This document shows positions 1 through 64,000 of a DNA stretch of 64,000 nucleotides, piece after piece. The notes beneath the pieces were generated by a model. The model was not told the origin of the DNA and made no database searches. It saw only the letters and a list, made by a program, of their open reading frames with translations. The stretch comes from Lentisphaerota bacterium. GTDB lineage: Bacteria; Verrucomicrobiota; Kiritimatiellia; RFP12; JAAYNR01. Every line of letters begins with the position of its first letter. Positions within the stretch are counted from its first letter, which is position 1. A program made the position numbers and the translations under genes. The DNA is taken from positions 1 to 64,000 of the forward strand of contig VGWG01000002.1 in the NCBI GenBank assembly GCA_016873675.1, in the 5' to 3' direction.

Positions 1-273
1 GGCGAGAGCAACGATCACGGCGGCCTGGCGCACCAGCGCGGGGGTCAGCAACCGGCTGCGGTGGGCGGAGAGATCGCCGCCGGCATCGCGCAGCGCGGCG
101 ACGGCGCCGCCGCTGGCGGGCAGCCCGGGAATGGCGCACAGCCCCGCCGACGCGACCTCCCATCCGGCGTCCGCCCCGAGCGCCTGCCGCAGCAACGCCT
201 CGGCCATGGGACTGCGGCAGGTGTTGCCGGTGCAGACGAAGAGCACGAGGCGTTGGGCCGGTCTGGGTGACAT
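1..273 (-). CDS. Low-molecular-weight protein-tyrosine/arginine phosphatase, 3' part outside window
   Basis: Partial gene: 91 residues are visible and the C-terminal part lies beyond position 1. Near the N-terminus the P-loop CTGNTCRSPM gives the C-x5-R-S signature of the low-molecular-weight phosphatase family, where the Cys is the nucleophile. The later catalytic DP motif is outside the window. Family members remove phosphate from phospho-tyrosine or phospho-arginine in the cytoplasm. The ATG follows the folD stop codon by only 4 bases, so the two are very likely co-transcribed. The substrate cannot be told from the visible part. Confidence 0.88.
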   Translation of the reverse strand, partial: MSPRPAQRLVLFVCTGNTCRSPMAEALLRQALGADAGWEVASAGLCAIPGLPASGGAVAALRDAGGDLSAHRSRLLTPALVRQAAVIVALA

Positions 274-277
274 GGGG

Positions 278-1165
278 TTACCGTGAGGCGGCCCGGCGGG
301 CCGATTCCAAGGTGTTGTGAAGCAGCATGGTGATGGTCATGGGGCCGACGCCGCCGGGAACGGGCGTGATCCGCCCGGCGGTCTCGCAGGCCGAGGCGAA
401 ATCCACGTCGCCGACGAGCCGAAAGCCGTTGCGCGCCGCCGCATCGGGGATGCGGTTGACACCCACGTCAATCACCGTCGCGCCCGGTTTGATCATGCTC
501 CCGGTGACCGTTCCGGCGCGGCCGGCGGCGACCACGAGGATGTCGGCCTGGCGGGTGAAGGAGGCGAGATCGCGCGTGCCGGTGTGACAAACCGTGACCG
601 TCGCATTGCCGCCGGGGGCCTTGCGCATCAGCAGGTGCGCCACCGGCTTGCCGACGATGTTCGAGCGTCCGATCACCACGGCATGACGGCCTGAGGTCTC
701 GATGCCGCTGCGGACGAGAAGTTGGATGATGCCGTGCGGGGTGCAGGGGAGGTAGCATGGCTCGTCGATAAGCATCCGCCCGATGTTCACCGGCGTGAAG
801 CCGTCCACGTCCTTGGCCGGCGCGATGGCGTTGATCACCGCCTTTTCGTCAATGTGGCGCGGCAGCGGGAGTTGGACGAGGATGCCGTGGATGCGCGGGT
901 CGGCGTTCATGCGGCCGACCTCGGCCAACACGGCGGCTTGCGAGCTGTCCGCCGGAAGCCGACGATCCTCCGAATACATCCCCGCCTCGACGCAGGCTTT
1001 CTCCTTGGCTGTCACGTACGAGGCCGACGCGGGATCCTGGCCGACCAGAATCACGCCCAGCCCCGGCGTCACCCCCGTACGGGTCTTCAGCTCCTGCACC
1101 TGGCGCGCGATCTCCGCGCGCATCTCCGCCGCCGCCTGCTTGCCGTCAAGGATGATTGCGCCCAT
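278..1165 (-). CDS. folD: Bifunctional methylenetetrahydrofolate dehydrogenase/cyclohydrolase FolD
   Basis: 295 residues, the usual FolD length. FolD interconverts 5,10-methylene-THF, 5,10-methenyl-THF and 10-formyl-THF in cytoplasmic one-carbon metabolism. Visible signatures are the catalytic-domain YVTAKEKAC segment with its Lys, the QLPLPRHID motif, the dinucleotide-binding VIGRSNIVGKP, and the C-terminal PVPGGVGPMT. The ATG at 1165 has an AAAGG-type ribosome binding site about 7 bases upstream. It lies between the ferredoxin gene (121 bases upstream) and the phosphatase (4 bases downstream), all on the same strand. Confidence 0.97.
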   Translation of the reverse strand: MGAIILDGKQAAAEMRAEIARQVQELKTRTGVTPGLGVILVGQDPASASYVTAKEKACVEAGMYSEDRRLPADSSQAAVLAEVGRMNADPRIHGILVQLPLPRHIDEKAVINAIAPAKDVDGFTPVNIGRMLIDEPCYLPCTPHGIIQLLVRSGIETSGRHAVVIGRSNIVGKPVAHLLMRKAPGGNATVTVCHTGTRDLASFTRQADILVVAAGRAGTVTGSMIKPGATVIDVGVNRIPDAAARNGFRLVGDVDFASACETAGRITPVPGGVGPMTITMLLHNTLESARRAASR

Positions 1166-1286
1166 AAGACCTTTCGGAAGGTAAAAGCCGGTGCGCTTGC
1201 CGGACCGCTCCTGCCGGTGCGGCAGGGGTGGAATTCAGAAGCCAGTGTTCACAGGCAGAGCCGCCGCCGCCGGCGGGAAAGACGCC

Positions 1287-1460
1287 TCACGCGCCGGGTT
1301 CGATCGCGTCGCTCGGGCAGGCGCCCGTGCAAGCGCCGCAGTCCACGCAGGTGTCGGGGTCGATCACATACTTGGGGTCGCCCTCGCTGATCGCTTCAAC
1401 CGGGCAGGAGTCCTTGCACGCGCCGCAGCGGGTGCACTTGTCGGTAATGACGTAGGCCAT
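1287..1460 (-). CDS. 2[4Fe-4S] bacterial-type ferredoxin
   Basis: 57 residues, typical of clostridial-type ferredoxins. Two CxxCxxCxxxCP clusters are present: CTRCGACKDSCP near residue 9 and CVDCGACTGACP near residue 38, giving two [4Fe-4S] centres. It is a low-potential electron carrier for oxidoreductases of anaerobic metabolism. I chose the ATG at 1460 rather than an in-frame upstream codon because an AAAGGAA ribosome binding site sits just ahead of it and the protein then starts at the conserved MAYVI. A good promoter lies at 1545-1573. Confidence 0.95.
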   Translation of the reverse strand: MAYVITDKCTRCGACKDSCPVEAISEGDPKYVIDPDTCVDCGACTGACPSDAIEPGA

Positions 1461-1544
1461 GATAGTGTTTCCTTTATTTGTCCCGAGCCGCCGATCCGGT
1501 CCCGCAGACAAACACGGGACACCCTGTGACGTGGGAAGGGACAC

Positions 1545-1573
1545 ATGATACCCGAAGCGCCGGCTGCGGGCAA
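1545..1573 (-). promoter_or_regulatory. Sigma-70-type promoter for the ferredoxin gene
   Basis: Read on the minus strand: a TTGCCC -35 box (1568-1573), a 17-base spacer, and a TATCAT -10 box (1545-1550). It lies about 85 bases upstream of the ferredoxin start. Box match and spacing are good, but there is no experimental support. Confidence 0.5.
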
Positions 1574-1602
1574 GCAGAGGATTTTTCGTGTGTGTGTGTG
1601 GG

Positions 1603-2066
1603 GGTGCGTGGGTGTGTGATCGGGTAGGGCAGCGGCGTCCCGCCGCGCCGCGGGCGAATGGAGAAGTGTGTGGGTGTGGGAGTGCGTGGGTGTGTGATCG
1701 GGTAGGGCGGCGGCGTCCCGCCGCGCCGCGGGCGAATGGAGAAGTGTGTGGGTGTGGGAGTGCGTGGGTGTGTGATCGGGTAGGGCGGCGGCGTCCCGCC
1801 GCGCCGCGGGCGAATGGAGAAGTGTGTGGGTGTGGGAGTGCGTGGGTGTGTGATCGGGTAGGGCGACGGCGTCCCGCCGCGCCGCGGGCGAATGGAGAAG
1901 TGTGTGGGTGTGGGAGTGCGTGGGTGTGTGATCGGGTAGGGCGGCGGCGTCCCGCCGCGCCGCAGGCGAATGGAGGGGTGAGTGGGCGTGTGTGCGTGGG
2001 TGTGTGATCGGGTAGGGCGACGGCGTCCCGCCGCGCCGCAGGCGAATGGAGGGGTGAGTGGGCGTG
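1603..2066. repeat. Six tandem copies of a 78-bp GC-rich repeat
   Basis: The copies begin at 1603, 1681, 1759, 1837, 1915 and about 1991. Four are exactly 78 bases long and nearly identical; the last two are slightly shorter and more diverged. Each unit has a GT-rich half (TGCGTGGGTGTGTGATCGGG) and a hairpin-forming core in which CGGCGG and CCGCCG pair around CGTC. Because 78 is divisible by three the array reads open as a 26-residue repeat, but that apparent protein has no ribosome binding site or family resemblance. Diverged copies in the same orientation occur at 7329-7475 and inverted copies at 7530-7780. Confidence 0.93.
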
Positions 2067-2078
2067 TCGCTAACCGAC
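2065..2078 (+). repeat. Left copy of a 14-bp inverted repeat bounding an island
   Basis: TGTCGCTAACCGAC follows directly after the last 78-bp repeat. Its exact reverse complement is at 7315-7328, directly before the next copies of the same repeat. The pair encloses the DUF2075/HNH gene group. It could be the end of a mobile segment or the trace of an inversion; no transposase or recombinase gene is visible between the copies. Confidence 0.55.
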
Positions 2079-2420
2079 CACCGTCACGTCGTCGTCTCCT
2101 CGCGCCTGGCGAGCACCAGGTCGCGTCCGGCGGCGGGAAATGGAACCATCGGCGTCGGTATCGGTATCACTATCCAGGAAAACACCGGAATTTCGACCCC
2201 GACTCCGACACCGACCCCGATGGCCCACGCGCCTCATAATGAGAATTGCTGCAAAGCATCACGCCTGCACAAACTCCTTCCTCATCCCCTCGCGCTCGCC
2301 CTGCGGCAGGGTGGGGAAGTTCCGTCCGTTGTCGGGCTGCGTGCCGGATCAGGTGGCGGCGCCCCCGCCGTGGGCAAAAGGGGAAGTATGTGCGTGTGCG
2401 GGTGTGAGGGCGCGTGGCAA
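2079..2420. other. Gene-free spacer inside the island's left edge
   Basis: No convincing gene is present. A short stretch read on the minus strand (2259-2345) looks like a protein C-terminus rich in normal residues (PDNGRNFPTLPQGEREG, then MRKEFVQA and a stop) but is preceded by an in-frame stop. It may be the relic of a lost gene. Around 2150-2225 there is a simple-sequence stretch of CGGTATCGGTATC and CCGACACCGACCCC type. The rest is unassigned. Confidence 0.45.
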
Positions 2421-2448
2421 GGAAGGCCCGCCCCTTGGCGGGCCTTCC
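2421..2448 (-). terminator. Strong hairpin after the DUF2075 gene
   Basis: A perfect 12-base-pair stem (GGAAGGCCCGCC with its complement) around a 4-base loop, six bases beyond the DUF2075 stop codon. The U-tract on the minus strand is poor (TTGCC), so termination may be partial or Rho-assisted. Confidence 0.6.
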
Positions 2449-2454
2449 GTTCTG

Positions 2455-4482
2455 TCAGGCAAGCACCGGAATACCCAGGCTGGCCAGATACTCAAAGGTT
2501 CGGTCATAGTGTTCTGGAATGCGCGTGGGGTCGCTCTCTTCGCCCGGCGGGATGAAGATGACCATGCCTTGCCGCGCTCGGGTGAGAAGAACGCGGTACG
2601 CGTTGCGGAGGTAGTTCCGGCGATCCTCCTTATGCACGCTCTGCCACCGATCGCCGCGGAATGTGTGGTAGCCCCAGCCTGATCCCAAGAACCGGAGGTC
2701 GGCGTCCCAGTTCACGCAGACCCAGTCCAGTTCAAGGCCCTGAATGTCGAACTGCGACGCGGCATCCTCAAGATAAAGACTCGAACGCGTGTCGCGCCTG
2801 TCGTCGAGGAACCAGTGGACCGGGTCAATGCTCACGCGGACATCAATAGCGTGTGGCTTCAGCCGCTGAGCCTCGGAGGATGCGACCATTCCGAAACGCT
2901 CGGTTCCCCGCGCTCGCTGCCGGATCCAGGTCTTGGCCTGCTCGATGTCACGGGTGAGCGCGATGGGATAACGTTGGCGCAACTTCGCGAACGCTTCTCG
3001 CGCCCTCTCGATCTCACAATCCAGCACAGCCTTGACGAACGCCGACACGTTTTCGGCGCGGAACGAGCGCATGGAGACGGCCAGATGGAGCGCGCCATCG
3101 AAGTGCGTGTCGGGTCTTGATCGCACGGCGTCGATGGCCTGTCCGGCGGCGTATTCGCTGTCCGTCAGTTCCTGTGAGATGTAGACATGCCACCAGGGGA
3201 ACGACGTGTTGATGGCTTCGAGCCATGCGCCAATGCCGGCCTCGCCCGTGTTGATCTCCTGCCCGCCTCCCACCAAGCAGACAACGACCGCCCAATCCTC
3301 GTGCCGGTCCAGGTACGATATCAGGAACTCCGGCTCCGACCGGGTAAAGCCCTGCACCTTCTTCTTCCGGTGCATGAACGCCGAGGTCTGTGCCGTGTTC
3401 CACGCCCTTTGCGCCTCGTCGAAGATCACGACATGATCTATCGGCGGGGTCGTCTCGCGAAGCGCCTCGTCGCGGAAGTGGTGGACGTTCTGAATGAACG
3501 CCTTGACGCATTCGTACACCTTCCCCTTGCGAACCTTCTCGCCGCCTGACCTTTTGCGCGCCACTTCATCGCGTGTCAGCGCCTCACGCAGAACGGCAAC
3601 CAGAGGGCCATTGCCGGACAGGAAGACCGCGTGGGTTGGGCGTGTGGTATCCCGCCGCTTTGTGGCGACGTTGAGACCCACGAGGGTCTTGCCCGCCCCC
3701 GGCACGCCCGTCACGAAACAGATGATCTTGGTCCGCGACGCGCGGGCCTGCTCGACCAGTTCCTCGATTCGGGTTGAAGTCACTTGCAGATTCCGGGCGC
3801 CAGCATCGTGGCGGGCGATGGCATCCACCGAGTGCTGGGCATAGAGCGATTGGGCCGCCTCGATGATCGTGGGTGTGGGATGGTATGACGCCGCACCCCA
3901 CTGAACTCCATCCAGCGGCACACCCGGATGCTCTCTTAACCCCGAGGCAATGATGCCCCGGAGCCCCTGACTGTTTGACTGTACAGGCGGATAGACCTGA
4001 TCCTCATGCGGCGGCGGCAAGCCCCAATCGCCCGCAGGCGCTTCAGTCGCCACCAGAATCGGCATAATCGAGACGGCGTGGCTGGCCTCGTGGAAGTTCT
4101 TTAGGTCCAGAGCGTAGTCCCAGACCTGATCCAGATCGGCGCGAGTGAAATGCTTCTCGCCGACCTTGAACTCGATCACGAAGACCATCGCCCCGGCCAC
4201 CACCACGGCGTCAATCCGCTTCCCCATGCGTGGGATATTGAACTCCAGGAACAGTGTCCCGTCGAGTCCCTGGAGCGAATCTTTTAGAATCGCGAACTCC
4301 TGAAGCCACGCGTCCCGTTGCGGCGGTTCAACTGCCATCTCGCTGTTGGCCAATAGCACGCCGAGAACCGTTTCCGGGGTCGATGTCAAAAATACGGTGA
4401 TCGGCGCGCTGTAGTAGGCGCGTGGCAGGAGCGAAGTTTGGTTGATCTCCGTCATGGGTCTTTGGCACTGCTTGGTCGGCAT
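2455..4482 (-). CDS. DUF2075 (Schlafen group 3-like) helicase/ATPase with N-terminal nuclease-like domain
   Basis: About 675 residues. Residues 75-140 look like a PD-(D/E)xK nuclease fold: RIDAVVV supplies an Asp (about 91) and VIEFK an ExK (about 105-107), followed by a helical segment. The DUF2075 P-loop ATPase follows, with Walker A GVPGAGKT near 260, Walker B VVIFDEAQRAW near 352-361, a GGGQEINTGEAG motif, and a C-terminal GLELDWVCVNW helicase-type segment. Family members are superfamily-1-like helicases often found near restriction or defence genes. The start is uncertain: TTG at 4491, ATG at 4482 and ATG at 4455 are possible, none with a clear ribosome binding site. It is last in the four-gene minus-strand island and is followed by a hairpin. 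Confidence 0.85.
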   Translation of the reverse strand: MPTKQCQRPMTEINQTSLLPRAYYSAPITVFLTSTPETVLGVLLANSEMAVEPPQRDAWLQEFAILKDSLQGLDGTLFLEFNIPRMGKRIDAVVVAGAMVFVIEFKVGEKHFTRADLDQVWDYALDLKNFHEASHAVSIMPILVATEAPAGDWGLPPPHEDQVYPPVQSNSQGLRGIIASGLREHPGVPLDGVQWGAASYHPTPTIIEAAQSLYAQHSVDAIARHDAGARNLQVTSTRIEELVEQARASRTKIICFVTGVPGAGKTLVGLNVATKRRDTTRPTHAVFLSGNGPLVAVLREALTRDEVARKRSGGEKVRKGKVYECVKAFIQNVHHFRDEALRETTPPIDHVVIFDEAQRAWNTAQTSAFMHRKKKVQGFTRSEPEFLISYLDRHEDWAVVVCLVGGGQEINTGEAGIGAWLEAINTSFPWWHVYISQELTDSEYAAGQAIDAVRSRPDTHFDGALHLAVSMRSFRAENVSAFVKAVLDCEIERAREAFAKLRQRYPIALTRDIEQAKTWIRQRARGTERFGMVASSEAQRLKPHAIDVRVSIDPVHWFLDDRRDTRSSLYLEDAASQFDIQGLELDWVCVNWDADLRFLGSGWGYHTFRGDRWQSVHKEDRRNYLRNAYRVLLTRARQGMVIFIPPGEESDPTRIPEHYDRTFEYLASLGIPVLA

Positions 4483-4523
4483 CTGCGCCAATCGGCGAAT
4501 GGTAACCCTTCAGCCCTTCTCCC

Positions 4524-5306
4524 TTACTCCCAGGGATGCCGCTCTTTCCAGTCGTCGATAATGGAAAGTGCGTGCAGTTCGCTTATGGTGCCAGCATCGA
4601 CGAGCACGTTCAACGCTCCAGTCGCGTTAGAACGGCTGTCCGTGCGCTTGGCGAAGTTCAGCAAGAATTGTTCGATCTCGTCCGGAACAGGTGCGCTTTC
4701 CCGCGCCTTGAAATACTCCTCCAGAAAAACGATCGCGCCTCGCGCCTCAAGCCGGCGGTCCCGCTTCAGCGCGGCCAGCGCCAGCGGCACGGACGACGGG
4801 ATGTCAAAGAACCACCCGGCGGAACCGAGAATCTGGAATGCCCCCACACGGCGCATGCCGGCGAACGGGTCGCGCGACCGTGTGTACGCAAAGCAGTCAA
4901 GGGCATACGTACAGATATCGCGCATGATCGTACATGGCGCTTCGAGATCGGCCGGACAACCGGCACACTCAGGGAATACCAGGAACTGGTTGAGACCGGC
5001 GGCGTCGAACGCGTTCCCGCAGTTACGGACGACGTGGTCGAGATGCTCCATCAGCTTCTCTTCCGCTGTGGCCCGCCCCGGTCCGCCGGCATCCCTGGCC
5101 AGTCGTGTGACGTCGATGAGATCCCATGCCTTCTGCACGTCCAGAGCCACTTCATCCATGAACACGTAGAGGTTCATCGCGGCATGATGAAGCACAATAT
5201 CCCGGTCGTTCAGGTCGGGCGCCGCCAGAATACGGCGCAAGTCGGCAAGCGCAGGTTCGTACTTGCGTTGCGTCTCGATGTAAAGATCCTTGGGGCGGCG
5301 GCTCAT
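4524..5306 (-). CDS. Hypothetical alpha-helical protein in the helicase/HNH island
   Basis: 260 residues; I do not recognise a family. The sequence is rich in Leu, Ala, Asp and Arg and looks wholly helical, perhaps HEAT-like. There are paired cysteines in PECAGCPADLEAPC (about 122-135), no signal peptide and no membrane segment. It ends 41 bases before the first ATG of the DUF2075 gene and begins 108 bases after the HNH gene on the same strand, so it is probably co-expressed with them. The ATG at 5306 was preferred to an in-frame GTG at 5318. A partner or regulatory subunit of the nuclease/helicase is an inference from position only. Confidence 0.75.
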   Translation of the reverse strand: MSRRPKDLYIETQRKYEPALADLRRILAAPDLNDRDIVLHHAAMNLYVFMDEVALDVQKAWDLIDVTRLARDAGGPGRATAEEKLMEHLDHVVRNCGNAFDAAGLNQFLVFPECAGCPADLEAPCTIMRDICTYALDCFAYTRSRDPFAGMRRVGAFQILGSAGWFFDIPSSVPLALAALKRDRRLEARGAIVFLEEYFKARESAPVPDEIEQFLLNFAKRTDSRSNATGALNVLVDAGTISELHALSIIDDWKERHPWE

Positions 5307-5414
5307 GCAGACACACACTCATGTTGTGAAGATGCAGCAGGATACCCCATCCATCGGTCGCAGACAAGAAAGAACGAAAACCGTTGCTTCACCATTCATG
5401 GCGCCCGCACGGCG

Positions 5415-6278
5415 TTACCGTCGTTCAAAGCACGTGTCGCGGTGGTAGGCCAGGTAGCTCTTCGATTGGAGGGGGACGCGCCGCAGATGCATGTCTTCCG
5501 TGACGTACATCCGTCGTTGGTCATCCTTGCTCCAGAGGTTTGAGATGATCACACCGCCATCGTCACGGAAGGAGATCAACCCTTGATCAAACAACGCGTC
5601 AAGGTTCGGAACGAGGAGAAGCCCGTTGTAGTGATCCGCCTTTTCGTGCGGCACCGCTTCCGCCCACGGCTTGATATGGGCGGCGACAAGCACTCGGTGT
5701 TCCTGCACACCGGTCACCGCACAGGAGCCATCCCAGAGCCGCAGCACGTTCCCGCGAAAAATGCGCTGGACGATGCCGCGCCGGCTGGCGACAATTTTGC
5801 GATCAATCGCGCAAAGAGCGTGCGTGCTGACGGTCTTGTAGTCCGCGCCCTCTTCGGCGACCTCCGAGGCTAACGCTGGGATGACCTGCTCTCGGGCAAC
5901 AACCGCAAACGTGAACTTGCTGGGGCGATCAACCCTGGGCTCACACCCAAGCAAGATGATCCGGCCGTGGTAGATGAAGGGGCTGTGATGCCGCTGCCGG
6001 TAAAAAAGGTGAATCTCATCCCCGCGCTCGGACGCCGCCATAATACGAGCATCCGAGCGGTGTCCTGACTCACCTTCCCAGAAAAGCAAGTCCTCTTGGA
6101 TGAAATCATCGTACGGCGTCAGGCACAGTTGTTTCTCGTGGGTGACAAACAAGACGATGAGATCCTTCCCTCTCGGCGTAAAAACACCCCGGCTGATCGC
6201 CTGATATCCCTCCAACCCCCACATGCGCGCGAGCTGGGGGCGCTCGTAGGTCTGGCCTATTTGGAGTTCATCGAACAT
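5415..6278 (-). CDS. HNH endonuclease with N-terminal DUF3427-like domain
   Basis: 287 residues. The C-terminal third is a clear HNH_2-type nuclease: CAVTG, then AAHIKPWAEA, then HYNGLLLVPNLDALFDQGLISF in two blocks, giving the His and Asn metal and catalytic residues. The N-terminal 150 residues (FDELQIGQTYERPQL, AISRGVFTP, ILFVTHEKQ-like and HLFYRQRHHSPF) resemble the domain attached to some restriction helicases and HNH proteins, usually labelled DUF3427. The likely role is DNA cleavage, possibly of foreign DNA. I chose the ATG at 6278 because residues upstream in the same frame are encoded by the ACGGAC repeat and look artificial. No strong ribosome binding site is visible. Confidence 0.87.
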   Translation of the reverse strand: MFDELQIGQTYERPQLARMWGLEGYQAISRGVFTPRGKDLIVLFVTHEKQLCLTPYDDFIQEDLLFWEGESGHRSDARIMAASERGDEIHLFYRQRHHSPFIYHGRIILLGCEPRVDRPSKFTFAVVAREQVIPALASEVAEEGADYKTVSTHALCAIDRKIVASRRGIVQRIFRGNVLRLWDGSCAVTGVQEHRVLVAAHIKPWAEAVPHEKADHYNGLLLVPNLDALFDQGLISFRDDGGVIISNLWSKDDQRRMYVTEDMHLRRVPLQSKSYLAYHRDTCFERR

Positions 6279-6380
6279 GGGGGTGATCCGGTCCTGCGGC
6301 AGCTTTTCCTTGGTTTCGGTTCGGTGCCAGCATACCGATTCCGCGCCGACACCGCCAACCTTTTCCGCACGGCGCGAGGC

Positions 6381-6442
6381 ACGGACGGGCACGGACGGGC
6401 ACGGACACGGCGCGAGACACGGACGAACACGGACCGCCACGG
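6381..6442. repeat. ACGGAC-type short repeat cluster
   Basis: Several imperfect copies of CACGGACGGG and ACACGGACGAACACGG lie in the gap between the four-helix gene and the HNH gene. The same sequence forms inverted-repeat elements at 6644-6724 and 7158-7218. It is probably one dispersed repeat family that here has only one arm. Confidence 0.75.
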
Positions 6443-6467
6443 CGCAGGCGCGATCAGCGGTGTTGCG

Positions 6468-7139
6468 TCATGGCGCGTGTCTTCTGGCGCTGCGCACACG
6501 ATACAACCGTTCCGTGAAACCGCCTTCCTTCTCGAAAGCGGCGGCCTGCGCCTCCAGTTGCCGGCCGATCAGGTGAATGCAGAGGTTGAGCAGGGAGAGT
6601 GCGCCGTTCGCGGCGCAGACGGCGGGAAACGCCGCGGCGCAAGACACGGACGAACACGGACCGCCACGGACAGCGACAGCGGCCCCTTTCGTGTCCGTCC
6701 GTGCTGGTCCGTGTCCGTCCGCGCCCTTCCGGGCCAGCTTCGACTCCGCTGCCACCCACGCCCGGAACTGTTCCAGCGTGGCGCATTGCAGCGCCTTGAA
6801 GCGCATCAGCGCCGGGTGCCGCAGCGGCCATTCGGGCAGGTCGCGGTGCTGCAGGAATTTCTTGAAGTCCCGTTCAAGCTCTTTGAGGCTGCCGCGGGCG
6901 ATGCCGGTGAGTTTGATTTCGATCTTCCTGGAGACCGCCGAATCCATACTGCCTTCCTGCAGGTTCTGGCAGCCGCTCCGCGCCGCCTGCACCATCTGGT
7001 CGTGCGTGCGACTGCGCTTATCCACAAAGCGGTCGCAGAAGCGCACGGTCACGTCGTAGATCAGGTCGGCGAGCTGCCAGGACTTCGTGTGCTCGTAGCC
7101 GCCATGCTTCGGGATGAGTGTCTCAGGTTCAGGCGCCAT
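6468..7139 (-). CDS. Four-helix-bundle protein with suffix domain, interrupted by a repeat
   Basis: 223 residues. Residues 8-135 match the four-helix-bundle family related to 23S rRNA intervening-sequence proteins: GGYEHTKSWQLADLIYD, then RTHDQMVQAARSGCQNLQEGS, then KLTGIARGSLKELERD. The C-terminal part (ALSLLNLCIHLIGRQL and EEGGF-like EKEGGFTERL) matches the suffix domain often attached to it. Between them, residues about 139-166 are low-complexity and encoded by an ACGGAC inverted repeat (6644-6724), which inserted without breaking the frame. The ATG at 7139 has an AGGAGA ribosome binding site. The molecular role of this family is not established. It is first in the minus-strand island order. 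Confidence 0.85.
   Translation of the reverse strand: MAPEPETLIPKHGGYEHTKSWQLADLIYDVTVRFCDRFVDKRSRTHDQMVQAARSGCQNLQEGSMDSAVSRKIEIKLTGIARGSLKELERDFKKFLQHRDLPEWPLRHPALMRFKALQCATLEQFRAWVAAESKLARKGADGHGPARTDTKGAAVAVRGGPCSSVSCAAAFPAVCAANGALSLLNLCIHLIGRQLEAQAAAFEKEGGFTERLYRVRSARRHAP
6644..6724. repeat. ACGGAC inverted-repeat element inside the four-helix gene
   Basis: The left arm (6644-6662) is ACACGGACGAACACGGACC. The right arm (6706-6724) is nearly its reverse complement, and the middle carries one more GTGTCCGTCC. It lies in the linker between two protein domains and keeps the reading frame. Confidence 0.75.
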
Positions 7140-7157
7140 GGAGGTCTCCTTTCGTGG

Positions 7158-7218
7158 ACACGGACAAACACGGGCCGCCACGGACGTTGGCGGCGGCCGT
7201 ATTCGTGTCCGTCCGTGT
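7158..7218. repeat. ACGGAC inverted-repeat element upstream of the four-helix gene
   Basis: The left arm at 7158-7176 (ACACGGACAAACACGGGCC) and the right arm at 7195-7218 (with GTGTCCGTCCGTGT) can form a hairpin. It starts just upstream of the ribosome binding site, so it may lie in the 5' leader or promoter of that gene. Confidence 0.7.
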
Positions 7219-7314
7219 GCGCGGCCGCTCAGCGCTTTGTCCAGCCGCCCGGCAGGGTGACATGATGGCAAAAGCGCGCGCTCTTTGTCAACGCGCGCGA
7301 CAACGCGCGCGGTA

Positions 7315-7328
7315 GTCGGTTAGCGACA
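7315..7328 (-). repeat. Right copy of the 14-bp inverted repeat bounding the island
   Basis: GTCGGTTAGCGACA is the exact reverse complement of 2065-2078. It is followed directly by diverged 78-bp repeat copies in the same direction as the left array, so the order repeat / 14-mer / genes / inverted 14-mer / repeat holds on both sides. Confidence 0.55.
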
Positions 7329-7475
7329 GGGGGGGCAGTGCGTGGGTGTGTGAGCGCGAAGTGATCGGGTAGGGCAGCGGCGTCCCGCCGCGCCGCAGGC
7401 GAATGGGGAAGTGCGGGAGTGTGTGGGTGTGTGATCAGGTAAGGCAGCGGCGTCCCGCCGCGCCGCCGGCGAACG
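7329..7475. repeat. Two diverged copies of the 78-bp repeat
   Basis: Two units with the same GT-rich half and the AGCGGCGTCCCGCCGCGCCG core as the array at 1603-2066, in the same orientation. The stretch 7219-7314 before them and 7476-7525 after them holds no gene that I can see. Confidence 0.85.
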
Positions 7476-7570
7476 AATAAAGGCCTATATCGCTATCGGG
7501 ACAATGCGGGATTTCGCTCCCGCCCCCGATGACCCACACACCCACACACTTTCCCATTCGCCCGCGGCGC

Positions 7571-7780
7571 GGCGGGACGCCGCTGCCCTACCGCGCTACC
7601 GCGCATTTCAGCATTTCAGTTTTCAGTTTTCAGCTTTTCTCTTCGGCGGGACGCCGCTGCCCTACCGCGCTACCGCGCATTTCAGCATTTCAGTTTTCAG
7701 TTTTCAGCTTTTCTCTTCGGCGGGACGCCGCTGCCCTACCGCGCTGCCGCGCATTTCAGCATTTCAGTTTTCAGCTTTTC
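7571..7780. repeat. Three tandem copies of a 74-bp repeat, inverted core
   Basis: The units begin at 7571, 7645 and 7719. Each starts with the reverse complement of the 78-bp repeat core (GGCGGGACGCCGCTGCCCTA), followed by a run of CATTTCAG and TTTTCAG motifs. The third copy is one TTTTCAG shorter and stops at the pseudouridine synthase stop codon. A single inverted core with its CCCACACACCCACACAC flank precedes them at about 7530-7570. Confidence 0.9.
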
Positions 7781-8524
7781 TCAGGCGTCGAGCCGTTTCA
7801 GGTCGGCGGGGGTGAGGGCGCGCCAGGCGCCGGGCTTGAGCGCGGGCGCGGTGAGGCCGCCGATCGCGGTGCGGACGAGGCGGACAACGTGGAAGCCGGC
7901 GCGGGCGCAGAGGTGGCGGATCTGGCGGTTGCGGCCCTCGGAGAGGGTGATCGCCACGAGGTGGCAGGTGTCGCCGGCCGACAGGACGCGGACCCGGGCG
8001 GGGCGGGTGAGGTAGCCGTCGAGTTCGATCGGCTCGCCGAGGCTGCGGACGGCGGCGGCGGAGAGCCGGCCCACCACGGTCACCTCGTAGGTCTTGGTGT
8101 GGCCGTGGCGCGGGTGGGTCATCCGCTGGATGAACGCCCCGTCGTTGGAGAGGAGCAGCAGCCCCTCGCTCTCCTTGTCCAATCGCCCCACCGGCACGAG
8201 CCGCTCCGGGAGATCCACCAGCTCGCAGACCGACCGCCCCTGCGTCGTGTCGGTGCTGCAGACCACGCCCGGCGGCTTGTTGAGGAGGATGGTGCGCGGC
8301 CGTTCGACGGCCGGGAGCGGGGCGCCGTCCAGAAGGATGGCGTCACTTCCGGGATTGACACGGAAGCCCGGTTCTGTGATTGTTTCACCGTTGACGGTGA
8401 CCCGGCCTGAGGCGATGATCCCGGCCGCATGACGGCGCGAGGCCACGCCGCTGCGGGCGAGGACGAGCTGGAGGCGGTCGGAACCGGCGGGACGCGGAGC
8501 ATTATGCGGAGGAGTGTTGGGCAT
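7781..8524 (-). CDS. RsuA/RluB-type ribosomal pseudouridine synthase
   Basis: 247 residues. An N-terminal S4 RNA-binding domain (RLQLVLARSGVASRRHAAG, then GRVTVNG) is followed by the pseudouridine synthase core, with catalytic Asp in VGRLDKESEGLLLLSNDG (about residue 112) and the GRNRQIRHLCARAG motif. Members isomerise a specific uridine in 16S (RsuA) or 23S (RluB/RluE) rRNA. RluB-like is most likely from the S4 domain and length, but the site cannot be fixed from sequence alone. It is divergent from polA. Its 3' end abuts the 74-bp repeats. Confidence 0.93.
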   Translation of the reverse strand: MPNTPPHNAPRPAGSDRLQLVLARSGVASRRHAAGIIASGRVTVNGETITEPGFRVNPGSDAILLDGAPLPAVERPRTILLNKPPGVVCSTDTTQGRSVCELVDLPERLVPVGRLDKESEGLLLLSNDGAFIQRMTHPRHGHTKTYEVTVVGRLSAAAVRSLGEPIELDGYLTRPARVRVLSAGDTCHLVAITLSEGRNRQIRHLCARAGFHVVRLVRTAIGGLTAPALKPGAWRALTPADLKRLDA

Positions 8525-8679
8525 GGGTTTGTCGGACCGTGAGTATATGCGAGAACGGGGCGCCGTGTCGCCACAAAAACCGCGCGCGGGGTGGTGGGCG
8601 CGATTCCGCTTCTGGCTCTGGCGGCTGCGGACCGGGCGTTGAACCCTACTGAAGCGATGGGGCGGGAAGGGGTGACACC

Positions 8680-11397
8680 ATGGGGCAGAAACTGTTTGTG
8701 ATCGACGTCATGCCGATTCTCTATCGGGGGCATTTCGTTTTTCTCAAGAATCCGCAGCTGACCAGCACGGGGCTCAACACCTCGGCCTTGAACCTGTTCG
8801 CCACGACCGTCGCGCAGATCCTGTCGGAGCATGCGCCGTCCCATGTGGCGCTCGTGCTCGACTCGATCATGCCGACGTTCCGCCATCAGGAATACCCCGC
8901 CTACAAGGCCCAGCGGCAGAAGACGCCCGAGGACATCACTGCGGCCATGCCGATGGCGATCGAGCTGGCCGGGGCGCTGAAGATCCCGATGCTGCGGGTG
9001 GAGGGCTTCGAGGCCGACGACCTGATGGGGGCGCTGGCCGCATGCGCCAGCCGCGAAGGACTCGAGACGTATTTGGTCACGCCGGACAAGGACATCGCCC
9101 AGTTGGTCGACGCCACCACGCGCCTCTATCGGCCGGGCAAAGCTGGCGCAGGCCCCGAGATCTTGACCGTTGACGATGTGTGCAGGCACTGGGACATCGC
9201 CAGTCCGGCGCAGATGGTGGACTACCTGGGACTGGCGGGTGACGTGGCCGACAACATACCCGGCATCACCGGGGTTGGCGAGAAAACGGCTGTGGCGTTG
9301 CTCAAGCAATTTGGGTCGCTCGATGCGGTACTGGACGGGGTTGCGGCCATTAAGGGCAAGCTGGCCGAGAAGGTCGCGGCAGGCCGCGAGCAGGCGCTGA
9401 TCAGCCGGCGGCTGGCCACGATCCGGCGCGATGTGCCGCTGCCGGTGACGCTGGCGGATCTGGCTCGACGCGAACCCAACCGGGAGGCGCTGCACGCTGT
9501 CCTGGCGAAATACGAGCTGCTGCAGGCCGGCCAGCGCCTGCTGGGCGGCGAGGCCGTCGCGCGGGCACCCCAGGCGGAGGTCCGCACGATCCGCGATACG
9601 CCCCATGCCTACACCTGCGCGAGCGGCGAAGCCGAGGTGGCGGCGTTGATCGAAGAACTCCGCGCGGCGCCGCTGTGGGCCTTCGACACCGAAACCACGG
9701 GTTTGGAGGCTTGGGAAACGGAACTGGTCGGCATCTCCTTCTCGACGCGGGCGGGGACGGGTTGGTATCTGCCCGTTTCTGCCGAACCGGCGGCGCGGGA
9801 GGCGCTGCTGGCCCGGTTCCGTCCGCTCTTTGAAGATGCATCCAAGACGCGGATCGGCCACAACGCCAAGTTTGATCTCACCGTGCTGCGGCATCACGGC
9901 ATTCGCGTGGCTGGCACGCTGCACGACACGCTGCTGACGCATTACGTGCTTGACGCGGCCGAGCGGCACGGGCTGGACTACCTCTCCAAGCAATACCTCG
10001 GCTACGATCCCATTCCGATCACGGCGCTGATTGGCGAGCGCGGCCCCGCGCAGATCACGATGCGCGAGGTGCCTCTGGAACAGGCGGCGGAGTATGCGGC
10101 CGAGGACGCCGACATTGCCCTGCGGTTGCATGAGCATTTGCGGCCTCTGGCCGACGCGGCGGGGTGCGCGCGGGTGTTGCAGGCGAGCGAGGAGCCGCTG
10201 ATTGCGGTATTGATCGCGATGGAGGCCGAGGGTATCCGCGTCGATCCCGCCGCCCTCAAGGCCTGCGGCCGTGAACTGGAGCGCGATCTGCTGGAACTGG
10301 AGCTGAAGATCCGCGAGTATGCGGGCGGCGGCAGCTTCAACCTCGCCTCTCCCAAGCAAATGGGCGAACTGCTGTTTGGCCAGCTCAAGCTCGACCCCGA
10401 CGCCAAGCGGACCACATCGGGGCAATATGCGACCGACGAGGACACCCTGCTCAAGCTGGCGGGGAAGCATCCGATCGTGGAGCTCATTCTCGATCACCGC
10501 GCCTGCAGCAAGCTGAAGAGCACCTATGTCGACAAGCTTCCCGAAAGCATCCATCCACAAACCGGGCGCATCCATACCACCTTCAGTCAGGCGATGACTG
10601 AGACCGGACGGCTCTCGTCGGTGAACCCCAACCTGCAAAACATCCCGATTCGCACGGCGCGGGGGCGGCGCGTGCGAGCCGCGTTTGTGCCGCGGGACGC
10701 CGGGCACGTGCTGCTCTCGGCCGACTACTCGCAGGTCGAACTGCGGGTGATGGCGGCGATGAGCGGCGACCGCGGGATGATCGAGGCGTTTGCGCGGGGG
10801 GCCGACATCCACACCGAGACCGCCGCGCGGGTGCATGGCATCCTGCCGGCGCTCGTGACGGCCGAGATGCGGTCACAGGCCAAGATGGTCAACTTCGGCA
10901 TCATCTACGGAATCAGCGCCTTTGGTCTGTCGCAGCGGCTGGGCATCCCGCGCAAGCAGGCCGCCGAGTTGATCGAGCACTATTTCGAGCAGTATCCCGG
11001 CGTCAAGACCTACATGGACGCCACCATCGCCTTTGCGCGCGAGCACGGCTATGTTGCGACGCATCTCGGCCGCCGCCGCTGGCTGCGCGACATCACCTCG
11101 CGCAATGCGACGTCGCGTCAGGCGGCCGAGCGCAACGCGATCAACACGCCGATCCAGGGGACGGCGGCCGACCTGATCAAGCTGGCGATGGTGCGGATTC
11201 AGCACGAGATCGAAGTCCGCCGGTTGCGGGCTCGAATGGTGCTTCAGGTCCATGATGAGCTGGTTTTCGACGTGCCGCGCGAGGAGATTGAGGCGGTCCG
11301 GACGCTCGTCACGGAGGCGATGCGCAACGCCCTCGACCTCGGCGTGCCGCTCGATGTCGAGATCGGCGTCGGAGAAAACTGGCTGGAAGCGCATTGA
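8680..11397 (+). CDS. polA: DNA polymerase I
   Basis: 905 residues with all three domains. The 5'-nuclease domain (1-300) shows [23 protein letters not shown] and [20 protein letters not shown]. The 3'-5' exonuclease (about 310-490) keeps FDTETTG (DxE) and [10 protein letters not shown], so proofreading should be active. The family A polymerase domain carries motif [13 protein letters not shown], the O-helix [10 protein letters not shown] and motif [11 protein letters not shown]. It fills gaps in repair and Okazaki fragment processing. The ATG has an AAGGGGTGA ribosome binding site. Confidence 0.98.
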
Positions 11398-11405
11398 CTG
11401 CGCAA

Positions 11406-11434
11406 TTGTTTCCGGGCACACGGCGTGATATACT
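11406..11434 (+). promoter_or_regulatory. Sigma-70-type promoter for the rubredoxin gene
   Basis: TTGTTT (11406-11411), a 17-base spacer, and TATACT (11429-11434), 26 bases before the rubredoxin start and just after the polA stop. Box quality and exact spacing make it one of the better promoters in the window. Confidence 0.58.
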
Positions 11435-11459
11435 GGCGCCCAAGAAAGGAAACGGACCT

Positions 11460-11621
11460 ATGAAGAAGTATGTGTGCAATGTGTGCGGCTATGTGTATGA
11501 CCCCCTCACGGGCGATCCGGACCACGGCGTGGCTCCCGGAACGGCTTTTCCAGATATTCCCAGCGACTGGACCTGCCCCGAATGCGGTGTTGGCAAGGAT
11601 GACTTTTCAATTCAGGAGTAG
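11460..11621 (+). CDS. Rubredoxin
   Basis: 53 residues, the standard rubredoxin size. CNVCGY (about 6-11) and CPECGV (about 39-44) supply the four cysteines for the single FeS4 centre; [12 protein letters not shown] and DWTCP are typical. It carries single electrons, often in oxygen or peroxide reduction of anaerobes. The ATG at 11460 has an AAAGGAA ribosome binding site; upstream in-frame residues overlap polA and are not conserved. The rRNA methyltransferase follows 5 bases later. Confidence 0.97.
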
Positions 11622-11626
11622 CACGG

Positions 11627-12868
11627 ATGGATATCGGGCAGCAGGTTGACTTGGAGATCACCTCGTTGGTTTACCGTGGAAACGGGCTGGCCCGCAAGGA
11701 TGGCTTGGTTGTTTTTGTCCCGCATGTTGCGCCTGGTGAACGTGTCACGGCCGAGATCGTGCGGGTGCGCAAAAATTACGCCGAGGCGCGCCTGGTGGCG
11801 GTGTACGCATCGTCTCCCGACCGCATTTCGCCCTGCTGCATCCGTTCCGACGGCACATCGGTGCCCGGTTGCGTGTACGACCATCTCGCCTATCCGGCCG
11901 AGGTGGCGGTCAAGAACGGGCAGTTGCTTGATATGCTGCGGCGGCTGCCCGGGTGCGCTGGGGTGGAGGCCGATCCGCCCTTTGCCTCGCCGCTGTCGCT
12001 CCATTACCGCAACAAGATCGTGCTGCACGCGCGGCGGCCGCGAGGGACGCCTGCCGAGACTCTGGGCGAGCCGCCGATTCTCGGTTATCTGGCGGAGGAC
12101 AATCGGACGGTGATCGACATCCCGCAGTGTCCGCTCGCCCGCGCGCCGATCAACGAGGCGCTGGCGCGCTTCCGAGACGGCCCGTCGTTCCGGCAACTGG
12201 CGCATGGCGATGACGTGACCTTCCGGTGGACATCGGCGGACGGTGTCAAGTCCTGGGTCGGGCGTCCGCCCAAAGATCTGACGCTCACCGAGACGAGCCC
12301 GGCGGGGCCGCTGACGGTTCCCGCCGACGGGTTCTACCAGGTCAATCCCGAGGTCGGCTATGCGCTCGTCCGCCAGATCGCCGAGTGGTATGCGGCGGCG
12401 CGGCCCGGGGTGTGCGACGTGCTCGACCTGTATTGCGGCGTCGGGGTGTTCGGACTGGCGTGCGCCGCCGTGGGCGCGCGGAACCTGCTCGGCGTCGAGT
12501 CGGGTCGGGGCGCCGTCGCTGCAGCGCAGGCCAATGCGGCCGCGCTGAATCTCGCGGGCGCATTCCATTGCGTGTCGGTGGCGCAGGCCGCCAGCCAGCG
12601 ATTTGGCGGGATTGACTGTGCGCAGGCCGTGGTGATTGCCGACCCACCGCGGGACGGATTCGAGCCCAAGGTTGCCGCCGCGCTGGTGCGGGCAAGCCCG
12701 GCGCGCATCTTCTACGTCTCGTGCGACCCGGCCACCCTGTGCCGGGATTTGAAGACGCTGCTGGCCGGCGGCTACCGGATATCCGGCGTCCGGATGTTCG
12801 ACATGTTCCCGCGGACCGCGCACTTTGAATCGGCTGTGGCGCTGACGCGCGCGCCAGCCTGTGGATGA
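11627..12868 (+). CDS. TrmA/RumA-family RNA 5-methyluridine methyltransferase
   Basis: 413 residues. The N-terminal TRAM-type domain (about 1-60, LEITSLVYRGNGLAR) is followed by a cysteine cluster (SPCCIRS and GCVYDHL) of the [4Fe-4S]-binding kind seen in RumA/RlmD. The SAM domain carries FYQVNPEVG, LDLYCGVGVFGLA and ADPPRDGF, with the catalytic Cys in YVSCDPATLCRDL. It methylates C5 of a uridine in 23S rRNA or tRNA. The TRAM domain and cysteines favour the 23S rRNA group. It follows rubredoxin by 5 bases and the glycosyltransferase by 6 bases, suggesting one transcript. Confidence 0.92.
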   Translation: MDIGQQVDLEITSLVYRGNGLARKDGLVVFVPHVAPGERVTAEIVRVRKNYAEARLVAVYASSPDRISPCCIRSDGTSVPGCVYDHLAYPAEVAVKNGQLLDMLRRLPGCAGVEADPPFASPLSLHYRNKIVLHARRPRGTPAETLGEPPILGYLAEDNRTVIDIPQCPLARAPINEALARFRDGPSFRQLAHGDDVTFRWTSADGVKSWVGRPPKDLTLTETSPAGPLTVPADGFYQVNPEVGYALVRQIAEWYAAARPGVCDVLDLYCGVGVFGLACAAVGARNLLGVESGRGAVAAAQANAAALNLAGAFHCVSVAQAASQRFGGIDCAQAVVIADPPRDGFEPKVAAALVRASPARIFYVSCDPATLCRDLKTLLAGGYRISGVRMFDMFPRTAHFESAVALTRAPACG

Positions 12869-12874
12869 GACGCC

Positions 12875-14017
12875 ATGCGTATTTTGTTTGATGCCCGCAC
12901 CGCCACGCGCCATTTTCCAGGAGTGAGCCGCTACGTGTGCTGTCTGACGGAGGCCCTGCTCCGCAAGCTTGCGCCGGAGGACCGGCTGATCGTGCTGGTG
13001 CCGCCCAACCGGCGCTTGCGGCTGCCCGAGAGTCGGCGGCTGATCCGCCGCCGCTCGCTGACCGGCGCGCTTTCGCCGTTTGGCGGCGGGCACATGTCGC
13101 GTCAGATCAGTCGCGGACATCCGGACCTGCTTCACGCCCCGTTTCCGCTCACGCCGTTGATCACGCGGAAGCCTCTGGTCGTGACGGTGCATGATCTCGT
13201 GGCGCTGAACCGTCCGGGCGCCGGGGCGCTGGCCGCCAAATTGGCCTGGTGGACGATCGGGCGCTTCATGCTCGCGCGCGCCGACCGGATCATCGCCGTT
13301 TCGCAAGCCGTCGCCGATGCGTGCGGCAAGCGTTTCGGTCCGGCTGTGGCGGCCAAGATAGCGGTTGTGCGTCATGGCGTGGACCCCCATTTCCGGCCCG
13401 TTTCTGCGGCGGAACGGAAGGCGTTCTGCGAGCGCCACATGATCCCGGATCGCTATTTTCTTTACGTCGGCAGCGACCGCCCCCATAAGAACATCGGCGT
13501 CCTGTTGCAGATGCTCGCCACGTCGCACGAGACGGCGATGCTGCCGCTGGTAATCGCCGGTCTGCAGTCCGACACCGCCGGGTTGCGTGGGGAGGTGGCG
13601 CGGCTACGGCTGGACGGCCGGGTCTTCTGGATTGGGGAAGTGCCCGAGGCGGAAATGCCCGCCCTTTACGGCGCGGCCCGCGTGCTGCTTTTTCCCAGCG
13701 TGGACGAAGGTTTCGGGCTGCCCGTGCTCGAAGCCATGGCGTGCGGGACGCCGGTGATCGGATCGGCGATTCCGTCCGTGCGCGAAGTGGGGGGGATCGC
13801 GGTGTGCGGGGTACACCCGTTGGACGCGGTCGAATGGCGCAAGGCGGCCTATCTGATGGTTGCCTCGCACGACTGGCACGAACAGGCGCGACAGCGCGGG
13901 CTGGCGCGTGCGTCCGAATTCACGTGGGGGCGGGCGGCTGACGAAACCCTCGCCGTCTACCGCGCCTGTTTGGGGCGATCGGCCAGGCAGACAGGTCTGG
14001 CATGCTCCGATCCCTGA
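12875..14017 (+). CDS. GT4-family glycosyltransferase
   Basis: 380 residues with two Rossmann-like halves (GT-B fold). The N-terminus MRILFDARTATR and FPGVSRYV is acceptor-side. The C-terminal half has YVGSDRPHKN and the donor-binding EGFGLPVLEAMACGTPVI. It resembles mannosyl- or rhamnosyltransferases of GT4 that use nucleotide sugars at the cytoplasmic membrane face. It stands apart from the large polysaccharide locus, between rRNA methyltransferase and tilS genes. The sugar and acceptor are unknown. Confidence 0.92.
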   Translation: MRILFDARTATRHFPGVSRYVCCLTEALLRKLAPEDRLIVLVPPNRRLRLPESRRLIRRRSLTGALSPFGGGHMSRQISRGHPDLLHAPFPLTPLITRKPLVVTVHDLVALNRPGAGALAAKLAWWTIGRFMLARADRIIAVSQAVADACGKRFGPAVAAKIAVVRHGVDPHFRPVSAAERKAFCERHMIPDRYFLYVGSDRPHKNIGVLLQMLATSHETAMLPLVIAGLQSDTAGLRGEVARLRLDGRVFWIGEVPEAEMPALYGAARVLLFPSVDEGFGLPVLEAMACGTPVIGSAIPSVREVGGIAVCGVHPLDAVEWRKAAYLMVASHDWHEQARQRGLARASEFTWGRAADETLAVYRACLGRSARQTGLACSDP

Positions 14018-14029
14018 ATCCATCGCAGA

Positions 14030-15460
14030 ATGCATCGCATGACTAGTCGCAAGAGAGAGTCGGGCTCGGATGTGCCAGAACGCGTGGCTGCGGCGCTCAA
14101 CGCGGGCAGCCTGCTGGAGGGGGTGCGCCGGCTCGGGGTGGCGGTGTCGGGTGGCGCCGACTCCGTGGCGTTGCTGCATCTGCTGGCTCCGGTGTGCCGT
14201 CGGCGGCGCATTGCACTGGTGGCGCTCCACCTGAATCATGGGTTGCGCGGTGCGGCTTCGGATGGTGACGCGGCGTTTGTGCGGGCGTTGGGCGCCAAGT
14301 TGGGCATTACCTGTGTGGTCGGGCGTGTGTGCGGGCTGGATGGCACGCGCCCGAAGCGGCGCGGGGCGTGTCAGTCGCTCGAGATGGCGGCCCGTGCGGC
14401 GCGGCAGGCGTTCTTTCGGCGGGCGGCAGGCAGGCATCGGCTCGATGCGGTCGCCGTCGCGCATCATCGCGACGACGTGGCCGAGACGGTGTTGCTGCGA
14501 CTGATGCGGGGCTCCGGAGCGGCCGGGCTGTCGGGGATGCGGCCGAAATCGATGGCGGACGGGCTGGTGGTGATCCGTCCGCTCGCGGGCATTGCCCGCG
14601 AGGATTTGCGCGCGTGGCTGAGGCTTCATCACGTGGTCTGGCGCGACGACGCGAGCAACAGCGACACCTCCATTCCGCGCAACCGCGTGCGGCGGTCGGT
14701 GTTGCCGCTTCTGGAAGAGGCGTATGGATCCGCAGTCGTCGGTGGGCTTGCCCGGTCGGCGGATTTGTTGCGCGAAGACGATGCGGCGCTGGATGCGCTG
14801 GCGGCCGTAGCCCAGACGTCGGCGTGCGTCGGGACAGGATTGAGCGCCGACCGGCTGATGCCGCTGCAAGCGGCGCTGCGCCGGCGGGTGGTGCACCGGT
14901 GGCTGCTGGATCGCGGCGGCGCGGAGGCCGCCACATTCGAAACGGTGCGCCGCGTGCTGGAGAATGTCACCGCAGGAAGCCGCCGTTGGCGGCTCACGGC
15001 TGGCGGTGGCGTTCGGATCGGCTGTCGGGATGGGGTGGTGTCGTCCGATGCCGACGCCCCGGTGACGGTTAAGCTGGGCCCTCGATTTCTGCGTCGAAAC
15101 GGCACGGTCAGGGTGGGTGATCTGCGTGTGACAGTGGGGCCGGCGGTTGGCATTGTGCGGGAAGGCGGGCCGGTGGGGCGCTTGCCCGCGCAGTGTACGA
15201 TCAGCGCCGAAGTGGTGTGCGGCAAGCGGCTGTCGGTGCGCGGCCGCAGGCCGGGTGACCGGATCGCTCCGCTCGGACTGACCGGAAGCCGCAAGGTTCA
15301 GGATGTGCTGACCGACGCAAAGATTCCGGCCGGACGGCGCGACACGGTGCCCCTGCTCGTCTGCGGTGGCGAAGTGGTCTGGATTCCGGGCTACCGCGTC
15401 GCCGCGCGATTCGCCGTACCCAGCCCCACCGCCCCCGCGCTGCTGATCACTATGGCGTGA
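14030..15460 (+). CDS. tilS: tRNA(Ile)-lysidine synthase TilS
   Basis: 476 residues. The PP-loop VAVSGGADSVALLHLL (about residues 36-51) binds ATP; HLNHGLRG, AVAHHRDDVAET and the IPRNRVRR segment are diagnostic. The C-terminal substrate-binding domain ends with RRPGDRIAPLG and KIPAGRRDTVPLL. TilS converts cytidine 34 of tRNA-Ile(CAU) to lysidine so that AUA is read as Ile. The ATG at 14030 or a second ATG at 14039 could be used; neither has a strong ribosome binding site. It is convergent with the next gene, only 3 bases between stops. Confidence 0.96.
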   Translation: MHRMTSRKRESGSDVPERVAAALNAGSLLEGVRRLGVAVSGGADSVALLHLLAPVCRRRRIALVALHLNHGLRGAASDGDAAFVRALGAKLGITCVVGRVCGLDGTRPKRRGACQSLEMAARAARQAFFRRAAGRHRLDAVAVAHHRDDVAETVLLRLMRGSGAAGLSGMRPKSMADGLVVIRPLAGIAREDLRAWLRLHHVVWRDDASNSDTSIPRNRVRRSVLPLLEEAYGSAVVGGLARSADLLREDDAALDALAAVAQTSACVGTGLSADRLMPLQAALRRRVVHRWLLDRGGAEAATFETVRRVLENVTAGSRRWRLTAGGGVRIGCRDGVVSSDADAPVTVKLGPRFLRRNGTVRVGDLRVTVGPAVGIVREGGPVGRLPAQCTISAEVVCGKRLSVRGRRPGDRIAPLGLTGSRKVQDVLTDAKIPAGRRDTVPLLVCGGEVVWIPGYRVAARFAVPSPTAPALLITMA

Positions 15461-15463
15461 CCC

Positions 15464-17227
15464 TTACAGGGCCTCGTCATCGTCCAGATTCTCGTCATCG
15501 CCCAGGGCCTCGTCATCGCCCATGTCACCGCCCTCAAAGGCACCCATGCCGGGAGACGGATTAACGGCCTGGAAAATCGCGGTCAAGGAGGTGATTTCCG
15601 ATGTCGTGATCAGGATGGCCGATTCGGTCTGCCCGCCGGTGATCCACTCGGCCATGACGACGCCATCGCCGGTCGGGAAGGCGGCTGCGGCTTCGGCGGG
15701 GACGACGCGGGTCAGAGTCAGTATCGCCTTGGCGATACCGGACAGCGAGAGGCGTCCGATCACAAAGGGAGCGGCCGCCGGCGCAAGCAGTTGGGTGATG
15801 CGGTTCGCCTCGACGGAGGGCTTCGCCGGCGTGTCGATCCGGTTGATGACCTGCTCGACCATTTCGGGCGAGCCCATGCCGAAAGCGAGGGTTTTTCCTT
15901 TTGCCGCATACTCATAGCCCGGTTCCAGCAGCTTCATCATGGCGCGCATGGGCTTCAGTGCCGCCTGCATGGCTTCATCGAGGTCTTTCGGATCCAGATC
16001 AGCGGGCATCTGGGCTCGCATCGTCTTCTTGAAACCCTCCTCGTCGAGCAGGGTCTTGAACGTGTGGATCTTCACACCCTGGTACGTGCGCACGACGGGC
16101 TCGGGCATCTTCATTCCGGATTGCCCCACAATGGCGGCGAACACGGGCTTCTTCAGCATCGCCAGTTGATCCGTGAGATACGTCTCGGCCTGAGGCATGC
16201 CCATCATGCCCTGAACCAGGATCGCATTCGTGCGGCACGTCGCGGTCAGTGCGAGCGGGGCGCCGATGGAGCGAATCGACATATCGAACAGCTCCGCAAT
16301 ATCCTTTGACTCGACCGAAGCAAGGTTGGGCTGGAGGCGCATCATGGACGTATACAGATCCACGATCTGCTTGCGCAGGGTGGCCGGAAACGTGTAGCTG
16401 CCGGCCGCGCAACGGAACAGGGCGTCTCCATCCAGATACGTGAGGTATTCGGGGGTGACGGGTTTGGCCGAGGCGAGCAGGGTCGCGATGTCGGAGTCCT
16501 TGGCCGGGATGAGCCGGGAGCGGATGGCGAGGCCTTCGCGCTGCACGGCAATGCCGATCTGCATGGTGTCGATCTGCCCGAGCAACTGGCCATAAAAATC
16601 AATGATCGCATCCATGGACTGCTGGGTTTGCTTGGCGTTGGGCATGCCCGATGCGGACAGATCGGCGAAGACCGTCTTGAGGTTGCTGATCATCGGCTTC
16701 AGGGCGGAGGGGAAGGCCACCACGCGGATTGTGCCGGGGATGGCGGGGAGCGGCGGCAAAGCGGGAGCGTTCGTGCCCGCGCAGGCTGCGAGATCGGCGG
16801 CCTTGGGCGCGAAGAGCACACGGTTGCCGACGACGCGGGCGGCGCCGTCATTAAAAACATAGACCCCGTTGACAGGTTCAGGAAGTTTATCTTCATTGCC
16901 GATGATCGCCTGCAGATAGGCCGACGCATTCGTGCCCACCGGGGTGAGTTCCATGATAAAGCCCGTTTTGGCGTTGCCGACGTCAAAGAGGTGCAAGGCC
17001 ACCGGCTGGTCGGGATTGATCTGGGCGGCTCCGGGGAGCGACATGGTGAGCATCATCGGCATGGCGCCGAGCTGGGGCGCGTTGAAGACTTCGGCGCCCA
17101 GAAAAAGCTGCTTTTGCAGAGAGGCGTAGCTCTCGACATAAACGGAACAGATGCGGGTTGCGGCGGATGAGACAAGCGGGAGGATTGCGCAAAGCGCGGT
17201 TGTGATGAGACGGGAGATGCGGGACAT
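15464..17227 (-). CDS. Secreted hypothetical protein with acidic repeat tail
   Basis: 587 residues; no family recognised. An N-terminal signal peptide is clear (MSRISRLITTALCAILPL, then VSSAAT) with likely cleavage near residue 23. The body (about 24-560) is a mixed alpha/beta protein without obvious catalytic motifs. The last 20 residues are acidic hexapeptide repeats of the form (G/D)DDE(A/N)L, encoded by three 18-base DNA repeats at 15467-15520. The ATG at 17227 has an AAAGGATG ribosome binding site; upstream in-frame codons encode no sensible N-terminus. It stands alone, convergent with tilS and divergent from the DRTGG cassette. It is probably periplasmic. Confidence 0.85.
   Translation of the reverse strand: MSRISRLITTALCAILPLVSSAATRICSVYVESYASLQKQLFLGAEVFNAPQLGAMPMMLTMSLPGAAQINPDQPVALHLFDVGNAKTGFIMELTPVGTNASAYLQAIIGNEDKLPEPVNGVYVFNDGAARVVGNRVLFAPKAADLAACAGTNAPALPPLPAIPGTIRVVAFPSALKPMISNLKTVFADLSASGMPNAKQTQQSMDAIIDFYGQLLGQIDTMQIGIAVQREGLAIRSRLIPAKDSDIATLLASAKPVTPEYLTYLDGDALFRCAAGSYTFPATLRKQIVDLYTSMMRLQPNLASVESKDIAELFDMSIRSIGAPLALTATCRTNAILVQGMMGMPQAETYLTDQLAMLKKPVFAAIVGQSGMKMPEPVVRTYQGVKIHTFKTLLDEEGFKKTMRAQMPADLDPKDLDEAMQAALKPMRAMMKLLEPGYEYAAKGKTLAFGMGSPEMVEQVINRIDTPAKPSVEANRITQLLAPAAAPFVIGRLSLSGIAKAILTLTRVVPAEAAAAFPTGDGVVMAEWITGGQTESAILITTSEITSLTAIFQAVNPSPGMGAFEGGDMGDDEALGDDENLDDDEAL
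15467..15520. repeat. Three tandem 18-bp repeats at the 3' end of the secreted-protein gene
   Basis: Units at 15467-15484, 15485-15502 and 15503-15520 of the type CAGGGCCTCGTCATCGCC. Each encodes six residues of the acidic tail, so copy-number changes would alter tail length without shifting frame. The stop codon is directly adjacent. Confidence 0.85.
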
Positions 17228-17513
17228 GGCGACATCCTTTCTTATTGACACATTCCAACGCAGGGTGACCGTGCGCTGTTTGAAAGATTTGTCAGATTCT
17301 CGCACGTTTCATCGAAGGCGTCCAGTGCGATTTTTTTAATATTGATCGGTTGCAAGACCGCGTGTCATCCTCTACAATGGCGAATCACACGCTGCTTGAA
17401 ACGAACCGGCGGGAGGCATGCCGTCCGTTGTGACTATTCTGGAAGTCCCGTTCGGGAGCGGATCAACCGGGACGTGCGGCATGACGCGGAATTGAATAAC
17501 AGGAGACAGGGCG
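17228..17513. other. Divergent intergenic region
   Basis: 286 bases separate the secreted-protein gene (minus) from the DRTGG cassette (plus). It holds the strong plus-strand promoter at 17350-17378 and an AT-rich patch (ATTTTTTTAATATTGAT near 17330-17345). About 135 bases lie between the promoter and the first cassette start, leaving room for a leader, but I see no riboswitch or terminator structure there. Confidence 0.5.
17350..17378 (+). promoter_or_regulatory. Sigma-70-type promoter for the DRTGG/PHP cassette
   Basis: TTGCAA (17350-17355), a 17-base spacer, and TACAAT (17373-17378). Both boxes match well. It is the only good plus-strand promoter seen ahead of the cassette. Confidence 0.6.
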
Positions 17514-17855
17514 ATGAAACTTGAAGCGGTTGTCGGCGCGCTGGGATGCAAGGTGATTCACCGGGGCGGGAATTTTGATTCCAAGGAAATTCGGCACGTG
17601 GTGGCCTCGGATCTGATGAGCGATGTCTTGGTGGTGGACAAGGAGCATTTGCTGCTGGTGACCTCGCTGCCCTCGGATCAGACCATCCGCACGTCGGATA
17701 TCGTGGGCGCCCACGCCGTGCTGGTGGTGAACAACAAAACCCTCTCGGCCAGCATGGTAACGCTGGCACGCGAGATGGACGTGACGCTGATGCAGTCGTC
17801 CCTGTCCAAGTTCGATGCGTGTGTGATGATCGGCAAACTCATGAATCCAACATGA
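17514..17855 (+). CDS. DRTGG-domain protein
   Basis: 113 residues made of one DRTGG-type domain: VVGALGCKVIHRG, IRHVVASDLMSDVLVV, then AVLVVNNKTLSASMVTLAREM. Related domains sit in phosphotransacetylase and HPr-kinase N-termini and as stand-alone proteins beside [FeFe]-hydrogenase genes in clostridia and Thermotogae. They are thought to be ligand-sensing or regulatory; the ligand is unknown. An ATG with a GGAGACAGGG ribosome binding site gives the start. The stop overlaps the next start by ATGA, so translation is coupled. Confidence 0.9.
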   Translation: MKLEAVVGALGCKVIHRGGNFDSKEIRHVVASDLMSDVLVVDKEHLLLVTSLPSDQTIRTSDIVGAHAVLVVNNKTLSASMVTLAREMDVTLMQSSLSKFDACVMIGKLMNPT

Positions 17856-18790
17856 AGGCGATTCCCGTCAGTCCCGAGCAGTCCCCGCTGGTCATACTGG
17901 ATCTTCTGTTCAAGCTGAAGATCAAGGATGTGATGTCATCGCCGGTGATCACTGCGGCTCGGAAGGATTCGCTGCGCACGGTGCAGCATCTGATGCGCGA
18001 CAACCGGATCAGCGGCGTGCCGGTGGCTGAACGCGGCCGCCTGTTCGGCATCGCCAGCATCGACGACATCTTCCGGGCGCTGGAGGGCGGCTATATTGAT
18101 GATCCGGTGGAGCGCCACATGACGACCCAGATGGTGGTGTTGGAGGACGACATGCCGCTTTCCTTCGGCATCTCATATTTTGAGAAATTCAAGTTCGGGC
18201 GCTTTCCGGTACTGAACAGGGAGAACCGGCTGGTGGGGATTCTTTCGAGCCGCGATGTGAGCGCCTCGCTGCTGGTGGAACTGCACAACGAGTACCACAA
18301 ACTGGAAGCCAAGCTGCCGGTCTCGGTGGTCCGGGATGTCAATACGGTGACGCAGCAGTTCCGCGTGGAGCGGTTTGATTTTGAGAACGCGGGAAAAGTG
18401 GCGCATGCGATCAAGAAGATCCTGTCGGAGCAGGACTACCCGCCGGGGTTGATCCGGCGGGTGGCGGTGGCCGCCTACGAGATGGAGATCAACTTGGTGG
18501 TGCATTCGCTCGGAGGAACCTTCACTTTTCACATGGATCCGCATCAGGTGGAGTTGCTGGCTGCGGACGAGGGGCCCGGAATACCGAATGTAGACCAGGC
18601 GATGCAGGAGGGGTTCACCACGGCGAATGAATGGATCAAGTCGCTGGGGTTCGGCGCCGGCATGGGATTGACAAACATTCGGCGCAATGCCGATGAGTTT
18701 GACATTCAATCGGCGGTTGGACGAGGGACAACGGCGCGGGCGACCATCCTGTTGCAAACCGGGAAGGACGCGCCGCCCCAGACGCCGTAA
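17852..18790 (+). CDS. Two-CBS-domain protein with RsbW/RsbT-like ATPase domain
   Basis: 312 residues. The CBS pair spans about 20-145 (KDVMSSPVITA, ISGVPVAERGRLFGI, then FGRFPVLNRENRLVGILSSRDV). The C-terminal 120 residues form a GHKL ATPase of the anti-sigma type: N-box YEMEINLVVHS, G1 ADEGPGIPN and G2 GFGAGMGLTNIRRNADEF. CBS pairs usually sense adenine nucleotides, so this looks like an energy-sensing kinase or anti-sigma-like switch. There is no His phosphoacceptor or membrane segment. The ATG overlaps the upstream stop (ATGA). The partner is unknown; the neighbouring DRTGG and PHP proteins are candidates. Confidence 0.9.
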   Translation: MKAIPVSPEQSPLVILDLLFKLKIKDVMSSPVITAARKDSLRTVQHLMRDNRISGVPVAERGRLFGIASIDDIFRALEGGYIDDPVERHMTTQMVVLEDDMPLSFGISYFEKFKFGRFPVLNRENRLVGILSSRDVSASLLVELHNEYHKLEAKLPVSVVRDVNTVTQQFRVERFDFENAGKVAHAIKKILSEQDYPPGLIRRVAVAAYEMEINLVVHSLGGTFTFHMDPHQVELLAADEGPGIPNVDQAMQEGFTTANEWIKSLGFGAGMGLTNIRRNADEFDIQSAVGRGTTARATILLQTGKDAPPQTP

Positions 18791-18805
18791 CGGGGAGGAG
18801 TGATG

Positions 18806-19162
18806 ATGAAGGGACTTTCAGTGGCGGCGCTCCGGAGCGTGGAAGGCTGGCGCTGCGTGCAGGACGTCTGTGCCGCCACACAGGTGGAGACGGGGTTCAC
18901 GTCGGATCTGCTGAGCGATATTATGGCCAACGCGCCGGCACATGCGGCGCTGGTGACCCTGCAGGCGCATCTGAATACGCTGGCCGTGGCCTCGCTGGCG
19001 GGGGTTCATGCCGTTATCCTATGCAGCGGGCGCGAGGCGCCACCGGACATGCTGGCAGCGGCGCGCCGGGAAGGCATTCTGCTGCTGCAGACCAACGACA
19101 ACCAGTACCAGGCATCAATCAAGCTGGAAGCGGCGTTCCGGTCTGTATCCGGCGGCTCATGA
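18806..19162 (+). CDS. Second DRTGG-like protein
   Basis: 118 residues related in outline to the protein at 17514: a VEGWRCVQDVCAATQVETGF start, an FTSDLLSDIMANAP segment matching VASDLMSD, and a C-terminal AARREGILLLQTNDNQYQA. It is probably a diverged DRTGG/HPr-kinase-N-like sensor domain. The GGGGAGGAG ribosome binding site (18792-18800) favours the ATG at 18806 over 18803 or GTG 18800. It overlaps the PHP gene by ATGA. It is 15 bases after the CBS/ATPase gene. Confidence 0.85.
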   Translation: MKGLSVAALRSVEGWRCVQDVCAATQVETGFTSDLLSDIMANAPAHAALVTLQAHLNTLAVASLAGVHAVILCSGREAPPDMLAAARREGILLLQTNDNQYQASIKLEAAFRSVSGGS

Positions 19163-19872
19163 AACTGGATATGCACATTCATTCCTGCGTATCGCCCTGT
19201 GGCGCGCTGGAGATGTCGCCGTCGGCGATCGCCGCTGCTGCTGCGGCGGCCGGGATGGACGGAATCGCGCTGACCGACCACAACACGGCCTTGAACACGC
19301 CGGCCTGCGCCGAGGCGTGCCGCCGTGCGGGGCTGGCGTTTTTGGCGGGGGTGGAAGTCTGCACGGCGGAGGAGGCGCATGTCCTGTGCCTGTTCGACAC
19401 GGTGGATGTGGCGCTGGCGTTCGGGGCCGAGGTGTATGCGCAATTGCCGCAGGTGCGGAACCGTCCCGAGAAGATGGGGGATCAGGTCTACGTGGATGTC
19501 GAGGAGAACATCCTCGGCGAGGTCGAGCTTTACCTGGGAACCGGCTGTGCCTGGCCTCTGACCGAGGTGTGTCACCGTGTGCACGAGCGGGGCGGTCTGT
19601 TCATTCCATCGCACGTGACCCGGCCGCATAACAGCCTGCTTTCGCAACTGGGCATGATTCCCGATCTGCCTTACGACGCCCTGGAGGTGACGCCGGGCTA
19701 TGCGGCGGCTGGCCTCCCGGAATCGGTGTGGCGGCGCTATCCGCGGATGATGGCGTCCGATGCGCACCACCTCCGGGATATCGGCAGGCGGTGTGTGGAG
19801 CTTGAGGTGGCCTCGTGCGATGTGAGGCATGTGCGGGAAGCATTGGCGGCCACGCGGCCGGGGCCGACCTGA
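19159..19872 (+). CDS. PHP-domain metal-dependent phosphoesterase
   Basis: 237 residues. Metal ligands are visible in DMHIHSC (HxH), LTDHNTA, GVEVCTAEEAHVL, FIPSHVTRP and SDAHHL. Such stand-alone PHP proteins hydrolyse phosphate esters, for example histidinol phosphate or nucleotide-derived phosphates. In anaerobes a PHP gene often accompanies the DRTGG/ATPase genes next to trimeric hydrogenase operons. Here it closes the cassette with no hydrogenase following. Translationally coupled to the upstream gene by ATGA. Confidence 0.92.
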   Translation: MKLDMHIHSCVSPCGALEMSPSAIAAAAAAAGMDGIALTDHNTALNTPACAEACRRAGLAFLAGVEVCTAEEAHVLCLFDTVDVALAFGAEVYAQLPQVRNRPEKMGDQVYVDVEENILGEVELYLGTGCAWPLTEVCHRVHERGGLFIPSHVTRPHNSLLSQLGMIPDLPYDALEVTPGYAAAGLPESVWRRYPRMMASDAHHLRDIGRRCVELEVASCDVRHVREALAATRPGPT

Positions 19873-19881
19873 CTCGCGCGT

Positions 19882-20427
19882 CTACCGGAGTGCGAGCAAG
19901 CTGATCGCGAGGATGCCCGCGCCAACCAGCAGCGAGAGGGCGCCACCGGTCAGGCGGAGGGCTGGCGAACGCGCCGCGGCGTGGCAGGCCCTCCGCATGT
20001 ACCAAGGGTAGAGCATGAAGATCATCCCTTTGATGAGCGCCAGATAGGCGATGACCACCAGCACCAGACGCCAAGACGACGGGTGCGAGCGGCAGACCAG
20101 CAGCAGGGGCGCTGGAAAGAGCATCAGAATGCCGCCCCAGGCGCGACAGACAAGCAGATCGTCCATCCAATACCAGCTCAACGGGATGCAGACCAGAACC
20201 GCCAGCGGCAGAAAGCGCTTGAACGGATCGAGGAAGCTCAGCGGCATGGCCCACGCCGCCCATCCCGCGCCCACCCAGGCCAGCGCGGCCAGCAGGCGGC
20301 CCGCCCAGACGCTGCGGGGAAAGCTTTGCAGGGCGGCGGCGGCGTGGCGGCCGCCAACGAGGAGGAAGACACCGGGGACGGTGAGCAGCGTACCCAGAAT
20401 GAGTGACCAGTGGAAGGGTGTGGGCAT
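19882..20427 (-). CDS. Hypothetical integral membrane protein
   Basis: 181 residues with about five hydrophobic segments (WSLILGTLLTVPGVFLLVGG, LLAALAWVGAGWAAWAM, RFLPLAVLVCIPLSWYW, LMLFPAPLLLVC, VLVVIAYLALIKGMIF, and a C-terminal SLLVGAGILAISLLAL). No catalytic motif or known family is apparent. It begins 26 bases after ktrA on the same strand and may belong to that transcript. The ATG at 20427 was chosen over upstream in-frame starts because the N-terminus then sits just before the first membrane segment. Confidence 0.78.
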   Translation of the reverse strand: MPTPFHWSLILGTLLTVPGVFLLVGGRHAAAALQSFPRSVWAGRLLAALAWVGAGWAAWAMPLSFLDPFKRFLPLAVLVCIPLSWYWMDDLLVCRAWGGILMLFPAPLLLVCRSHPSSWRLVLVVIAYLALIKGMIFMLYPWYMRRACHAAARSPALRLTGGALSLLVGAGILAISLLALR

Positions 20428-20453
20428 GACAGAACTTTCGTGGTTCGAATGGA

Positions 20454-21122
20454 TCAATTATCGTGAGCCAGATCGTCGATCTTCTTGTCGGACCCGAATA
20501 CGAGCAGGCGGTCCTCACGCTGAATCCTCTCGTCGCCGTTGGCGATGATGAGCTGGCGGGGGAGACGGGGGTCTTCCGCGAGGCGGCGGATGGCCAGCAC
20601 GGTGACGCCGTATTTCTGGCGTACGGAGGCCTCGGCCAGGGTCTGGTCGACCAGAAAATCGGGCGCCGCAACCTCGGCGACGCTGATACCGTCGGCGATC
20701 TCGAACAGGTCGATCGGATTGCGGGCGAGCAGCGAACGGGCCAGCCGGGCGGCGCGGTCCTTGTTCGGGTAGACCACGATGTCGGCCCCGACCCGCTTGA
20801 GCACCTTGCCGTGCATGTCCGAGACGGCTTTGGCGACCACTGTGGGGATGCCCAGTTCCTTGCAGTTGACTGTGGCCATGATGCTGCCCTCGACGTTGCT
20901 TCCGATGGCGACAACCACAGTGTCGCAATCCTGGAAGCCGGCGTCGGTCAGCGAGCGGGGATTGGTGGCGTCGCCCTGAACGGCCTTGGTCACGTATTCC
21001 GACATCTCCTGAACCGTCTCGCGGTTCTCGTCAATCAGGAGGACCTCGGCCCCCTTCTCCGCGAGCGACCCCGCGAGTGACTGTCCGAAGCGTCCCGCGC
21101 CGATGATGCCGATTCGTTTCAT
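20454..21122 (-). CDS. ktrA: KtrA/TrkA-type potassium channel regulatory subunit
   Basis: 222 residues: an N-terminal RCK Rossmann domain with GIIGAGRFGQSLA and the acidic residue in LLIDENRE, then AVQGDATNP and DTVVVAIGSN, and a C-terminal RCK_C domain (about 135-215). It binds nucleotide or dinucleotide in the cytoplasm and gates the partner channel. A GAGGGA ribosome binding site precedes the ATG. It follows ktrB by 33 bases, the usual pairing. Confidence 0.94.
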   Translation of the reverse strand: MKRIGIIGAGRFGQSLAGSLAEKGAEVLLIDENRETVQEMSEYVTKAVQGDATNPRSLTDAGFQDCDTVVVAIGSNVEGSIMATVNCKELGIPTVVAKAVSDMHGKVLKRVGADIVVYPNKDRAARLARSLLARNPIDLFEIADGISVAEVAAPDFLVDQTLAEASVRQKYGVTVLAIRRLAEDPRLPRQLIIANGDERIQREDRLLVFGSDKKIDDLAHDN

Positions 21123-21155
21123 GGTGGTATCCCTCGTTGTGTTGGCCTGACCCGT

Positions 21156-22535
21156 TCAGCCGACGACGACCTCTTCCTCGGGGTAGCTGATCCGCTGGCC
21201 GACGTCCTGCGTGCCGATCACCAGCGCCGCTGTCAGCGGCCCGAGTCGGCCGATGAACATGCACAGAATGAGGATCAGCCGGCCGGCCGATGACAGCGTG
21301 GGTGTCGTATCGAGCGAAAGCCCGACCGTGCCGAAGGCCGATACGGTCTCAAAAAACAGCCGATCCGATCCGTCGGTGCCGGCGGCGGGTGTTTCGGTGA
21401 ACAGGAGCAGGCCGAAGAAGAACAAGACCGCGAAAATGCTCAGCGCGAAGATCACGGTCGCCTCACGCACCACCGCCACCGGTATGGTGCGATCATTCAA
21501 CTGGGTTTCGCGGCGGCCGCGCAGCATCGCCGCAATGGTGAGGATGAGGATGACCAGCGCGGTGATCTTGATGCCTCCGGCTGTCGATCCCGGCGCGCCG
21601 CCGATGAACATCAGGGGGATGTGCAAAAAACGTCCGGCGACGGAGAAGGACTCCATCGGCACGACGTTGAACCCCGCCGTCCGGGGGGTCACGGCGCTGA
21701 AGATGGCGCTGGTCAGCCGGGTTTCGGGCGACATGCCGGCAAAGGCCGCGTTCCAGTCGGTGGCCAGAAACAGGAGGGTGGACACGAGCAGCAACAACAC
21801 CGTGGTGGCCAGAACAAGCCGGGTGTGGAGCGATACCCGTCCGCGGGTCTTGCGGTTCCGGCGCCAGAACTTGAACGAACTGAGGTTGTAAATGACCAGA
21901 AAACCCAGTCCGCCAAAGACGATGAGCGTGCATATCGTACCCAGATAGACCGGATCGCCTTGAAACGAAATCAGCGAATCGCTGTGGAGCGAAAATCCGG
22001 CGTTGCAGTAGGCGCTGACGGCGTGAAAGATCCCGTAGTAGGCGGCCTGTTCACTATCGTGGCCCGCTCCAATGTAGCGCCAGGCGAGAATGGCCGCGCC
22101 CGCGCCCTCAAAGAGCAGGGTGAACAGCAGCGAGCGCCGCAGCAGCGATGGCAGGCCGCGGACCTCCTCAATGCCGAATGAGTTGATCAGCACGAACTCG
22201 TTCTGCACGCTGAGGCGCCGCCCGACCAGAACGAGCAGAAAAGTGCCCAGCGTCATGATGCCGATGCCGCCGATCTGGATCAAAGCGAGAATGACGATCT
22301 GGCCGAAGAACGAGAAATGGGTCCCCGTGTCGACCACCGTCAGCCCGGTTACGCAACAGGCGCTGGTCGCGGTGAACAGGGCCGTCAGCGCATCCGTCCA
22401 CTGACCCGCGGCCGATGCCCACGGCGTCGCCAGCAAGAGGGTACCCAGCAGAATAGTCCCCGCAAAAGCGCCGGCGATCAGCCACTGGGGCTTCAGGATG
22501 ACCCGTTTGCGAGCCTTTTTTAGAATATCCTTCAT
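21156..22535 (-). CDS. ktrB: KtrB/TrkH-type potassium uptake channel
   Basis: 459 residues. Four pore loops are visible: CCVTGLTVVDTG, SAYCNAGFSLHSDS, VTPRTAGFNVVPM and SAFGTVGLSLDTTP, each with the key Gly of the potassium filter. Several membrane segments flank each loop. With KtrA it forms an ion-gradient-linked potassium uptake system in the inner membrane. The ATG at 22535 gives the family N-terminus KDILKKARKRV; the much longer open frame upstream has no similarity and overlaps the next gene. Order ktrB-ktrA-membrane protein on the minus strand. Confidence 0.94.
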   Translation of the reverse strand: MKDILKKARKRVILKPQWLIAGAFAGTILLGTLLLATPWASAAGQWTDALTALFTATSACCVTGLTVVDTGTHFSFFGQIVILALIQIGGIGIMTLGTFLLVLVGRRLSVQNEFVLINSFGIEEVRGLPSLLRRSLLFTLLFEGAGAAILAWRYIGAGHDSEQAAYYGIFHAVSAYCNAGFSLHSDSLISFQGDPVYLGTICTLIVFGGLGFLVIYNLSSFKFWRRNRKTRGRVSLHTRLVLATTVLLLLVSTLLFLATDWNAAFAGMSPETRLTSAIFSAVTPRTAGFNVVPMESFSVAGRFLHIPLMFIGGAPGSTAGGIKITALVILILTIAAMLRGRRETQLNDRTIPVAVVREATVIFALSIFAVLFFFGLLLFTETPAAGTDGSDRLFFETVSAFGTVGLSLDTTPTLSSAGRLILILCMFIGRLGPLTAALVIGTQDVGQRISYPEEEVVVG

Positions 22536-22728
22536 GCTCTGTAGACGCGGATCACGAGGAGAAACGACTCTCCTGCGCGGCCATGTAAACCAACTCCGTC
22601 GAAATGCGTGCCGTGAAGTGTGATTAAGATGAGCTGAAAAGTCAAGATATTCAACATTGTCGCGCGATTTGCCTTTATTTTCAGACCAAAGCGGTATATT
22701 ATGCCAGGCAATCGTGTGGAACCCGGAT

Positions 22729-23766
22729 ATGCCTCCAGTCAGCATCAGCTTTGTCATACCCACCTTGAACTCCGCCCAAACCCTGGAGGCGTGCCTGGCT
22801 TCCATCCTCGCCCAGCGGGCGCCGCGGGAGACGTACGAGATCGTGATCGCGGATGCCGGCTCCTCTGACGACACGCGCGTGATCGCGCGGCGTCTGGGCG
22901 TGGACACGATCGTCGAAAACCTGCTGAAGACCGGCGAGGCCGGCAAGGCCGCGGGAATCAAGGCCTCCTCCGGCGAGCTGATCGCGCTGGTGGACAGCGA
23001 CAACATACTGCCGGACGCGGCCTGGCTGGAGCGGATGACCGCGCCCTTCCGCGACCGCGACATCGTGGCGTGCGAGCCGCTGGAATACACCGCACGGCGC
23101 GGTGATCCGGCCTTGACCCGCTACTTTGCGCTGCTGGGCATGAACGATCCGCTCTGCCTGTTTGTCGGCAACTACGACCGCCGGTGCGCGGTCACCGGCC
23201 GGTGGACGGGGCTGGCGGTGCATCAACAGGACCTGGGCGGGTATCTCAAGCTGACGCTGACCGAGGAGACGCTGCCCACGATCGGCGCCAACGGCTTTGT
23301 CTTCCGGCGCAGCCTCCTGAGCCATGTGGCGTGGGACCCCTATTTCTTTGACATTGACGTGATGCATCAGGCGGTGCGAGCGGGCTTCCGGCATGTCGCC
23401 AAGGTCAAGACCGGCATCGTGCATCTCTACTGCGCCAGCCTCTCCGCATTCGCCCGCAAGCAGCGCCGGCGCATCCGAGACTTTCTGTTCTTCGCCCAGG
23501 AGAAGCAGCGTACCTATCCGTGGAATCGCCAGAAGAAGGCGGGCATTGTACGGTTCGTTCTGGCAACCGCCCTCATTCTTCCGTTGGTCTGGCAGGCGTT
23601 GGCCGGCTGCCGCCGCCGTCCCGACCGCGCCTGGCTCTACCACCTGCCCGTCTGCTGGATCACCCTCTGGATCTACGGCATCGGCGCCCTGCGCAAGACA
23701 CTGGGCTTGCCGCAGGCGCCGGTGGCGCGTCACGGCTGGCAAAAGGGGAGAAGCGCGAACGCATGA
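22729..23766 (+). CDS. GT2-family glycosyltransferase
   Basis: 345 residues. GT-A fold: SISFVIPTLNSAQTLEACL, then the nucleotide-sugar and metal site VDSDNILPDAAWLERM (DxD-like DSD), and a C-terminal hydrophobic pair (FVLATALILPLVWQALAG and WITLWIYGIGAL). It transfers a sugar to a lipid-linked acceptor at the membrane. It opens the polysaccharide locus and is divergent from ktrB. The ATG at 22729 begins directly at the fold; there is no good ribosome binding site. Confidence 0.9.
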   Translation: MPPVSISFVIPTLNSAQTLEACLASILAQRAPRETYEIVIADAGSSDDTRVIARRLGVDTIVENLLKTGEAGKAAGIKASSGELIALVDSDNILPDAAWLERMTAPFRDRDIVACEPLEYTARRGDPALTRYFALLGMNDPLCLFVGNYDRRCAVTGRWTGLAVHQQDLGGYLKLTLTEETLPTIGANGFVFRRSLLSHVAWDPYFFDIDVMHQAVRAGFRHVAKVKTGIVHLYCASLSAFARKQRRRIRDFLFFAQEKQRTYPWNRQKKAGIVRFVLATALILPLVWQALAGCRRRPDRAWLYHLPVCWITLWIYGIGALRKTLGLPQAPVARHGWQKGRSANA

Positions 23767-23803
23767 AGGGCAAAGACGCCGTGTCACAAGATGAGGTGAT
23801 TTC

Positions 23804-26311
23804 ATGATCAAGCGGAGCAGCTATTTAAAGAGCGAGTGGGGAACGCTTCTCGGGCTGGGGCTGTTTGCCCTTTGCATGAGTTATGTCTTTTTTTCCGTAC
23901 TGACTGAATATGCAGCTTTGGTTTCAGCGGATTCGGGCCCGTTCTACAATCAGGCGCACGGGACGACGGTGTTGGAGGGGTTGCTGAACGGAGGGGGCTT
24001 CACGCCGCAACTTCTGTATTGGCTTGTTCTGCCTCCGCTCTATGTGCATGATTTGACCTATGTGATTGATTCATTGGTTTTGGCGCTGGCAGGCGTCTAT
24101 TATCTGCGCGGCTGCCGGATCCACCCGCTGGCCGCCTGGTTTGGCGGATTGGCCCTGGGATTGAGCGGCTATACGTTTACGCTGTTTTCGGCGGGTCATC
24201 GCGGCTATTTTCACATGTTTTCCTGCGCGGTGTGGGCGTTCGGATTATTGCTTCGCTGTTTTGAAACCAGAAGGCTCTTCTATTTCGCGATGCTGGGTCT
24301 GGTCTTTGCCTGGGGTTCGACTTATCAGCCCGACGTTCTGGTGCTGGTGGGCGGTCTGGCGGGCGCGTATGCGATGTGGCTGACCGTCCGGTCGCGGCGT
24401 GCGAACGAGGGGTTTTGGAAGACATCGGTTTCCGTCTGGCCCCGGTTCGTGATTTCGGTCCTGGTGCTGGCGTTGGTCGGGTATGGAGGGATTCGGACCG
24501 CGCTGACGACTCACATCGCCGGACGTGACGCGCAGATAGCGGGCGTTTCCGTGGAAGCACTGAAGAACAAGCCAGCTCCGGCGGCTCGGACGGAGGCGGA
24601 TAAGCGCCAGCGCTGGTTTTTTGCCACCAATTGGAGCCTGCCACCGGAGGACATGCTGGAATTCGTCGTGCCCGGGGTGTTTGGCGACGAATCCATGCAG
24701 AAGCCCTATCCCTATTGGGGGCGGTTGGGACGTCCGAGCGACGAGGTGTTCCAGAAGGGTCGCATGATGCCGAATTATCGTCAGCATACGGTCTATCTAG
24801 GTGTGGTGTCGGTATTGTTTGCGATTTTCGGGGTCATGGCGTGGATCGTCCGAAAAAGGGAGACCCCGCATGCGGCACGCCCTCCGATTCCCGATTCCCG
24901 ATTCCCGGTTCCCGATCATGCGGATGTCCCGTTCTGGATGGCCGTGTGGGTCATCTGCCTGCTTTTGGCGATGGGGCGCTATACGCCGTTCTACCGGTTG
25001 TTCTTTTCCATCCCGTACATGGATTACATTCGCGCACCGGTGAAGTTCCTGCACCTGGTGGAGATTGCGACCGCCCTGCTGGCGGGATTCGGATTGGATC
25101 GTTTCATCCGGTCGGATCACGCGGGGGAGCGCCGCAGACTGGTGTGGCTGAGCGGCGGGCTGGCAGGCTTGTTGTTGATCGTTATGCTCGCGATGATGAT
25201 TGCCAAACCATGGGCCATTCGTCATATCTCCGAATTGGGCCTAGGTCCCGTGGCGCGCGGGTTGGGCGACTATGCGGTGCATAATCTGATCCGCTCCGTT
25301 GGCTTTGCCGTGGCCGTCGCCGCTGCGGTTTGGCTGGTATCCCGAAAGGCGGGACGGCAGGCCACGTGGGCGGCCTGCGCGATTCTGATCCTCGCAGTCG
25401 TTGACCAGTCTATGGTCGCGCGCCGGTATGTCCGGGTGCTTGATATGAAGCCGTTCTACCACGCGAACAGCGTGGTGCGGACGATTCAGAAGATACAGGA
25501 TGGCCCCTACGTCGGCATGGTCAATTATGCCACGGCCAACGCCTTCACCGAGGATTGGTTCAGCGCGGCGCTCGCCGTCGGGGGCATCCAGAATCGGGCA
25601 CCCGCGCCGGGGGAGCAGGAAACTCCCCAGGGCAAGCTGTTCGTGGCACTGCAGCGGGATCCGCTCCGTCTCTGGCAGGTGTTTCGTGTCAACTACGTTG
25701 TGGCGACCCGACGGATGTGTGAGCCCTTCCTGCGGTCCGGCGTGTTGACGCCGGTGTTCGATTTTGACCTGGGGCCGGGGTTCGTGCGTCAGGTGCAGCC
25801 CCATGAGAAATCGCTCCTCCTGGCGCGGCTGCCGAACGCCCCGTCCGGTCCCCGTTTGCTGACCCGCTGGACGGGCGGTATTCCGGTGGATGAGCAGATT
25901 GCCGCGCTCGCCGGCGGAACAAACACTGTCACCGACGCGCCCGCATCACCGGATTCGATGTCGTCTGATGCGGGGACGCTCCGCGTGGCTGCGGTCAGGG
26001 GCGTCGGCGGGAGCCTGTCCACGCGCATCCAGGTTTCTGCCAGGGTGGGGAGCCTGCTCGTCTTCGCCGAACGGTTGGCGGATGGACACGAGGTGCTGCT
26101 CGACGGAAAACGCGTTACGCGTTACGTGGTGGACGCCCTCTGGCCGGCGATGCTCATCCCGCCGGGAGAGCACACAGTTGTGCTCAGACACAAGCGGGCC
26201 TATGCCAGTCCGCTTGTGAGCGGAGCCACGGCGCTGACCATTCTGGCGTGGTGGATCGTCGTCCGGTGCGCGCCCCTCCGTCCGAAGCGAGATACTGGAA
26301 ATCCGGCATGA
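23804..26311 (+). CDS. YfhO-like polytopic membrane protein
   Basis: 835 residues. About 12 hydrophobic segments occupy residues 15-560 (FALCMSYVFFSVLTEYAAL, GLSGYTFTLFSAGHRGYFHMF and others) with an early SADSGPFYNQA acidic loop like that of GT-C membrane glycosyltransferases. A C-terminal soluble domain is about 270 residues. YfhO relatives transfer or modify sugars on envelope polymers. A loop near residue 365 is encoded by a heptanucleotide tandem repeat (24886-24913). The GAGGTG ribosome binding site supports the ATG. Its stop overlaps the flippase start. Confidence 0.8.
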   Translation: MIKRSSYLKSEWGTLLGLGLFALCMSYVFFSVLTEYAALVSADSGPFYNQAHGTTVLEGLLNGGGFTPQLLYWLVLPPLYVHDLTYVIDSLVLALAGVYYLRGCRIHPLAAWFGGLALGLSGYTFTLFSAGHRGYFHMFSCAVWAFGLLLRCFETRRLFYFAMLGLVFAWGSTYQPDVLVLVGGLAGAYAMWLTVRSRRANEGFWKTSVSVWPRFVISVLVLALVGYGGIRTALTTHIAGRDAQIAGVSVEALKNKPAPAARTEADKRQRWFFATNWSLPPEDMLEFVVPGVFGDESMQKPYPYWGRLGRPSDEVFQKGRMMPNYRQHTVYLGVVSVLFAIFGVMAWIVRKRETPHAARPPIPDSRFPVPDHADVPFWMAVWVICLLLAMGRYTPFYRLFFSIPYMDYIRAPVKFLHLVEIATALLAGFGLDRFIRSDHAGERRRLVWLSGGLAGLLLIVMLAMMIAKPWAIRHISELGLGPVARGLGDYAVHNLIRSVGFAVAVAAAVWLVSRKAGRQATWAACAILILAVVDQSMVARRYVRVLDMKPFYHANSVVRTIQKIQDGPYVGMVNYATANAFTEDWFSAALAVGGIQNRAPAPGEQETPQGKLFVALQRDPLRLWQVFRVNYVVATRRMCEPFLRSGVLTPVFDFDLGPGFVRQVQPHEKSLLLARLPNAPSGPRLLTRWTGGIPVDEQIAALAGGTNTVTDAPASPDSMSSDAGTLRVAAVRGVGGSLSTRIQVSARVGSLLVFAERLADGHEVLLDGKRVTRYVVDALWPAMLIPPGEHTVVLRHKRAYASPLVSGATALTILAWWIVVRCAPLRPKRDTGNPA
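24886..24913. repeat. Four tandem GATTCCC heptamers inside the YfhO-like gene
   Basis: GATTCCC three times, then GGTTCCC. The unit is 7 bases, so gain or loss of one copy would shift the reading frame. Encodes part of a cytoplasmic or periplasmic loop (PIPDSRFPVPD). Confidence 0.85.
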
Positions 26312-27684
26312 TAGCCCTCAAGAACAAAATCAAAGCCTGGATGGGCGAGCTGTGGTGGTATTCGATCATCCTGTTCGTTGCCCAGCGCTTCGGCGACGTG
26401 CTGAACATTTACATCGGCCTGTGGCTGGTGCCGAAGTACGTCGCGCAAGACCAGCTCGGAGCGCTGCTGCCGCTCACGCAGATCGCGGGTGTGCTGGGCC
26501 TGCCCCTGGCCATCATTCTGACGCCATTCAGCAAGTTCATCAACACCTTCGGCGCCAAAGAAGAATATGGCAAGATTAAGGCGCTCCTGCTGGACGTATT
26601 GGCGGTGGTGGGGATATCCTCGGTGGTCATCGGCCTTTACACGTGGCACGCGGCTCCCTTGATCTTCGAACGTCTGCGCATCAGCTCCACGCGATTGATC
26701 TGGCTCATCTGCGGTATCACGGTCACATCCCTGGTGATACCCCTGATCAACGGCGTCCTATCCTCACTAAAGAGATTTCGACTCCTGAGCATCACCGGAT
26801 TTGTTTCGACGCCGATCCGCCTGGCGGTCTTGCTGCTTCTATTGCCGATTTCGGGGCTGCTGGGGTATTTTGCTTCCCAACTCGCATTGAATCTAGTGAT
26901 TTGTTTGATCGCTTGTTGGGGCCTGCGGGGACTCATCTCCCGCGAGATCAAGCGGGAATCCTATTTCTCCCACGGCCGGGAAATGATCGCCTATACGCTG
27001 CCATTTGTGATCATGACCGGCGTGGGATCCCTCGCTTCGGCGGTGCAGTATCTGGTCATCCGTCAACGCCTGCCCGATGTGGAATCGGCCGCTTTCTACT
27101 TCTGCTCCCGATTCGCGGAGGTACCCAACATGATCTGGGCCTCCATAGGCACGGTCTTCTTTCCTCACATATCGGATGCGTTTGAGAAAGGCAAGAGCAC
27201 GCAACGCATGCTCATTAACGTTCTGGCCATCAGCGTGGTCGGCGGGGGCATCATCGCCTTGCTGCTCGGCGTCAGCATGGGATGGGTGTTCGCTCAGGTC
27301 GGTTCATGGGCGGTGTACCGGCCCTATGCCTATTTGACGGGTTGGCTCGCCCTGACCAATGTTTTTCGCATCGGATACACCATCTTTGTGATCCATGAGA
27401 TTGCCTGCCGCCGTTTTGGTTTTCTTTTCTATTCGGTGCCGCTGGCCCTCGTTGAGGCGCTGATCCTGGTCGCGCTGACCGGATACGGCTTCTTCACGCC
27501 TTACCTGCCAGGATCGTGGGTCGAATGGATGGGATCGCTTCGGGCCGCGCGCATCGCGTTCATTGTCTGGGTGATGCTGGCGTCGGCACTCGCTCAATTT
27601 ATTGGTATTCTTGTTCAGTTTATGCGTGAAAATAGCGGGAACTTGTGTTGCACCGACGGACAGCGGATAGGAGTGTCTTTGTGA
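26308..27684 (+). CDS. Polysaccharide flippase (Wzx/MATE-like)
   Basis: 458 residues with about 12-14 membrane segments in the flippase pattern (SIILFVAQRFGDVLNIYIGL, LPLAIILTPFSKFINTFG, then VIPLINGVLSSLKRF). It probably moves lipid-linked oligosaccharide across the inner membrane. The ATG at 26308 overlaps the upstream stop (ATGA). Its own stop overlaps the FkbM gene start (GTGA), so three genes are translationally coupled. Confidence 0.9.
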   Translation: MIALKNKIKAWMGELWWYSIILFVAQRFGDVLNIYIGLWLVPKYVAQDQLGALLPLTQIAGVLGLPLAIILTPFSKFINTFGAKEEYGKIKALLLDVLAVVGISSVVIGLYTWHAAPLIFERLRISSTRLIWLICGITVTSLVIPLINGVLSSLKRFRLLSITGFVSTPIRLAVLLLLLPISGLLGYFASQLALNLVICLIACWGLRGLISREIKRESYFSHGREMIAYTLPFVIMTGVGSLASAVQYLVIRQRLPDVESAAFYFCSRFAEVPNMIWASIGTVFFPHISDAFEKGKSTQRMLINVLAISVVGGGIIALLLGVSMGWVFAQVGSWAVYRPYAYLTGWLALTNVFRIGYTIFVIHEIACRRFGFLFYSVPLALVEALILVALTGYGFFTPYLPGSWVEWMGSLRAARIAFIVWVMLASALAQFIGILVQFMRENSGNLCCTDGQRIGVSL

Positions 27685-28508
27685 ATCCATTGACCAAATT
27701 GGGGTTGGATGTGCTCGCGCTCGGAAACGTGTACCCCACTTTTCTGACGGACAAGACCACCGTTCAAGCGTTCATGCGAAGGCTGCATCCTGTTTCGACG
27801 GACAAGCCTCTGATTCGCATGGGGCCGGCAGGTGACGGCGGCTATCTGGTTCCGGACGATCTGGCGGGGATCGAGGCCTGTTTCTCGCCGGGTGTGGCGT
27901 CCTCTTCAGGATTTGAAAAGGACTGCGCCGATCTCGGGATGAAGGTGTTCCTCGCGGATCGGTCGGTTGACCAGCCCGCCGAGATGCACGAGCAGTTCTT
28001 TTTCACCAAAAAGTACATCGGCGTAACAACAAACGAAGACTTTATGACGCTGGATGACTGGGTCGATGCATCATTGCCAGGCTCACAAACCGATCTGCTC
28101 CTGCAAATCGACATCGAGGGCTATGAATATGAGGTGTTTCTGGCCCTGTCAGACCGCTTGATGCACAGGTTCAGGATCATCGTGGTGGAGTTTCATGCCA
28201 TGGGACAGATTTTTAATCTGCCTTTTTTTCGATTGGCCTCTCGCGCGTTCGATAAAATCCTGCAGAGCCACACCTGTGTGCACATCCATCCCAACAGTTG
28301 TTGTGAGCCTTTGAATATTCGAGGATTTGTCATTCCATCGGTGGCCGAGTTTACCTTTCTGCGGAAGGACCGGATATCCAATCCTTCGTATGCCCGCACG
28401 TTCCCGCATCCATTGGATGCGAATAATACGGACAAGCCCACTTTTCCATTGCCACAATGCTGGTACAGTAACGCGCCGATGAATAGCAATCCGAATCTCG
28501 GAAAGTAA
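27681..28508 (+). CDS. FkbM-family methyltransferase
   Basis: 275 residues. SAM fold with RMGPAGDGGYLVPDD, CFSPGVASSSGFEKD and the typical QIDIEGYEYEVFLAL segment, then VVEFHAM. It likely O-methylates a sugar of the surface polymer. The GTG at 27681 with an ATAGGAG ribosome binding site and overlap with the flippase stop defines the start; an ATG at 27645 inside the flippase gene is less likely. Downstream, GT10 starts 4 bases later. Confidence 0.88.
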   Translation: MNPLTKLGLDVLALGNVYPTFLTDKTTVQAFMRRLHPVSTDKPLIRMGPAGDGGYLVPDDLAGIEACFSPGVASSSGFEKDCADLGMKVFLADRSVDQPAEMHEQFFFTKKYIGVTTNEDFMTLDDWVDASLPGSQTDLLLQIDIEGYEYEVFLALSDRLMHRFRIIVVEFHAMGQIFNLPFFRLASRAFDKILQSHTCVHIHPNSCCEPLNIRGFVIPSVAEFTFLRKDRISNPSYARTFPHPLDANNTDKPTFPLPQCWYSNAPMNSNPNLGK

Positions 28509-28512
28509 CTTC

Positions 28513-29553
28513 ATGGATACTCCACGTCCCATCATTGCAATCAATTATTACTTCAACGCCGAGGAACTGAACAACCGCATCTTTGCATCGGATTGCAGGT
28601 CGGCTAAGGCGGTTGGATTGAAGGCTTTTCGTACATTTATGGGCAAAAGAGACGTGGAGGTTGTCACGCTCGACACGGTGGACTTTCACGATGCGAACGT
28701 AAAGTATGTTCTTTACTTCGAATACAATTGGCGTATGTTGAAGCGCGATCCGTTCTTGGACAAGATACCCTATCAGAAACGCGCATTGGTCTTGTTGGAG
28801 CCTGCTAATGTCAATCCATCCATGTACTATACCGATTTTTTGCGCAAGCGATTTCATGTGGTGTTCACATGGGACTTGAAACTGCTCGCCAAGCATCCGC
28901 GCTATGCACAGATCAACGTCCCGGTCGGAGCGGAGCCTCGATCTTATCGTTGCAACCGATTTCGTGATTACTCGTTTAGCAACAAGAAACTTCTGGTTGC
29001 CGTCAGCGCCAATCGTGGCGGATACATGCCGCAATCCATTCACAGCTATAACGCCCGGCGAAAGGCCTATCGGTTCTTCGAAAAATACTATCCAGCACAT
29101 TTTGATTTGTATGGCCTTTGGTGGGATCAACCGCGAAACATTTTTGAAAAACGGTTTGGATATTCGCCGTTTCGAAATTGGCGAGGAACGATTTCAGGAT
29201 CATGGGACGAGAAAGTCAATGTGATCGCCAAATACAAGTTTGCTCTTTGTTTTGAAAACAACGTATCCCAGGATGGGTACATTAGTGAAAAAATCATTGA
29301 CTGTTTCTGCGCCCGCTGCGTGCCCGTGTATTACGGTTCAACTATAACTGATCAACGGATACCCAGAGACACCTACGTTGACTTTCGTGATTTTCCTGAT
29401 CTTGAAACGCTTGCCCGTTTTCTCAACGAGGTTGACGAGGAACGTCACCAACAATACATCGAGGCCATTGACCGATTTATGATCAGTGTACAATCGGACT
29501 TCTTTTCTACGGATCATTTTCATCAGGTTATTGCTGATCGACTGATCGGTTGA
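28513..29553 (+). CDS. GT10-family alpha-1,3/4-fucosyltransferase-like protein
   Basis: 346 residues. The C-terminal donor-binding motif FALCFENNVSQDGYISEK followed by IIDCFCARCVPVYYG is the hallmark of GT10 fucosyltransferases, which move fucose from GDP-fucose to a GlcNAc-type acceptor. No membrane anchor is visible. With the GT11 gene at 35429 it suggests a fucosylated surface glycan. Base composition is AT-richer than in the housekeeping genes. No GDP-fucose synthesis genes lie in the window. Confidence 0.9.
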   Translation: MDTPRPIIAINYYFNAEELNNRIFASDCRSAKAVGLKAFRTFMGKRDVEVVTLDTVDFHDANVKYVLYFEYNWRMLKRDPFLDKIPYQKRALVLLEPANVNPSMYYTDFLRKRFHVVFTWDLKLLAKHPRYAQINVPVGAEPRSYRCNRFRDYSFSNKKLLVAVSANRGGYMPQSIHSYNARRKAYRFFEKYYPAHFDLYGLWWDQPRNIFEKRFGYSPFRNWRGTISGSWDEKVNVIAKYKFALCFENNVSQDGYISEKIIDCFCARCVPVYYGSTITDQRIPRDTYVDFRDFPDLETLARFLNEVDEERHQQYIEAIDRFMISVQSDFFSTDHFHQVIADRLIG

Positions 29554-29569
29554 TGGTCTTCGGATTTCA

Positions 29570-29596
29570 TTGATAAAACCTGTTTAAGAGTATAAC
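29570..29596 (+). promoter_or_regulatory. Possible internal promoter before the GT2 gene
   Basis: TTGATA (29570-29575) and TATAAC (29591-29596) with a short 15-base spacer, in a 128-base AT-rich gap. An ACAACCTGTTGT palindrome overlaps it at about 29596-29607. The suboptimal spacing makes this tentative. Confidence 0.33.
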
Positions 29597-29681
29597 AACC
29601 TGTTGTATTATTAGTCACAAGGGATGCGTTACAGGTCAACAAACGAACACAACATAAATTAGCGTGCCACATGGGAGAGCT

Positions 29682-30677
29682 ATGAGCAGAATCAGAGTCA
29701 CCGTCGGTATACCCACCTATAATCGGGTTCAGGAACTGTCTTTCTTAATGGATAGCGTGCTGTCGCAAATGCGTGATCGCTTCCAGGGACAAATCGAGAT
29801 ACTCGTGGCAGACGATATGTCAACTGACACGACACGTGCGGTCGTGCAGGAATATGCAGACAGATATCCTGACATGATATCCTATCGCTATAACGAAAAG
29901 AATCTGGGGTATTCGCGTAATGTAGATTCCGTGATCTGCAACGCAAAAGGGGAGTTTGTATTACTGATGGGGGATGATGACGCCCTTGAGGAGAATGCGC
30001 TTTCGACCCTGTGGGATATTCTGGACAGTCATGATGATCTGGGGGTGGTGATTCTGGGGGAAACGCCGTACGACCCCCAGCTAAAAGCGCCTCTGGCAGA
30101 TCCGGAAAAACAGTTGAATAAGGCGGGAGGAGTACTCTATCGTCCGGGCCTCGATTATGTGCGGGAAAGGCGCAGATTCACCCCGGCATTAATATCAGGG
30201 TGTGTGCTGAAGCGCGATGCGTGGCTCCAATCTGGCGCCTCTGATTTCTACGACACTATTTCTATCCATATTCTATGTGCCATGCGCATTCTTCTCACGC
30301 ACGCGCTTTATTTCTCAAATGTTCCCGCGATCAAATACAGGACCAGCGGAGTCGGCGGGGATGTCTGGACGAAAGACAGCATCTACCCGTTCGCCTTTGA
30401 TCTTGGTTATCTTGTTGGGTGTCGGGGTATTCAAGCGACTTACCCTGCAAAATTACACCGGTATTTGCATCGACAGGCGATGCGATCAATCGTTTATCTC
30501 ATCATGCGGCAGAAATCAACACAAGGTCCCATCCATGTGCGCCTCCTGCGTATGCGTTTGCAGGAGTTGGCGGACAAGCGGGATCCCCTCACATGGTTGG
30601 CGTTCCTGCTCTTGCGCTTGCCTCGTTGGTTAATCCGTATTTTGATGGTGTTAAGCATGAAAGCTCGGCACTCTTAA
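29682..30677 (+). CDS. GT2-family glycosyltransferase
   Basis: 331 residues. RVTVGIPTYNRVQELSFLM, then ILVADDMSTDTT, YNEKNLGYSRNVDSV and the metal-binding LLMGDDDALEENAL show a GT-A family 2 enzyme. The GGGAGAG ribosome binding site fixes the ATG at 29682. A hydrophobic amphipathic C-terminus (LLLRLPRWLIRILMVL) may attach it to the membrane. Donor and acceptor are unknown. Confidence 0.92.
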   Translation: MSRIRVTVGIPTYNRVQELSFLMDSVLSQMRDRFQGQIEILVADDMSTDTTRAVVQEYADRYPDMISYRYNEKNLGYSRNVDSVICNAKGEFVLLMGDDDALEENALSTLWDILDSHDDLGVVILGETPYDPQLKAPLADPEKQLNKAGGVLYRPGLDYVRERRRFTPALISGCVLKRDAWLQSGASDFYDTISIHILCAMRILLTHALYFSNVPAIKYRTSGVGGDVWTKDSIYPFAFDLGYLVGCRGIQATYPAKLHRYLHRQAMRSIVYLIMRQKSTQGPIHVRLLRMRLQELADKRDPLTWLAFLLLRLPRWLIRILMVLSMKARHS

Positions 30678-30720
30678 TGGTATAGAGAGTCCTATTTGAA
30701 CGGGAAGGCGTAATTCGTCT

Positions 30721-31521
30721 ATGAGAACCATCGACTCATTCCGGCATTATGCGTGGATAACAAGTCAAATGCTTGGAATCTCACCGCGTTCCCTTGTGCA
30801 TTCGATAAAAGGGTTGCCGACATTTCTGAATAATCGACAAAGGTTCTTGAAGCAATATCGGAGCGCCAGATCCGACTTTGCATGGGGGCATACGTATCCG
30901 TGTCTTGAGGATCGCTATCTAGCGAGTGGAGCGGCGAGTGGACACTATTTTCATCAAGATTTGCTTGTTGCTCAAATGATCGCTCTTAACACGCCCATTA
31001 AGCACGTCGATATAGGATCCCGGGTCGATGGTTTTGTTGCACATGTAGCATCATTTCGAGAAATCGAGGTTATGGATATTCGAAAGCAGGACAAACAAAT
31101 AAGGAACATTATTTTTAAACAAGCCGACCTCATGGATATGAATTTTAGCACTATTGATTACTGCGACTCCGTCTCTGCATTGCACAGTCTCGAACATTTT
31201 GGCCTTGGTCGGTACGGAGACACGGTGAATAGCGATGGGCATCTCGTTGGTTTTAATAATATATTCCGAATCCTCAAGCGCGGAGGACGATTCTACTTTT
31301 CCGTCCCAATCGGACGGTCGCGAATAGAGTTTAATGCTCATCGTGTGTTCTCATTGCAATACTTGCTGGATATTATTAATCCGTATTACACAATCAATAG
31401 TTATTCGTATGTCAACGATATCGGGGAATTAGTTGAAAATTTGCCATTAACTGGGTCGGCTATCACCACGAATTGCGGATGCCACTGGGGGTGTGGCATA
31501 TTTGAACTGATCAAGCGGTAG
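30721..31521 (+). CDS. DUF268-family protein (first copy)
   Basis: 266 residues. Core motifs HVDIGSRVDGFVAHVASF, SALHSLEHFGLGRYGD and FYFSVPIGRSRIEFNAHRVF mark DUF268, a methyltransferase-like fold; the C-terminus has CGCHWGCGIFE cysteines. Function is not established; occurrence in glycan loci suggests sugar modification. A close paralogue lies at 39736. This copy is visibly AT-richer, suggesting separate acquisition rather than recent tandem duplication. Confidence 0.85.
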   Translation: MRTIDSFRHYAWITSQMLGISPRSLVHSIKGLPTFLNNRQRFLKQYRSARSDFAWGHTYPCLEDRYLASGAASGHYFHQDLLVAQMIALNTPIKHVDIGSRVDGFVAHVASFREIEVMDIRKQDKQIRNIIFKQADLMDMNFSTIDYCDSVSALHSLEHFGLGRYGDTVNSDGHLVGFNNIFRILKRGGRFYFSVPIGRSRIEFNAHRVFSLQYLLDIINPYYTINSYSYVNDIGELVENLPLTGSAITTNCGCHWGCGIFELIKR

Positions 31522-31570
31522 TGCATAACGAACACCAACGTCAATCTATCTTTATATAGTGACAATCACC

Positions 31571-32935
31571 ATGGATAATGCCTACATAAAGCTTCATCCG
31601 ATTCCCGATGTGAAACAGCGCTGTCCTTTTTGCGGATTGGGGCTGCGTGTGATAGGTTGGTGCATGCCAGGCATGTGGACCATGGCTGACATGCGTTGTG
31701 ATAAATGCACTCAATCTTTTTGGGGAGACCTTCCGGTCGGGCATGCGCTATATGCGCCGTTGATATTGGAACAAACATCTGGGGATGTCTTCTCCCGAAC
31801 AGTCGGACTGGATATTCCGTTACGCGATTCCTATGCCAATCCGTCGTCGGAGAAAGTTGCGTTTACGGTTGAAGAATTTCGACTTGCGAAGAAACCTGTG
31901 CTTCTGAACTGTTTAGATTTCTTGTACGGGCACTCCCTGCTTAAACTCCTCAATGCCCAAGGAGTTATGGATGCACATCCATATTTGGATTTAATCGTAT
32001 TGGTTCCACCCATGTTACGGTGGATGGTTCCAGACGGCGTTGCCGCGATCTGGACGATTGCATTGCCCCTTCGACGGGGAACAGAATGGAATACGTGGAT
32101 TGGGGCTGAAATAAGCAGACGCATTACTCCATACCAAGAGGCATGGATCAGTGTTGCGTACCCGCATCACCCATGTTGTGATATTAGCCGATTTACGAAG
32201 CAGAGACCCTTTCCTCGTAACGAATGGCCGCTACGATTGAATTCCCCTCGCATCACATTTGTTTGGCGGGAGGAGAGCAGTCGTATGTGGGTCCGCTCGA
32301 ATCGCTTTTCTTGGCATTGGAATGTCCTTAAAGAACAATTGCATCGTTGCATAAGGAATACGGAGACTTCAACGAAAGAGGACGGGGTTGCAAAGTTATC
32401 GGCAAATCACGAAGTTCACTACTTGCAACGATTGATGCGGATATATTTTAAACTGCGCCGTATAACGCTTACGCGATGGGAAATATGGCGACAGCGTCAG
32501 CAGATGATTCGAACCTTCCGATTGATTCGGCAAAAATTTCCCGCAGCGCGATTCTCGGTTGTCGGTTTCGCGAAGCCGGAGTCTCTCCCCCATTGGATAG
32601 AGGATTTGCGAGTATCACGGATGGATAATGCAACCGAACGAATTTGGTGCCTTGCGTATGCAGATAGTCATGTCGTCATCGGCACGCACGGATCAAATAT
32701 GATTCTACCAACAGCGCATGCAGGATCGGCAATTATTCTCATGCCTGCTGATCGGTGGGGCGTTTTTTTACAGGACACACTTGTTGATGCCATGGATCCT
32801 AGAGATGCTCTGTTTCACTACCGCTCTTTACCCTGCTCGGTGGCTCCCGAAGATGTCGCAAATAATGTTGTTTTTTTGTTGAATCATCAACCATATTTTT
32901 GGGCTACCAATCATGCTCGACGTCTGAATCGCTGA
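31571..32935 (+). CDS. Putative glycosyltransferase with N-terminal zinc ribbon
   Basis: 454 residues; family not firmly recognised. Residues 12-46 contain CPFCGLGLRVIGWC and MRCDKC, a likely zinc-binding ribbon. The C-terminal third has a Rossmann-like end with FSVVGFAKPES, ADSHVVIGTHGSNMIL and SAIILMP, resembling the donor-binding half of GT61-like enzymes. The middle is basic (many Arg and Trp). The ATG at 31571 was preferred to a GTG at 31559. It lies between a DUF268 gene and a methyltransferase in the AT-rich part of the locus. Confidence 0.65.
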   Translation: MDNAYIKLHPIPDVKQRCPFCGLGLRVIGWCMPGMWTMADMRCDKCTQSFWGDLPVGHALYAPLILEQTSGDVFSRTVGLDIPLRDSYANPSSEKVAFTVEEFRLAKKPVLLNCLDFLYGHSLLKLLNAQGVMDAHPYLDLIVLVPPMLRWMVPDGVAAIWTIALPLRRGTEWNTWIGAEISRRITPYQEAWISVAYPHHPCCDISRFTKQRPFPRNEWPLRLNSPRITFVWREESSRMWVRSNRFSWHWNVLKEQLHRCIRNTETSTKEDGVAKLSANHEVHYLQRLMRIYFKLRRITLTRWEIWRQRQQMIRTFRLIRQKFPAARFSVVGFAKPESLPHWIEDLRVSRMDNATERIWCLAYADSHVVIGTHGSNMILPTAHAGSAIILMPADRWGVFLQDTLVDAMDPRDALFHYRSLPCSVAPEDVANNVVFLLNHQPYFWATNHARRLNR

Positions 32936-32966
32936 CAGATGTCTGACGCTTTCTACAGGATACGAT

Positions 32967-33875
32967 ATGCTTGTACAGAAGATACAACGCGCTATTCAAT
33001 TGCTCAAGAAGCAAGGATTGGTTCTGACCGCTGAGATGATATATCGATGGGTCTTTCCAGATCGACTCCGATATTTATCCAGCTGCGAACATTTGTTTAA
33101 GTTGAAGGACGGTCTAGAAATTGGTGGTCCCAGCGGCATTTTTTCTGGCAAAGGGTGCATTCCGGTATATTCGCTTGCCCGTAATATTGATAACTGTAAT
33201 TTTGGTCCATGCACGCTTTGGGAAAGCGGTATAAGGGAAGGGCCTTTTTTTTGTTTTAATAAACGAATGGCACCCGGGCAGCAGTATATCGCAGAAGCCT
33301 GCGATCTGCGATTTGCGCCTGACAACACATATGACTTCGTGATTTCATCTCATTGCATTGAGCATTTGGCAAATCCTTTGCGGAGTATCAGAGAATGGAT
33401 TCGTGTAACTAAAAATGGCGGTATTCTTGCTTTGGTGATACCCCATAAAGATAAAACCTGTGATCACGATAGACCTGTCACATCTTTAGATCATTTAATT
33501 CATGACTTTCAAGATAACGTGGATGAGACGGATATGACTCATTCGGCTGAGATTCTGGAACTCCATGATAGGGGAGGTGATTCACGTGATGCAGACAAGG
33601 CGGCTTTACATCAGAGAGTGTTCAGCAACCATGAGTGCCGATGGATGCATCATCATGTCTTTGACACACAGGCATCGATCGAAATGGTCAATTACATGAA
33701 ATTGCAAATTCTGAATGTGGAGCTTTTCGATCCTTTTCACATTGTTATTCTGGCACGAAAAGATATGGATCCAAGCGTTGTTAACAACGAACGATATCTG
33801 AAGAACCCGGCCGGATGGGTATGGTATGATCCGCCTCTTTTTAAATGGATTAGGCATAAACGAATATCAAAATAA
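32967..33875 (+). CDS. SAM-dependent methyltransferase
   Basis: 302 residues. LEIGGPSGIFSGKG (SAM loop variant), YDFVISSHCIEHLANPLRSI and the LKxGG-like RVTKNGGILALVIPHKDKT are class I methyltransferase motifs. A long insert with many His and Asp residues (about 165-225) is unusual and may bind metal. It is likely to modify the glycan or its precursor. AT-rich codon use resembles the two genes upstream. Confidence 0.85.
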   Translation: MLVQKIQRAIQLLKKQGLVLTAEMIYRWVFPDRLRYLSSCEHLFKLKDGLEIGGPSGIFSGKGCIPVYSLARNIDNCNFGPCTLWESGIREGPFFCFNKRMAPGQQYIAEACDLRFAPDNTYDFVISSHCIEHLANPLRSIREWIRVTKNGGILALVIPHKDKTCDHDRPVTSLDHLIHDFQDNVDETDMTHSAEILELHDRGGDSRDADKAALHQRVFSNHECRWMHHHVFDTQASIEMVNYMKLQILNVELFDPFHIVILARKDMDPSVVNNERYLKNPAGWVWYDPPLFKWIRHKRISK

Positions 33876-33895
33876 TCTACTGTCGGGATTTCAGG

Positions 33896-34753
33896 ATGAA
33901 TGAAAGCGCGAATAGCGATCCGGTACTGGCGTGGCAGGTGCGCAACCTTCCCGCCTTGAAGAGCCTTTCTTTCACGTCGCCCTGCAGTCCTGATGTGACG
34001 ATGCTCACGCATTGGCTGTGGGGAGATGATCGGTTTGATTCACTTCTTGACAGCTTGTTGGCGGCGATTCTGATGGCGTGGAGTAATTGCGGACGTCTTC
34101 CGGTTGTGCTTGTGGTCAATCGCGTGACTCCGCGTTTGGAGAAGCTGGCGACCGAATGGGGAATCCGCCTGATGATCGAGCCAACCATGCGGGGGGGAGG
34201 TGGAAATGTGCGCGATCTCAACCGGGATGCCATACTGAACCTCCACAATCGCTTTGATACAGACTTTGTGCTGACGTTTCAGAATCACGCCTTTCCCTTG
34301 CGGCCCACGCTTCTGGACTTTGTCGGAAAGTATGATTACATTGGCGCGCCATGGGCGTTCGGCAAGGATGATTGGATCACCCGGTGGATGCTCCGGCACC
34401 GGCACGATGTCGGCAATGGCGCCTTTACCCTTCGATCACGGAAGCTTTGCGAGACCACCGCTTTTTATTTCCGAAAATACCGTTATTTTCCCCATTGTTA
34501 CCTGTTTAATGACGACTACTTCATCTGTAAGACCCTGCCGTCATGGGAGAGCGCGTACCGGGAGACCATTCATATTGCCTCACCTGAAGCGGCTGCCGCT
34601 TTTTCGCTGGAGGACAATATGGAGATTCATTCCCGTCTGAACGCCACGCCTTTCGGCTTTCACGGGTGCTCGGCTTTTCGGCATCTGTTATCCGAGAACC
34701 AAATCGGGGCGATCGAAGACCCGTCAATTGTGCGCAGGGAGACAGGCGTATGA
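33896..34753 (+). CDS. DUF5672-family putative glycosyltransferase
   Basis: 285 residues. FVLTFQNHAFPLRP, DYIGAPWAFGKDD, VGNGAFTLRSRKL, an FNDDYFICKTL acidic site, AAAFSLEDN and the final PFGFHG are the DUF5672 pattern, thought to be a GT-A type transferase. The stop overlaps the next gene's ATG (ATGA). Confidence 0.85.
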   Translation: MNESANSDPVLAWQVRNLPALKSLSFTSPCSPDVTMLTHWLWGDDRFDSLLDSLLAAILMAWSNCGRLPVVLVVNRVTPRLEKLATEWGIRLMIEPTMRGGGGNVRDLNRDAILNLHNRFDTDFVLTFQNHAFPLRPTLLDFVGKYDYIGAPWAFGKDDWITRWMLRHRHDVGNGAFTLRSRKLCETTAFYFRKYRYFPHCYLFNDDYFICKTLPSWESAYRETIHIASPEAAAAFSLEDNMEIHSRLNATPFGFHGCSAFRHLLSENQIGAIEDPSIVRRETGV

Positions 34754-35418
34754 AAGAGCAACTCAAGGAATGGCTGGCGACAACTCCGTTCTTCTGGCCC
34801 GTGTATGCCCTCCATTATCGGGTTTTTCATTGGTTCTGCCTCAGGCGCTGGAGAAGGGCTGGTTGTCCCACGCCGCCACCCTATCCCGTGAAGCAGCAAC
34901 TGCTCAGAGCCTGTGCCCGGAAGTACGGGCTCCAGATCCTGATCGAGACCGGCACCTGCCATGGTGACACGCTGGCCGCGCTGCGCGATGTGTTTGAGCA
35001 CCTGTATTCGATCGAGCTGTGCAAACCGTACTTTGAACTCGTGAAAAAACGCTTCAACCGGATGCCTCATGTCCATCTTGTGTTGGGTGACAGTGCGACG
35101 GAATTGAAAGGGATCCTTGACCAGGTGCGCCCGCTGAAGCGCCGTCTGCTCTTCTGGTTGGACGGACATTACTCGGGGGCTGACAGCGCCAAAGGTGAGG
35201 TGGAAACGCCGATTTTTCAGGAACTCGATCATATTCTCGGGGATGAACAGACGCTGTCGGCGGTCATTGCGATTGATGATGCCAGGGAATTCGGCGGAAA
35301 CCCGAACTATCCGTCAATGGATGAGTTGGTTGCCTTCGTTAAGAGACGCAGAAATGTCGTGACCGTCTCGGTCCATACGGATATCATTTGGATTACTCCT
35401 CCGGGACTGAACCTGTGA
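34750..35418 (+). CDS. Class I SAM methyltransferase-like protein
   Basis: 222 residues. LIETGTCHGDTLAALRDVF is the SAM-binding loop, followed by LYSIELCKPYFEL and LGDSATELKGIL; WLDGHYSGADSAKGE and AVIAIDDAREFGG resemble cephalosporin-hydroxylase/TylF-like members that bind metal. An aromatic N-terminal helix (FFWPVYALHYRVFHWFCL) may touch the membrane. Translationally coupled to the upstream gene. Confidence 0.82.
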   Translation: MKEQLKEWLATTPFFWPVYALHYRVFHWFCLRRWRRAGCPTPPPYPVKQQLLRACARKYGLQILIETGTCHGDTLAALRDVFEHLYSIELCKPYFELVKKRFNRMPHVHLVLGDSATELKGILDQVRPLKRRLLFWLDGHYSGADSAKGEVETPIFQELDHILGDEQTLSAVIAIDDAREFGGNPNYPSMDELVAFVKRRRNVVTVSVHTDIIWITPPGLNL

Positions 35419-35428
35419 GGATTGGCTT

Positions 35429-36337
35429 ATGAAAACACTTGTCGTCCGTGTCAGTGGCGGTCTTGGCAACCAGATGTTTGAATATGCGCTCGGTCTTGCA
35501 GTCTCGCAGCGTACCGGACGTGTGCTTCGTCTGGATCTGACAGACTTCCTTGTGTTCAGAAGCGGCCGGACGTATCAGTTGGATCAATTCTGCGGCCCGC
35601 GTGCAACGAGACGGTGGGGGACCGTCCAAACGGGGCTTTTTCTGGCTGCCTGGATCATCGGGAAGCGGATCAGCATGGGCCTGGCGACAGCGTTGTTCCG
35701 TATTCTCAATGTGTGCGTCATTCAGACCGATCAGCTCTTTCATGTTGACCCCGGTTTTATGAACGCGCTCTTGGCTGGAACCAACGCGACGCTGTGCATT
35801 GCCGGTTGCTACGGGGTTCTCCCGTATCTGGCGGATGCGACGGATGCTATTCGTGAGGCGTTTACGTTGACGAGTGAACTGTCCGGCCCCAACAAAACCT
35901 ATTACGAACGGTTCTCCAACACCGCATCCTCAGTCTCGATTCATATCCGGCGGACGGACTATTTGAGCGCAAACAATGGCGCGCCGGTTCTGGATTTCAC
36001 CTATTATGCGCGGGCGATCCACACGATCCGGCAGCGCGTAGAGGACCCGCTGTGGGTCATCTTCTCGGACGACATACCCTGGTGCAGGAACGCTTTTGCC
36101 GATCTGTCCAACGTGGTCTACGTTGAAGGGAATGCAGACGCTCCGTGGTGCGATATGCATCTCATTTCAGCCTGCCGCCATCACATCATCGCCAACAGCA
36201 CGTTCTCCTGGTGGGGGGCGTTTTTGAGCCGCGCCCCGTCTGGCATAACCGTCTATCCCCAAACGTGGTTCCGGGGACAGCCGACAACTGCGGACATGGT
36301 CAATCCAACGTGGATGCCGGTCGCTTCTTCTGAATGA
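35429..36337 (+). CDS. GT11-family alpha-1,2-fucosyltransferase
   Basis: 302 residues, typical length. N-terminal VRVSGGLGNQMFEYALGLA; the donor motif VSIHIRRTDYL near residue 170; and the C-terminal ANSTFSWWGAFLS and VYPQTWF are diagnostic for GT11. It would add fucose from GDP-fucose in alpha-1,2 linkage, commonly to galactose. It pairs functionally with the GT10 gene in the same locus. Confidence 0.94.
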   Translation: MKTLVVRVSGGLGNQMFEYALGLAVSQRTGRVLRLDLTDFLVFRSGRTYQLDQFCGPRATRRWGTVQTGLFLAAWIIGKRISMGLATALFRILNVCVIQTDQLFHVDPGFMNALLAGTNATLCIAGCYGVLPYLADATDAIREAFTLTSELSGPNKTYYERFSNTASSVSIHIRRTDYLSANNGAPVLDFTYYARAIHTIRQRVEDPLWVIFSDDIPWCRNAFADLSNVVYVEGNADAPWCDMHLISACRHHIIANSTFSWWGAFLSRAPSGITVYPQTWFRGQPTTADMVNPTWMPVASSE

Positions 36338-36349
36338 GGACACGGGACA

Positions 36350-37456
36350 ATGCCCTGGACAAGCCGATATAGCCGGATATTCACCTACGGCAGTTCGCAG
36401 TTCTGCGGACACATCGAGGCCTATTGGGCGGCTCATACGGAGGACCTGCTGGTCTATGTGGTTGAGCCGCGCATCTCACCACATCAGAACGTCATTCGGA
36501 TCTATCACCGGGGAGCCCTTGTTCGCGAATACCCCGTGCGGTCATCCCGGTGGGTCGTCGGTTATTATTCCTGGTGGTACATGAACCACCTGCGAGCCCT
36601 GCTTCGTTTTGCGAAGCATCCGAATCAAACGCTCGTGCTGGGATCTCATCCGATTGCTTTCGTGGGCATGTCGCTCATCAAATGGATTCGACCGGTGGTT
36701 TATGCCTATTGGATCGGGGACTATTTCACCGATACACGGCGCATCGTCGTCTGGTTTGAGCGTGTCAAGAAGTGCTATCACGACCGGGTTTCCTTTGCGT
36801 TCTATTTGAGTGATTCGATCAATCGGGTGATGAACGGACACGTTGCTGCGTGCCCGTCCCGTCGAACGGTGATGTGGGGGCTCAAGGCTTACCCCGATCA
36901 GGCGGCGCCTCCGCCGGCCCCGTTTACGCTCTTGTTCGTCGGGTTGATCCGGCCGGGTCAGGGGATTGAGGCGATCCTTGATTTTCTTGCGACACATGAG
37001 GGATTCCGGTTGAACCTGATCGGGGTCGGCCAGCCTGTATTTGTCAAACAGCTTCAGGAGTGGATCACGAAGCAACAGCTCGGCAACAAGGTCTTTTTTC
37101 CCAATCGGTTTTATTCTGAAGAGGAACTGGTCTCGGTTGCGCGCACGTGCCACGTTGGGGTTGCGCTTTACGATCATTCTCCCGGTAACTTTTCGCATTA
37201 TGCGGATCCCGGAAAGGTGAAGGCCTATGCCGAGATGCACTTGCCGGTGCTGATCACACGGGTATCGGATATAGTGCCTTTTGTGGAGCGGTTCGGAAGC
37301 GGGGAGGTTATCGGGGCTGTTGACGAGATACAGACCGCTCTGGAAAGGATGCAGAATCATTACTTGCGGTATCAGGAAGGTGTTCGGCATTTCATATCGT
37401 GCTTTGAGTACGAGCGTTATTATCAGGAAGCATTTGTCGTGTTGGAGAACATTTGA
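36350..37456 (+). CDS. GT4-like glycosyltransferase
   Basis: 368 residues with a GT-B layout. The C-terminal half has LLFVGLIRPGQGIEAIL, RLNLIGVGQPVF, VFFPNRFYSEEELV and DPGKVKAYAEMHLPVLI, corresponding to donor binding. The usual ExGxxxxEAMA is replaced by the DPGKVKAY form also seen at 38541. A single hydrophobic stretch lies at TLVLGSHPIAFVGMSLI. Donor and acceptor are unknown. Confidence 0.85.
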   Translation: MPWTSRYSRIFTYGSSQFCGHIEAYWAAHTEDLLVYVVEPRISPHQNVIRIYHRGALVREYPVRSSRWVVGYYSWWYMNHLRALLRFAKHPNQTLVLGSHPIAFVGMSLIKWIRPVVYAYWIGDYFTDTRRIVVWFERVKKCYHDRVSFAFYLSDSINRVMNGHVAACPSRRTVMWGLKAYPDQAAPPPAPFTLLFVGLIRPGQGIEAILDFLATHEGFRLNLIGVGQPVFVKQLQEWITKQQLGNKVFFPNRFYSEEELVSVARTCHVGVALYDHSPGNFSHYADPGKVKAYAEMHLPVLITRVSDIVPFVERFGSGEVIGAVDEIQTALERMQNHYLRYQEGVRHFISCFEYERYYQEAFVVLENI

Positions 37457-37457
37457 G

Positions 37458-38480
37458 ATGGGGACCTCGCAATATCTTCCAGTCGGTGTCGTCGTTGGGA
37501 TGAGAAACTCGGCGACAACGATAGTGGCGTGCTTGAAAGGATTGATCTCGCAGACGTATCCCATTGCTGAAATTGTTGTCGTTGACAATGTTTCAACAGA
37601 CGCGTCGGCCGGTCTCGTCGAAGACTTTGCGAAATCGAGTCCGGTTGCTGTGCGTCTGATCCGGCAGTCCGTGAACGGCGGATTGACATCAAGTTACAAT
37701 CTGGGGGCCGAGATCGTGACAGCGTCATTGCTGGTGTTTGTGCACTCCGACAGCATGTTGCCTTCGCCGCAGGAGATTGAACGCTTGGTCGAGCCGCTTC
37801 TCTCTGATCCGCAGGTGGTCGCCGCCTATTCTGTCTTGTTAATGCCTGAAGAAGTATGGGAGCGCTTTCCTTTCTGGCAGAAATATTTATTTGCCCGTAT
37901 GGCATTGATCGAGAAACCCTGCATGTGCGGCAAATTTGACTGCATTCGCAAAGAGGCTTATCTGAAGGTGGGCGGGCACAACGTCAAAAGGTTTACTGCA
38001 ACTTGTGGGTACGGTGGGGAGGATTCGGACCTCAATGCGCGGTTGAAAAAGGTCGGCAAGATCGTTGGGTCCTCGGCACGTGTCGTTCACCTCCATGATC
38101 TGGGGCCCGGGTATAGGCTGGGGGCCCTCTTCAAGACACGAAAAATGCTGGCGCGTACCTATGGAAAGATATTGGTTTTTGAGGGTCTGCGTCCCCTGAC
38201 GGGCAAGGTGCCTTTGCTGATCAAGCCTGCGCTGGCTGTGTTGCCTTTGGTTCCGCATCTGTTTGTGGAAGGTTGTATTATCTTCTTCATTTTTTCATTG
38301 GTTTATTCCAGACGGATGTTTACCACGCGATGTACCCTGATGAATTGGCGTATTCTCTTGGTTCCGGTCATTGATGTTGCGTTGATATACCATGAGACGT
38401 TCTGGTTCATCGAGGGGCTTCTGACGCCATCGGCTGACGCGCGTGCAAGCTCACCAAGTCGCTCGAAAAGAGATGCGTGA
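37458..38480 (+). CDS. GT2-family glycosyltransferase with C-terminal membrane segments
   Basis: 340 residues. VGVVVGMRNSATTIVACL, then IVVVDNVSTDAS and the VFVHSDSMLPSPQEIERL metal site; a YGGEDSDLNARL segment matches the catalytic ED of family 2. Two hydrophobic segments near the C-terminus (LFVEGCIIFFIFSLVY and ILLVPVIDVALIYHETFW) anchor it to the membrane. The ATG starts one base after the upstream stop. Confidence 0.9.
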   Translation: MGTSQYLPVGVVVGMRNSATTIVACLKGLISQTYPIAEIVVVDNVSTDASAGLVEDFAKSSPVAVRLIRQSVNGGLTSSYNLGAEIVTASLLVFVHSDSMLPSPQEIERLVEPLLSDPQVVAAYSVLLMPEEVWERFPFWQKYLFARMALIEKPCMCGKFDCIRKEAYLKVGGHNVKRFTATCGYGGEDSDLNARLKKVGKIVGSSARVVHLHDLGPGYRLGALFKTRKMLARTYGKILVFEGLRPLTGKVPLLIKPALAVLPLVPHLFVEGCIIFFIFSLVYSRRMFTTRCTLMNWRILLVPVIDVALIYHETFWFIEGLLTPSADARASSPSRSKRDA

Positions 38481-38540
38481 GTATGCGGTGTTCCTGCTGG
38501 CGGGTTTATCGTTTGGAGCCTATAATGTGATCTCATCTGG

Positions 38541-39722
38541 ATGTTTGAATGGAAAGGGTCGGAACGGATTGTGACGGCCGAACAAATACAAAAAGGAAAA
38601 GTCGTCATCTTTTCTCACTATGCGACGACGGGCGCATGTGAAGAATTGCGGGATTGGCTTGTTGGCATGCGGGTCCGCGAGCTCGCATATGTGGCTTTTC
38701 CGTTTGGTCCTAACCCTGACCGCTTTATTCGGACCGATGTTTATCGGGACGGTCGGTTGTTCAAGACCACCCGTTCGCTGTTTAGAATCCGGCTGCCGGA
38801 ACCGCTTGCTTACGCCAAAGACTTTCTGTATGCGATCACTTACGCCATGCGAGTGGGATGCGGCGCTGACCTGCTGGTGGCCGGGGATAACCTCCTTTCG
38901 TTGGCTGGATGTCTGGCAAGTCGCATAGCTCGAATCAAGCGTGTCGCCTATTACATGATTGATTATACGCCAGTGCGCTATGCCAATCGGTTATTGAATG
39001 GTTTGTATTACTGGGTGGATCGACAAGCCGCCTGCCGGGCGGATGTCGTCTGGCCGTTGACAGAGGAAATGATTCAGGGTCGTTTCAATGCCGGCCGGCT
39101 CGACCGGCGGCGTGTCCGGTGGTATGTTGTTCCCTATGGCTGTCATGCCGTCAGTAGCGCATCGTATGATGTTCGAAACGTGGTTTACATGGGTGATATT
39201 GTGCAAAGCAAAGGGGCTGATCTATTCATACCCTTTGCCAACGCTTTGCGACGCATGGTTCCCGCTTTCCGCTTCACGATCATCGGCGGAGGCCGGGATC
39301 TCGCGGGTTTGAAGGCGGAAGCCGAACGGGCGGGTCTGCGCGATCAGGTGACTTTTCATGGCTTTCTGGCAGCCATTGGCGATGTCGTGGCGTTGGTGGC
39401 CCGGGGCGGTGTGGCGATCGCTCCGTATGACCCCTCCGATGCCAACAGCTTTACGTTTTATTCAGATCCTGGAAAGGTCAAGGTTTACCTCGGATGCGGA
39501 CTGCCTGTTGTGTTGACGGACGTCCCGCCCATCGCACGGGTGATTGCACGCGAAGGTGCCGGGCGGATCGCGCGGTATGATGCCACGGATCTGGCCGAGA
39601 CGGTTGCCTCGGTGATGCGCTCGGCCGAATACTCCGCAATTCGAGCTCGCGCGTCTGCCATGGGCCACGAATATGAGTGGAGACGAATCTTTGAAAATGC
39701 GTTTGACCAATTAAACGCCTAG
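38541..39722 (+). CDS. GT4-family glycosyltransferase
   Basis: 393 residues. VVIFSHYATTGACEELRDWL begins the N-terminal half; VVYMGDIVQSKGADLFIPF, FTIIGGGRDLAGL, VTFHGFLAAIGDVVALV and the DPGKVKVYLGCGLPVVL donor segment form the second. The DPGKVK form is shared with the gene at 36350, suggesting a related subfamily. A later ATG near 38577 is not available in frame; GTG or internal starts near VTAEQ are possible, so the first 10 residues are uncertain. Confidence 0.88.
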   Translation: MFEWKGSERIVTAEQIQKGKVVIFSHYATTGACEELRDWLVGMRVRELAYVAFPFGPNPDRFIRTDVYRDGRLFKTTRSLFRIRLPEPLAYAKDFLYAITYAMRVGCGADLLVAGDNLLSLAGCLASRIARIKRVAYYMIDYTPVRYANRLLNGLYYWVDRQAACRADVVWPLTEEMIQGRFNAGRLDRRRVRWYVVPYGCHAVSSASYDVRNVVYMGDIVQSKGADLFIPFANALRRMVPAFRFTIIGGGRDLAGLKAEAERAGLRDQVTFHGFLAAIGDVVALVARGGVAIAPYDPSDANSFTFYSDPGKVKVYLGCGLPVVLTDVPPIARVIAREGAGRIARYDATDLAETVASVMRSAEYSAIRARASAMGHEYEWRRIFENAFDQLNA

Positions 39723-39735
39723 GAGAGAGTCGAAT

Positions 39736-40572
39736 ATGAACAGGCGCAAAACTAGCCGCTTTCGGCGATTTGCAAAATCAGCGTGTGTGTGGATGCTGGC
39801 CTTCGGTTTCAACCCCGCTGCCTGGCGGTATGCGTTTCGCGGATTTATCGTCGCCCTGAAGGAATACCAAACGCTGGCAGGGCAGAACCGCAAGGCAGGA
39901 TATCCCTTTCGCCTTCATTTCTCGATGCCGTGCCTGGGAGACCGCTACGCGCCCAGTGGGACGGCGAGCGGTCATTATTTCTTTCAAGATTTCTTTATCG
40001 CTCGAAAGATCTTTGAACGCCGTCCCGTCCGGCATATGGATATCGGATCTCGTGTGGACGGTTTTGTGGCGCATGTGGCATCGTTTAGAGATATCGAAGT
40101 CTTTGATATTCGGCCTCTGACGCTAAACATCCCGTCGATTCTCTTTAAGCAGGCTGATCTGACGCATCTGGATTCTGCGTATCGACACTGCTGCGACTCG
40201 CTCTCCTGCCTGCATGCCATCGAGCATTTCGGTTTGGGGCGTTACGGTGATGCGATTGATTTGTATGGGCATGTCAAGGGCTTTGACAACTTGTGTTCCG
40301 TGCTCAAACCCGGGGGCGTGCTCTATTTTTCAACGCCTATCGGTCCTGAGCGCATTGATTTTAACGCATGCCGGGTGTTCAATATCCGGACCATTCTCGA
40401 TCTGGCGCATCTGGGCTTTGAGCTTGATGAATTCTCGTATGTGGACGATGCAGGAAACTTTCATGCCAACGTACAACTGACACCCGAGCGGATAATCGAT
40501 AATTGTGGATGTGATTACGGATGCGGAATCTTTGAGTTCCGGAAGAAATTGCAGGAGACGATTTCAGAATGA
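39736..40572 (+). CDS. DUF268-family protein (second copy)
   Basis: 278 residues, closely matching the protein at 30721: RYAPSGTASGHYFFQDFF, HMDIGSRVDGFVAHVASF, SCLHAIEHFGLGRYGD, FSTPIGPERIDFNACRVF and CGCDYGCGIFE. The shared SGHYF(H/F)QD and C-terminal cysteines suggest the same activity on a similar substrate. Base composition is GC-richer than in the first copy. The stop overlaps the next ATG (ATGA). Confidence 0.86.
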   Translation: MNRRKTSRFRRFAKSACVWMLAFGFNPAAWRYAFRGFIVALKEYQTLAGQNRKAGYPFRLHFSMPCLGDRYAPSGTASGHYFFQDFFIARKIFERRPVRHMDIGSRVDGFVAHVASFRDIEVFDIRPLTLNIPSILFKQADLTHLDSAYRHCCDSLSCLHAIEHFGLGRYGDAIDLYGHVKGFDNLCSVLKPGGVLYFSTPIGPERIDFNACRVFNIRTILDLAHLGFELDEFSYVDDAGNFHANVQLTPERIIDNCGCDYGCGIFEFRKKLQETISE

Positions 40573-41828
40573 ACATTGTCTGGATATTGAACAGCTACGG
40601 GCTTGATTCGGGGGCGATCACAGGATCACCCATTCGGTTTCACGCGATTTCGTCGCGGTGGAAACGGGATATTCCTGATCTTGCACAGACGCTGATGACG
40701 ACCTCTGGCGGCGAATGTGTGTTGCGCAGCGTCGGCTGCACACTTCCCGTCGTCCGTGTACCCGCATCACTTTTTTTGAATCGTGAACCGTTCAAGATGA
40801 AGGCGTTTCGGCTTTGGTCCTATTTTGTGACGGCTATCCATGCGCATCTAGCGAGAAAACGGATGCCGAAGGCCGATGTCGTGATCACAGTCAGCGACTA
40901 CTTTTGTGATGTGGCGGCGGCCTGCGTTGTGAAGCGGAGACGTCCGGGATCGCGCTGGATCGCCTGGATCCATCACAAAGAATTGCATCCGACACAGCGG
41001 CCGGGCAACCGGCTGTTTAATGCCATCACTTGGCGGATGCAGGAGTGGAGCTTCAAACGGATTGCACGTTTTGCGGATCAGGCCTGGGTGCTCGATTCGG
41101 ACGCGGGGGATTTGTGCGGAAAACGCCTTTCGGAAATGGGGATGCCGCGCGAGCGCATCCGAAAAATGCAGAATGGCATTGATGCGGGACCAATCAAACA
41201 GGTTCCAGAATCAGGCAAGACGGTGGATGCCGTGATGATCGGCGTACGGCCGAACAAGGGGAGTCTCGACGTCGTTCCCATCTGGAAGTGTGTTCAGGCG
41301 ATCCGCCCCGGCACCACGTTATTGTTGATGGGTGGAATGGCTGGCGAGGACGCATTGGCCAAACACATCCGCAAGGAGGGGCTCGATGGGGTGATTACGA
41401 TTTTCAAACCGGCCGAGGGTTGGCTGCCCTTCGACGCCTATGTCCGCACGATTAAGAGCGCGCGTCTTCTTTTCGCTCCCAGTCATGAGGAAGGGTGGGG
41501 GATCGCGGTGTGCGAAGCGATGGCCTGCGGGCTGCCGGTGGTGGCGTATGACTTGCCGGTCTATCGCCGTGTCTATGGCAACGCTCTGGTCACGGTGCGC
41601 GAGGGTAACCCTCGCGCTTTTGCAGTGGCGCTTTGCGGTCTGTTGGATGATGCGGGCCGGTTTTCCGATTATGCCAAGCGCGGGCGTGATTGCGCCGGAA
41701 GGTACGACTGGGATCGTGTCGCGATGGATGATCTGGCCGTAGCGGATGGAAATGGGTGTTGCGTGATGCAGAAGATATCTACGGATAGTGAGACTCGCAC
41801 GAGACAAAAATGCGGAGTGTTAGTATGA
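40569..41828 (+). CDS. GT4-family glycosyltransferase
   Basis: 419 residues. MNIVWILNSYGLDSGAITGS at the N-terminus; MIGVRPNKGSLDVVP, LLLMGGMAGEDALAKHI and the donor motif FAPSHEEGWGIAVCEAM with ACGLPVVAYDLPVY are clear GT-B family 4 signatures. The C-terminal 25 residues are low in similarity and run to the next gene. Both ends overlap neighbours by ATGA. Confidence 0.92.
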   Translation: MNIVWILNSYGLDSGAITGSPIRFHAISSRWKRDIPDLAQTLMTTSGGECVLRSVGCTLPVVRVPASLFLNREPFKMKAFRLWSYFVTAIHAHLARKRMPKADVVITVSDYFCDVAAACVVKRRRPGSRWIAWIHHKELHPTQRPGNRLFNAITWRMQEWSFKRIARFADQAWVLDSDAGDLCGKRLSEMGMPRERIRKMQNGIDAGPIKQVPESGKTVDAVMIGVRPNKGSLDVVPIWKCVQAIRPGTTLLLMGGMAGEDALAKHIRKEGLDGVITIFKPAEGWLPFDAYVRTIKSARLLFAPSHEEGWGIAVCEAMACGLPVVAYDLPVYRRVYGNALVTVREGNPRAFAVALCGLLDDAGRFSDYAKRGRDCAGRYDWDRVAMDDLAVADGNGCCVMQKISTDSETRTRQKCGVLV

Positions 41829-42487
41829 ATCCCTATGCTTTCAATTCGTCTGCTTATCCTGTGTCCCGGTGCGGACAAGATGACAGTCGGGTCAAGATGG
41901 TCGTGCCGCTGCTTGGCCGGGTTGGGCGAGTGTTAGATGTCGGTTGTCTGGACGGAACGATCGGGACATTACTCCTGAATGAAGGGAATGAGGTTTACGG
42001 TATCGACGCATCCGAGCCTGCCATAGCTCAGGCCCTGGCGAGAGGAGTGAAAGCCCGGCTCGGCAATGTCGAGGAACGATTTCCATTCGATGATGCCCTG
42101 TTTGACGGCGTTTTCGCTGGTGAAATCATTGAACACATCTTCGATATTGACAAGATGCTGTCGGAAATCGGACGAGTCTTAAAGCCGGCAGGCGTATTTG
42201 TTCTAACCACACCGAATCTTGCCGCTTTTGGAAGACGACTGCTGTTACTCTTGAACCAAAATCCTCACATTGAGATTTCGTTCACCGATGGTGCGGCCGG
42301 CCATATCCGCTATTTCATTCGGCAGACGCTTTTCGACATTCTGGGCAAACACGGTTTTACAGTCGAGGTGTTCTGTTCCGATGTGATTAATTTCAACGCG
42401 GCGGGGTCACTGCACAGCTACTGGCTGGCGCGGTGGTTCCCCACCTTTGGCAAATCGCTCATTGTGCGTGCCATCAAACAGGCGTAA
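41825..42487 (+). CDS. SAM-dependent methyltransferase (UbiE/Methyltransf_11-like)
   Basis: 220 residues. VLDVGCLDGTIGTLLLNEG, VYGIDASEPAIAQA, FDGVFAGEIIEHIFDIDKML and LKPAGVFVLTTPN are textbook class I motifs. It is the last plus-strand gene of the locus and is coupled to the glycosyltransferase by ATGA. It may cap or tailor the glycan, but the substrate is unknown. It converges on the epimerase with about 30 bases between stops. Confidence 0.9.
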   Translation: MNPYAFNSSAYPVSRCGQDDSRVKMVVPLLGRVGRVLDVGCLDGTIGTLLLNEGNEVYGIDASEPAIAQALARGVKARLGNVEERFPFDDALFDGVFAGEIIEHIFDIDKMLSEIGRVLKPAGVFVLTTPNLAAFGRRLLLLLNQNPHIEISFTDGAAGHIRYFIRQTLFDILGKHGFTVEVFCSDVINFNAAGSLHSYWLARWFPTFGKSLIVRAIKQA

Positions 42488-42516
42488 GCACCAGCCTGAT
42501 AGGTGTGGGGAATCCC

Positions 42517-43551
42517 TTATACGGTGCCACGTGATCGGTGCCACGCGACTGTTTGATGGATCGCATCGGCGAGGGAGCCGTGCGGGGTTAAGCCGAATGC
42601 GTGCCGGGCGCGGGCGACGGACGGCACATAACGCGCGGGCAGGACGCCCTCTTGCGCTTGCTGTTGAATCAGGATCTCGTTCTGCGTACCCGCGCATTCT
42701 CGGACCAGGCAGGCCAGGTCACGGATGGAAATGACATCCTCCGAGCCCACGTTGTAGGCCCTGCCATGCTCGCCCCGCAGCAGAAGCGTCCAGAGCCACT
42801 CCGCGAGATCGGCGGCGTAAAGATACGAACGCAGTGGAGTGCCGTCACCACGAATGACAATGGGGCGGTTTTCCAGGCAGTCTCGGATGAAGTTGCCGAT
42901 GGCGAAGTGGGCGTCGAGCGGAAGATAAGGCCCGACAAAGGCAAAAGGGCGGGCGATGACACATTCAAAGGAACCGGTCGAAGCATCGAGGCAGAGCTGC
43001 TCAGAAACCTTTTTACCTCGTCCATATGCGGTTTGCGGGACACCTTCGTACGTTTCAGGAACATGACTCAGTGTCGGCGGTTGCATGCCGTAAACCGCTC
43101 CTGAACTGATATAGAGCAGTCGCCGGGCTCCACACCGCGTGACAAACTCCAACAGATGCCGCGTCCCCTCGGTGATGACGGAGTACATTTCTTCGGGATC
43201 TTCTTGTTCCAATTTCGCACTGGCGGCGGTCGCGCCGTGGATCACAAAGTCGAAAGTGCGCCCGGTCGGCGGCGTGAACGAGCGGACATTCCCCGCGATG
43301 AAATTTAATCCCGGCTGGCCAATGAACTCGGGACAGGAATCGAGAAATCGCTTGGGGTCACGCGAGAGTGCGGTCACGGTGATGTTGAGATTACAGCTCT
43401 TGCGCAAATGAACAAATAATTGCAACAACCACTTGCCAAAAAAACCGGTCCCACCGGTCAAGAAGACATGCTGACATTTGAGAAGCGACACACTGCCCGC
43501 GAGCGCGGGGAATATGTTCCCCATGTGTTCTTCTATGACAGAGCCTCTCAT
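42517..43551 (-). CDS. NAD-dependent sugar epimerase/dehydratase (extended SDR)
   Basis: 344 residues. VFLTGGTGFFGKWLL is the NAD-binding GxxGxxG; DFVIHGATAAS, LLYISSGAVYG and catalytic YGRGKK (YxxxK), then NVGSEDVISIRDLA, place it with nucleotide-sugar epimerases, reductases or dehydratases. The ATG at 43551 overlaps the stop of the TPP enzyme (ATGA), so the two are expressed together. An alternative start at 43524 exists. The exact reaction is unknown. Confidence 0.9.
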   Translation of the reverse strand: MRGSVIEEHMGNIFPALAGSVSLLKCQHVFLTGGTGFFGKWLLQLFVHLRKSCNLNITVTALSRDPKRFLDSCPEFIGQPGLNFIAGNVRSFTPPTGRTFDFVIHGATAASAKLEQEDPEEMYSVITEGTRHLLEFVTRCGARRLLYISSGAVYGMQPPTLSHVPETYEGVPQTAYGRGKKVSEQLCLDASTGSFECVIARPFAFVGPYLPLDAHFAIGNFIRDCLENRPIVIRGDGTPLRSYLYAADLAEWLWTLLLRGEHGRAYNVGSEDVISIRDLACLVRECAGTQNEILIQQQAQEGVLPARYVPSVARARHAFGLTPHGSLADAIHQTVAWHRSRGTV

Positions 43552-45260
43552 GGGAATCCTTGGAAGTCGACGGGAGGATCCATTTCGGAAAGAGCGTTGC
43601 CGAACTTTACCTTTGGATAGAGATCGGTCCTTGGATCGATCATAACCTGTAAAAGACACGGCCCTTTCTGCTGCTTCATCCATTCACAAGCATCGCGACA
43701 TTCATCCATAGTTACAAGCGTTTTGGCAGGGATACCATAGGCGAGCGCTATCTTTATGAAGTCAGGCGCCGAATATCCCCAAACGGTTGATTGATAGCGC
43801 CCGTCAAGATAAGAATCCTGGAACTGGCGCACCATTCCCAACGATTGATTATTCAGAACCACCAGACGCAGGGGCAGCGCATGATGCACAACACTCTGAA
43901 GTTCTTGAATGTTCATCTGGAAGCCGCCGTCCCCGGCGAAGAGGATCGTCTCGCCCGACACCATCGACGCTGAAATGGCTGCTGGCAATCCGAATCCCAT
44001 AGCTCCCAATCCACCGGGGGAAAGAAAACGCTGATTCTTCCGGACACAGGCCGATTGGGCCGCCCACAATTGGTTCTGGCCCACATCAGTCACGATCACC
44101 CGTGCGGAAGGAAACGCTCGTGTTAATTTCTTTACGAGCCTGTTGGGATTCATCGATATTCCGCTCCCCAACTCGTCGCAGTCCGTACGTTGCTGATGCC
44201 AGCGACTGATACTGGCCAGCCATTCCTGTCTTTCCGGCCAAGTGATCGTCTCCGTCAATTCATCGGCCACCGTCAAGAAGTCGAGGATGTTTGCAACGAC
44301 AGGCGTGCAGCCACTCAAGCGGTTGTTGATCTGCGCCTCTACACAATCGACATGAAAGACCCGCTGATTAGAGAAACCCTTGACACTCGACCCTGTCTGC
44401 CTTACATCGAGTCGGCTTCCCAGAACCAGAATCGTGTCCGCTTCCACCATTGCCTTGTTAGCCCAGCGGTTCCCGTTCGTTCCGACGAGCCCGACCCGGT
44501 TCGGATCGTCGGACGGCAACACATCCACCCCCATCAGCGAGTATGCCACCGGAACTCCGATGCGGGAAGACCAAGACCTAAAACGTTCGACCGCCCCAGC
44601 CGCCCTTACACCGCCCCCCACCAGAATGAGCGGACGCTGTGCATCTGCCAAAGCGGACAACACATCACGAACAAGACTCTGGGAAAGGCTGGCCCCCTCA
44701 TGTGTAAACGCGCAATGAGCACTCACACACGAAGAGGCGCCAACCTTCTGTCTCTGCACATCCATGGGGATATCCAGCAAAACCGGACCAGGACGGCCCT
44801 CTACGGCCAATCGAAAGGCCTCGTCCAGTATTGCGGGGAAAGAGGCTGCATCCTCAACGGTCCAAGCTCCTTTTGTGACGGCATGGGCCATAGACACAAT
44901 GTCCGTTTCTTGAAACCCTTGCTGGCGAATGGCTCGGGGACCACGTTGCTCATCCCGATTAACCTGCCCCGTGATAAACACAGCCGGACTAGAATCAAAG
45001 TAAGCGCCAGCGATTCCCGTAAGTAAATTGATCGCGCCAGGGCCGCTCGTTGCCATAGCCACGCCAGGTCTTCCCGTCAGCCTTCCATACACGTCAGCAG
45101 CCATTGCCGCAGCCTGTTCGTGGCGAAGGGATACGATCTGTACGCGTCCATCGCGGTACAACGCATCCAGCAGGAGAGTGATCATTCCGCCAGTGACCTC
45201 GAACACGCGTTTGATCCCTCTTCGATTGAGTTCACTCGCAATATATTCAGCTACATTCAT
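43548..45260 (-). CDS. Acetolactate-synthase-like thiamine-pyrophosphate enzyme
   Basis: 570 residues with the three-domain ThDP architecture. The N-terminal Pyr domain contains SLRHEQAAAMAADVYGRLTG (catalytic Glu) and ATSGPGAINLLTG. The central domain is FAD- or fold-related (ILVGGGVRAAGAV). The C-terminal PP domain has FAGDGGFQMNIQEL and VVLNNQSLGM, the GDG...NN cofactor motif. It could be a catabolic or biosynthetic acetolactate synthase, but no small subunit gene adjoins and it is coupled to a sugar epimerase. A ketosugar-modifying role like that of YerE is therefore plausible. The ATG at 45260 lacks a clear ribosome binding site. Confidence 0.88.
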   Translation of the reverse strand: MNVAEYIASELNRRGIKRVFEVTGGMITLLLDALYRDGRVQIVSLRHEQAAAMAADVYGRLTGRPGVAMATSGPGAINLLTGIAGAYFDSSPAVFITGQVNRDEQRGPRAIRQQGFQETDIVSMAHAVTKGAWTVEDAASFPAILDEAFRLAVEGRPGPVLLDIPMDVQRQKVGASSCVSAHCAFTHEGASLSQSLVRDVLSALADAQRPLILVGGGVRAAGAVERFRSWSSRIGVPVAYSLMGVDVLPSDDPNRVGLVGTNGNRWANKAMVEADTILVLGSRLDVRQTGSSVKGFSNQRVFHVDCVEAQINNRLSGCTPVVANILDFLTVADELTETITWPERQEWLASISRWHQQRTDCDELGSGISMNPNRLVKKLTRAFPSARVIVTDVGQNQLWAAQSACVRKNQRFLSPGGLGAMGFGLPAAISASMVSGETILFAGDGGFQMNIQELQSVVHHALPLRLVVLNNQSLGMVRQFQDSYLDGRYQSTVWGYSAPDFIKIALAYGIPAKTLVTMDECRDACEWMKQQKGPCLLQVMIDPRTDLYPKVKFGNALSEMDPPVDFQGFP

Positions 45261-45365
45261 AATTGGGTCAGTGTCTGGTGCGAAATTCTTGTGGCGAAAA
45301 GATTTTATAAAGATCCTCAATGTGTTGTATCGTTACCTCTTTCAATGGTTTGCGATTTTAAAATA

Positions 45366-45451
45366 TGGTGCCAGGGGAGGGAGTCGAACCCTCACGGTGT
45401 TGCCACCGGTGGATTTTGAGTCCACTGCGTCTGCCATTTCGCCACCCTGGC
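45366..45451 (-). tRNA. tRNA-Leu (anticodon CAA)
   Basis: 86 bases including an encoded CCA end (45366-45368). The acceptor stem pairs GCCAGGG with CCCTGGC (7 bp), the discriminator is A, the anticodon loop is CTCAAAA on a GTGGA/TCCAC stem (CAA, reads UUG), and the T loop is GGTTCGACTCC-like. A long variable arm (CGGTGGCAACACCG) is as expected for leucine. It lies between the GH115-like gene and the TPP enzyme gene, both also on the minus strand, with its own promoter at 45466-45495. Confidence 0.96.
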
Positions 45452-45465
45452 GGAAGTGGAGAGAG

Positions 45466-45495
45466 TTTATAGCACGAGCGGGGGCTGGATATCAA
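45466..45495 (-). promoter_or_regulatory. Sigma-70-type promoter for tRNA-Leu
   Basis: On the minus strand: TTGATA (45490-45495), an 18-base spacer, and TATAAA (45466-45471), 14 bases before the tRNA 5' end. Strong boxes and correct position. It may also feed the TPP enzyme and epimerase downstream. Confidence 0.65.
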
Positions 45496-45501
45496 CCCTA
45501 A

Positions 45502-47520
45502 TCACCGTTCGGGCTGAAGAAACAGGTCAGGCCGGTAGGCGGTCGGGAAGTTCGGGTTGTACTTGTAGGCGGCGTAGCAGGGCTGGGGACCCTCAGCCAT
45601 GCCTTCGAGATTCATCCAGCGCTGGTCATTGAGCATCGCGTGCCAGGTGGACAGAAAGTCCTTGCACTTCCACGTGCGGCAGTTGAGGTCGTTGCGGTGC
45701 CAGCCGACAAATTCGCCGGTCTCGATGCGCGCCTCGACCGCCAGGGCGGCCTCGACGTGGCGCAGCGCCTGGTAGGCTTCGAGATAGGCCTCGTAGCCGC
45801 GCCCGTCCAGATAGTGCATCACCGAGCGGCAGAAGGCCCGCGCCATGCGCGTCTGGTGCAGGGATTTGTCGAGCTGGGCCATGGCTTCGTGCTCAAAGAA
45901 CGTCCGGCGGTTGCCGTGAAGATGCCGCGCGGCGTCGTGGGCGCGCTCGGCGGCTATCGCCCATTTCGGCTCGGCGGCGTCCAGCCTCTCGACAAACCAA
46001 CTCAGCGCCTCGCGCAGCGTGGCAAAGCGCTTCAGGCCCCAGATGGCCGGAGGCTTGTCCTCGCGGTTGTAAACACGCTGGAGAGTGAAGCGGACGATCA
46101 TCGGATAGAGGTTGTCTCCCACGGTGTTATCCGGACGGCTCTCGTCGGCCGCGAATGGAATATCGGTCAGCGCTCGGTAGGCGTCAGCCACCTCGTGGTG
46201 TTCCGTGCCGAGCACCTGCCGCGTGTACCAGCCGAACGTGCCGTCCCCGTCCGCGCCGCAGACGGCGGCCATGGCGGCGTAGTCGCTGGCGTAGCCCATG
46301 ACCTGTCGCAGATTGAAGATCTTTTCGCGCACGTTTCCGACGTTGAGGATCAGGATGCGGTTCATGCCCAGATCGACCGCGCGCTTGAGTTCGCGCGCAT
46401 AGACGCGCGGCGCATAGCTCGTCACGCGCATGGATTGGGCGCCGTTGAACATCGAGACATGCTGATAGACGCCCGTCGCGTGCGTCGAGCGGCCGACCAG
46501 ATCCTCCAGATTCTGTCGCATGCAGGCGTCGCCGTCGTCTGTATGGATGATCGTTGTCCCTTCGGGAAACCGCAGCAGCCCGGCGTTGTAGAGGGTGTAC
46601 AGTTCGCCCCAGAGGTAACCGTAGGTTTCGGGCGTCTCCTCCCCGCGGACTTCGCGGATGAGCTGGAGCTGGGCCGCCAGGACTTCATTGATGATCTGCG
46701 CCTTGATTTCCAGCGGCGCATCGGGCTTCATGTTGGGGTCGTCCACCCAGAACGGACGGTCGATCAACCCGCGGAAGTTGAGGGTCCACAGCACCTTCTT
46801 TCCGGTCTGGCGCGCGATGGCCTTGCGCCAGTAGGCGAGGATTTCGTTGCGGTTGGTGGACCAGGAGAAGGGGATGCCGCGCGGCCAGTAGAACGGCGCG
46901 GAGCCGAGCGGTTCGGCGTGATGCTGGGCGATGTAGAGTCCCAAATTCGAGGCGAGCGTGATCTGCGGTTCATCGGGGAGGATGTTGGTGCCCGGGATGA
47001 CGCAGGTGCAATCCATGCGCAAAGCGAGTTCGAGCAGTTCGCGCCACACCTCCATGGAAAATCCGTGCTCCGGTTTCTCCATCTGAAAGCCGACCAGGAG
47101 ATCCTCGTCGTTGAAGAAAAAACCGCGATGGCGGAAGGTGCGGGGCTGGGAGGCCGACGTGCCGCAGGGAATCTCGATCTGATCGGCGCGCGCGGGAACG
47201 ATGCCCGTGAAATAACGGCAGGGATCGGCCTCTAGCCAGCGCGCGCTGAAGGCGTAGATCCCATGGATCAGCCCGAGTTCGTCGCTGCCGGTGATGGTGA
47301 TGCCTTCGGGTTTCACCTCGATGACATGGGCGTCGAAGCCGCCGCCGGCGGGGCCGAGGCGCAACGCGATTCCGGCCGGGGCGGGGCCGCGGACGGTGCC
47401 ACGCTCCAGGCCGAGCTTGCGCCGGACATCCTGGCGAAGCGCGCGGGCCGCAGCGGCCACGGCCGCACTGCGACTCTGATCCTGAATGGTTGTTTCAGCG
47501 GTAAGCGTGCATGATTTCAT
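45502..47520 (-). CDS. GH115-like glycoside hydrolase family protein
   Basis: 672 residues. The order of motifs (RTFRHRGFFFNDEDLLVGF, then THATGVYQHVSMFNG, then NRILILNVGNVREK) resembles GH115 alpha-glucuronidases, which remove glucuronic acid from xylan. Here the N-terminal domain (about 1-95) with LGLIHGIYAFSARWL matches the alpha/beta domain found ahead of many GH catalytic barrels. No signal peptide is present, so it would act inside the cell unless exported otherwise. It begins 13 bases after the ExbD-like lipoprotein gene. Substrate is unproven. Confidence 0.78.
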   Translation of the reverse strand: MKSCTLTAETTIQDQSRSAAVAAAARALRQDVRRKLGLERGTVRGPAPAGIALRLGPAGGGFDAHVIEVKPEGITITGSDELGLIHGIYAFSARWLEADPCRYFTGIVPARADQIEIPCGTSASQPRTFRHRGFFFNDEDLLVGFQMEKPEHGFSMEVWRELLELALRMDCTCVIPGTNILPDEPQITLASNLGLYIAQHHAEPLGSAPFYWPRGIPFSWSTNRNEILAYWRKAIARQTGKKVLWTLNFRGLIDRPFWVDDPNMKPDAPLEIKAQIINEVLAAQLQLIREVRGEETPETYGYLWGELYTLYNAGLLRFPEGTTIIHTDDGDACMRQNLEDLVGRSTHATGVYQHVSMFNGAQSMRVTSYAPRVYARELKRAVDLGMNRILILNVGNVREKIFNLRQVMGYASDYAAMAAVCGADGDGTFGWYTRQVLGTEHHEVADAYRALTDIPFAADESRPDNTVGDNLYPMIVRFTLQRVYNREDKPPAIWGLKRFATLREALSWFVERLDAAEPKWAIAAERAHDAARHLHGNRRTFFEHEAMAQLDKSLHQTRMARAFCRSVMHYLDGRGYEAYLEAYQALRHVEAALAVEARIETGEFVGWHRNDLNCRTWKCKDFLSTWHAMLNDQRWMNLEGMAEGPQPCYAAYKYNPNFPTAYRPDLFLQPER

Positions 47521-47533
47521 GGTGTGTAGAGGC

Positions 47534-47935
47534 TCAGGGAGCGGCTGGCGGCCGCGCCTGCGTGTCCGGGATACCGGCTTCCTTCACGCGGGATACGGCC
47601 TGTTGTTCGCTGACAAAAAAGAAGCGGGAAAATCCGGCGGTTCGAAGGGCCGAGGAGACGCGGACGAACAGGTCGCGTTTTTTGCTGTCGGGGATGTTGA
47701 TCCGAATCGGCTGGTTGAACGGCACACGCATCGCCTTCAAGGCGGCGGCGAGACGCTCAACGGGATAAGGCCTGCCGTTGAACCACACCTGGTCCGCAGC
47801 ATCGGTGTACAGCGCCAGATCGGCGAGCGTGCCGGTGACAGCCCCGTTCGGCTGGGGCGTGGCGCATCCCGCCAGCAGCGCCAGCGCGGCCAGCAGGGCA
47901 AACCCGCATGTGCGGGCGCTCATCGCGCGCTTCAT
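47534..47935 (-). CDS. Lipoprotein with ExbD/TolR-like periplasmic domain
   Basis: 133 residues. A lipoprotein signal ends in LLAGC (about residues 20-24), so the mature protein is lipid-anchored. The remainder (VWFNGRPYPVERLAAAL, IRINIPDSKKRDLFVRV and TAGFSRFFFVSE) follows the beta-alpha pattern of ExbD/TolR periplasmic domains, which normally hang from a membrane helix. No TonB/ExbB/TolQ partner is in the window. The ATG at 47935 overlaps the GNAT stop (ATGA). Confidence 0.75.
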   Translation of the reverse strand: MKRAMSARTCGFALLAALALLAGCATPQPNGAVTGTLADLALYTDAADQVWFNGRPYPVERLAAALKAMRVPFNQPIRINIPDSKKRDLFVRVSSALRTAGFSRFFFVSEQQAVSRVKEAGIPDTQARPPAAP

Positions 47936-48486
47936 GCGTCCTTCCCCTCTGGAGCGGTCGCGGCGGCGGAGACGGCCGCGTTGTTGCGCGGGCCGTGCAG
48001 GTCGAGCGCCATGGCGATTTCGGGGCAGGTGAACGGGTTGGAGTATTTGGTGCAATTGATGCACCCCATGTAGATTTTGTGCATCAGCGAGGTTTTGGGG
48101 ACTTCTCGGAAGCCCAGCGTCCGGAAGAACTCGGGGGCGAAGGTGAGCACGATCGCCTGGGTCGGCGCGAACGCCTCGACCCGCGCCAGGACGGCCCGGA
48201 TCAGGCGCGTGCCGATGTGCTGCCGGCGGCAGGACGCGCTGACCGCGACCGACTGGATCTCGACCGACGCCTTGGAGGGGTCGCCGACCTCCGGCAGAAT
48301 CTGCCAGGCGGCGCACGCGACAATCCGCCCGCCGTCCTCGCACACGTGGAAGCGGTCGATGTTCATGATTACGTCGCTCACCGGCCGGATGATCAGGTCG
48401 TCCGGATGCTGACGGATCAGGGTGTAGATCGGGATCGCGTCGGCCAGAGCGGCGGGGCGGTCGATGATGGCGTCACCTGCATTCAT
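47932..48486 (-). CDS. GNAT acetyltransferase with C-terminal cysteines (ArgA-like)
   Basis: 184 residues. The acetyl-CoA site is VAVSASCRRQHIGTRLIRAV and FAPEFFRTLGFREV. A C-terminal GCINCTKYSNPFTCPEIAM cysteine group (CxxC plus Cys) is shared with some N-acetylglutamate synthase-type proteins and may bind metal. Substrate uncertain: glutamate or a related amino acid. The start at 48486 is 2 bases after the coiled-coil gene stop. Confidence 0.85.
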   Translation of the reverse strand: MNAGDAIIDRPAALADAIPIYTLIRQHPDDLIIRPVSDVIMNIDRFHVCEDGGRIVACAAWQILPEVGDPSKASVEIQSVAVSASCRRQHIGTRLIRAVLARVEAFAPTQAIVLTFAPEFFRTLGFREVPKTSLMHKIYMGCINCTKYSNPFTCPEIAMALDLHGPRNNAAVSAAATAPEGKDA

Positions 48487-48488
48487 GG

Positions 48489-50066
48489 CTACCTTTTCAG
48501 ACGGATCCAGGACGAGAGCTTGCCGCGGTTTGGCGCGAACGGCGCGGGATTGCACGTGTCGCCGCCGACCGATGGGGACGGCGTCTCGTCGGATCGCGAT
48601 TCCTGGGAATGTTCGAGTTGATCGATGCGGCGGAGGAGCGCCTGCTGGGTGGAGGCATGGTGTTCGCGCTCGACCTCCCGCTGCTTCCGCTCCTGGCTCA
48701 GATCCTGTTCGCGGCGCCGGATGGTCTCGGCCAATTCCTGAGTCTGGCGGGCCAGCTTGTCCGTTTCGGTGACTCGCGTGCGCAGGCGGGCGTCTTCGGC
48801 CTCCAGCACGCGGATTTTCCGGTTGAGTTCGGACTCTCGCTCGTCGGCCAGGCGAGCCTCCTGCGCCTGGGTCGCGCGGAGCGTGGCCATTTCGGCCTGC
48901 AGGCGGACGGCATCGGCCGGATGGCGCCGATTGCCCGGATCGGCGGCGTGGCGGCGCGTGGCGGTGCTCTCCATTTCGCCGCTGAGGATGCGGGTCAATT
49001 CATAGATGCGGCTTTGGATCGCCTCCTGCCGGCGCGTGGTCCAATCGCGCAGCCCCGCGACGGCTTCGCGCTCCAGCGCCAGATCATTCTCGAGACGTTC
49101 AACCTCCTGGCCGAGGATTTGCGCGATGGCACCGAGCGGGTCCGCAGCGCAGGCCTCGGCCGCGCGCGCGACGGGCGAGAGTGGTTTCTCCAGATCGGCG
49201 ATGCGGGCTTGCAACTCCGTTTCGCGGCTGTTTGAGAGCGTGAGCAGATCGGAGTAGGCGGATTGGACCTCGGCGATCTCGCGCTTCAGCGTGTCGGCGT
49301 GCGCGGAGGCCATGGCCTGCGCGCGATCAGAGGCGGCAATCTGGACGCGCGCCTCTTCGAGCAGGCGCTCGGCATGGGCACCGCGCTGTTCCGCGGCGGC
49401 CTGCTTCCGCACCGCCTCGGCTGCCTGTGCGCGACAGGCGTCGCGCTCCTGTTCCGCAGCGAGGCGCTTGCTTTCGGACGCGGATGCGGCCTCGCGAAGG
49501 CGGGCGATATCGGACTCGGGGATGGCCCGTTTTTCGGCTTCGGCCAAGGCCAGGCGCAGGGAGTCGCGCTCGTGTTCGAGGGCCGCGCACTGCTTGGTGG
49601 CCTGTTTCGCGGCGGCGAGCGTCTCTTTCTGGCGGGCGTTCTCGGCTTCAAGCGCGGTGATGCGGTGGCGGAGCGCATCGCATTCCTTGGACGATTTTTC
49701 GGTTGGGGCGCTGGCAGCGCGCGGTTCAGCGCCGGGACGGATCACGCGCGCCAGATCGGCCTTGTCGGCGTAGACCAGCCGCGCGTCTGGAGGGGCCTTG
49801 CCGCTGGTGAGGATGGCGTCGGCGGCTGTCCGGTTGAGGGGGCCTCGGAGGTTGCCCGCGCCGTCGTCAATGTACCAGGCGATGCCCAGTTCAGGGACCT
49901 GTTCGGCCGGCAGCCAGGTCGTCTGGTCGGTCGAGACCTCGTGTCCCGGGAGGATGCGGCCCTGCTCGGCCCACACAACGATGCCAGAGGTGGATACCGG
50001 TCCGAAGATGGTTTTACCGGCGATTCGCAGGAACCACTGGCGGGTGTCTGTTTTATCGGCGTTCAT
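48489..50066 (-). CDS. GYF_2-domain coiled-coil protein A
   Basis: 525 residues. Two GYF_2 (DUF4339)-like domains: QWFLRIAGKTIFGPVSTSGI to about residue 58, and AWYIDDGAGNLRGPL to about 105. Residues 125-500 are a long coiled coil rich in Ala, Glu, Arg and Gln. No signal or membrane segment. GYF_2 domains usually bind proline-rich or membrane partners. A paralogue with the same layout lies immediately upstream (50063). The ATG overlaps that gene's stop (ATGA). Confidence 0.88.
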   Translation of the reverse strand: MNADKTDTRQWFLRIAGKTIFGPVSTSGIVVWAEQGRILPGHEVSTDQTTWLPAEQVPELGIAWYIDDGAGNLRGPLNRTAADAILTSGKAPPDARLVYADKADLARVIRPGAEPRAASAPTEKSSKECDALRHRITALEAENARQKETLAAAKQATKQCAALEHERDSLRLALAEAEKRAIPESDIARLREAASASESKRLAAEQERDACRAQAAEAVRKQAAAEQRGAHAERLLEEARVQIAASDRAQAMASAHADTLKREIAEVQSAYSDLLTLSNSRETELQARIADLEKPLSPVARAAEACAADPLGAIAQILGQEVERLENDLALEREAVAGLRDWTTRRQEAIQSRIYELTRILSGEMESTATRRHAADPGNRRHPADAVRLQAEMATLRATQAQEARLADERESELNRKIRVLEAEDARLRTRVTETDKLARQTQELAETIRRREQDLSQERKQREVEREHHASTQQALLRRIDQLEHSQESRSDETPSPSVGGDTCNPAPFAPNRGKLSSWIRLKR

Positions 50067-51175
50067 GGGCGGGGCATGTTGGGGGTGTTGGTTTTCTTCT
50101 GGCCTTTGAAAATGCTGCCGTTGGTTTCGCCGATCTTGCGCAGTTCACGCTGGGCCTGCACCTCGAGGTCGGCCAGCGAAAGGGACGCGGCGGTTTTTTT
50201 TCCGGTAGGGGGCGATATCGGCGGCAGGGGCGCGTCGGGTTCGGTGACGATGCAGGCATCTTCGGTGGCCGGTTGGTCGGCGGCGGCGAGGGTGGCTGCA
50301 AGCTGCTGGGAAATGCGCCTCACGCTCTCGAAGCGGGCGGTGTGCGCCTGGAATCGGGCGGCGTCGGCCGCCTGTTCGCGGCGCGCCTGTTCGGCCTGCG
50401 CGCGCGCGGCGGCGGATTCCTGCTCGGCGTGAAGGAGCGATTGCCGGATGAGCCCGGTCTGGCGCTTCGCCTCGTCGGCATCCCGGCGCGCCTGCGCAAG
50501 GGCGGCCTCAAGCGATTCGACGCGAGCCTGCAAGGCGTGACCGTCGGTAGCGGCGCCCTGCAGGCGGGCGACATCCGATTCCAAGGCGGCGATCCGCCCC
50601 TCCTTTTTGATGCCTTCGGCCTGCAGGCGGTTCTGAGCGGCTTTCAACTCCTGGCGTTCGGCGTCGAATTCGTGGTCGCGCGCCTTGAGGTCGGCCTGCG
50701 CCTGGTTCAGCGCGCTCTGGAGGGTTGCCGCGCGCTGGTCGGACGTCTCTGCGCGGGCGAGTGCGTCACGGCGGGCGGCGACGGCGACCAGCAGGTCGGC
50801 CTGCTGATGCGCGGGGGCGGGCGCGTCGGCTTGCTCGCGCCGAAAGATGGCGGCGGTGGCCTTGAGCGAACCCTCCCGGATCAATTCGTTCAGGGCATAG
50901 CGATGGATCGGCCCATAAAACGTGGCGGGGGAAACTTCGGCAATCCAGTCCATGTCGAGCCCGAGCGTGGTGACGGGCACCCAGTCCGTTCCATTCTGAG
51001 ACGCCTCGCTGGTCGGGGCGATTCGGCCATCGTGCGCCCAACTCCGCAGGGTATCGTGCGAGGCCGGACCAAAGATCGCGCCCTTCTCAGTGCGGATCGT
51101 CCACAGGAAGTCGGCTGCCGGCGTGGATGATTGTGCAGACACGGTTGACACATCTCCGGGTTGGCGGGTTCTCAT
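50063..51175 (-). CDS. GYF_2-domain coiled-coil protein B
   Basis: 370 residues. Again two GYF_2-like domains (FLWTIRTEKGAIFGPASHDT and DWIAEVSPATFYGPIHRY) and an alanine- and glutamate-rich coiled coil (about 125-310), ending in a proline-containing tail (DAPLPPISPPTGKK) and a basic end. First gene of the minus-strand operon; a promoter at 51201-51229 fits. The ATG at 51175 was chosen because the upstream in-frame stretch overlaps that promoter. Function unknown; probably a scaffold or regulator with protein A. Confidence 0.86.
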   Translation of the reverse strand: MRTRQPGDVSTVSAQSSTPAADFLWTIRTEKGAIFGPASHDTLRSWAHDGRIAPTSEASQNGTDWVPVTTLGLDMDWIAEVSPATFYGPIHRYALNELIREGSLKATAAIFRREQADAPAPAHQQADLLVAVAARRDALARAETSDQRAATLQSALNQAQADLKARDHEFDAERQELKAAQNRLQAEGIKKEGRIAALESDVARLQGAATDGHALQARVESLEAALAQARRDADEAKRQTGLIRQSLLHAEQESAAARAQAEQARREQAADAARFQAHTARFESVRRISQQLAATLAAADQPATEDACIVTEPDAPLPPISPPTGKKTAASLSLADLEVQAQRELRKIGETNGSIFKGQKKTNTPNMPRP

Positions 51176-51200
51176 GCGTTGAACGAAAACAACGGGAGAC

Positions 51201-51229
51201 AGTGTACCGGATTGTTGCCGCGAGCGCAA
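51201..51229 (-). promoter_or_regulatory. Sigma-70-type promoter for the GYF_2 operon
   Basis: On the minus strand: TTGCGC (51224-51229), a 17-base spacer, and TACACT (51201-51206), 25 bases before the coiled-coil gene start. Good boxes with exact spacing. Confidence 0.55.
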
Positions 51230-51530
51230 ACGGTTAGATGCGGGCAAAAAAAAGTGAAAAATAACGGCTTGTTTTCCATCGGCAGATGTGATACTTGTAA
51301 TCGCTTGCCGTCACCAGGCGGCAGACCATTCGGTTCGCCGTATGTGGCATACGGGCAGACGAGCCGACTGCAACACAACCCAAACCAGCAATCACGAGAC
51401 GGGCGAGAGGCCGGCTGCGTCGTCAGCTCGGCCGGGAAACCGGCGCGACGCATCCTGCGGGCGGCGGTTTCACATGCAGGGCCGGCGGCGCGCCGCAGGC
51501 TGGCAGTTACCGTTTCACGGAAAAATCCCA
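51230..51530. other. rpsA upstream/leader region
   Basis: About 300 bases without a gene. A candidate plus-strand promoter has TTGTTT at 51269 and an extended TGTGATACT -10 near 51287-51295, but the spacing is short (15). That would leave a leader of over 200 bases. The last 20 bases before the rpsA ATG (CACGGAAAAATCCCA end) carry no GGAGG-like site, as is often true for rpsA. Confidence 0.4.
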
Positions 51531-53273
51531 ATGGCCAAGCACAAACCCACTACGTTTGCCCCCAAAACCGGAGACATGTATGCCGCGATGGAGGCGGCTT
51601 TGCAGCAGCAGAGCAGCACGTTCACGCCGGGCGGAATCGTCAAGGGGACGATTCGCGGCGTGAGTGGAAATCAAGTCTTCATCGACATCGGTTACAAATC
51701 CGAAGGCGTCGTCCAGGCCAGCCAGTTCGCCGACATCGCGCAAGTCAAGGTGGGAGACCTCGTTGACGTCCTGCTCGAGCAGCTCGAAGGCGAAGACGGC
51801 ATGGTGGTGCTCAGCAAGTCCAAAGCGGATGACAAGCTCCGCTGGGAATCGGTGCTGAAGAAGTATACGGAGGGATGCGTCGTCGAGGGTGTCATCACCT
51901 CGCGCGTTCGCGGCGGCCTGATTGTGATGATTGACGGCGTCGAGGCGTTTCTCCCCGGGTCCCAAGTGGACATCACGCCGGTTCATGACGCGGAGCCGTA
52001 CATCAATCAGAAGTATGATTTCAAGGTGATCAAGATCAGCGACGAGCGCCGCAACATCATCGTCTCCCGGCGTGAACTGCTCGAGGACCGCCAGGCCAAC
52101 AAGAAGCGCGACCTGCTGCTGACGCTGCAGAAGAACCAGATCCGCAAGGGGCGCGTCAAGAACATCACGGAGTTCGGCGCGTTTGTCGATCTGGACGGCT
52201 TGGACGGTCTGCTGCACATCACCGACATGAGCTGGGGCCGCATCAAGCACCCCTCCGAGCTGGTGCGCGTGGGCCAGGAGCTCGACGTGATGATTTTGGA
52301 TGTCGATCTGGATCGCGACCGGGTGTCGCTGGGACTCAAGCAGGCGCAGGCGAACCCGTGGGAGGGGATCGAAAACCGGTATCCGGTCGGCAGCCGCCTG
52401 CGTGGCAAGGTGGTCAACCTGATGCCTTATGGCGCGTTCGTCGAGATCGAGCCGGGCATCGAGGGTCTTGTTCACGTCTCGGAATTTTCGTGGACCAAGC
52501 GGGTGACGCGCGCCTCGGACATGCTCAACATGGGCGACGAGGTCGACGTGGTCGTGCTGAGCATCAACCGGGCCGATCAGAAGATCGCCCTGGGCATGAG
52601 GCAGACCGAGTCCAACCCGTGGGACACCGTGCAGGACCGCTACCCGGTCGGCAGCCGCATCTCGGGCAAGGTGCGCAACTTCACATCATACGGTGCGTTT
52701 GTCGAGCTGGAAGAGGGGATCGATGGCATGATCCACGTCTCCGACATCTCGTGGACGCGCAAGATCAATCATCCGAGTGAGATGCTGCAAAAGGGACAGC
52801 CCGTAGATGCGGTGGTGCTGGACGTTGATCCTGCCAACCAGCGCATCAGCCTCGGCTTGAAGCAGGCGAGCGACGACCCGTGGAACACGATCGCCGCCCG
52901 CTATGTGATCGGCCAGTCGGTCAAGGGCAAGGTCTCCAAGATTGCCTCGTTCGGAGCCTTCATCGAGCTGGAGGACGGTGTGGACGGTCTCGTCCACATC
53001 TCGCAGATCAGCGACCAGCATGTCGAGAAGGTCAAGGATGCGCTCAAGGTCGGCCAGAGCGTGGAAGCGCGCATCGTCAAGATCGACCGCGATGAGCGCC
53101 GGATCGGTCTGAGCATCAAGGCGATGACCATGGACGAGACCGAGCTGGCCGCAATGGCCAAGGAGCTGAATCAGGTCGATCTGAAGCCGGGCGAGCATCT
53201 GGTCGGACTCGCCGCCGCCTTTGACGACGCCTTCGCGCAAAGCGAAGAGTGGCGCCCGGGGGCTGGCGAGTAG
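51531..53273 (+). CDS. rpsA: 30S ribosomal protein S1
   Basis: 580 residues with six S1 (OB-fold) repeats; clear copies of the form GxVxxIxxFGAFVxL include RKGRVKNITEFGAFVDL, RGKVVNLMPYGAFVEI, SGKVRNFTSYGAFVEL and KGKVSKIASFGAFIEL. The LGLKQAxxxPW sequence is repeated between domains. S1 helps mRNA bind the 30S subunit. The ATG at 51531 starts the family N-terminus; the upstream in-frame stretch is not S1-like. No Shine-Dalgarno is visible. It is divergent from the GYF_2 operon and followed by a terminator. Confidence 0.97.
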   Translation: MAKHKPTTFAPKTGDMYAAMEAALQQQSSTFTPGGIVKGTIRGVSGNQVFIDIGYKSEGVVQASQFADIAQVKVGDLVDVLLEQLEGEDGMVVLSKSKADDKLRWESVLKKYTEGCVVEGVITSRVRGGLIVMIDGVEAFLPGSQVDITPVHDAEPYINQKYDFKVIKISDERRNIIVSRRELLEDRQANKKRDLLLTLQKNQIRKGRVKNITEFGAFVDLDGLDGLLHITDMSWGRIKHPSELVRVGQELDVMILDVDLDRDRVSLGLKQAQANPWEGIENRYPVGSRLRGKVVNLMPYGAFVEIEPGIEGLVHVSEFSWTKRVTRASDMLNMGDEVDVVVLSINRADQKIALGMRQTESNPWDTVQDRYPVGSRISGKVRNFTSYGAFVELEEGIDGMIHVSDISWTRKINHPSEMLQKGQPVDAVVLDVDPANQRISLGLKQASDDPWNTIAARYVIGQSVKGKVSKIASFGAFIELEDGVDGLVHISQISDQHVEKVKDALKVGQSVEARIVKIDRDERRIGLSIKAMTMDETELAAMAKELNQVDLKPGEHLVGLAAAFDDAFAQSEEWRPGAGE

Positions 53274-53307
53274 CACCGGTTTCCACGTGCAGCACGAACC
53301 ACCCGTC

Positions 53308-53340
53308 GCCCGCAGCCCTTGGCTGCGGGCGGCTTGTTTT
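53308..53340 (+). terminator. Rho-independent terminator after rpsA
   Basis: A 10-bp perfect stem (GCCCGCAGCC with GGCTGCGGGC) around a 3-base loop, followed by GGCTTGTTTT. It lies 35 bases after the rpsA stop and ahead of the mreB promoter region. Confidence 0.75.
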
Positions 53341-53470
53341 GGGGCAGAAGGTGACGCATCGGCTTATGCTCCGGACGTTTTTCACGATGCGCTTCGCCAA
53401 GAACAGGGTGATAACAAAATAATTTCGACGCTTTTGGGCTTGACCCGTGTTCGTCTTTACTCCACACTAG

Positions 53471-54553
<1,083 letters not shown>

Positions 54554-54579
54554 CGGCGGCGTGGATGTCTTTTTCTTGA

Positions 54580-55479
54580 GTGCGGGTTGACTTCCCCCCG
54601 ATTCAGAAGAGCAAGCGGGGCGGATCGGTGAAGCCGAGAAATGTGTGGCTGTTGTTTGCGCTCTCGCTGGTTGTACTACTGGCGGGAGGCGTTCGTGCTT
54701 TATTGCGGCCCGCTGCTCGGGAGGCGCTTTCCCCGTATCAGAGGGGCGTTGTTTTTTTACGGCGTCACGTGGTTAACCGTGTGGCCGTCTCGTTCTCCCG
54801 GCTCGACCTCGCTGATCGCGTCTCGGAATTGCAGCGCGAGGTGGGCCGATTGCGTCTGGTTGAGGGTGAATTGGAGCGGGTCGCACAGGAAAACAGCCGT
54901 TTGCGGGTAATGCTGGCGCTGCCGTCTCAGCCGGGATTTCGGACCGTGGCCTGTCCCATACTGGAACGCGGGGGGGCGGTCGGATGGTGGGGCACATTGG
55001 TGATCAGCAGAGGGACCGATCACGGGATTGCCGTGGGTGCCCCGGTGGTGGTTGCGGCCGGGCTGGTGGGGCGTGTGATGGCCGTGTCGGCTCATACCGC
55101 CGACGTGTTGCTGATCACCGACTCCAACTTCAAGGTGGCCTGCGAGCTGGAGACCGGGCGGCCGGAGCTGGGGGGCGTGCGCGGTGTGTTAAGCGGGGCG
55201 GGCGGCCGTTCGTCCGAGACGCAGATGCTGGAGATGGTCTATGTGGTCGATCCCCTCAGACTTCGCTATCTGAACCGTGTTTTCGAGCCGGCGCCGCGAA
55301 CGCGTGTGGTGACATCAGGACTCGGCGGCGTTTTTCCGAGGGGTCTGACGGTCGGCTATCTTCTGGAGACGCGCATGACGGCTGACGGCCTCTACCGCGA
55401 GGCGTCGGTGATGCCTGCGGCCGACGTCGGGCTGCTCGACGAAGTGATGGTCCTCGTCAGTGAGAAGGGGGGGGCATGA
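54580..55479 (+). CDS. mreC: Rod-shape-determining protein MreC
   Basis: 299 residues. One N-terminal membrane helix (VWLLFALSLVVLLAGGV) precedes a coiled coil (about 75-110, LADRVSELQREVGRL) and the two beta-barrel domains (GLVGRVMAVSAHTADVLLITD, then SGLGGVFPRGLTVGYL). It links MreB to periplasmic synthases. A GTG start at 54580 or another GTG at 54628 is possible. It follows mreB by 26 bases; mreD overlaps its stop. Confidence 0.95.
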   Translation: MRVDFPPIQKSKRGGSVKPRNVWLLFALSLVVLLAGGVRALLRPAAREALSPYQRGVVFLRRHVVNRVAVSFSRLDLADRVSELQREVGRLRLVEGELERVAQENSRLRVMLALPSQPGFRTVACPILERGGAVGWWGTLVISRGTDHGIAVGAPVVVAAGLVGRVMAVSAHTADVLLITDSNFKVACELETGRPELGGVRGVLSGAGGRSSETQMLEMVYVVDPLRLRYLNRVFEPAPRTRVVTSGLGGVFPRGLTVGYLLETRMTADGLYREASVMPAADVGLLDEVMVLVSEKGGA

Positions 55480-56000
55480 GGCTCGACCTTCCCGTTCTGC
55501 TCTCGCTCGCCGTGGTTGCCGCCACGGCGCAAACCCTGCTGCCGGCCACAAGCTGGATGGCGATTAAGCCACCGCTGCTGACCGCCGTCGCCGCCTACTA
55601 CGCGTTTTCGCGTGAACTGCCGCTGGCGTTGACCGCCGCGCTTTGGATCGGCGCGCTCACCGATGTCTGTTCCGGCCTGTCATTTCCGGTGACTGCGGTC
55701 TGGTTGCTCATTCTGTGCGGGGTGATCCGCTCGGTGCGGCGATACCTTTCCGAGAAAGCCTTCTGGCGGGGCATGGCGCTCATGGCGGTTGCGGCGCCGG
55801 GTCAGGCGGTCTGGTATGCGGGGGTCGTGGGGGTGTGGAACTGGGAGGAGTGCCTGCGCGGGCTGATCGCCGCCGCTGGTGTGGGCGCGGGGGTCGGATG
55901 GGTTGTTTTTTTTGTGTGTCAATGGCTGGACGGATTGGCCGGAAACGTGAAAGGAGCGGAACCGCGTGATAGAGTTCCGTGGCACAACGCAAACGTTTGA
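55476..56000 (+). CDS. mreD: Rod-shape-determining protein MreD
   Basis: 174 residues with about five membrane segments (LLSLAVVAATAQTLLP, LLTAVAAYYAFSREL, LALTAALWIGALTDVCSG and others). The GALTDVCSGLSF segment matches the conserved GxxxD of MreD. It completes the MreBCD complex. The ATG overlaps the mreC stop; its 3' end overlaps the PBP2 gene by 35 bases. Confidence 0.88.
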   Translation: MRLDLPVLLSLAVVAATAQTLLPATSWMAIKPPLLTAVAAYYAFSRELPLALTAALWIGALTDVCSGLSFPVTAVWLLILCGVIRSVRRYLSEKAFWRGMALMAVAAPGQAVWYAGVVGVWNWEECLRGLIAAAGVGAGVGWVVFFVCQWLDGLAGNVKGAEPRDRVPWHNANV

Positions 56001-57822
56001 CGGCTGGCGCATTCCCGTGTTGGGGATCGGATTTGCCATCGGTATCGCCATCTTGGTATGGCGTCTGCACGATGTACAGGTCACGCGGACGTCGGCTTTC
56101 GCCGGACGTCAGAACCGCCAGAGCATTCGGCGGGTGCTGCTCCCCAGTCCCCGCGGCCGGATTTATGACCGTCGCGGCGTATGCCTCGCCGACAACCGGC
56201 CGAATCCGTGTCTGGCCGTTTTCATGGAAGAGCTGCGCCGTCCCGGTGGCTGGTCGAACACCATCGATGCGGTCGAGGCGCAGCTCGACGCCGTGGCGGC
56301 GATCATCGGGCGGCCGCGCACCCTGACCCGCAGCGAGATCGCGACCCATGTGCGCAAGCGGCTGCCGCTGCCGTTGCCGGTCTGGCAGAATGTGGACGAC
56401 GAGACGTTGGCCCGGTTTGAGGAACGGGTGACCGCCACGCCGGGGGTGGATGTGTATGTGCAGCCGGAACGGGTCTATCCGCAAGGTTCGTTGGCGGCGC
56501 ATGTGCTCGGTTACGCCGGTCGGGAAAAGCCCGAGCCTATGAACGACGAACGGTATCATTTCATGCTGCTGGGGATGTTCGGGCGCGCGGGGATCGAGGC
56601 GCAGTACAACGCCGTGCTAGAGGGAGTGCCGGGGTGCCGGCTGATCCGGGTTGACGTGTCGGGCTATCGGCGTCTGGATCTCGCCGGGACCGATCCCAAG
56701 CCGGGGCGGGATGTGAGTCTGACGATCGACACCATTGTGCAGCGGGAACTGGAGCGGTCACTCGCTGGGCAGATCGGGGCGGGTGTGGTGCTGGACGTGC
56801 GCAACGGCGATGTGCTGGCGCTGGCGAGCGCGCCGACGTTCGATCCCAATGAGATGACCCCGGCACCGACCCGGGCGCGCTGGGAATCGATTCGGCGCGA
56901 CCCGGGCGACATTCTATTCAACCGCGCGGTGCAGGGGCGCTACCCTCCGGGGAGCACCTTTAAGGTCATTGTCGGCCTGGCCGCCATGGGTGAAGGCGGC
57001 TTCACCATGGCCGACACCTATACGTGCAAGGGGGAATATGAGATGAAGCCGAAGCCGATCCGATGTTCGCATAACGCGCATCACGGGACGGTGGATTTGC
57101 GTCTGGCCCTGCAGGTCTCCTGCAACGGGTATTTCTGCCAAACCGCCGCGCAAATCGGTCCCGAGCCGATCCGGCAGATGGCGCGCGAGCTTGGGCTGGG
57201 TGCAGTCTCGGGAATTGATCTGCCGGGCGAGTATGCGGGGCTGGTTCCGGACGCGGCCCGGAAGCGGGCGCTTTATCACGATGTGTGGCGCTTGGGCGAC
57301 ACGTGCCTCATGAGCATCGGCCAGGGCGACCTGCTCGTGTCGCCGCTGCAAATGGCCGTGGCGACCGCGGCGATCGCCAACGGCGGCCGGGTGCTGCGCC
57401 CCCGAATCATGCAGTCCGAGACCCAGGGTGGCAGCGTGGTCCGAACCATCCGGTGGCGTCCGGAGCAACTTGCCGTCATTCGCCGGGGCATGGAGGATGC
57501 GGTGAGCCTCGGCACCGCGCGCCACGTGCTCGGCAGCGCCGTGACTGCGGCAGGCAAGACGGGAACGGCGGAGTACGGGACGGGTTCACGGCTCAAGAAA
57601 TACGCCTGGATGATCGCCTATGCGCCAGCCGAGAACCCGGCTGTGGCGATGGCCCTTGTGATCGAGGACGCGGCCGATTCGGGCGGAATGGCGGCAGGCC
57701 CGATCGTGCGGCGGGTGTTCTCTGCCATCTTCGGTGCGGCCGATCAGACGCCGCCCGAAGAGACAGGAGCGCCCTCGGCACCCACCGCCAACCATCACGC
57801 TGCGATCGGAGGGCGCGCATGA
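55966..57822 (+). CDS. mrdA: Penicillin-binding protein 2 (elongation transpeptidase)
   Basis: 618 residues. One N-terminal membrane helix, a dimerisation domain (SPRGRIYDRRGVCLADN, then GYAGREKPEP), and the transpeptidase with SxxK in PPGSTFKVIVGL, SxN in QVSCNGYF and KTG in AAGKTGTAEYGTG. It cross-links peptidoglycan during elongation with RodA. The GTG at 55966 has an AAAGGAGCGGA ribosome binding site. Its stop overlaps the rodA ATG. Confidence 0.97.
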   Translation: MIEFRGTTQTFDGWRIPVLGIGFAIGIAILVWRLHDVQVTRTSAFAGRQNRQSIRRVLLPSPRGRIYDRRGVCLADNRPNPCLAVFMEELRRPGGWSNTIDAVEAQLDAVAAIIGRPRTLTRSEIATHVRKRLPLPLPVWQNVDDETLARFEERVTATPGVDVYVQPERVYPQGSLAAHVLGYAGREKPEPMNDERYHFMLLGMFGRAGIEAQYNAVLEGVPGCRLIRVDVSGYRRLDLAGTDPKPGRDVSLTIDTIVQRELERSLAGQIGAGVVLDVRNGDVLALASAPTFDPNEMTPAPTRARWESIRRDPGDILFNRAVQGRYPPGSTFKVIVGLAAMGEGGFTMADTYTCKGEYEMKPKPIRCSHNAHHGTVDLRLALQVSCNGYFCQTAAQIGPEPIRQMARELGLGAVSGIDLPGEYAGLVPDAARKRALYHDVWRLGDTCLMSIGQGDLLVSPLQMAVATAAIANGGRVLRPRIMQSETQGGSVVRTIRWRPEQLAVIRRGMEDAVSLGTARHVLGSAVTAAGKTGTAEYGTGSRLKKYAWMIAYAPAENPAVAMALVIEDAADSGGMAAGPIVRRVFSAIFGAADQTPPEETGAPSAPTANHHAAIGGRA

Positions 57823-58994
57823 ACCCCTCCAAGTCGTTCGGTTGGATTGCGCGAATGAATCTGACGCTGCTGGCGTCGATCATCGGCGCGCTGCTGGTGG
57901 GTGTGGCGTTTGTGTATAGCGCCTGTTCGATCCGCGAACTCGATGCCTTGCGGCGCCTCTACCTGCTCCATGCGCAGATGGGTGTGATCGGGTTGCTGCT
58001 CTGCTTAGGGCTTGCCTACATCAACTATCAGGATATTCTCCGAGCGAGATGGCTTTTTTACGCCGGGACGCTCCTGCTGCTGGTGCTGACGCTGCTGATC
58101 GGAGACAAGACGATGGGGGCCAGGCGCTGGGTGGCCGGCGTCCAGCCTTCTGAGCTGGCCAAGCTCGCGACGATTCTGGTTTTGGCCGAATGGCTCGGAC
58201 GCCGCGAAGCGTCCAAGGGCATCGGCATGTATCTGGGGACGCTGGCTCTGACGGCGGCCCCGATGGCGCTGATTTTTCTGCAGCCCGATCTGGGGACGAC
58301 GCTGGTCTTTCTGCCGACGGTCTTTGCGATGCTGTTCGTGGCTCGAGTCTCGCCGCGCGCGGTCGGGGTCACGATCGGTGCTGCCGTGCTCGCGATTGTG
58401 CTGTTGCTGGGGCTGATCGTGGCCTCGGAAAGCGAGGATGTGCCGCCGCAGACACGCGAGAAAATCCGAAAGATGTTGCCGTTGAGCGCCTATCAGCGCG
58501 ATCGGCTGGTTGTGTTTTTGTATCCGGATCGCGACCCGTTTGGCCGCGGTTGGAACAAAAGACAGTCTGAAATCGCCGTCGGGTCCGGCGGCCTGTGGGG
58601 AAAGGGCTATCTGAAAGGAGATCAGAACCTGTTGGGCTATCTGCCTGCTTCAGTGGCAAGCAACGACTTTATCTTCTCGGTGCTTGCGGAAGAGACAGGG
58701 TTTGTAGGATCCATGATTGTGCTGCTGCTAGCCGTCGGCATTCTCTTGCCGACGCTGGCTGTGGCTTATGTGTGTCAGGACGGCGCGGGGCGGTTGCTTT
58801 GCGTCGGAGTTGCGATGGTGACGTTCTGTCACCTCTTCGTGAATATCGGCATGACCATCGGGCTGTTGCCCGTGACGGGTGTGCCGCTGCCGTTCATCAG
58901 CTCCGGCAGAACCTTTTTATTAACAATGATGACCGCTTACGGACTGGTCCAGAGTGTGGCTGTCCACGGTCGCGAAACAGCGCCGCGTTTCTAG
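57819..58994 (+). CDS. rodA: Peptidoglycan glycosyltransferase RodA (SEDS)
   Basis: 391 residues with about ten membrane helices. SEDS motifs: YINYQDIL, GARRWVAGVQPSELAK, FLQPDLGTTLVF, NDFIFSVLAEETGFVG and the LPVTGVPLPFISSGRT end with the conserved Pro-Phe and Ser-Gly. It polymerises lipid II as partner of PBP2. The GGAGGG ribosome binding site precedes the ATG at 57819, which overlaps the PBP2 stop (ATGA). Confidence 0.97.
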   Translation: MNPSKSFGWIARMNLTLLASIIGALLVGVAFVYSACSIRELDALRRLYLLHAQMGVIGLLLCLGLAYINYQDILRARWLFYAGTLLLLVLTLLIGDKTMGARRWVAGVQPSELAKLATILVLAEWLGRREASKGIGMYLGTLALTAAPMALIFLQPDLGTTLVFLPTVFAMLFVARVSPRAVGVTIGAAVLAIVLLLGLIVASESEDVPPQTREKIRKMLPLSAYQRDRLVVFLYPDRDPFGRGWNKRQSEIAVGSGGLWGKGYLKGDQNLLGYLPASVASNDFIFSVLAEETGFVGSMIVLLLAVGILLPTLAVAYVCQDGAGRLLCVGVAMVTFCHLFVNIGMTIGLLPVTGVPLPFISSGRTFLLTMMTAYGLVQSVAVHGRETAPRF

Positions 58995-59013
58995 GCGGCG
59001 GGGAGAGAGGCAT

Positions 59014-60609
59014 ATGGGAGGCTTGGATATCGTGTTCAGTTGGTTTCGGCGGAAGGAGCCGAAGCGTGAAATTATCGTCAATGCCGAAAAACTGGAGACC
59101 CGCGTGGCGGTGGTGGAGAACGGCCACATCGAGGAGTTCCAGGTCGAGCATCCGATGGAGGATCGGCTCGTCGGCAGCATCTTCAAGGGGCGCATCCAGA
59201 ATCTGGAGAATGAGCTTCAGGCGGCGTTTGTGGATGTTGGCCTCAAGAAAAACGCGTTTCTCCACTATTGGGACATGATCCCGGATGACGACGGCCTGCT
59301 GGATGAGGACGACGATTCCACCCGCTCGCGCAAGCGGCGCATTTCGAGCGATGAGATCGCCAAGCGCTTCCCGCAGGGTTCCGAAGTGATCGTGCAGGTG
59401 ACCAAGGGGCCGATTGGCACCAAGGGGCCGCGGGTCTCGGCCAACCTGAGCATCCCGGGGCGGTATCTGGTGATGATGCCCGGATGCAAGCTTCGCGGCG
59501 TGTCGCGCAAAATCGGCGACAGCAAGGAACGGCAGCGCCTGAAGCGGATATTGGACCGGTTGCCCATTCCTGCTGAGACCGGGCTGATCGTGCGGACCGC
59601 CGGCGCCGGCGCCAGCAAGCGCGCGTTCGTCCGGGACTTGCGCGGGTTGCTGGCGGTGTGGGCCGACCTGGAGAAGAACATCAAGGAGAAGCCCGGACCG
59701 TGCTGCGTCTATCAGGAACCCGATCTGATCGAACGGATTGTGCGTGACTGGCTTACGGAGGAAATTGATCGGGTGGTGATTGACGATCCCGAGGACTACG
59801 AGCGCATCCGCTCGATGGCCGCTCGGATCTCGCGCCGCGCCAAGGGGATGATCACGCATTACGAGGGGCAGTTGCCCATCTTCGAACATTATGGCGTGGC
59901 CCGGCAACTGGATGATGCCTTCCGGCGCAAGGTTGGCCTCAAGTCGGGCGGTCATCTGGTGATCGACGAGACGGAAGCGATGATCGCGATTGACGTGAAC
60001 ACCGGCCGTCACCGGGGCAGAGGGTCACAGGAGGAAACGATCCTGGATGTCAATCTGGAGGCGGTGGAGGAGGTCGCCCGTCAGCTCCGGCTGCGTAACA
60101 TCGGCGGTCTGGTGGTGGTCGACCTGATCGACATGAAGCCGCGGAAGCATCAGGCCGCTGTGTTCAAGGCGATGAAGGCCGCGCTGAAGCGCGACCGCGC
60201 CCGGACCAACGTGCTGCCGATCTCAGAGCTGGGGCTCATGGAGATGACCCGCCAGCGCCAGGAGGAGAGCATCCTCTCTCAGACGTATAGCGACTGCCCC
60301 TACTGCAAGGGGCATGGAGTGATCAAGTCGCCGCTCTCGCTCAGTGTCGACATCCAGCGCCAGATCGCGGCCGTGATGCGCAAGAACCGAAAAGATGGGA
60401 ATCCGTGCGACCTGCAGGTGTTGATCGCTCCGCTCGTGCTTGATCGCCTGCGCTCGACAGACGAGGCGATGCTGGTGCAGCTCCAGGCCAGTTATCCCGG
60501 TAAGCTGACCTTCCGATCAGAACCCTACCGGCATCCGGAATCTTTTCAGATTTTAGAGACAAACACAGGCAAAGTCGTGTACTCTATGGGCGATGTGAAG
60601 TCTAACTAG
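59014..60609 (+). CDS. rng: Ribonuclease E/G family protein
   Basis: 531 residues, RNase G-like in length (no long C-terminal scaffold). The S1 domain spans about 35-130 (VGSIFKGRIQNLENELQAAFVDVG) with a short acidic insert (DDDGLLDEDDDS). Catalytic Asp residues occur in AIDVNTGRHRGRG and VVVDLIDMK; the zinc-link CPYCKGHG is at about residue 430. It processes rRNA and degrades mRNA. The GGGGAGAGAGG ribosome binding site fixes the ATG at 59014. It follows rodA by 19 bases. The choice of G rather than E rests on length. Confidence 0.93.
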   Translation: MGGLDIVFSWFRRKEPKREIIVNAEKLETRVAVVENGHIEEFQVEHPMEDRLVGSIFKGRIQNLENELQAAFVDVGLKKNAFLHYWDMIPDDDGLLDEDDDSTRSRKRRISSDEIAKRFPQGSEVIVQVTKGPIGTKGPRVSANLSIPGRYLVMMPGCKLRGVSRKIGDSKERQRLKRILDRLPIPAETGLIVRTAGAGASKRAFVRDLRGLLAVWADLEKNIKEKPGPCCVYQEPDLIERIVRDWLTEEIDRVVIDDPEDYERIRSMAARISRRAKGMITHYEGQLPIFEHYGVARQLDDAFRRKVGLKSGGHLVIDETEAMIAIDVNTGRHRGRGSQEETILDVNLEAVEEVARQLRLRNIGGLVVVDLIDMKPRKHQAAVFKAMKAALKRDRARTNVLPISELGLMEMTRQRQEESILSQTYSDCPYCKGHGVIKSPLSLSVDIQRQIAAVMRKNRKDGNPCDLQVLIAPLVLDRLRSTDEAMLVQLQASYPGKLTFRSEPYRHPESFQILETNTGKVVYSMGDVKSN

Positions 60610-60643
60610 TGTCGAAGGGGCGTCAGGTGTGTGGGGAAGCCTT

Positions 60644-62872
60644 ATGAAAAAAACGATTGCGGCAATCATTCTGCTTGCATGGGTTGCGGTCGGGAGCGTC
60701 CGGGCACAGCATCGGATGAATGAAGCAGCCAGAAACCTCGGAGTCTTCAATCCGGATGAACCGGTCACCGTGACGGCGCTGAAGCACGATCTGGACAACC
60801 AAACGGGCGTCTGGACCGGCATCGGCGATGTGGTGATCAGCAATTCTTCAGTGGTGGTCCGTGCCGACCAGATCAGCCTCAATCAACGGACGGGCGATGT
60901 GCAGGCCGTCGGTCATGTCCGGATGGTGCGCCCCGGCTTCGGCGAGTGGACGGGCGAGCGGATGGTCTTCAACCACCGGACCGGCGCGGGCCTCACCGAC
61001 GCCAGCCAGGTCAAGGCCGGCCGTTTCACCGTTCTGGCTGAAAGCAGCGAGCGGCAGCCCGACGGCACGGTCGTGTTTCGCGAGGTCAAGATGACCACCT
61101 GCACGAATGCGCCGGGTTTCTGGCACTGGCATCTGGCGACCGGGAATGTCAGCTATCAGCCCAATCGCTACTTGTCCGCCCGGCACGGATCGGTCTGGTT
61201 CATGGGCGTGCCGATCGCCTATGTCCCGTATTGGTACCGCGACCTCGACTCGCACTATGGTGTGCGGCTCATGCCGGGATATACTTCGGATTGGGGCGTG
61301 TTTGCCCTCGGCCGCTATGTGTATCCCTATCTGAGCGCCCCGGATGGCGTGGATGTGACGGGGCAGGCACGGTTTGACTACCGAAGCAAGCGGGGATTGG
61401 GCCTTGGTCATGATTTCACGTGGGACTGGGGCGCGCTCGGCAAAGGCCAGATCGAGCTCTATTATGCCGATGACCGCGATCCCGATGAACGGCGCGCCTT
61501 CCCCACGACGTTTACCGATAATGATCGTTACCGCATCGCCGTGGAACATGAGGCCGATCTGACGGATAAGGATCGCGTCTTCGTGAAAGGCCAGCTGCTG
61601 AGTGACGCTGAGATGCTGAAAACATTCTTCCCGTCGGAACACCGGCGTTCCGTCCAGCCGGACAACGCGCTGTCCTATACGCATCGCGAAGCCGATGGCG
61701 CAGGCGGCGTGACAGTCTCAGGACCGTTGGATGATTTCTACGACGGCGTGCAGCGCCTGCCCGAGGCTTGGCTGAACATCATGCCGCAGCTGCTGTTCCC
61801 CGGACTCTATTACGAGTCGCAGACCCGCGCCGGCTATCTGCGGAGGCAGACGTCGCCTCGCGATCCGATCATGGTGGGGCCGAGGCCGCCCGAGTACGCC
61901 ACGTTCCGTGCCGACACCGCCCAACGCCTCTCGCTTCCGTTCTGGGTTGAGGATCTGGTGCGGGTCGTGCCGAGAGCCCGCTACCACGGAACCTATTACA
62001 ACCAGTCACAGGTCTCGGATGCTGGGGGGGTGCGCAATCTTTTTGAGCTGGGGGCCGAGGCGTCGGTGAAGGGCACGGGCACGCTCGGGATCTACCGGCA
62101 TGTGGTCGAGCCGTATCTGGACTACAGTTGGATGCCTCGCCCGCAATCGCTGGAGGACGGCGAACCGTATCGGTTCGACCGTTATGACGCAGTGCGCGAA
62201 TGGCGGGACCTGTTCGGATTTGACGGGCTGCCGTCGTCACGGCAATGGCATGGCGTCCGCTTTGGCGTGCGCAACGCCTTGCAGGAGCGCGATCCCGATG
62301 GGCTGAACCGGACGGTTGTCGAGTCGGACCTCTACTCGGCCTACTCGCTCGGCACCGAGGGCGAGCCTCAGGGCATGCAGATCGTTGGCGGTCTGCTTCA
62401 GGTGACCCCGAGGAAGAACCTCCGGTTCCGCTCAGAGGTCGAGGTGGATGCCCAAGACCACGAGCTGCGTCTGGCCGATAATGCGCTTTTCTGGCGCACA
62501 CACAACTGGGAATTGAGCGGCGGACAACTCTTTCGCAAGAGCCTGGCGATCGACCCGTTTGGAATATGGGCCCGGGAGCCGACCGCGCATGTCCTCTACG
62601 GCGGCGTCAAACACATCTTCAACACCGTGTGGTCGGTCGGCACCGACGTCCGCTACGAATGCGAGCTGGGGCGGCTGCAGGAGATCTCTGGGTATGTCGA
62701 GTACAGTCTGGACTGTCTCGCGTTCCAGCTCCGGACCGGCTATGAGCCGGGCTGGACCGACGTCGCCGGCGTGACCAGCGATCCGAATTTCAAGATTGGA
62801 CTGGTACTCAGGCTGATCGGCGTTGAAAATCGCTTCGGCTTGTCGGATGTGAACGAAGACTTTGGCTTCTGA
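60644..62872 (+). CDS. lptD: LPS-assembly outer membrane protein LptD
   Basis: 742 residues. A signal peptide (MKKTIAAIILLAWVAVGSVR, cut near residue 22) is followed by an OstA-type N-domain (about 40-160, TGIGDVVISNSSVVVRADQ) and a large beta-barrel domain with GVPIAYVPYWYRDLDS and RFDYRSKRGLGLG, ending in Phe (DFGF), as outer membrane barrels do. It inserts LPS into the outer leaflet. The RBS is poor. It shows the organism is LPS-bearing. Confidence 0.9.
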   Translation: MKKTIAAIILLAWVAVGSVRAQHRMNEAARNLGVFNPDEPVTVTALKHDLDNQTGVWTGIGDVVISNSSVVVRADQISLNQRTGDVQAVGHVRMVRPGFGEWTGERMVFNHRTGAGLTDASQVKAGRFTVLAESSERQPDGTVVFREVKMTTCTNAPGFWHWHLATGNVSYQPNRYLSARHGSVWFMGVPIAYVPYWYRDLDSHYGVRLMPGYTSDWGVFALGRYVYPYLSAPDGVDVTGQARFDYRSKRGLGLGHDFTWDWGALGKGQIELYYADDRDPDERRAFPTTFTDNDRYRIAVEHEADLTDKDRVFVKGQLLSDAEMLKTFFPSEHRRSVQPDNALSYTHREADGAGGVTVSGPLDDFYDGVQRLPEAWLNIMPQLLFPGLYYESQTRAGYLRRQTSPRDPIMVGPRPPEYATFRADTAQRLSLPFWVEDLVRVVPRARYHGTYYNQSQVSDAGGVRNLFELGAEASVKGTGTLGIYRHVVEPYLDYSWMPRPQSLEDGEPYRFDRYDAVREWRDLFGFDGLPSSRQWHGVRFGVRNALQERDPDGLNRTVVESDLYSAYSLGTEGEPQGMQIVGGLLQVTPRKNLRFRSEVEVDAQDHELRLADNALFWRTHNWELSGGQLFRKSLAIDPFGIWAREPTAHVLYGGVKHIFNTVWSVGTDVRYECELGRLQEISGYVEYSLDCLAFQLRTGYEPGWTDVAGVTSDPNFKIGLVLRLIGVENRFGLSDVNEDFGF

Positions 62873-62886
62873 TGGTCGGCACCGGC

Positions 62887-63285
62887 TCAGAACAGCGTGC
62901 GGAGGAAGGCGGGCGGCTTGCAGGGACGGCGCGTGTCGCGATCCATGAAGGCCAGCACGGTGAACCCGGTCGCGAGCTGAGCTCCGTCCTGTCCGAGGAT
63001 CGTGTAATTGAAGCGCATGCGAGCGGTCGGCCGGTCGCGGATCTCCACGCGGACGGTCAGCACGTCATCGTACCGCGCCGGATGGTGATAGATGATGCCC
63101 GCCTCGACCACGGGCATCATCACGCCCGTCTCTTCAATGTCCCGGTACGAATGGCCGAGGGCGCGGAGCGCTCCGGTTCGCGCAACCTCGAAGTAGGCGA
63201 TGTAGGCGCCATGCCAGACGACGCCCATCTGATCGGTCTCGCCATAGCGAACGCGAATAGTCTCGTCGTGTGTAAAGGGGCGCAT
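62887..63285 (-). CDS. ybgC: YbgC-type acyl-CoA thioesterase
   Basis: 132 residues, a single hot-dog fold. RVRYGETDQMGVVWHGAYIAYFEVAR contains the conserved Asp and the H-x-Y signature in two pieces, with MMPVVEAGIIYHHPARYDD downstream. Such enzymes hydrolyse short-chain acyl-CoAs and often sit near Tol-Pal genes, which are not in this window. It follows the pfp stop by 7 bases on the same strand and converges on lptD. Confidence 0.92.
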   Translation of the reverse strand: MRPFTHDETIRVRYGETDQMGVVWHGAYIAYFEVARTGALRALGHSYRDIEETGVMMPVVEAGIIYHHPARYDDVLTVRVEIRDRPTARMRFNYTILGQDGAQLATGFTVLAFMDRDTRRPCKPPAFLRTLF

Positions 63286-63292
63286 GGGGGTG

Positions 63293-64000
63293 TCAGTGTT
63301 TCACCGCGACCGTGGCGCCGGCGGGCTGGCCAATGGCGGCCAGAAGCGCGCGGAACCAGGGCGTGGCGATGTCAAACGGCTTGCCGCCCTTGATCCTGTG
63401 GAACTCGCAGGCGCGGAGTTCGCCACCTCGGTCTTCGTCCTCGCCGACCACGCCCCCCAATCCGTTCAAGGCGCAATCGACCGCCTGATAGGCACAACGC
63501 TTGATCAATTCAAGGTCGGCGGCGTTCGGCGCGGCGGCTCGGCTGAAGTAGCCGCTCTTCTGAACCATCGTCTTTTCCGCGCCGAGCATGTCGCCAAACT
63601 GCTTGGCAAACCAGCCGCCCACGTTTACCTTGTCGAGCCGCGGATGACCGAAAGCGTCGCGGGGCACTTCTTCGCCCTTGGCTTCCAGCTCGGCGATGAT
63701 CGCCTCGACGCACGCCCCTTCTGAGACGAAGATGTTCACGCAGTCGTGCCGGTCCATCACCGTGCGCAGACGGGCCGCTTCGGCTTTCGCGTCAAAGGCC
63801 ATTTCGGGGACGTAGACGGCGTGAACTTCCTCGCGAGCGCGTGACAGACCGAACGCGGGAAGGTAGTGGAATCCTTCCGTCAGCGTGCGGTAGGCCGCCG
63901 CGGTTGCGGCCGTGAGCCAGCCGCAATTGCGCCCCATGACCTCATGGATGATGAGCATGCGTGGGTTGGCGGTGTTCTCCTTGACGACGTTGGCGAAAAA
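63293..64000 (-). CDS. pfp: Pyrophosphate-dependent 6-phosphofructokinase, 5' part outside window
   Basis: The C-terminal 235 residues are visible; the gene enters from beyond 64000. MGRNCGWLTAATA (substrate and PPi loop) and KVNVGGWFAKQFGDML, then MVQKSGYFSRAAAPN, match the PFP branch rather than ATP-PFK. PFP makes fructose 1,6-bisphosphate from PPi, common in fermentative anaerobes. The active-site Asp and the PPi-specific lysine lie upstream, so PPi specificity is inferred from the visible family motifs. Confidence 0.9.
   Translation of the reverse strand, partial: FFANVVKENTANPRMLIIHEVMGRNCGWLTAATAAAYRTLTEGFHYLPAFGLSRAREEVHAVYVPEMAFDAKAEAARLRTVMDRHDCVNIFVSEGACVEAIIAELEAKGEEVPRDAFGHPRLDKVNVGGWFAKQFGDMLGAEKTMVQKSGYFSRAAAPNAADLELIKRCAYQAVDCALNGLGGVVGEDEDRGGELRACEFHRIKGGKPFDIATPWFRALLAAIGQPAGATVAVKH

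Follow-up and report, generated by a model that had tools for sequence, protein, structure and literature searches.

The window analysed here, a stretch of 64,000 nucleotides from a Lentisphaerota bacterium, contains a four-gene block whose borders raise the question of whether the block is itself a mobile or invertible unit. The 14-mer TGTCGCTAACCGAC lies at 2065-2078 on the plus strand and its exact reverse complement at 7315-7328, with no other exact copies in the window, and when the two arms were extended by the next bases, 18 of 19 positions matched (TGTCGCTAACCGACCACCG / TGTCGCTAACCGACTACCG). The first-pass annotation had placed this pair at the junctions between the 78-bp repeats and the gene block, and had noticed that none of the four genes between the repeats (2455-7271, all on the minus strand) codes for a transposase or integrase; both observations were confirmed. 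Since other exact inverted 14-mer pairs are present in the window, an exact pair is by itself not rare. The exact 14-mer occurs four times in the 3.17-Mb genome, against about 0.02 copies expected in random sequence, and seven further copies have one mismatch. Thus, the significance of the 14-mer comes from its genome-wide recurrence together with its boundary position, and not from exact inverted pairing alone.

A dispersed family of short inverted-repeat elements

Chance occurrence of the 14-mer was ruled out by its recurrence across the genome in a common context. In ten of the eleven exact and one-mismatch copies, the 14-mer belongs to a longer motif, TGTCGCTAACCGAYYAC, preceded on the 5' side by a repeat tract and followed on the 3' side by unrelated DNA; nine of these tracts are CAC-rich or poly-C, that of the window's left copy is GTG-rich, and the eleventh 14-mer copy looks like a chance match. 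A non-autonomous transposon (MITE) family of high copy number has a terminal inverted repeat (TIR) of about 21 bp (GTRRTCGGYTRGYGACAGGGG), and TGTCGCTAACCGAC is part of it. When we counted the TIR motif with up to three mismatches, the window's genome had 21 copies and a sister species 13; two genomes from another family of the same order had 139 and 22, and a reversed-pattern control gave 3, 2, 1 and 1, respectively. With a stricter pattern, a scan of public genomes returned 106 stretches, and the matches listed came nearly all from metagenome-assembled genomes (MAGs) labelled Lentisphaerae, Verrucomicrobia or Kiritimatiellae. A GTTAG core had suggested an integron attC/attI-like site, but this reading was rejected: the copies pair as TIRs, and a search for an integrase gave none.

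The copies pair as GTAATCGGYTRGYGACAGGGG...CCCCTGTCRCYARCCGATTAC around short elements, and 43 distinct complete TIR-bounded elements were collected, most of them 150-450 bp long and mostly below 500 bp. Perfect target duplications of 7-10 bp flank 13 of the 43, and in nine cases the duplication is exactly 9 bp (about 0.0002 perfect 9-mer duplications are expected by chance); L159 and L083 have 8-bp duplications, and most others 9 bp. When 164 end copies were compared, the sequence was near-random from the first base past GTAAT and strongly G on the opposite side. This abrupt drop of conservation at the GTAAT side establishes GTAAT as the outer end of the element. Complete elements of the window's own genome (C48 and C29) showed no clear target duplication, and no orthologous flank that would give a clean empty site was found for the C48 and L085 elements. 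The C24 element lies upstream of a gyrB/parE-type gene; homology to the sister species restarts 10 bp past this element and the other flank is unaligned, a pattern that lends only partial support to insertion of a MITE at this site.

Taken as a family, these repeats have the properties that define MITEs, namely short TIR-bounded elements, target duplications, and ends in common with transposase-coding elements. Prokaryotic MITEs are non-coding, shorter than 500 bp, bounded by TIRs of about 4-30 bp, present in high copy number and moved by related insertion sequences, and younger copies have direct target repeats (PMC10969869). The present family is likewise short, TIR-bounded and high-copy, with target duplications in some copies, but it is G+C-rich where prokaryotic MITEs in general are AT-rich, and its copies in the window's genome also differ from them in containing an expandable 78-bp GC-hairpin/GTG unit (PMC10969869). 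In having a minisatellite array inside a MITE it resembles BrickBuilt of Porphyromonas gingivalis, whose 23-nt unit is unrelated in sequence and host; the 78-bp unit, by contrast, is also found without TIRs (PMC4596501). The family accounts for repeats that are also seen near contig ends in these assemblies.

IS66-type elements as the candidate partner

Two full-size elements with this type of end code for transposases. The first, 2012 bp long (L159:346-2357), has the family TIRs and an 8-bp duplication and codes for an IS66 DDE transposase (PF03050, 120.9 bits) and a DUF6788 protein. It comes from a MAG labelled Planctomycetota, a label that may reflect mis-binning because many copies are found in a Verrucomicrobia MAG that shares its UR sample prefix. 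The second, 2023 bp long (L243:1366-3388), is from G029, a genome of the window's own order, and has 22-bp TIRs (GTAATCGGTTGGTGGCCGGGGT) and a 9-bp duplication (TTCCGCCAG). Its transposase is 76% identical to the L159 protein, and this copy may not be intact, since the frame has one TGA stop. In both elements a 109-aa DUF6788-type ORF precedes the transposase (L159:1898-2227, L243:2922-3251), which may be an accessory transposition protein; at L181, a DUF6788-like ORF stands beside a 355-aa ORF. From their ends and coding content, we suggest that the 2.0-kb IS66-type elements are the likely autonomous partner of the MITEs, and mobilisation in trans is predicted.

Published IS66 elements have ends starting with GTAAGCG and 8-bp duplications (PMC11946415), and ISDge4, a member of the ISBst12 group of single-ORF IS66 elements, has ends starting with GTRAC (PMC12898284). 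The family agrees in part with this ISBst12-like group, in ends that begin with GTAA or GTGA, in the 8-bp duplications of some copies (PMC12898284, PMC11946415), and in a proposed partner with an IS66 DDE transposase and no tnpA/tnpB pair. It differs from published IS66 elements in its ends (GTAATCGG instead of GTAAGCG) and its mostly 9-bp duplications, and from the ISBst12-like group in the DUF6788 ORF that accompanies the transposase of the proposed partner. Since the IS66-type elements L159 and L243 have the same type of TIR, and published IS66 ends are partly similar, the repeats are, judged from sequence, named here an IS66-type MITE family; a high-copy family of this type, mostly in Kiritimatiellota-type MAGs, is now recognised together with a likely transposase source.

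No transposase with the family ends was found in the window's genome; a partner of its own is either absent or was not assembled. The only IS66 transposase of this genome, at C37, was considered as the partner and rejected, as it has a tnpABC-like layout and ends that do not match. Related IS66-type transposases of the same order (L244, L245 and L246) have long TIRs of their own (GTAACCGGTCAGG..., GTAATGGGTTACTCGG... and GTAATGGGTTAGTCGG...), and for this reason further MITE families of IS66 type may exist.

Two truncated copies flanking the gene block

With a probability of about 0.9, we consider that the 14-mers are the inward-facing TIRs of two separate, truncated IS66-type MITE copies that flank the block (Table 1). 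Both outer ends face the block; the block therefore lies outside both elements, and these TIRs cannot bound it as a transposon. Each window copy has one TIR, and in this it departs from a complete MITE with both TIRs and a target duplication. For the left copy, no left TIR was detected at up to five mismatches, and the right TIR of the right copy is absent. The relation of the right copy to complete elements is visible in the 24-base stretch at its start, which aligns with the same stretch of C48, a complete element of 449 bp, as does part of the far arm.

Table 1. Features at the locus as annotated in this work (window coordinates)
Feature	Positions	Strand	Remarks
folD and ferredoxin genes, conserved left flank	278-1544	-	Proteins 93.6% and 88.2% identical to those of the sister species
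Left truncated MITE: 78-bp units with a GC hairpin core in a GTG-rich array, and right-hand TIR	1587-2081	+	Repeats, alignment to C48/C29
Right-end TIR of the left element	2061-2081	-	Outer end 2081 faces the block; contains 14-mer 2065-2078; differs from the 21-bp consensus at 3 positions, all of them at its inner end
Schlafen group 3 type DNA/RNA helicase (PF09848), PADLOC candidate PDC-S41	2455-4491	-	
Protein of unknown function, 264 aa	4524-5318	-	No match in Pfam or PADLOC
HNH endonuclease (PF13391), resembling HNH models of restriction enzymes	5415-6440	-	The listed GTG is probably upstream of the true start
23S rRNA intervening-sequence (four-helix bundle) type protein (23S-IVP-type)	6468-7271	-	Weak match, 29.0 bits against a Pfam cut-off of 33.8
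Left-end TIR GTAGTCGGTTAGCGACAGGGG of the right element	7312-7332	+	Outer end 7312 faces the block; contains 14-mer 7315-7328; 0 mismatches to the 21-bp consensus
Right truncated MITE, made up of left TIR, 78-bp units, centre and inverted arm (7515-7592)	7312-~7592	+	Right limit approximate
rluB-type pseudouridine synthase (minus) and polA (plus), conserved right flank	7781-11397	.	rluB 90% identical in the sister species

The 78-bp repeats occupy 1616-2066 and 7361-7433. The two clusters had been described as keeping the same orientation, which is true of the direct copies at 7361-7473, but the right cluster also has an inverted copy at 7515-7592. The 14-mer is not a fixed part of every repeat copy, and the hairpin/GTG unit occurs in the window's genome also away from any detected TIR, indicating that the unit is a separate dispersed repeat, carried by the MITEs and expanded here. 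The TIR at 2081 is joined to a GTG-rich rather than a CAC-rich arm, unlike all other copies seen in the window's genome, and this shows that the left copy was rearranged, apparently by joining of TIR and array through GTGT microhomology. Next to the right copy, three 74-bp tandem copies (CGGCGGGACGCCGCTGCCCTACC...TTTCAGTTTTCAG) at 7570-7791 directly adjoin the end of rluB, and a similar tract, CTGAAAACTGAAAG, adjoins the TIR copy at C65. The C48 MITE of the window's genome (L092) contains a nested copy of a second family of palindromic repeats, GAGGCKCTTGCAAAACC...GGTTTTGCAAGAGCCTC.

When we compared the locus with the sister species, homology stopped at 1586 and restarted at 7781. The four-gene block is absent from the folD-ferredoxin/rluB-polA interval of that species, and is thus not conserved in place in all relatives; instead, the interval holds 1.7 kb with a gene judged by eye, on its translation, to be metallophosphatase-like, and with a palindromic repeat of another family, GAGGCKCTTGCAAAACC...GGTTTTGCAAGAGCCTC (L116:7751-7925). 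The stretch read of this insert contained no TIR of the MITE family. Neither folD nor ferredoxin was present in the stretch read beside the rluB of G002, so this genome was unusable for synteny. The helicase is patchy: it is present in 10 of 59 genomes with the window's genome counted, and the version in a genome of another family is 74% identical. The gene for the 264-aa protein was found in 2 of 59, counted in the same way. The GC3 of the four block genes is 66-76, against 81-89 in neighbouring genes. Based on the absence in the sister species, the patchy distributions, the lower GC3 and the PDC-S41 and restriction-type matches, the block appears to have been acquired as cargo, in an intergenic interval of variable content; its helicase, 264-aa protein and HNH nuclease may form a small defence module. 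A short repeat, GACACGGACGAACACGGACCGCCACGG, and its complement occur at 6396-6442, 6623-6669 and 7137-7217, around and inside the 23S-IVP-type ORF, and apparently lengthen its C-terminal half.

The truncated copies could have arisen as follows. A transposase of the L159/L243 type, perhaps since lost from the window's lineage, would have moved the MITEs in trans, and two copies would have inserted into the fast-changing folD-ferredoxin/rluB-polA interval. The internal GTG/GC-hairpin unit of both may have grown into the 78-bp tandem repeats, and the far ends of both copies would have been lost, with the four-gene block as acquired cargo between the MITEs and outside both. Such an arrangement is fairly ordinary, and transposon ends that face a gene block are easily misread as ends of the block.

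Alternative readings of the block

Nothing that we found points to movement or inversion of the block by the TIRs. It is nevertheless conceivable, if unlikely, that the locus is a fossil composite or exchange unit, in which once-complete MITEs brought the block in by composite transposition or homologous recombination and their outer ends later decayed. MITE copies on both sides, the foreign-like GC3, the patchy helicase, the other cargo at the same site in the sister species, and the precedents for MITE-flanked cargo reviewed in PMC10969869 are in keeping with this, but the outer TIRs are absent, no duplication flanks 1586/7781, the part read of the sister's insert is free of the family TIR, and MITEs are common enough here that chance bracketing is plausible. 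At 2065-7328 itself, the ends present all face inward and there is no duplication, unlike in a composite transposon. Defence-type cargo, such as the PDC-S41 helicase and the HNH nuclease, might also be swapped at a ferredoxin/rluB hot spot by recombination between IS66-type MITEs, whose expandable 78-bp interiors would offer portable homology; we regard this as improbable.

An invertible segment, in which the inverted 14-mers or the inverted 78-bp arms recombine and flip the block, is very improbable; the inverted 14-mers and the 78-nt inverted arms at 1623-1700 and 7515-7592 (85% complementary) would allow it, but the block has no recombinase, the other evidence makes the 14-mer a TIR, and no inverted version was seen.

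That 2065-7328 forms a non-autonomous transposon in its own right, with termini TGTCGC...GCGACA, is scarcely credible. Exact inverted ends lie at both borders and the sister species lacks the block, but the poly-G side, not the gene side, is the conserved element side in the 164 copies, so that the outer ends facing the block have the wrong polarity for such a unit. The gene-side DNA is unrelated at the other 14-mer copies, and there is no target duplication around the 14-mer pair, whose immediate outside flanks (GAGTGGGCG / GGGGGGGCA) differ. An empty or inverted site with the 14-mer at its junction, as envisaged by the first-pass annotation, was not found, and the sister species holds different cargo there. 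Its proposal of a non-autonomous mobile unit held in so far as the 14-mer is the end of a non-autonomous element, but the mobile unit is the repeat clusters and not the block.

Least probable of all is a regulator-binding or promoter element as the primary nature of the 14-mer: at L042, L045 and L050 a start codon follows 50-110 bp downstream of it, which makes a secondary promoter effect possible, but the copies at L049 and L051 adjoin gene 3' ends (by eye), and copies pair in inverted orientation as TIRs with target duplications.
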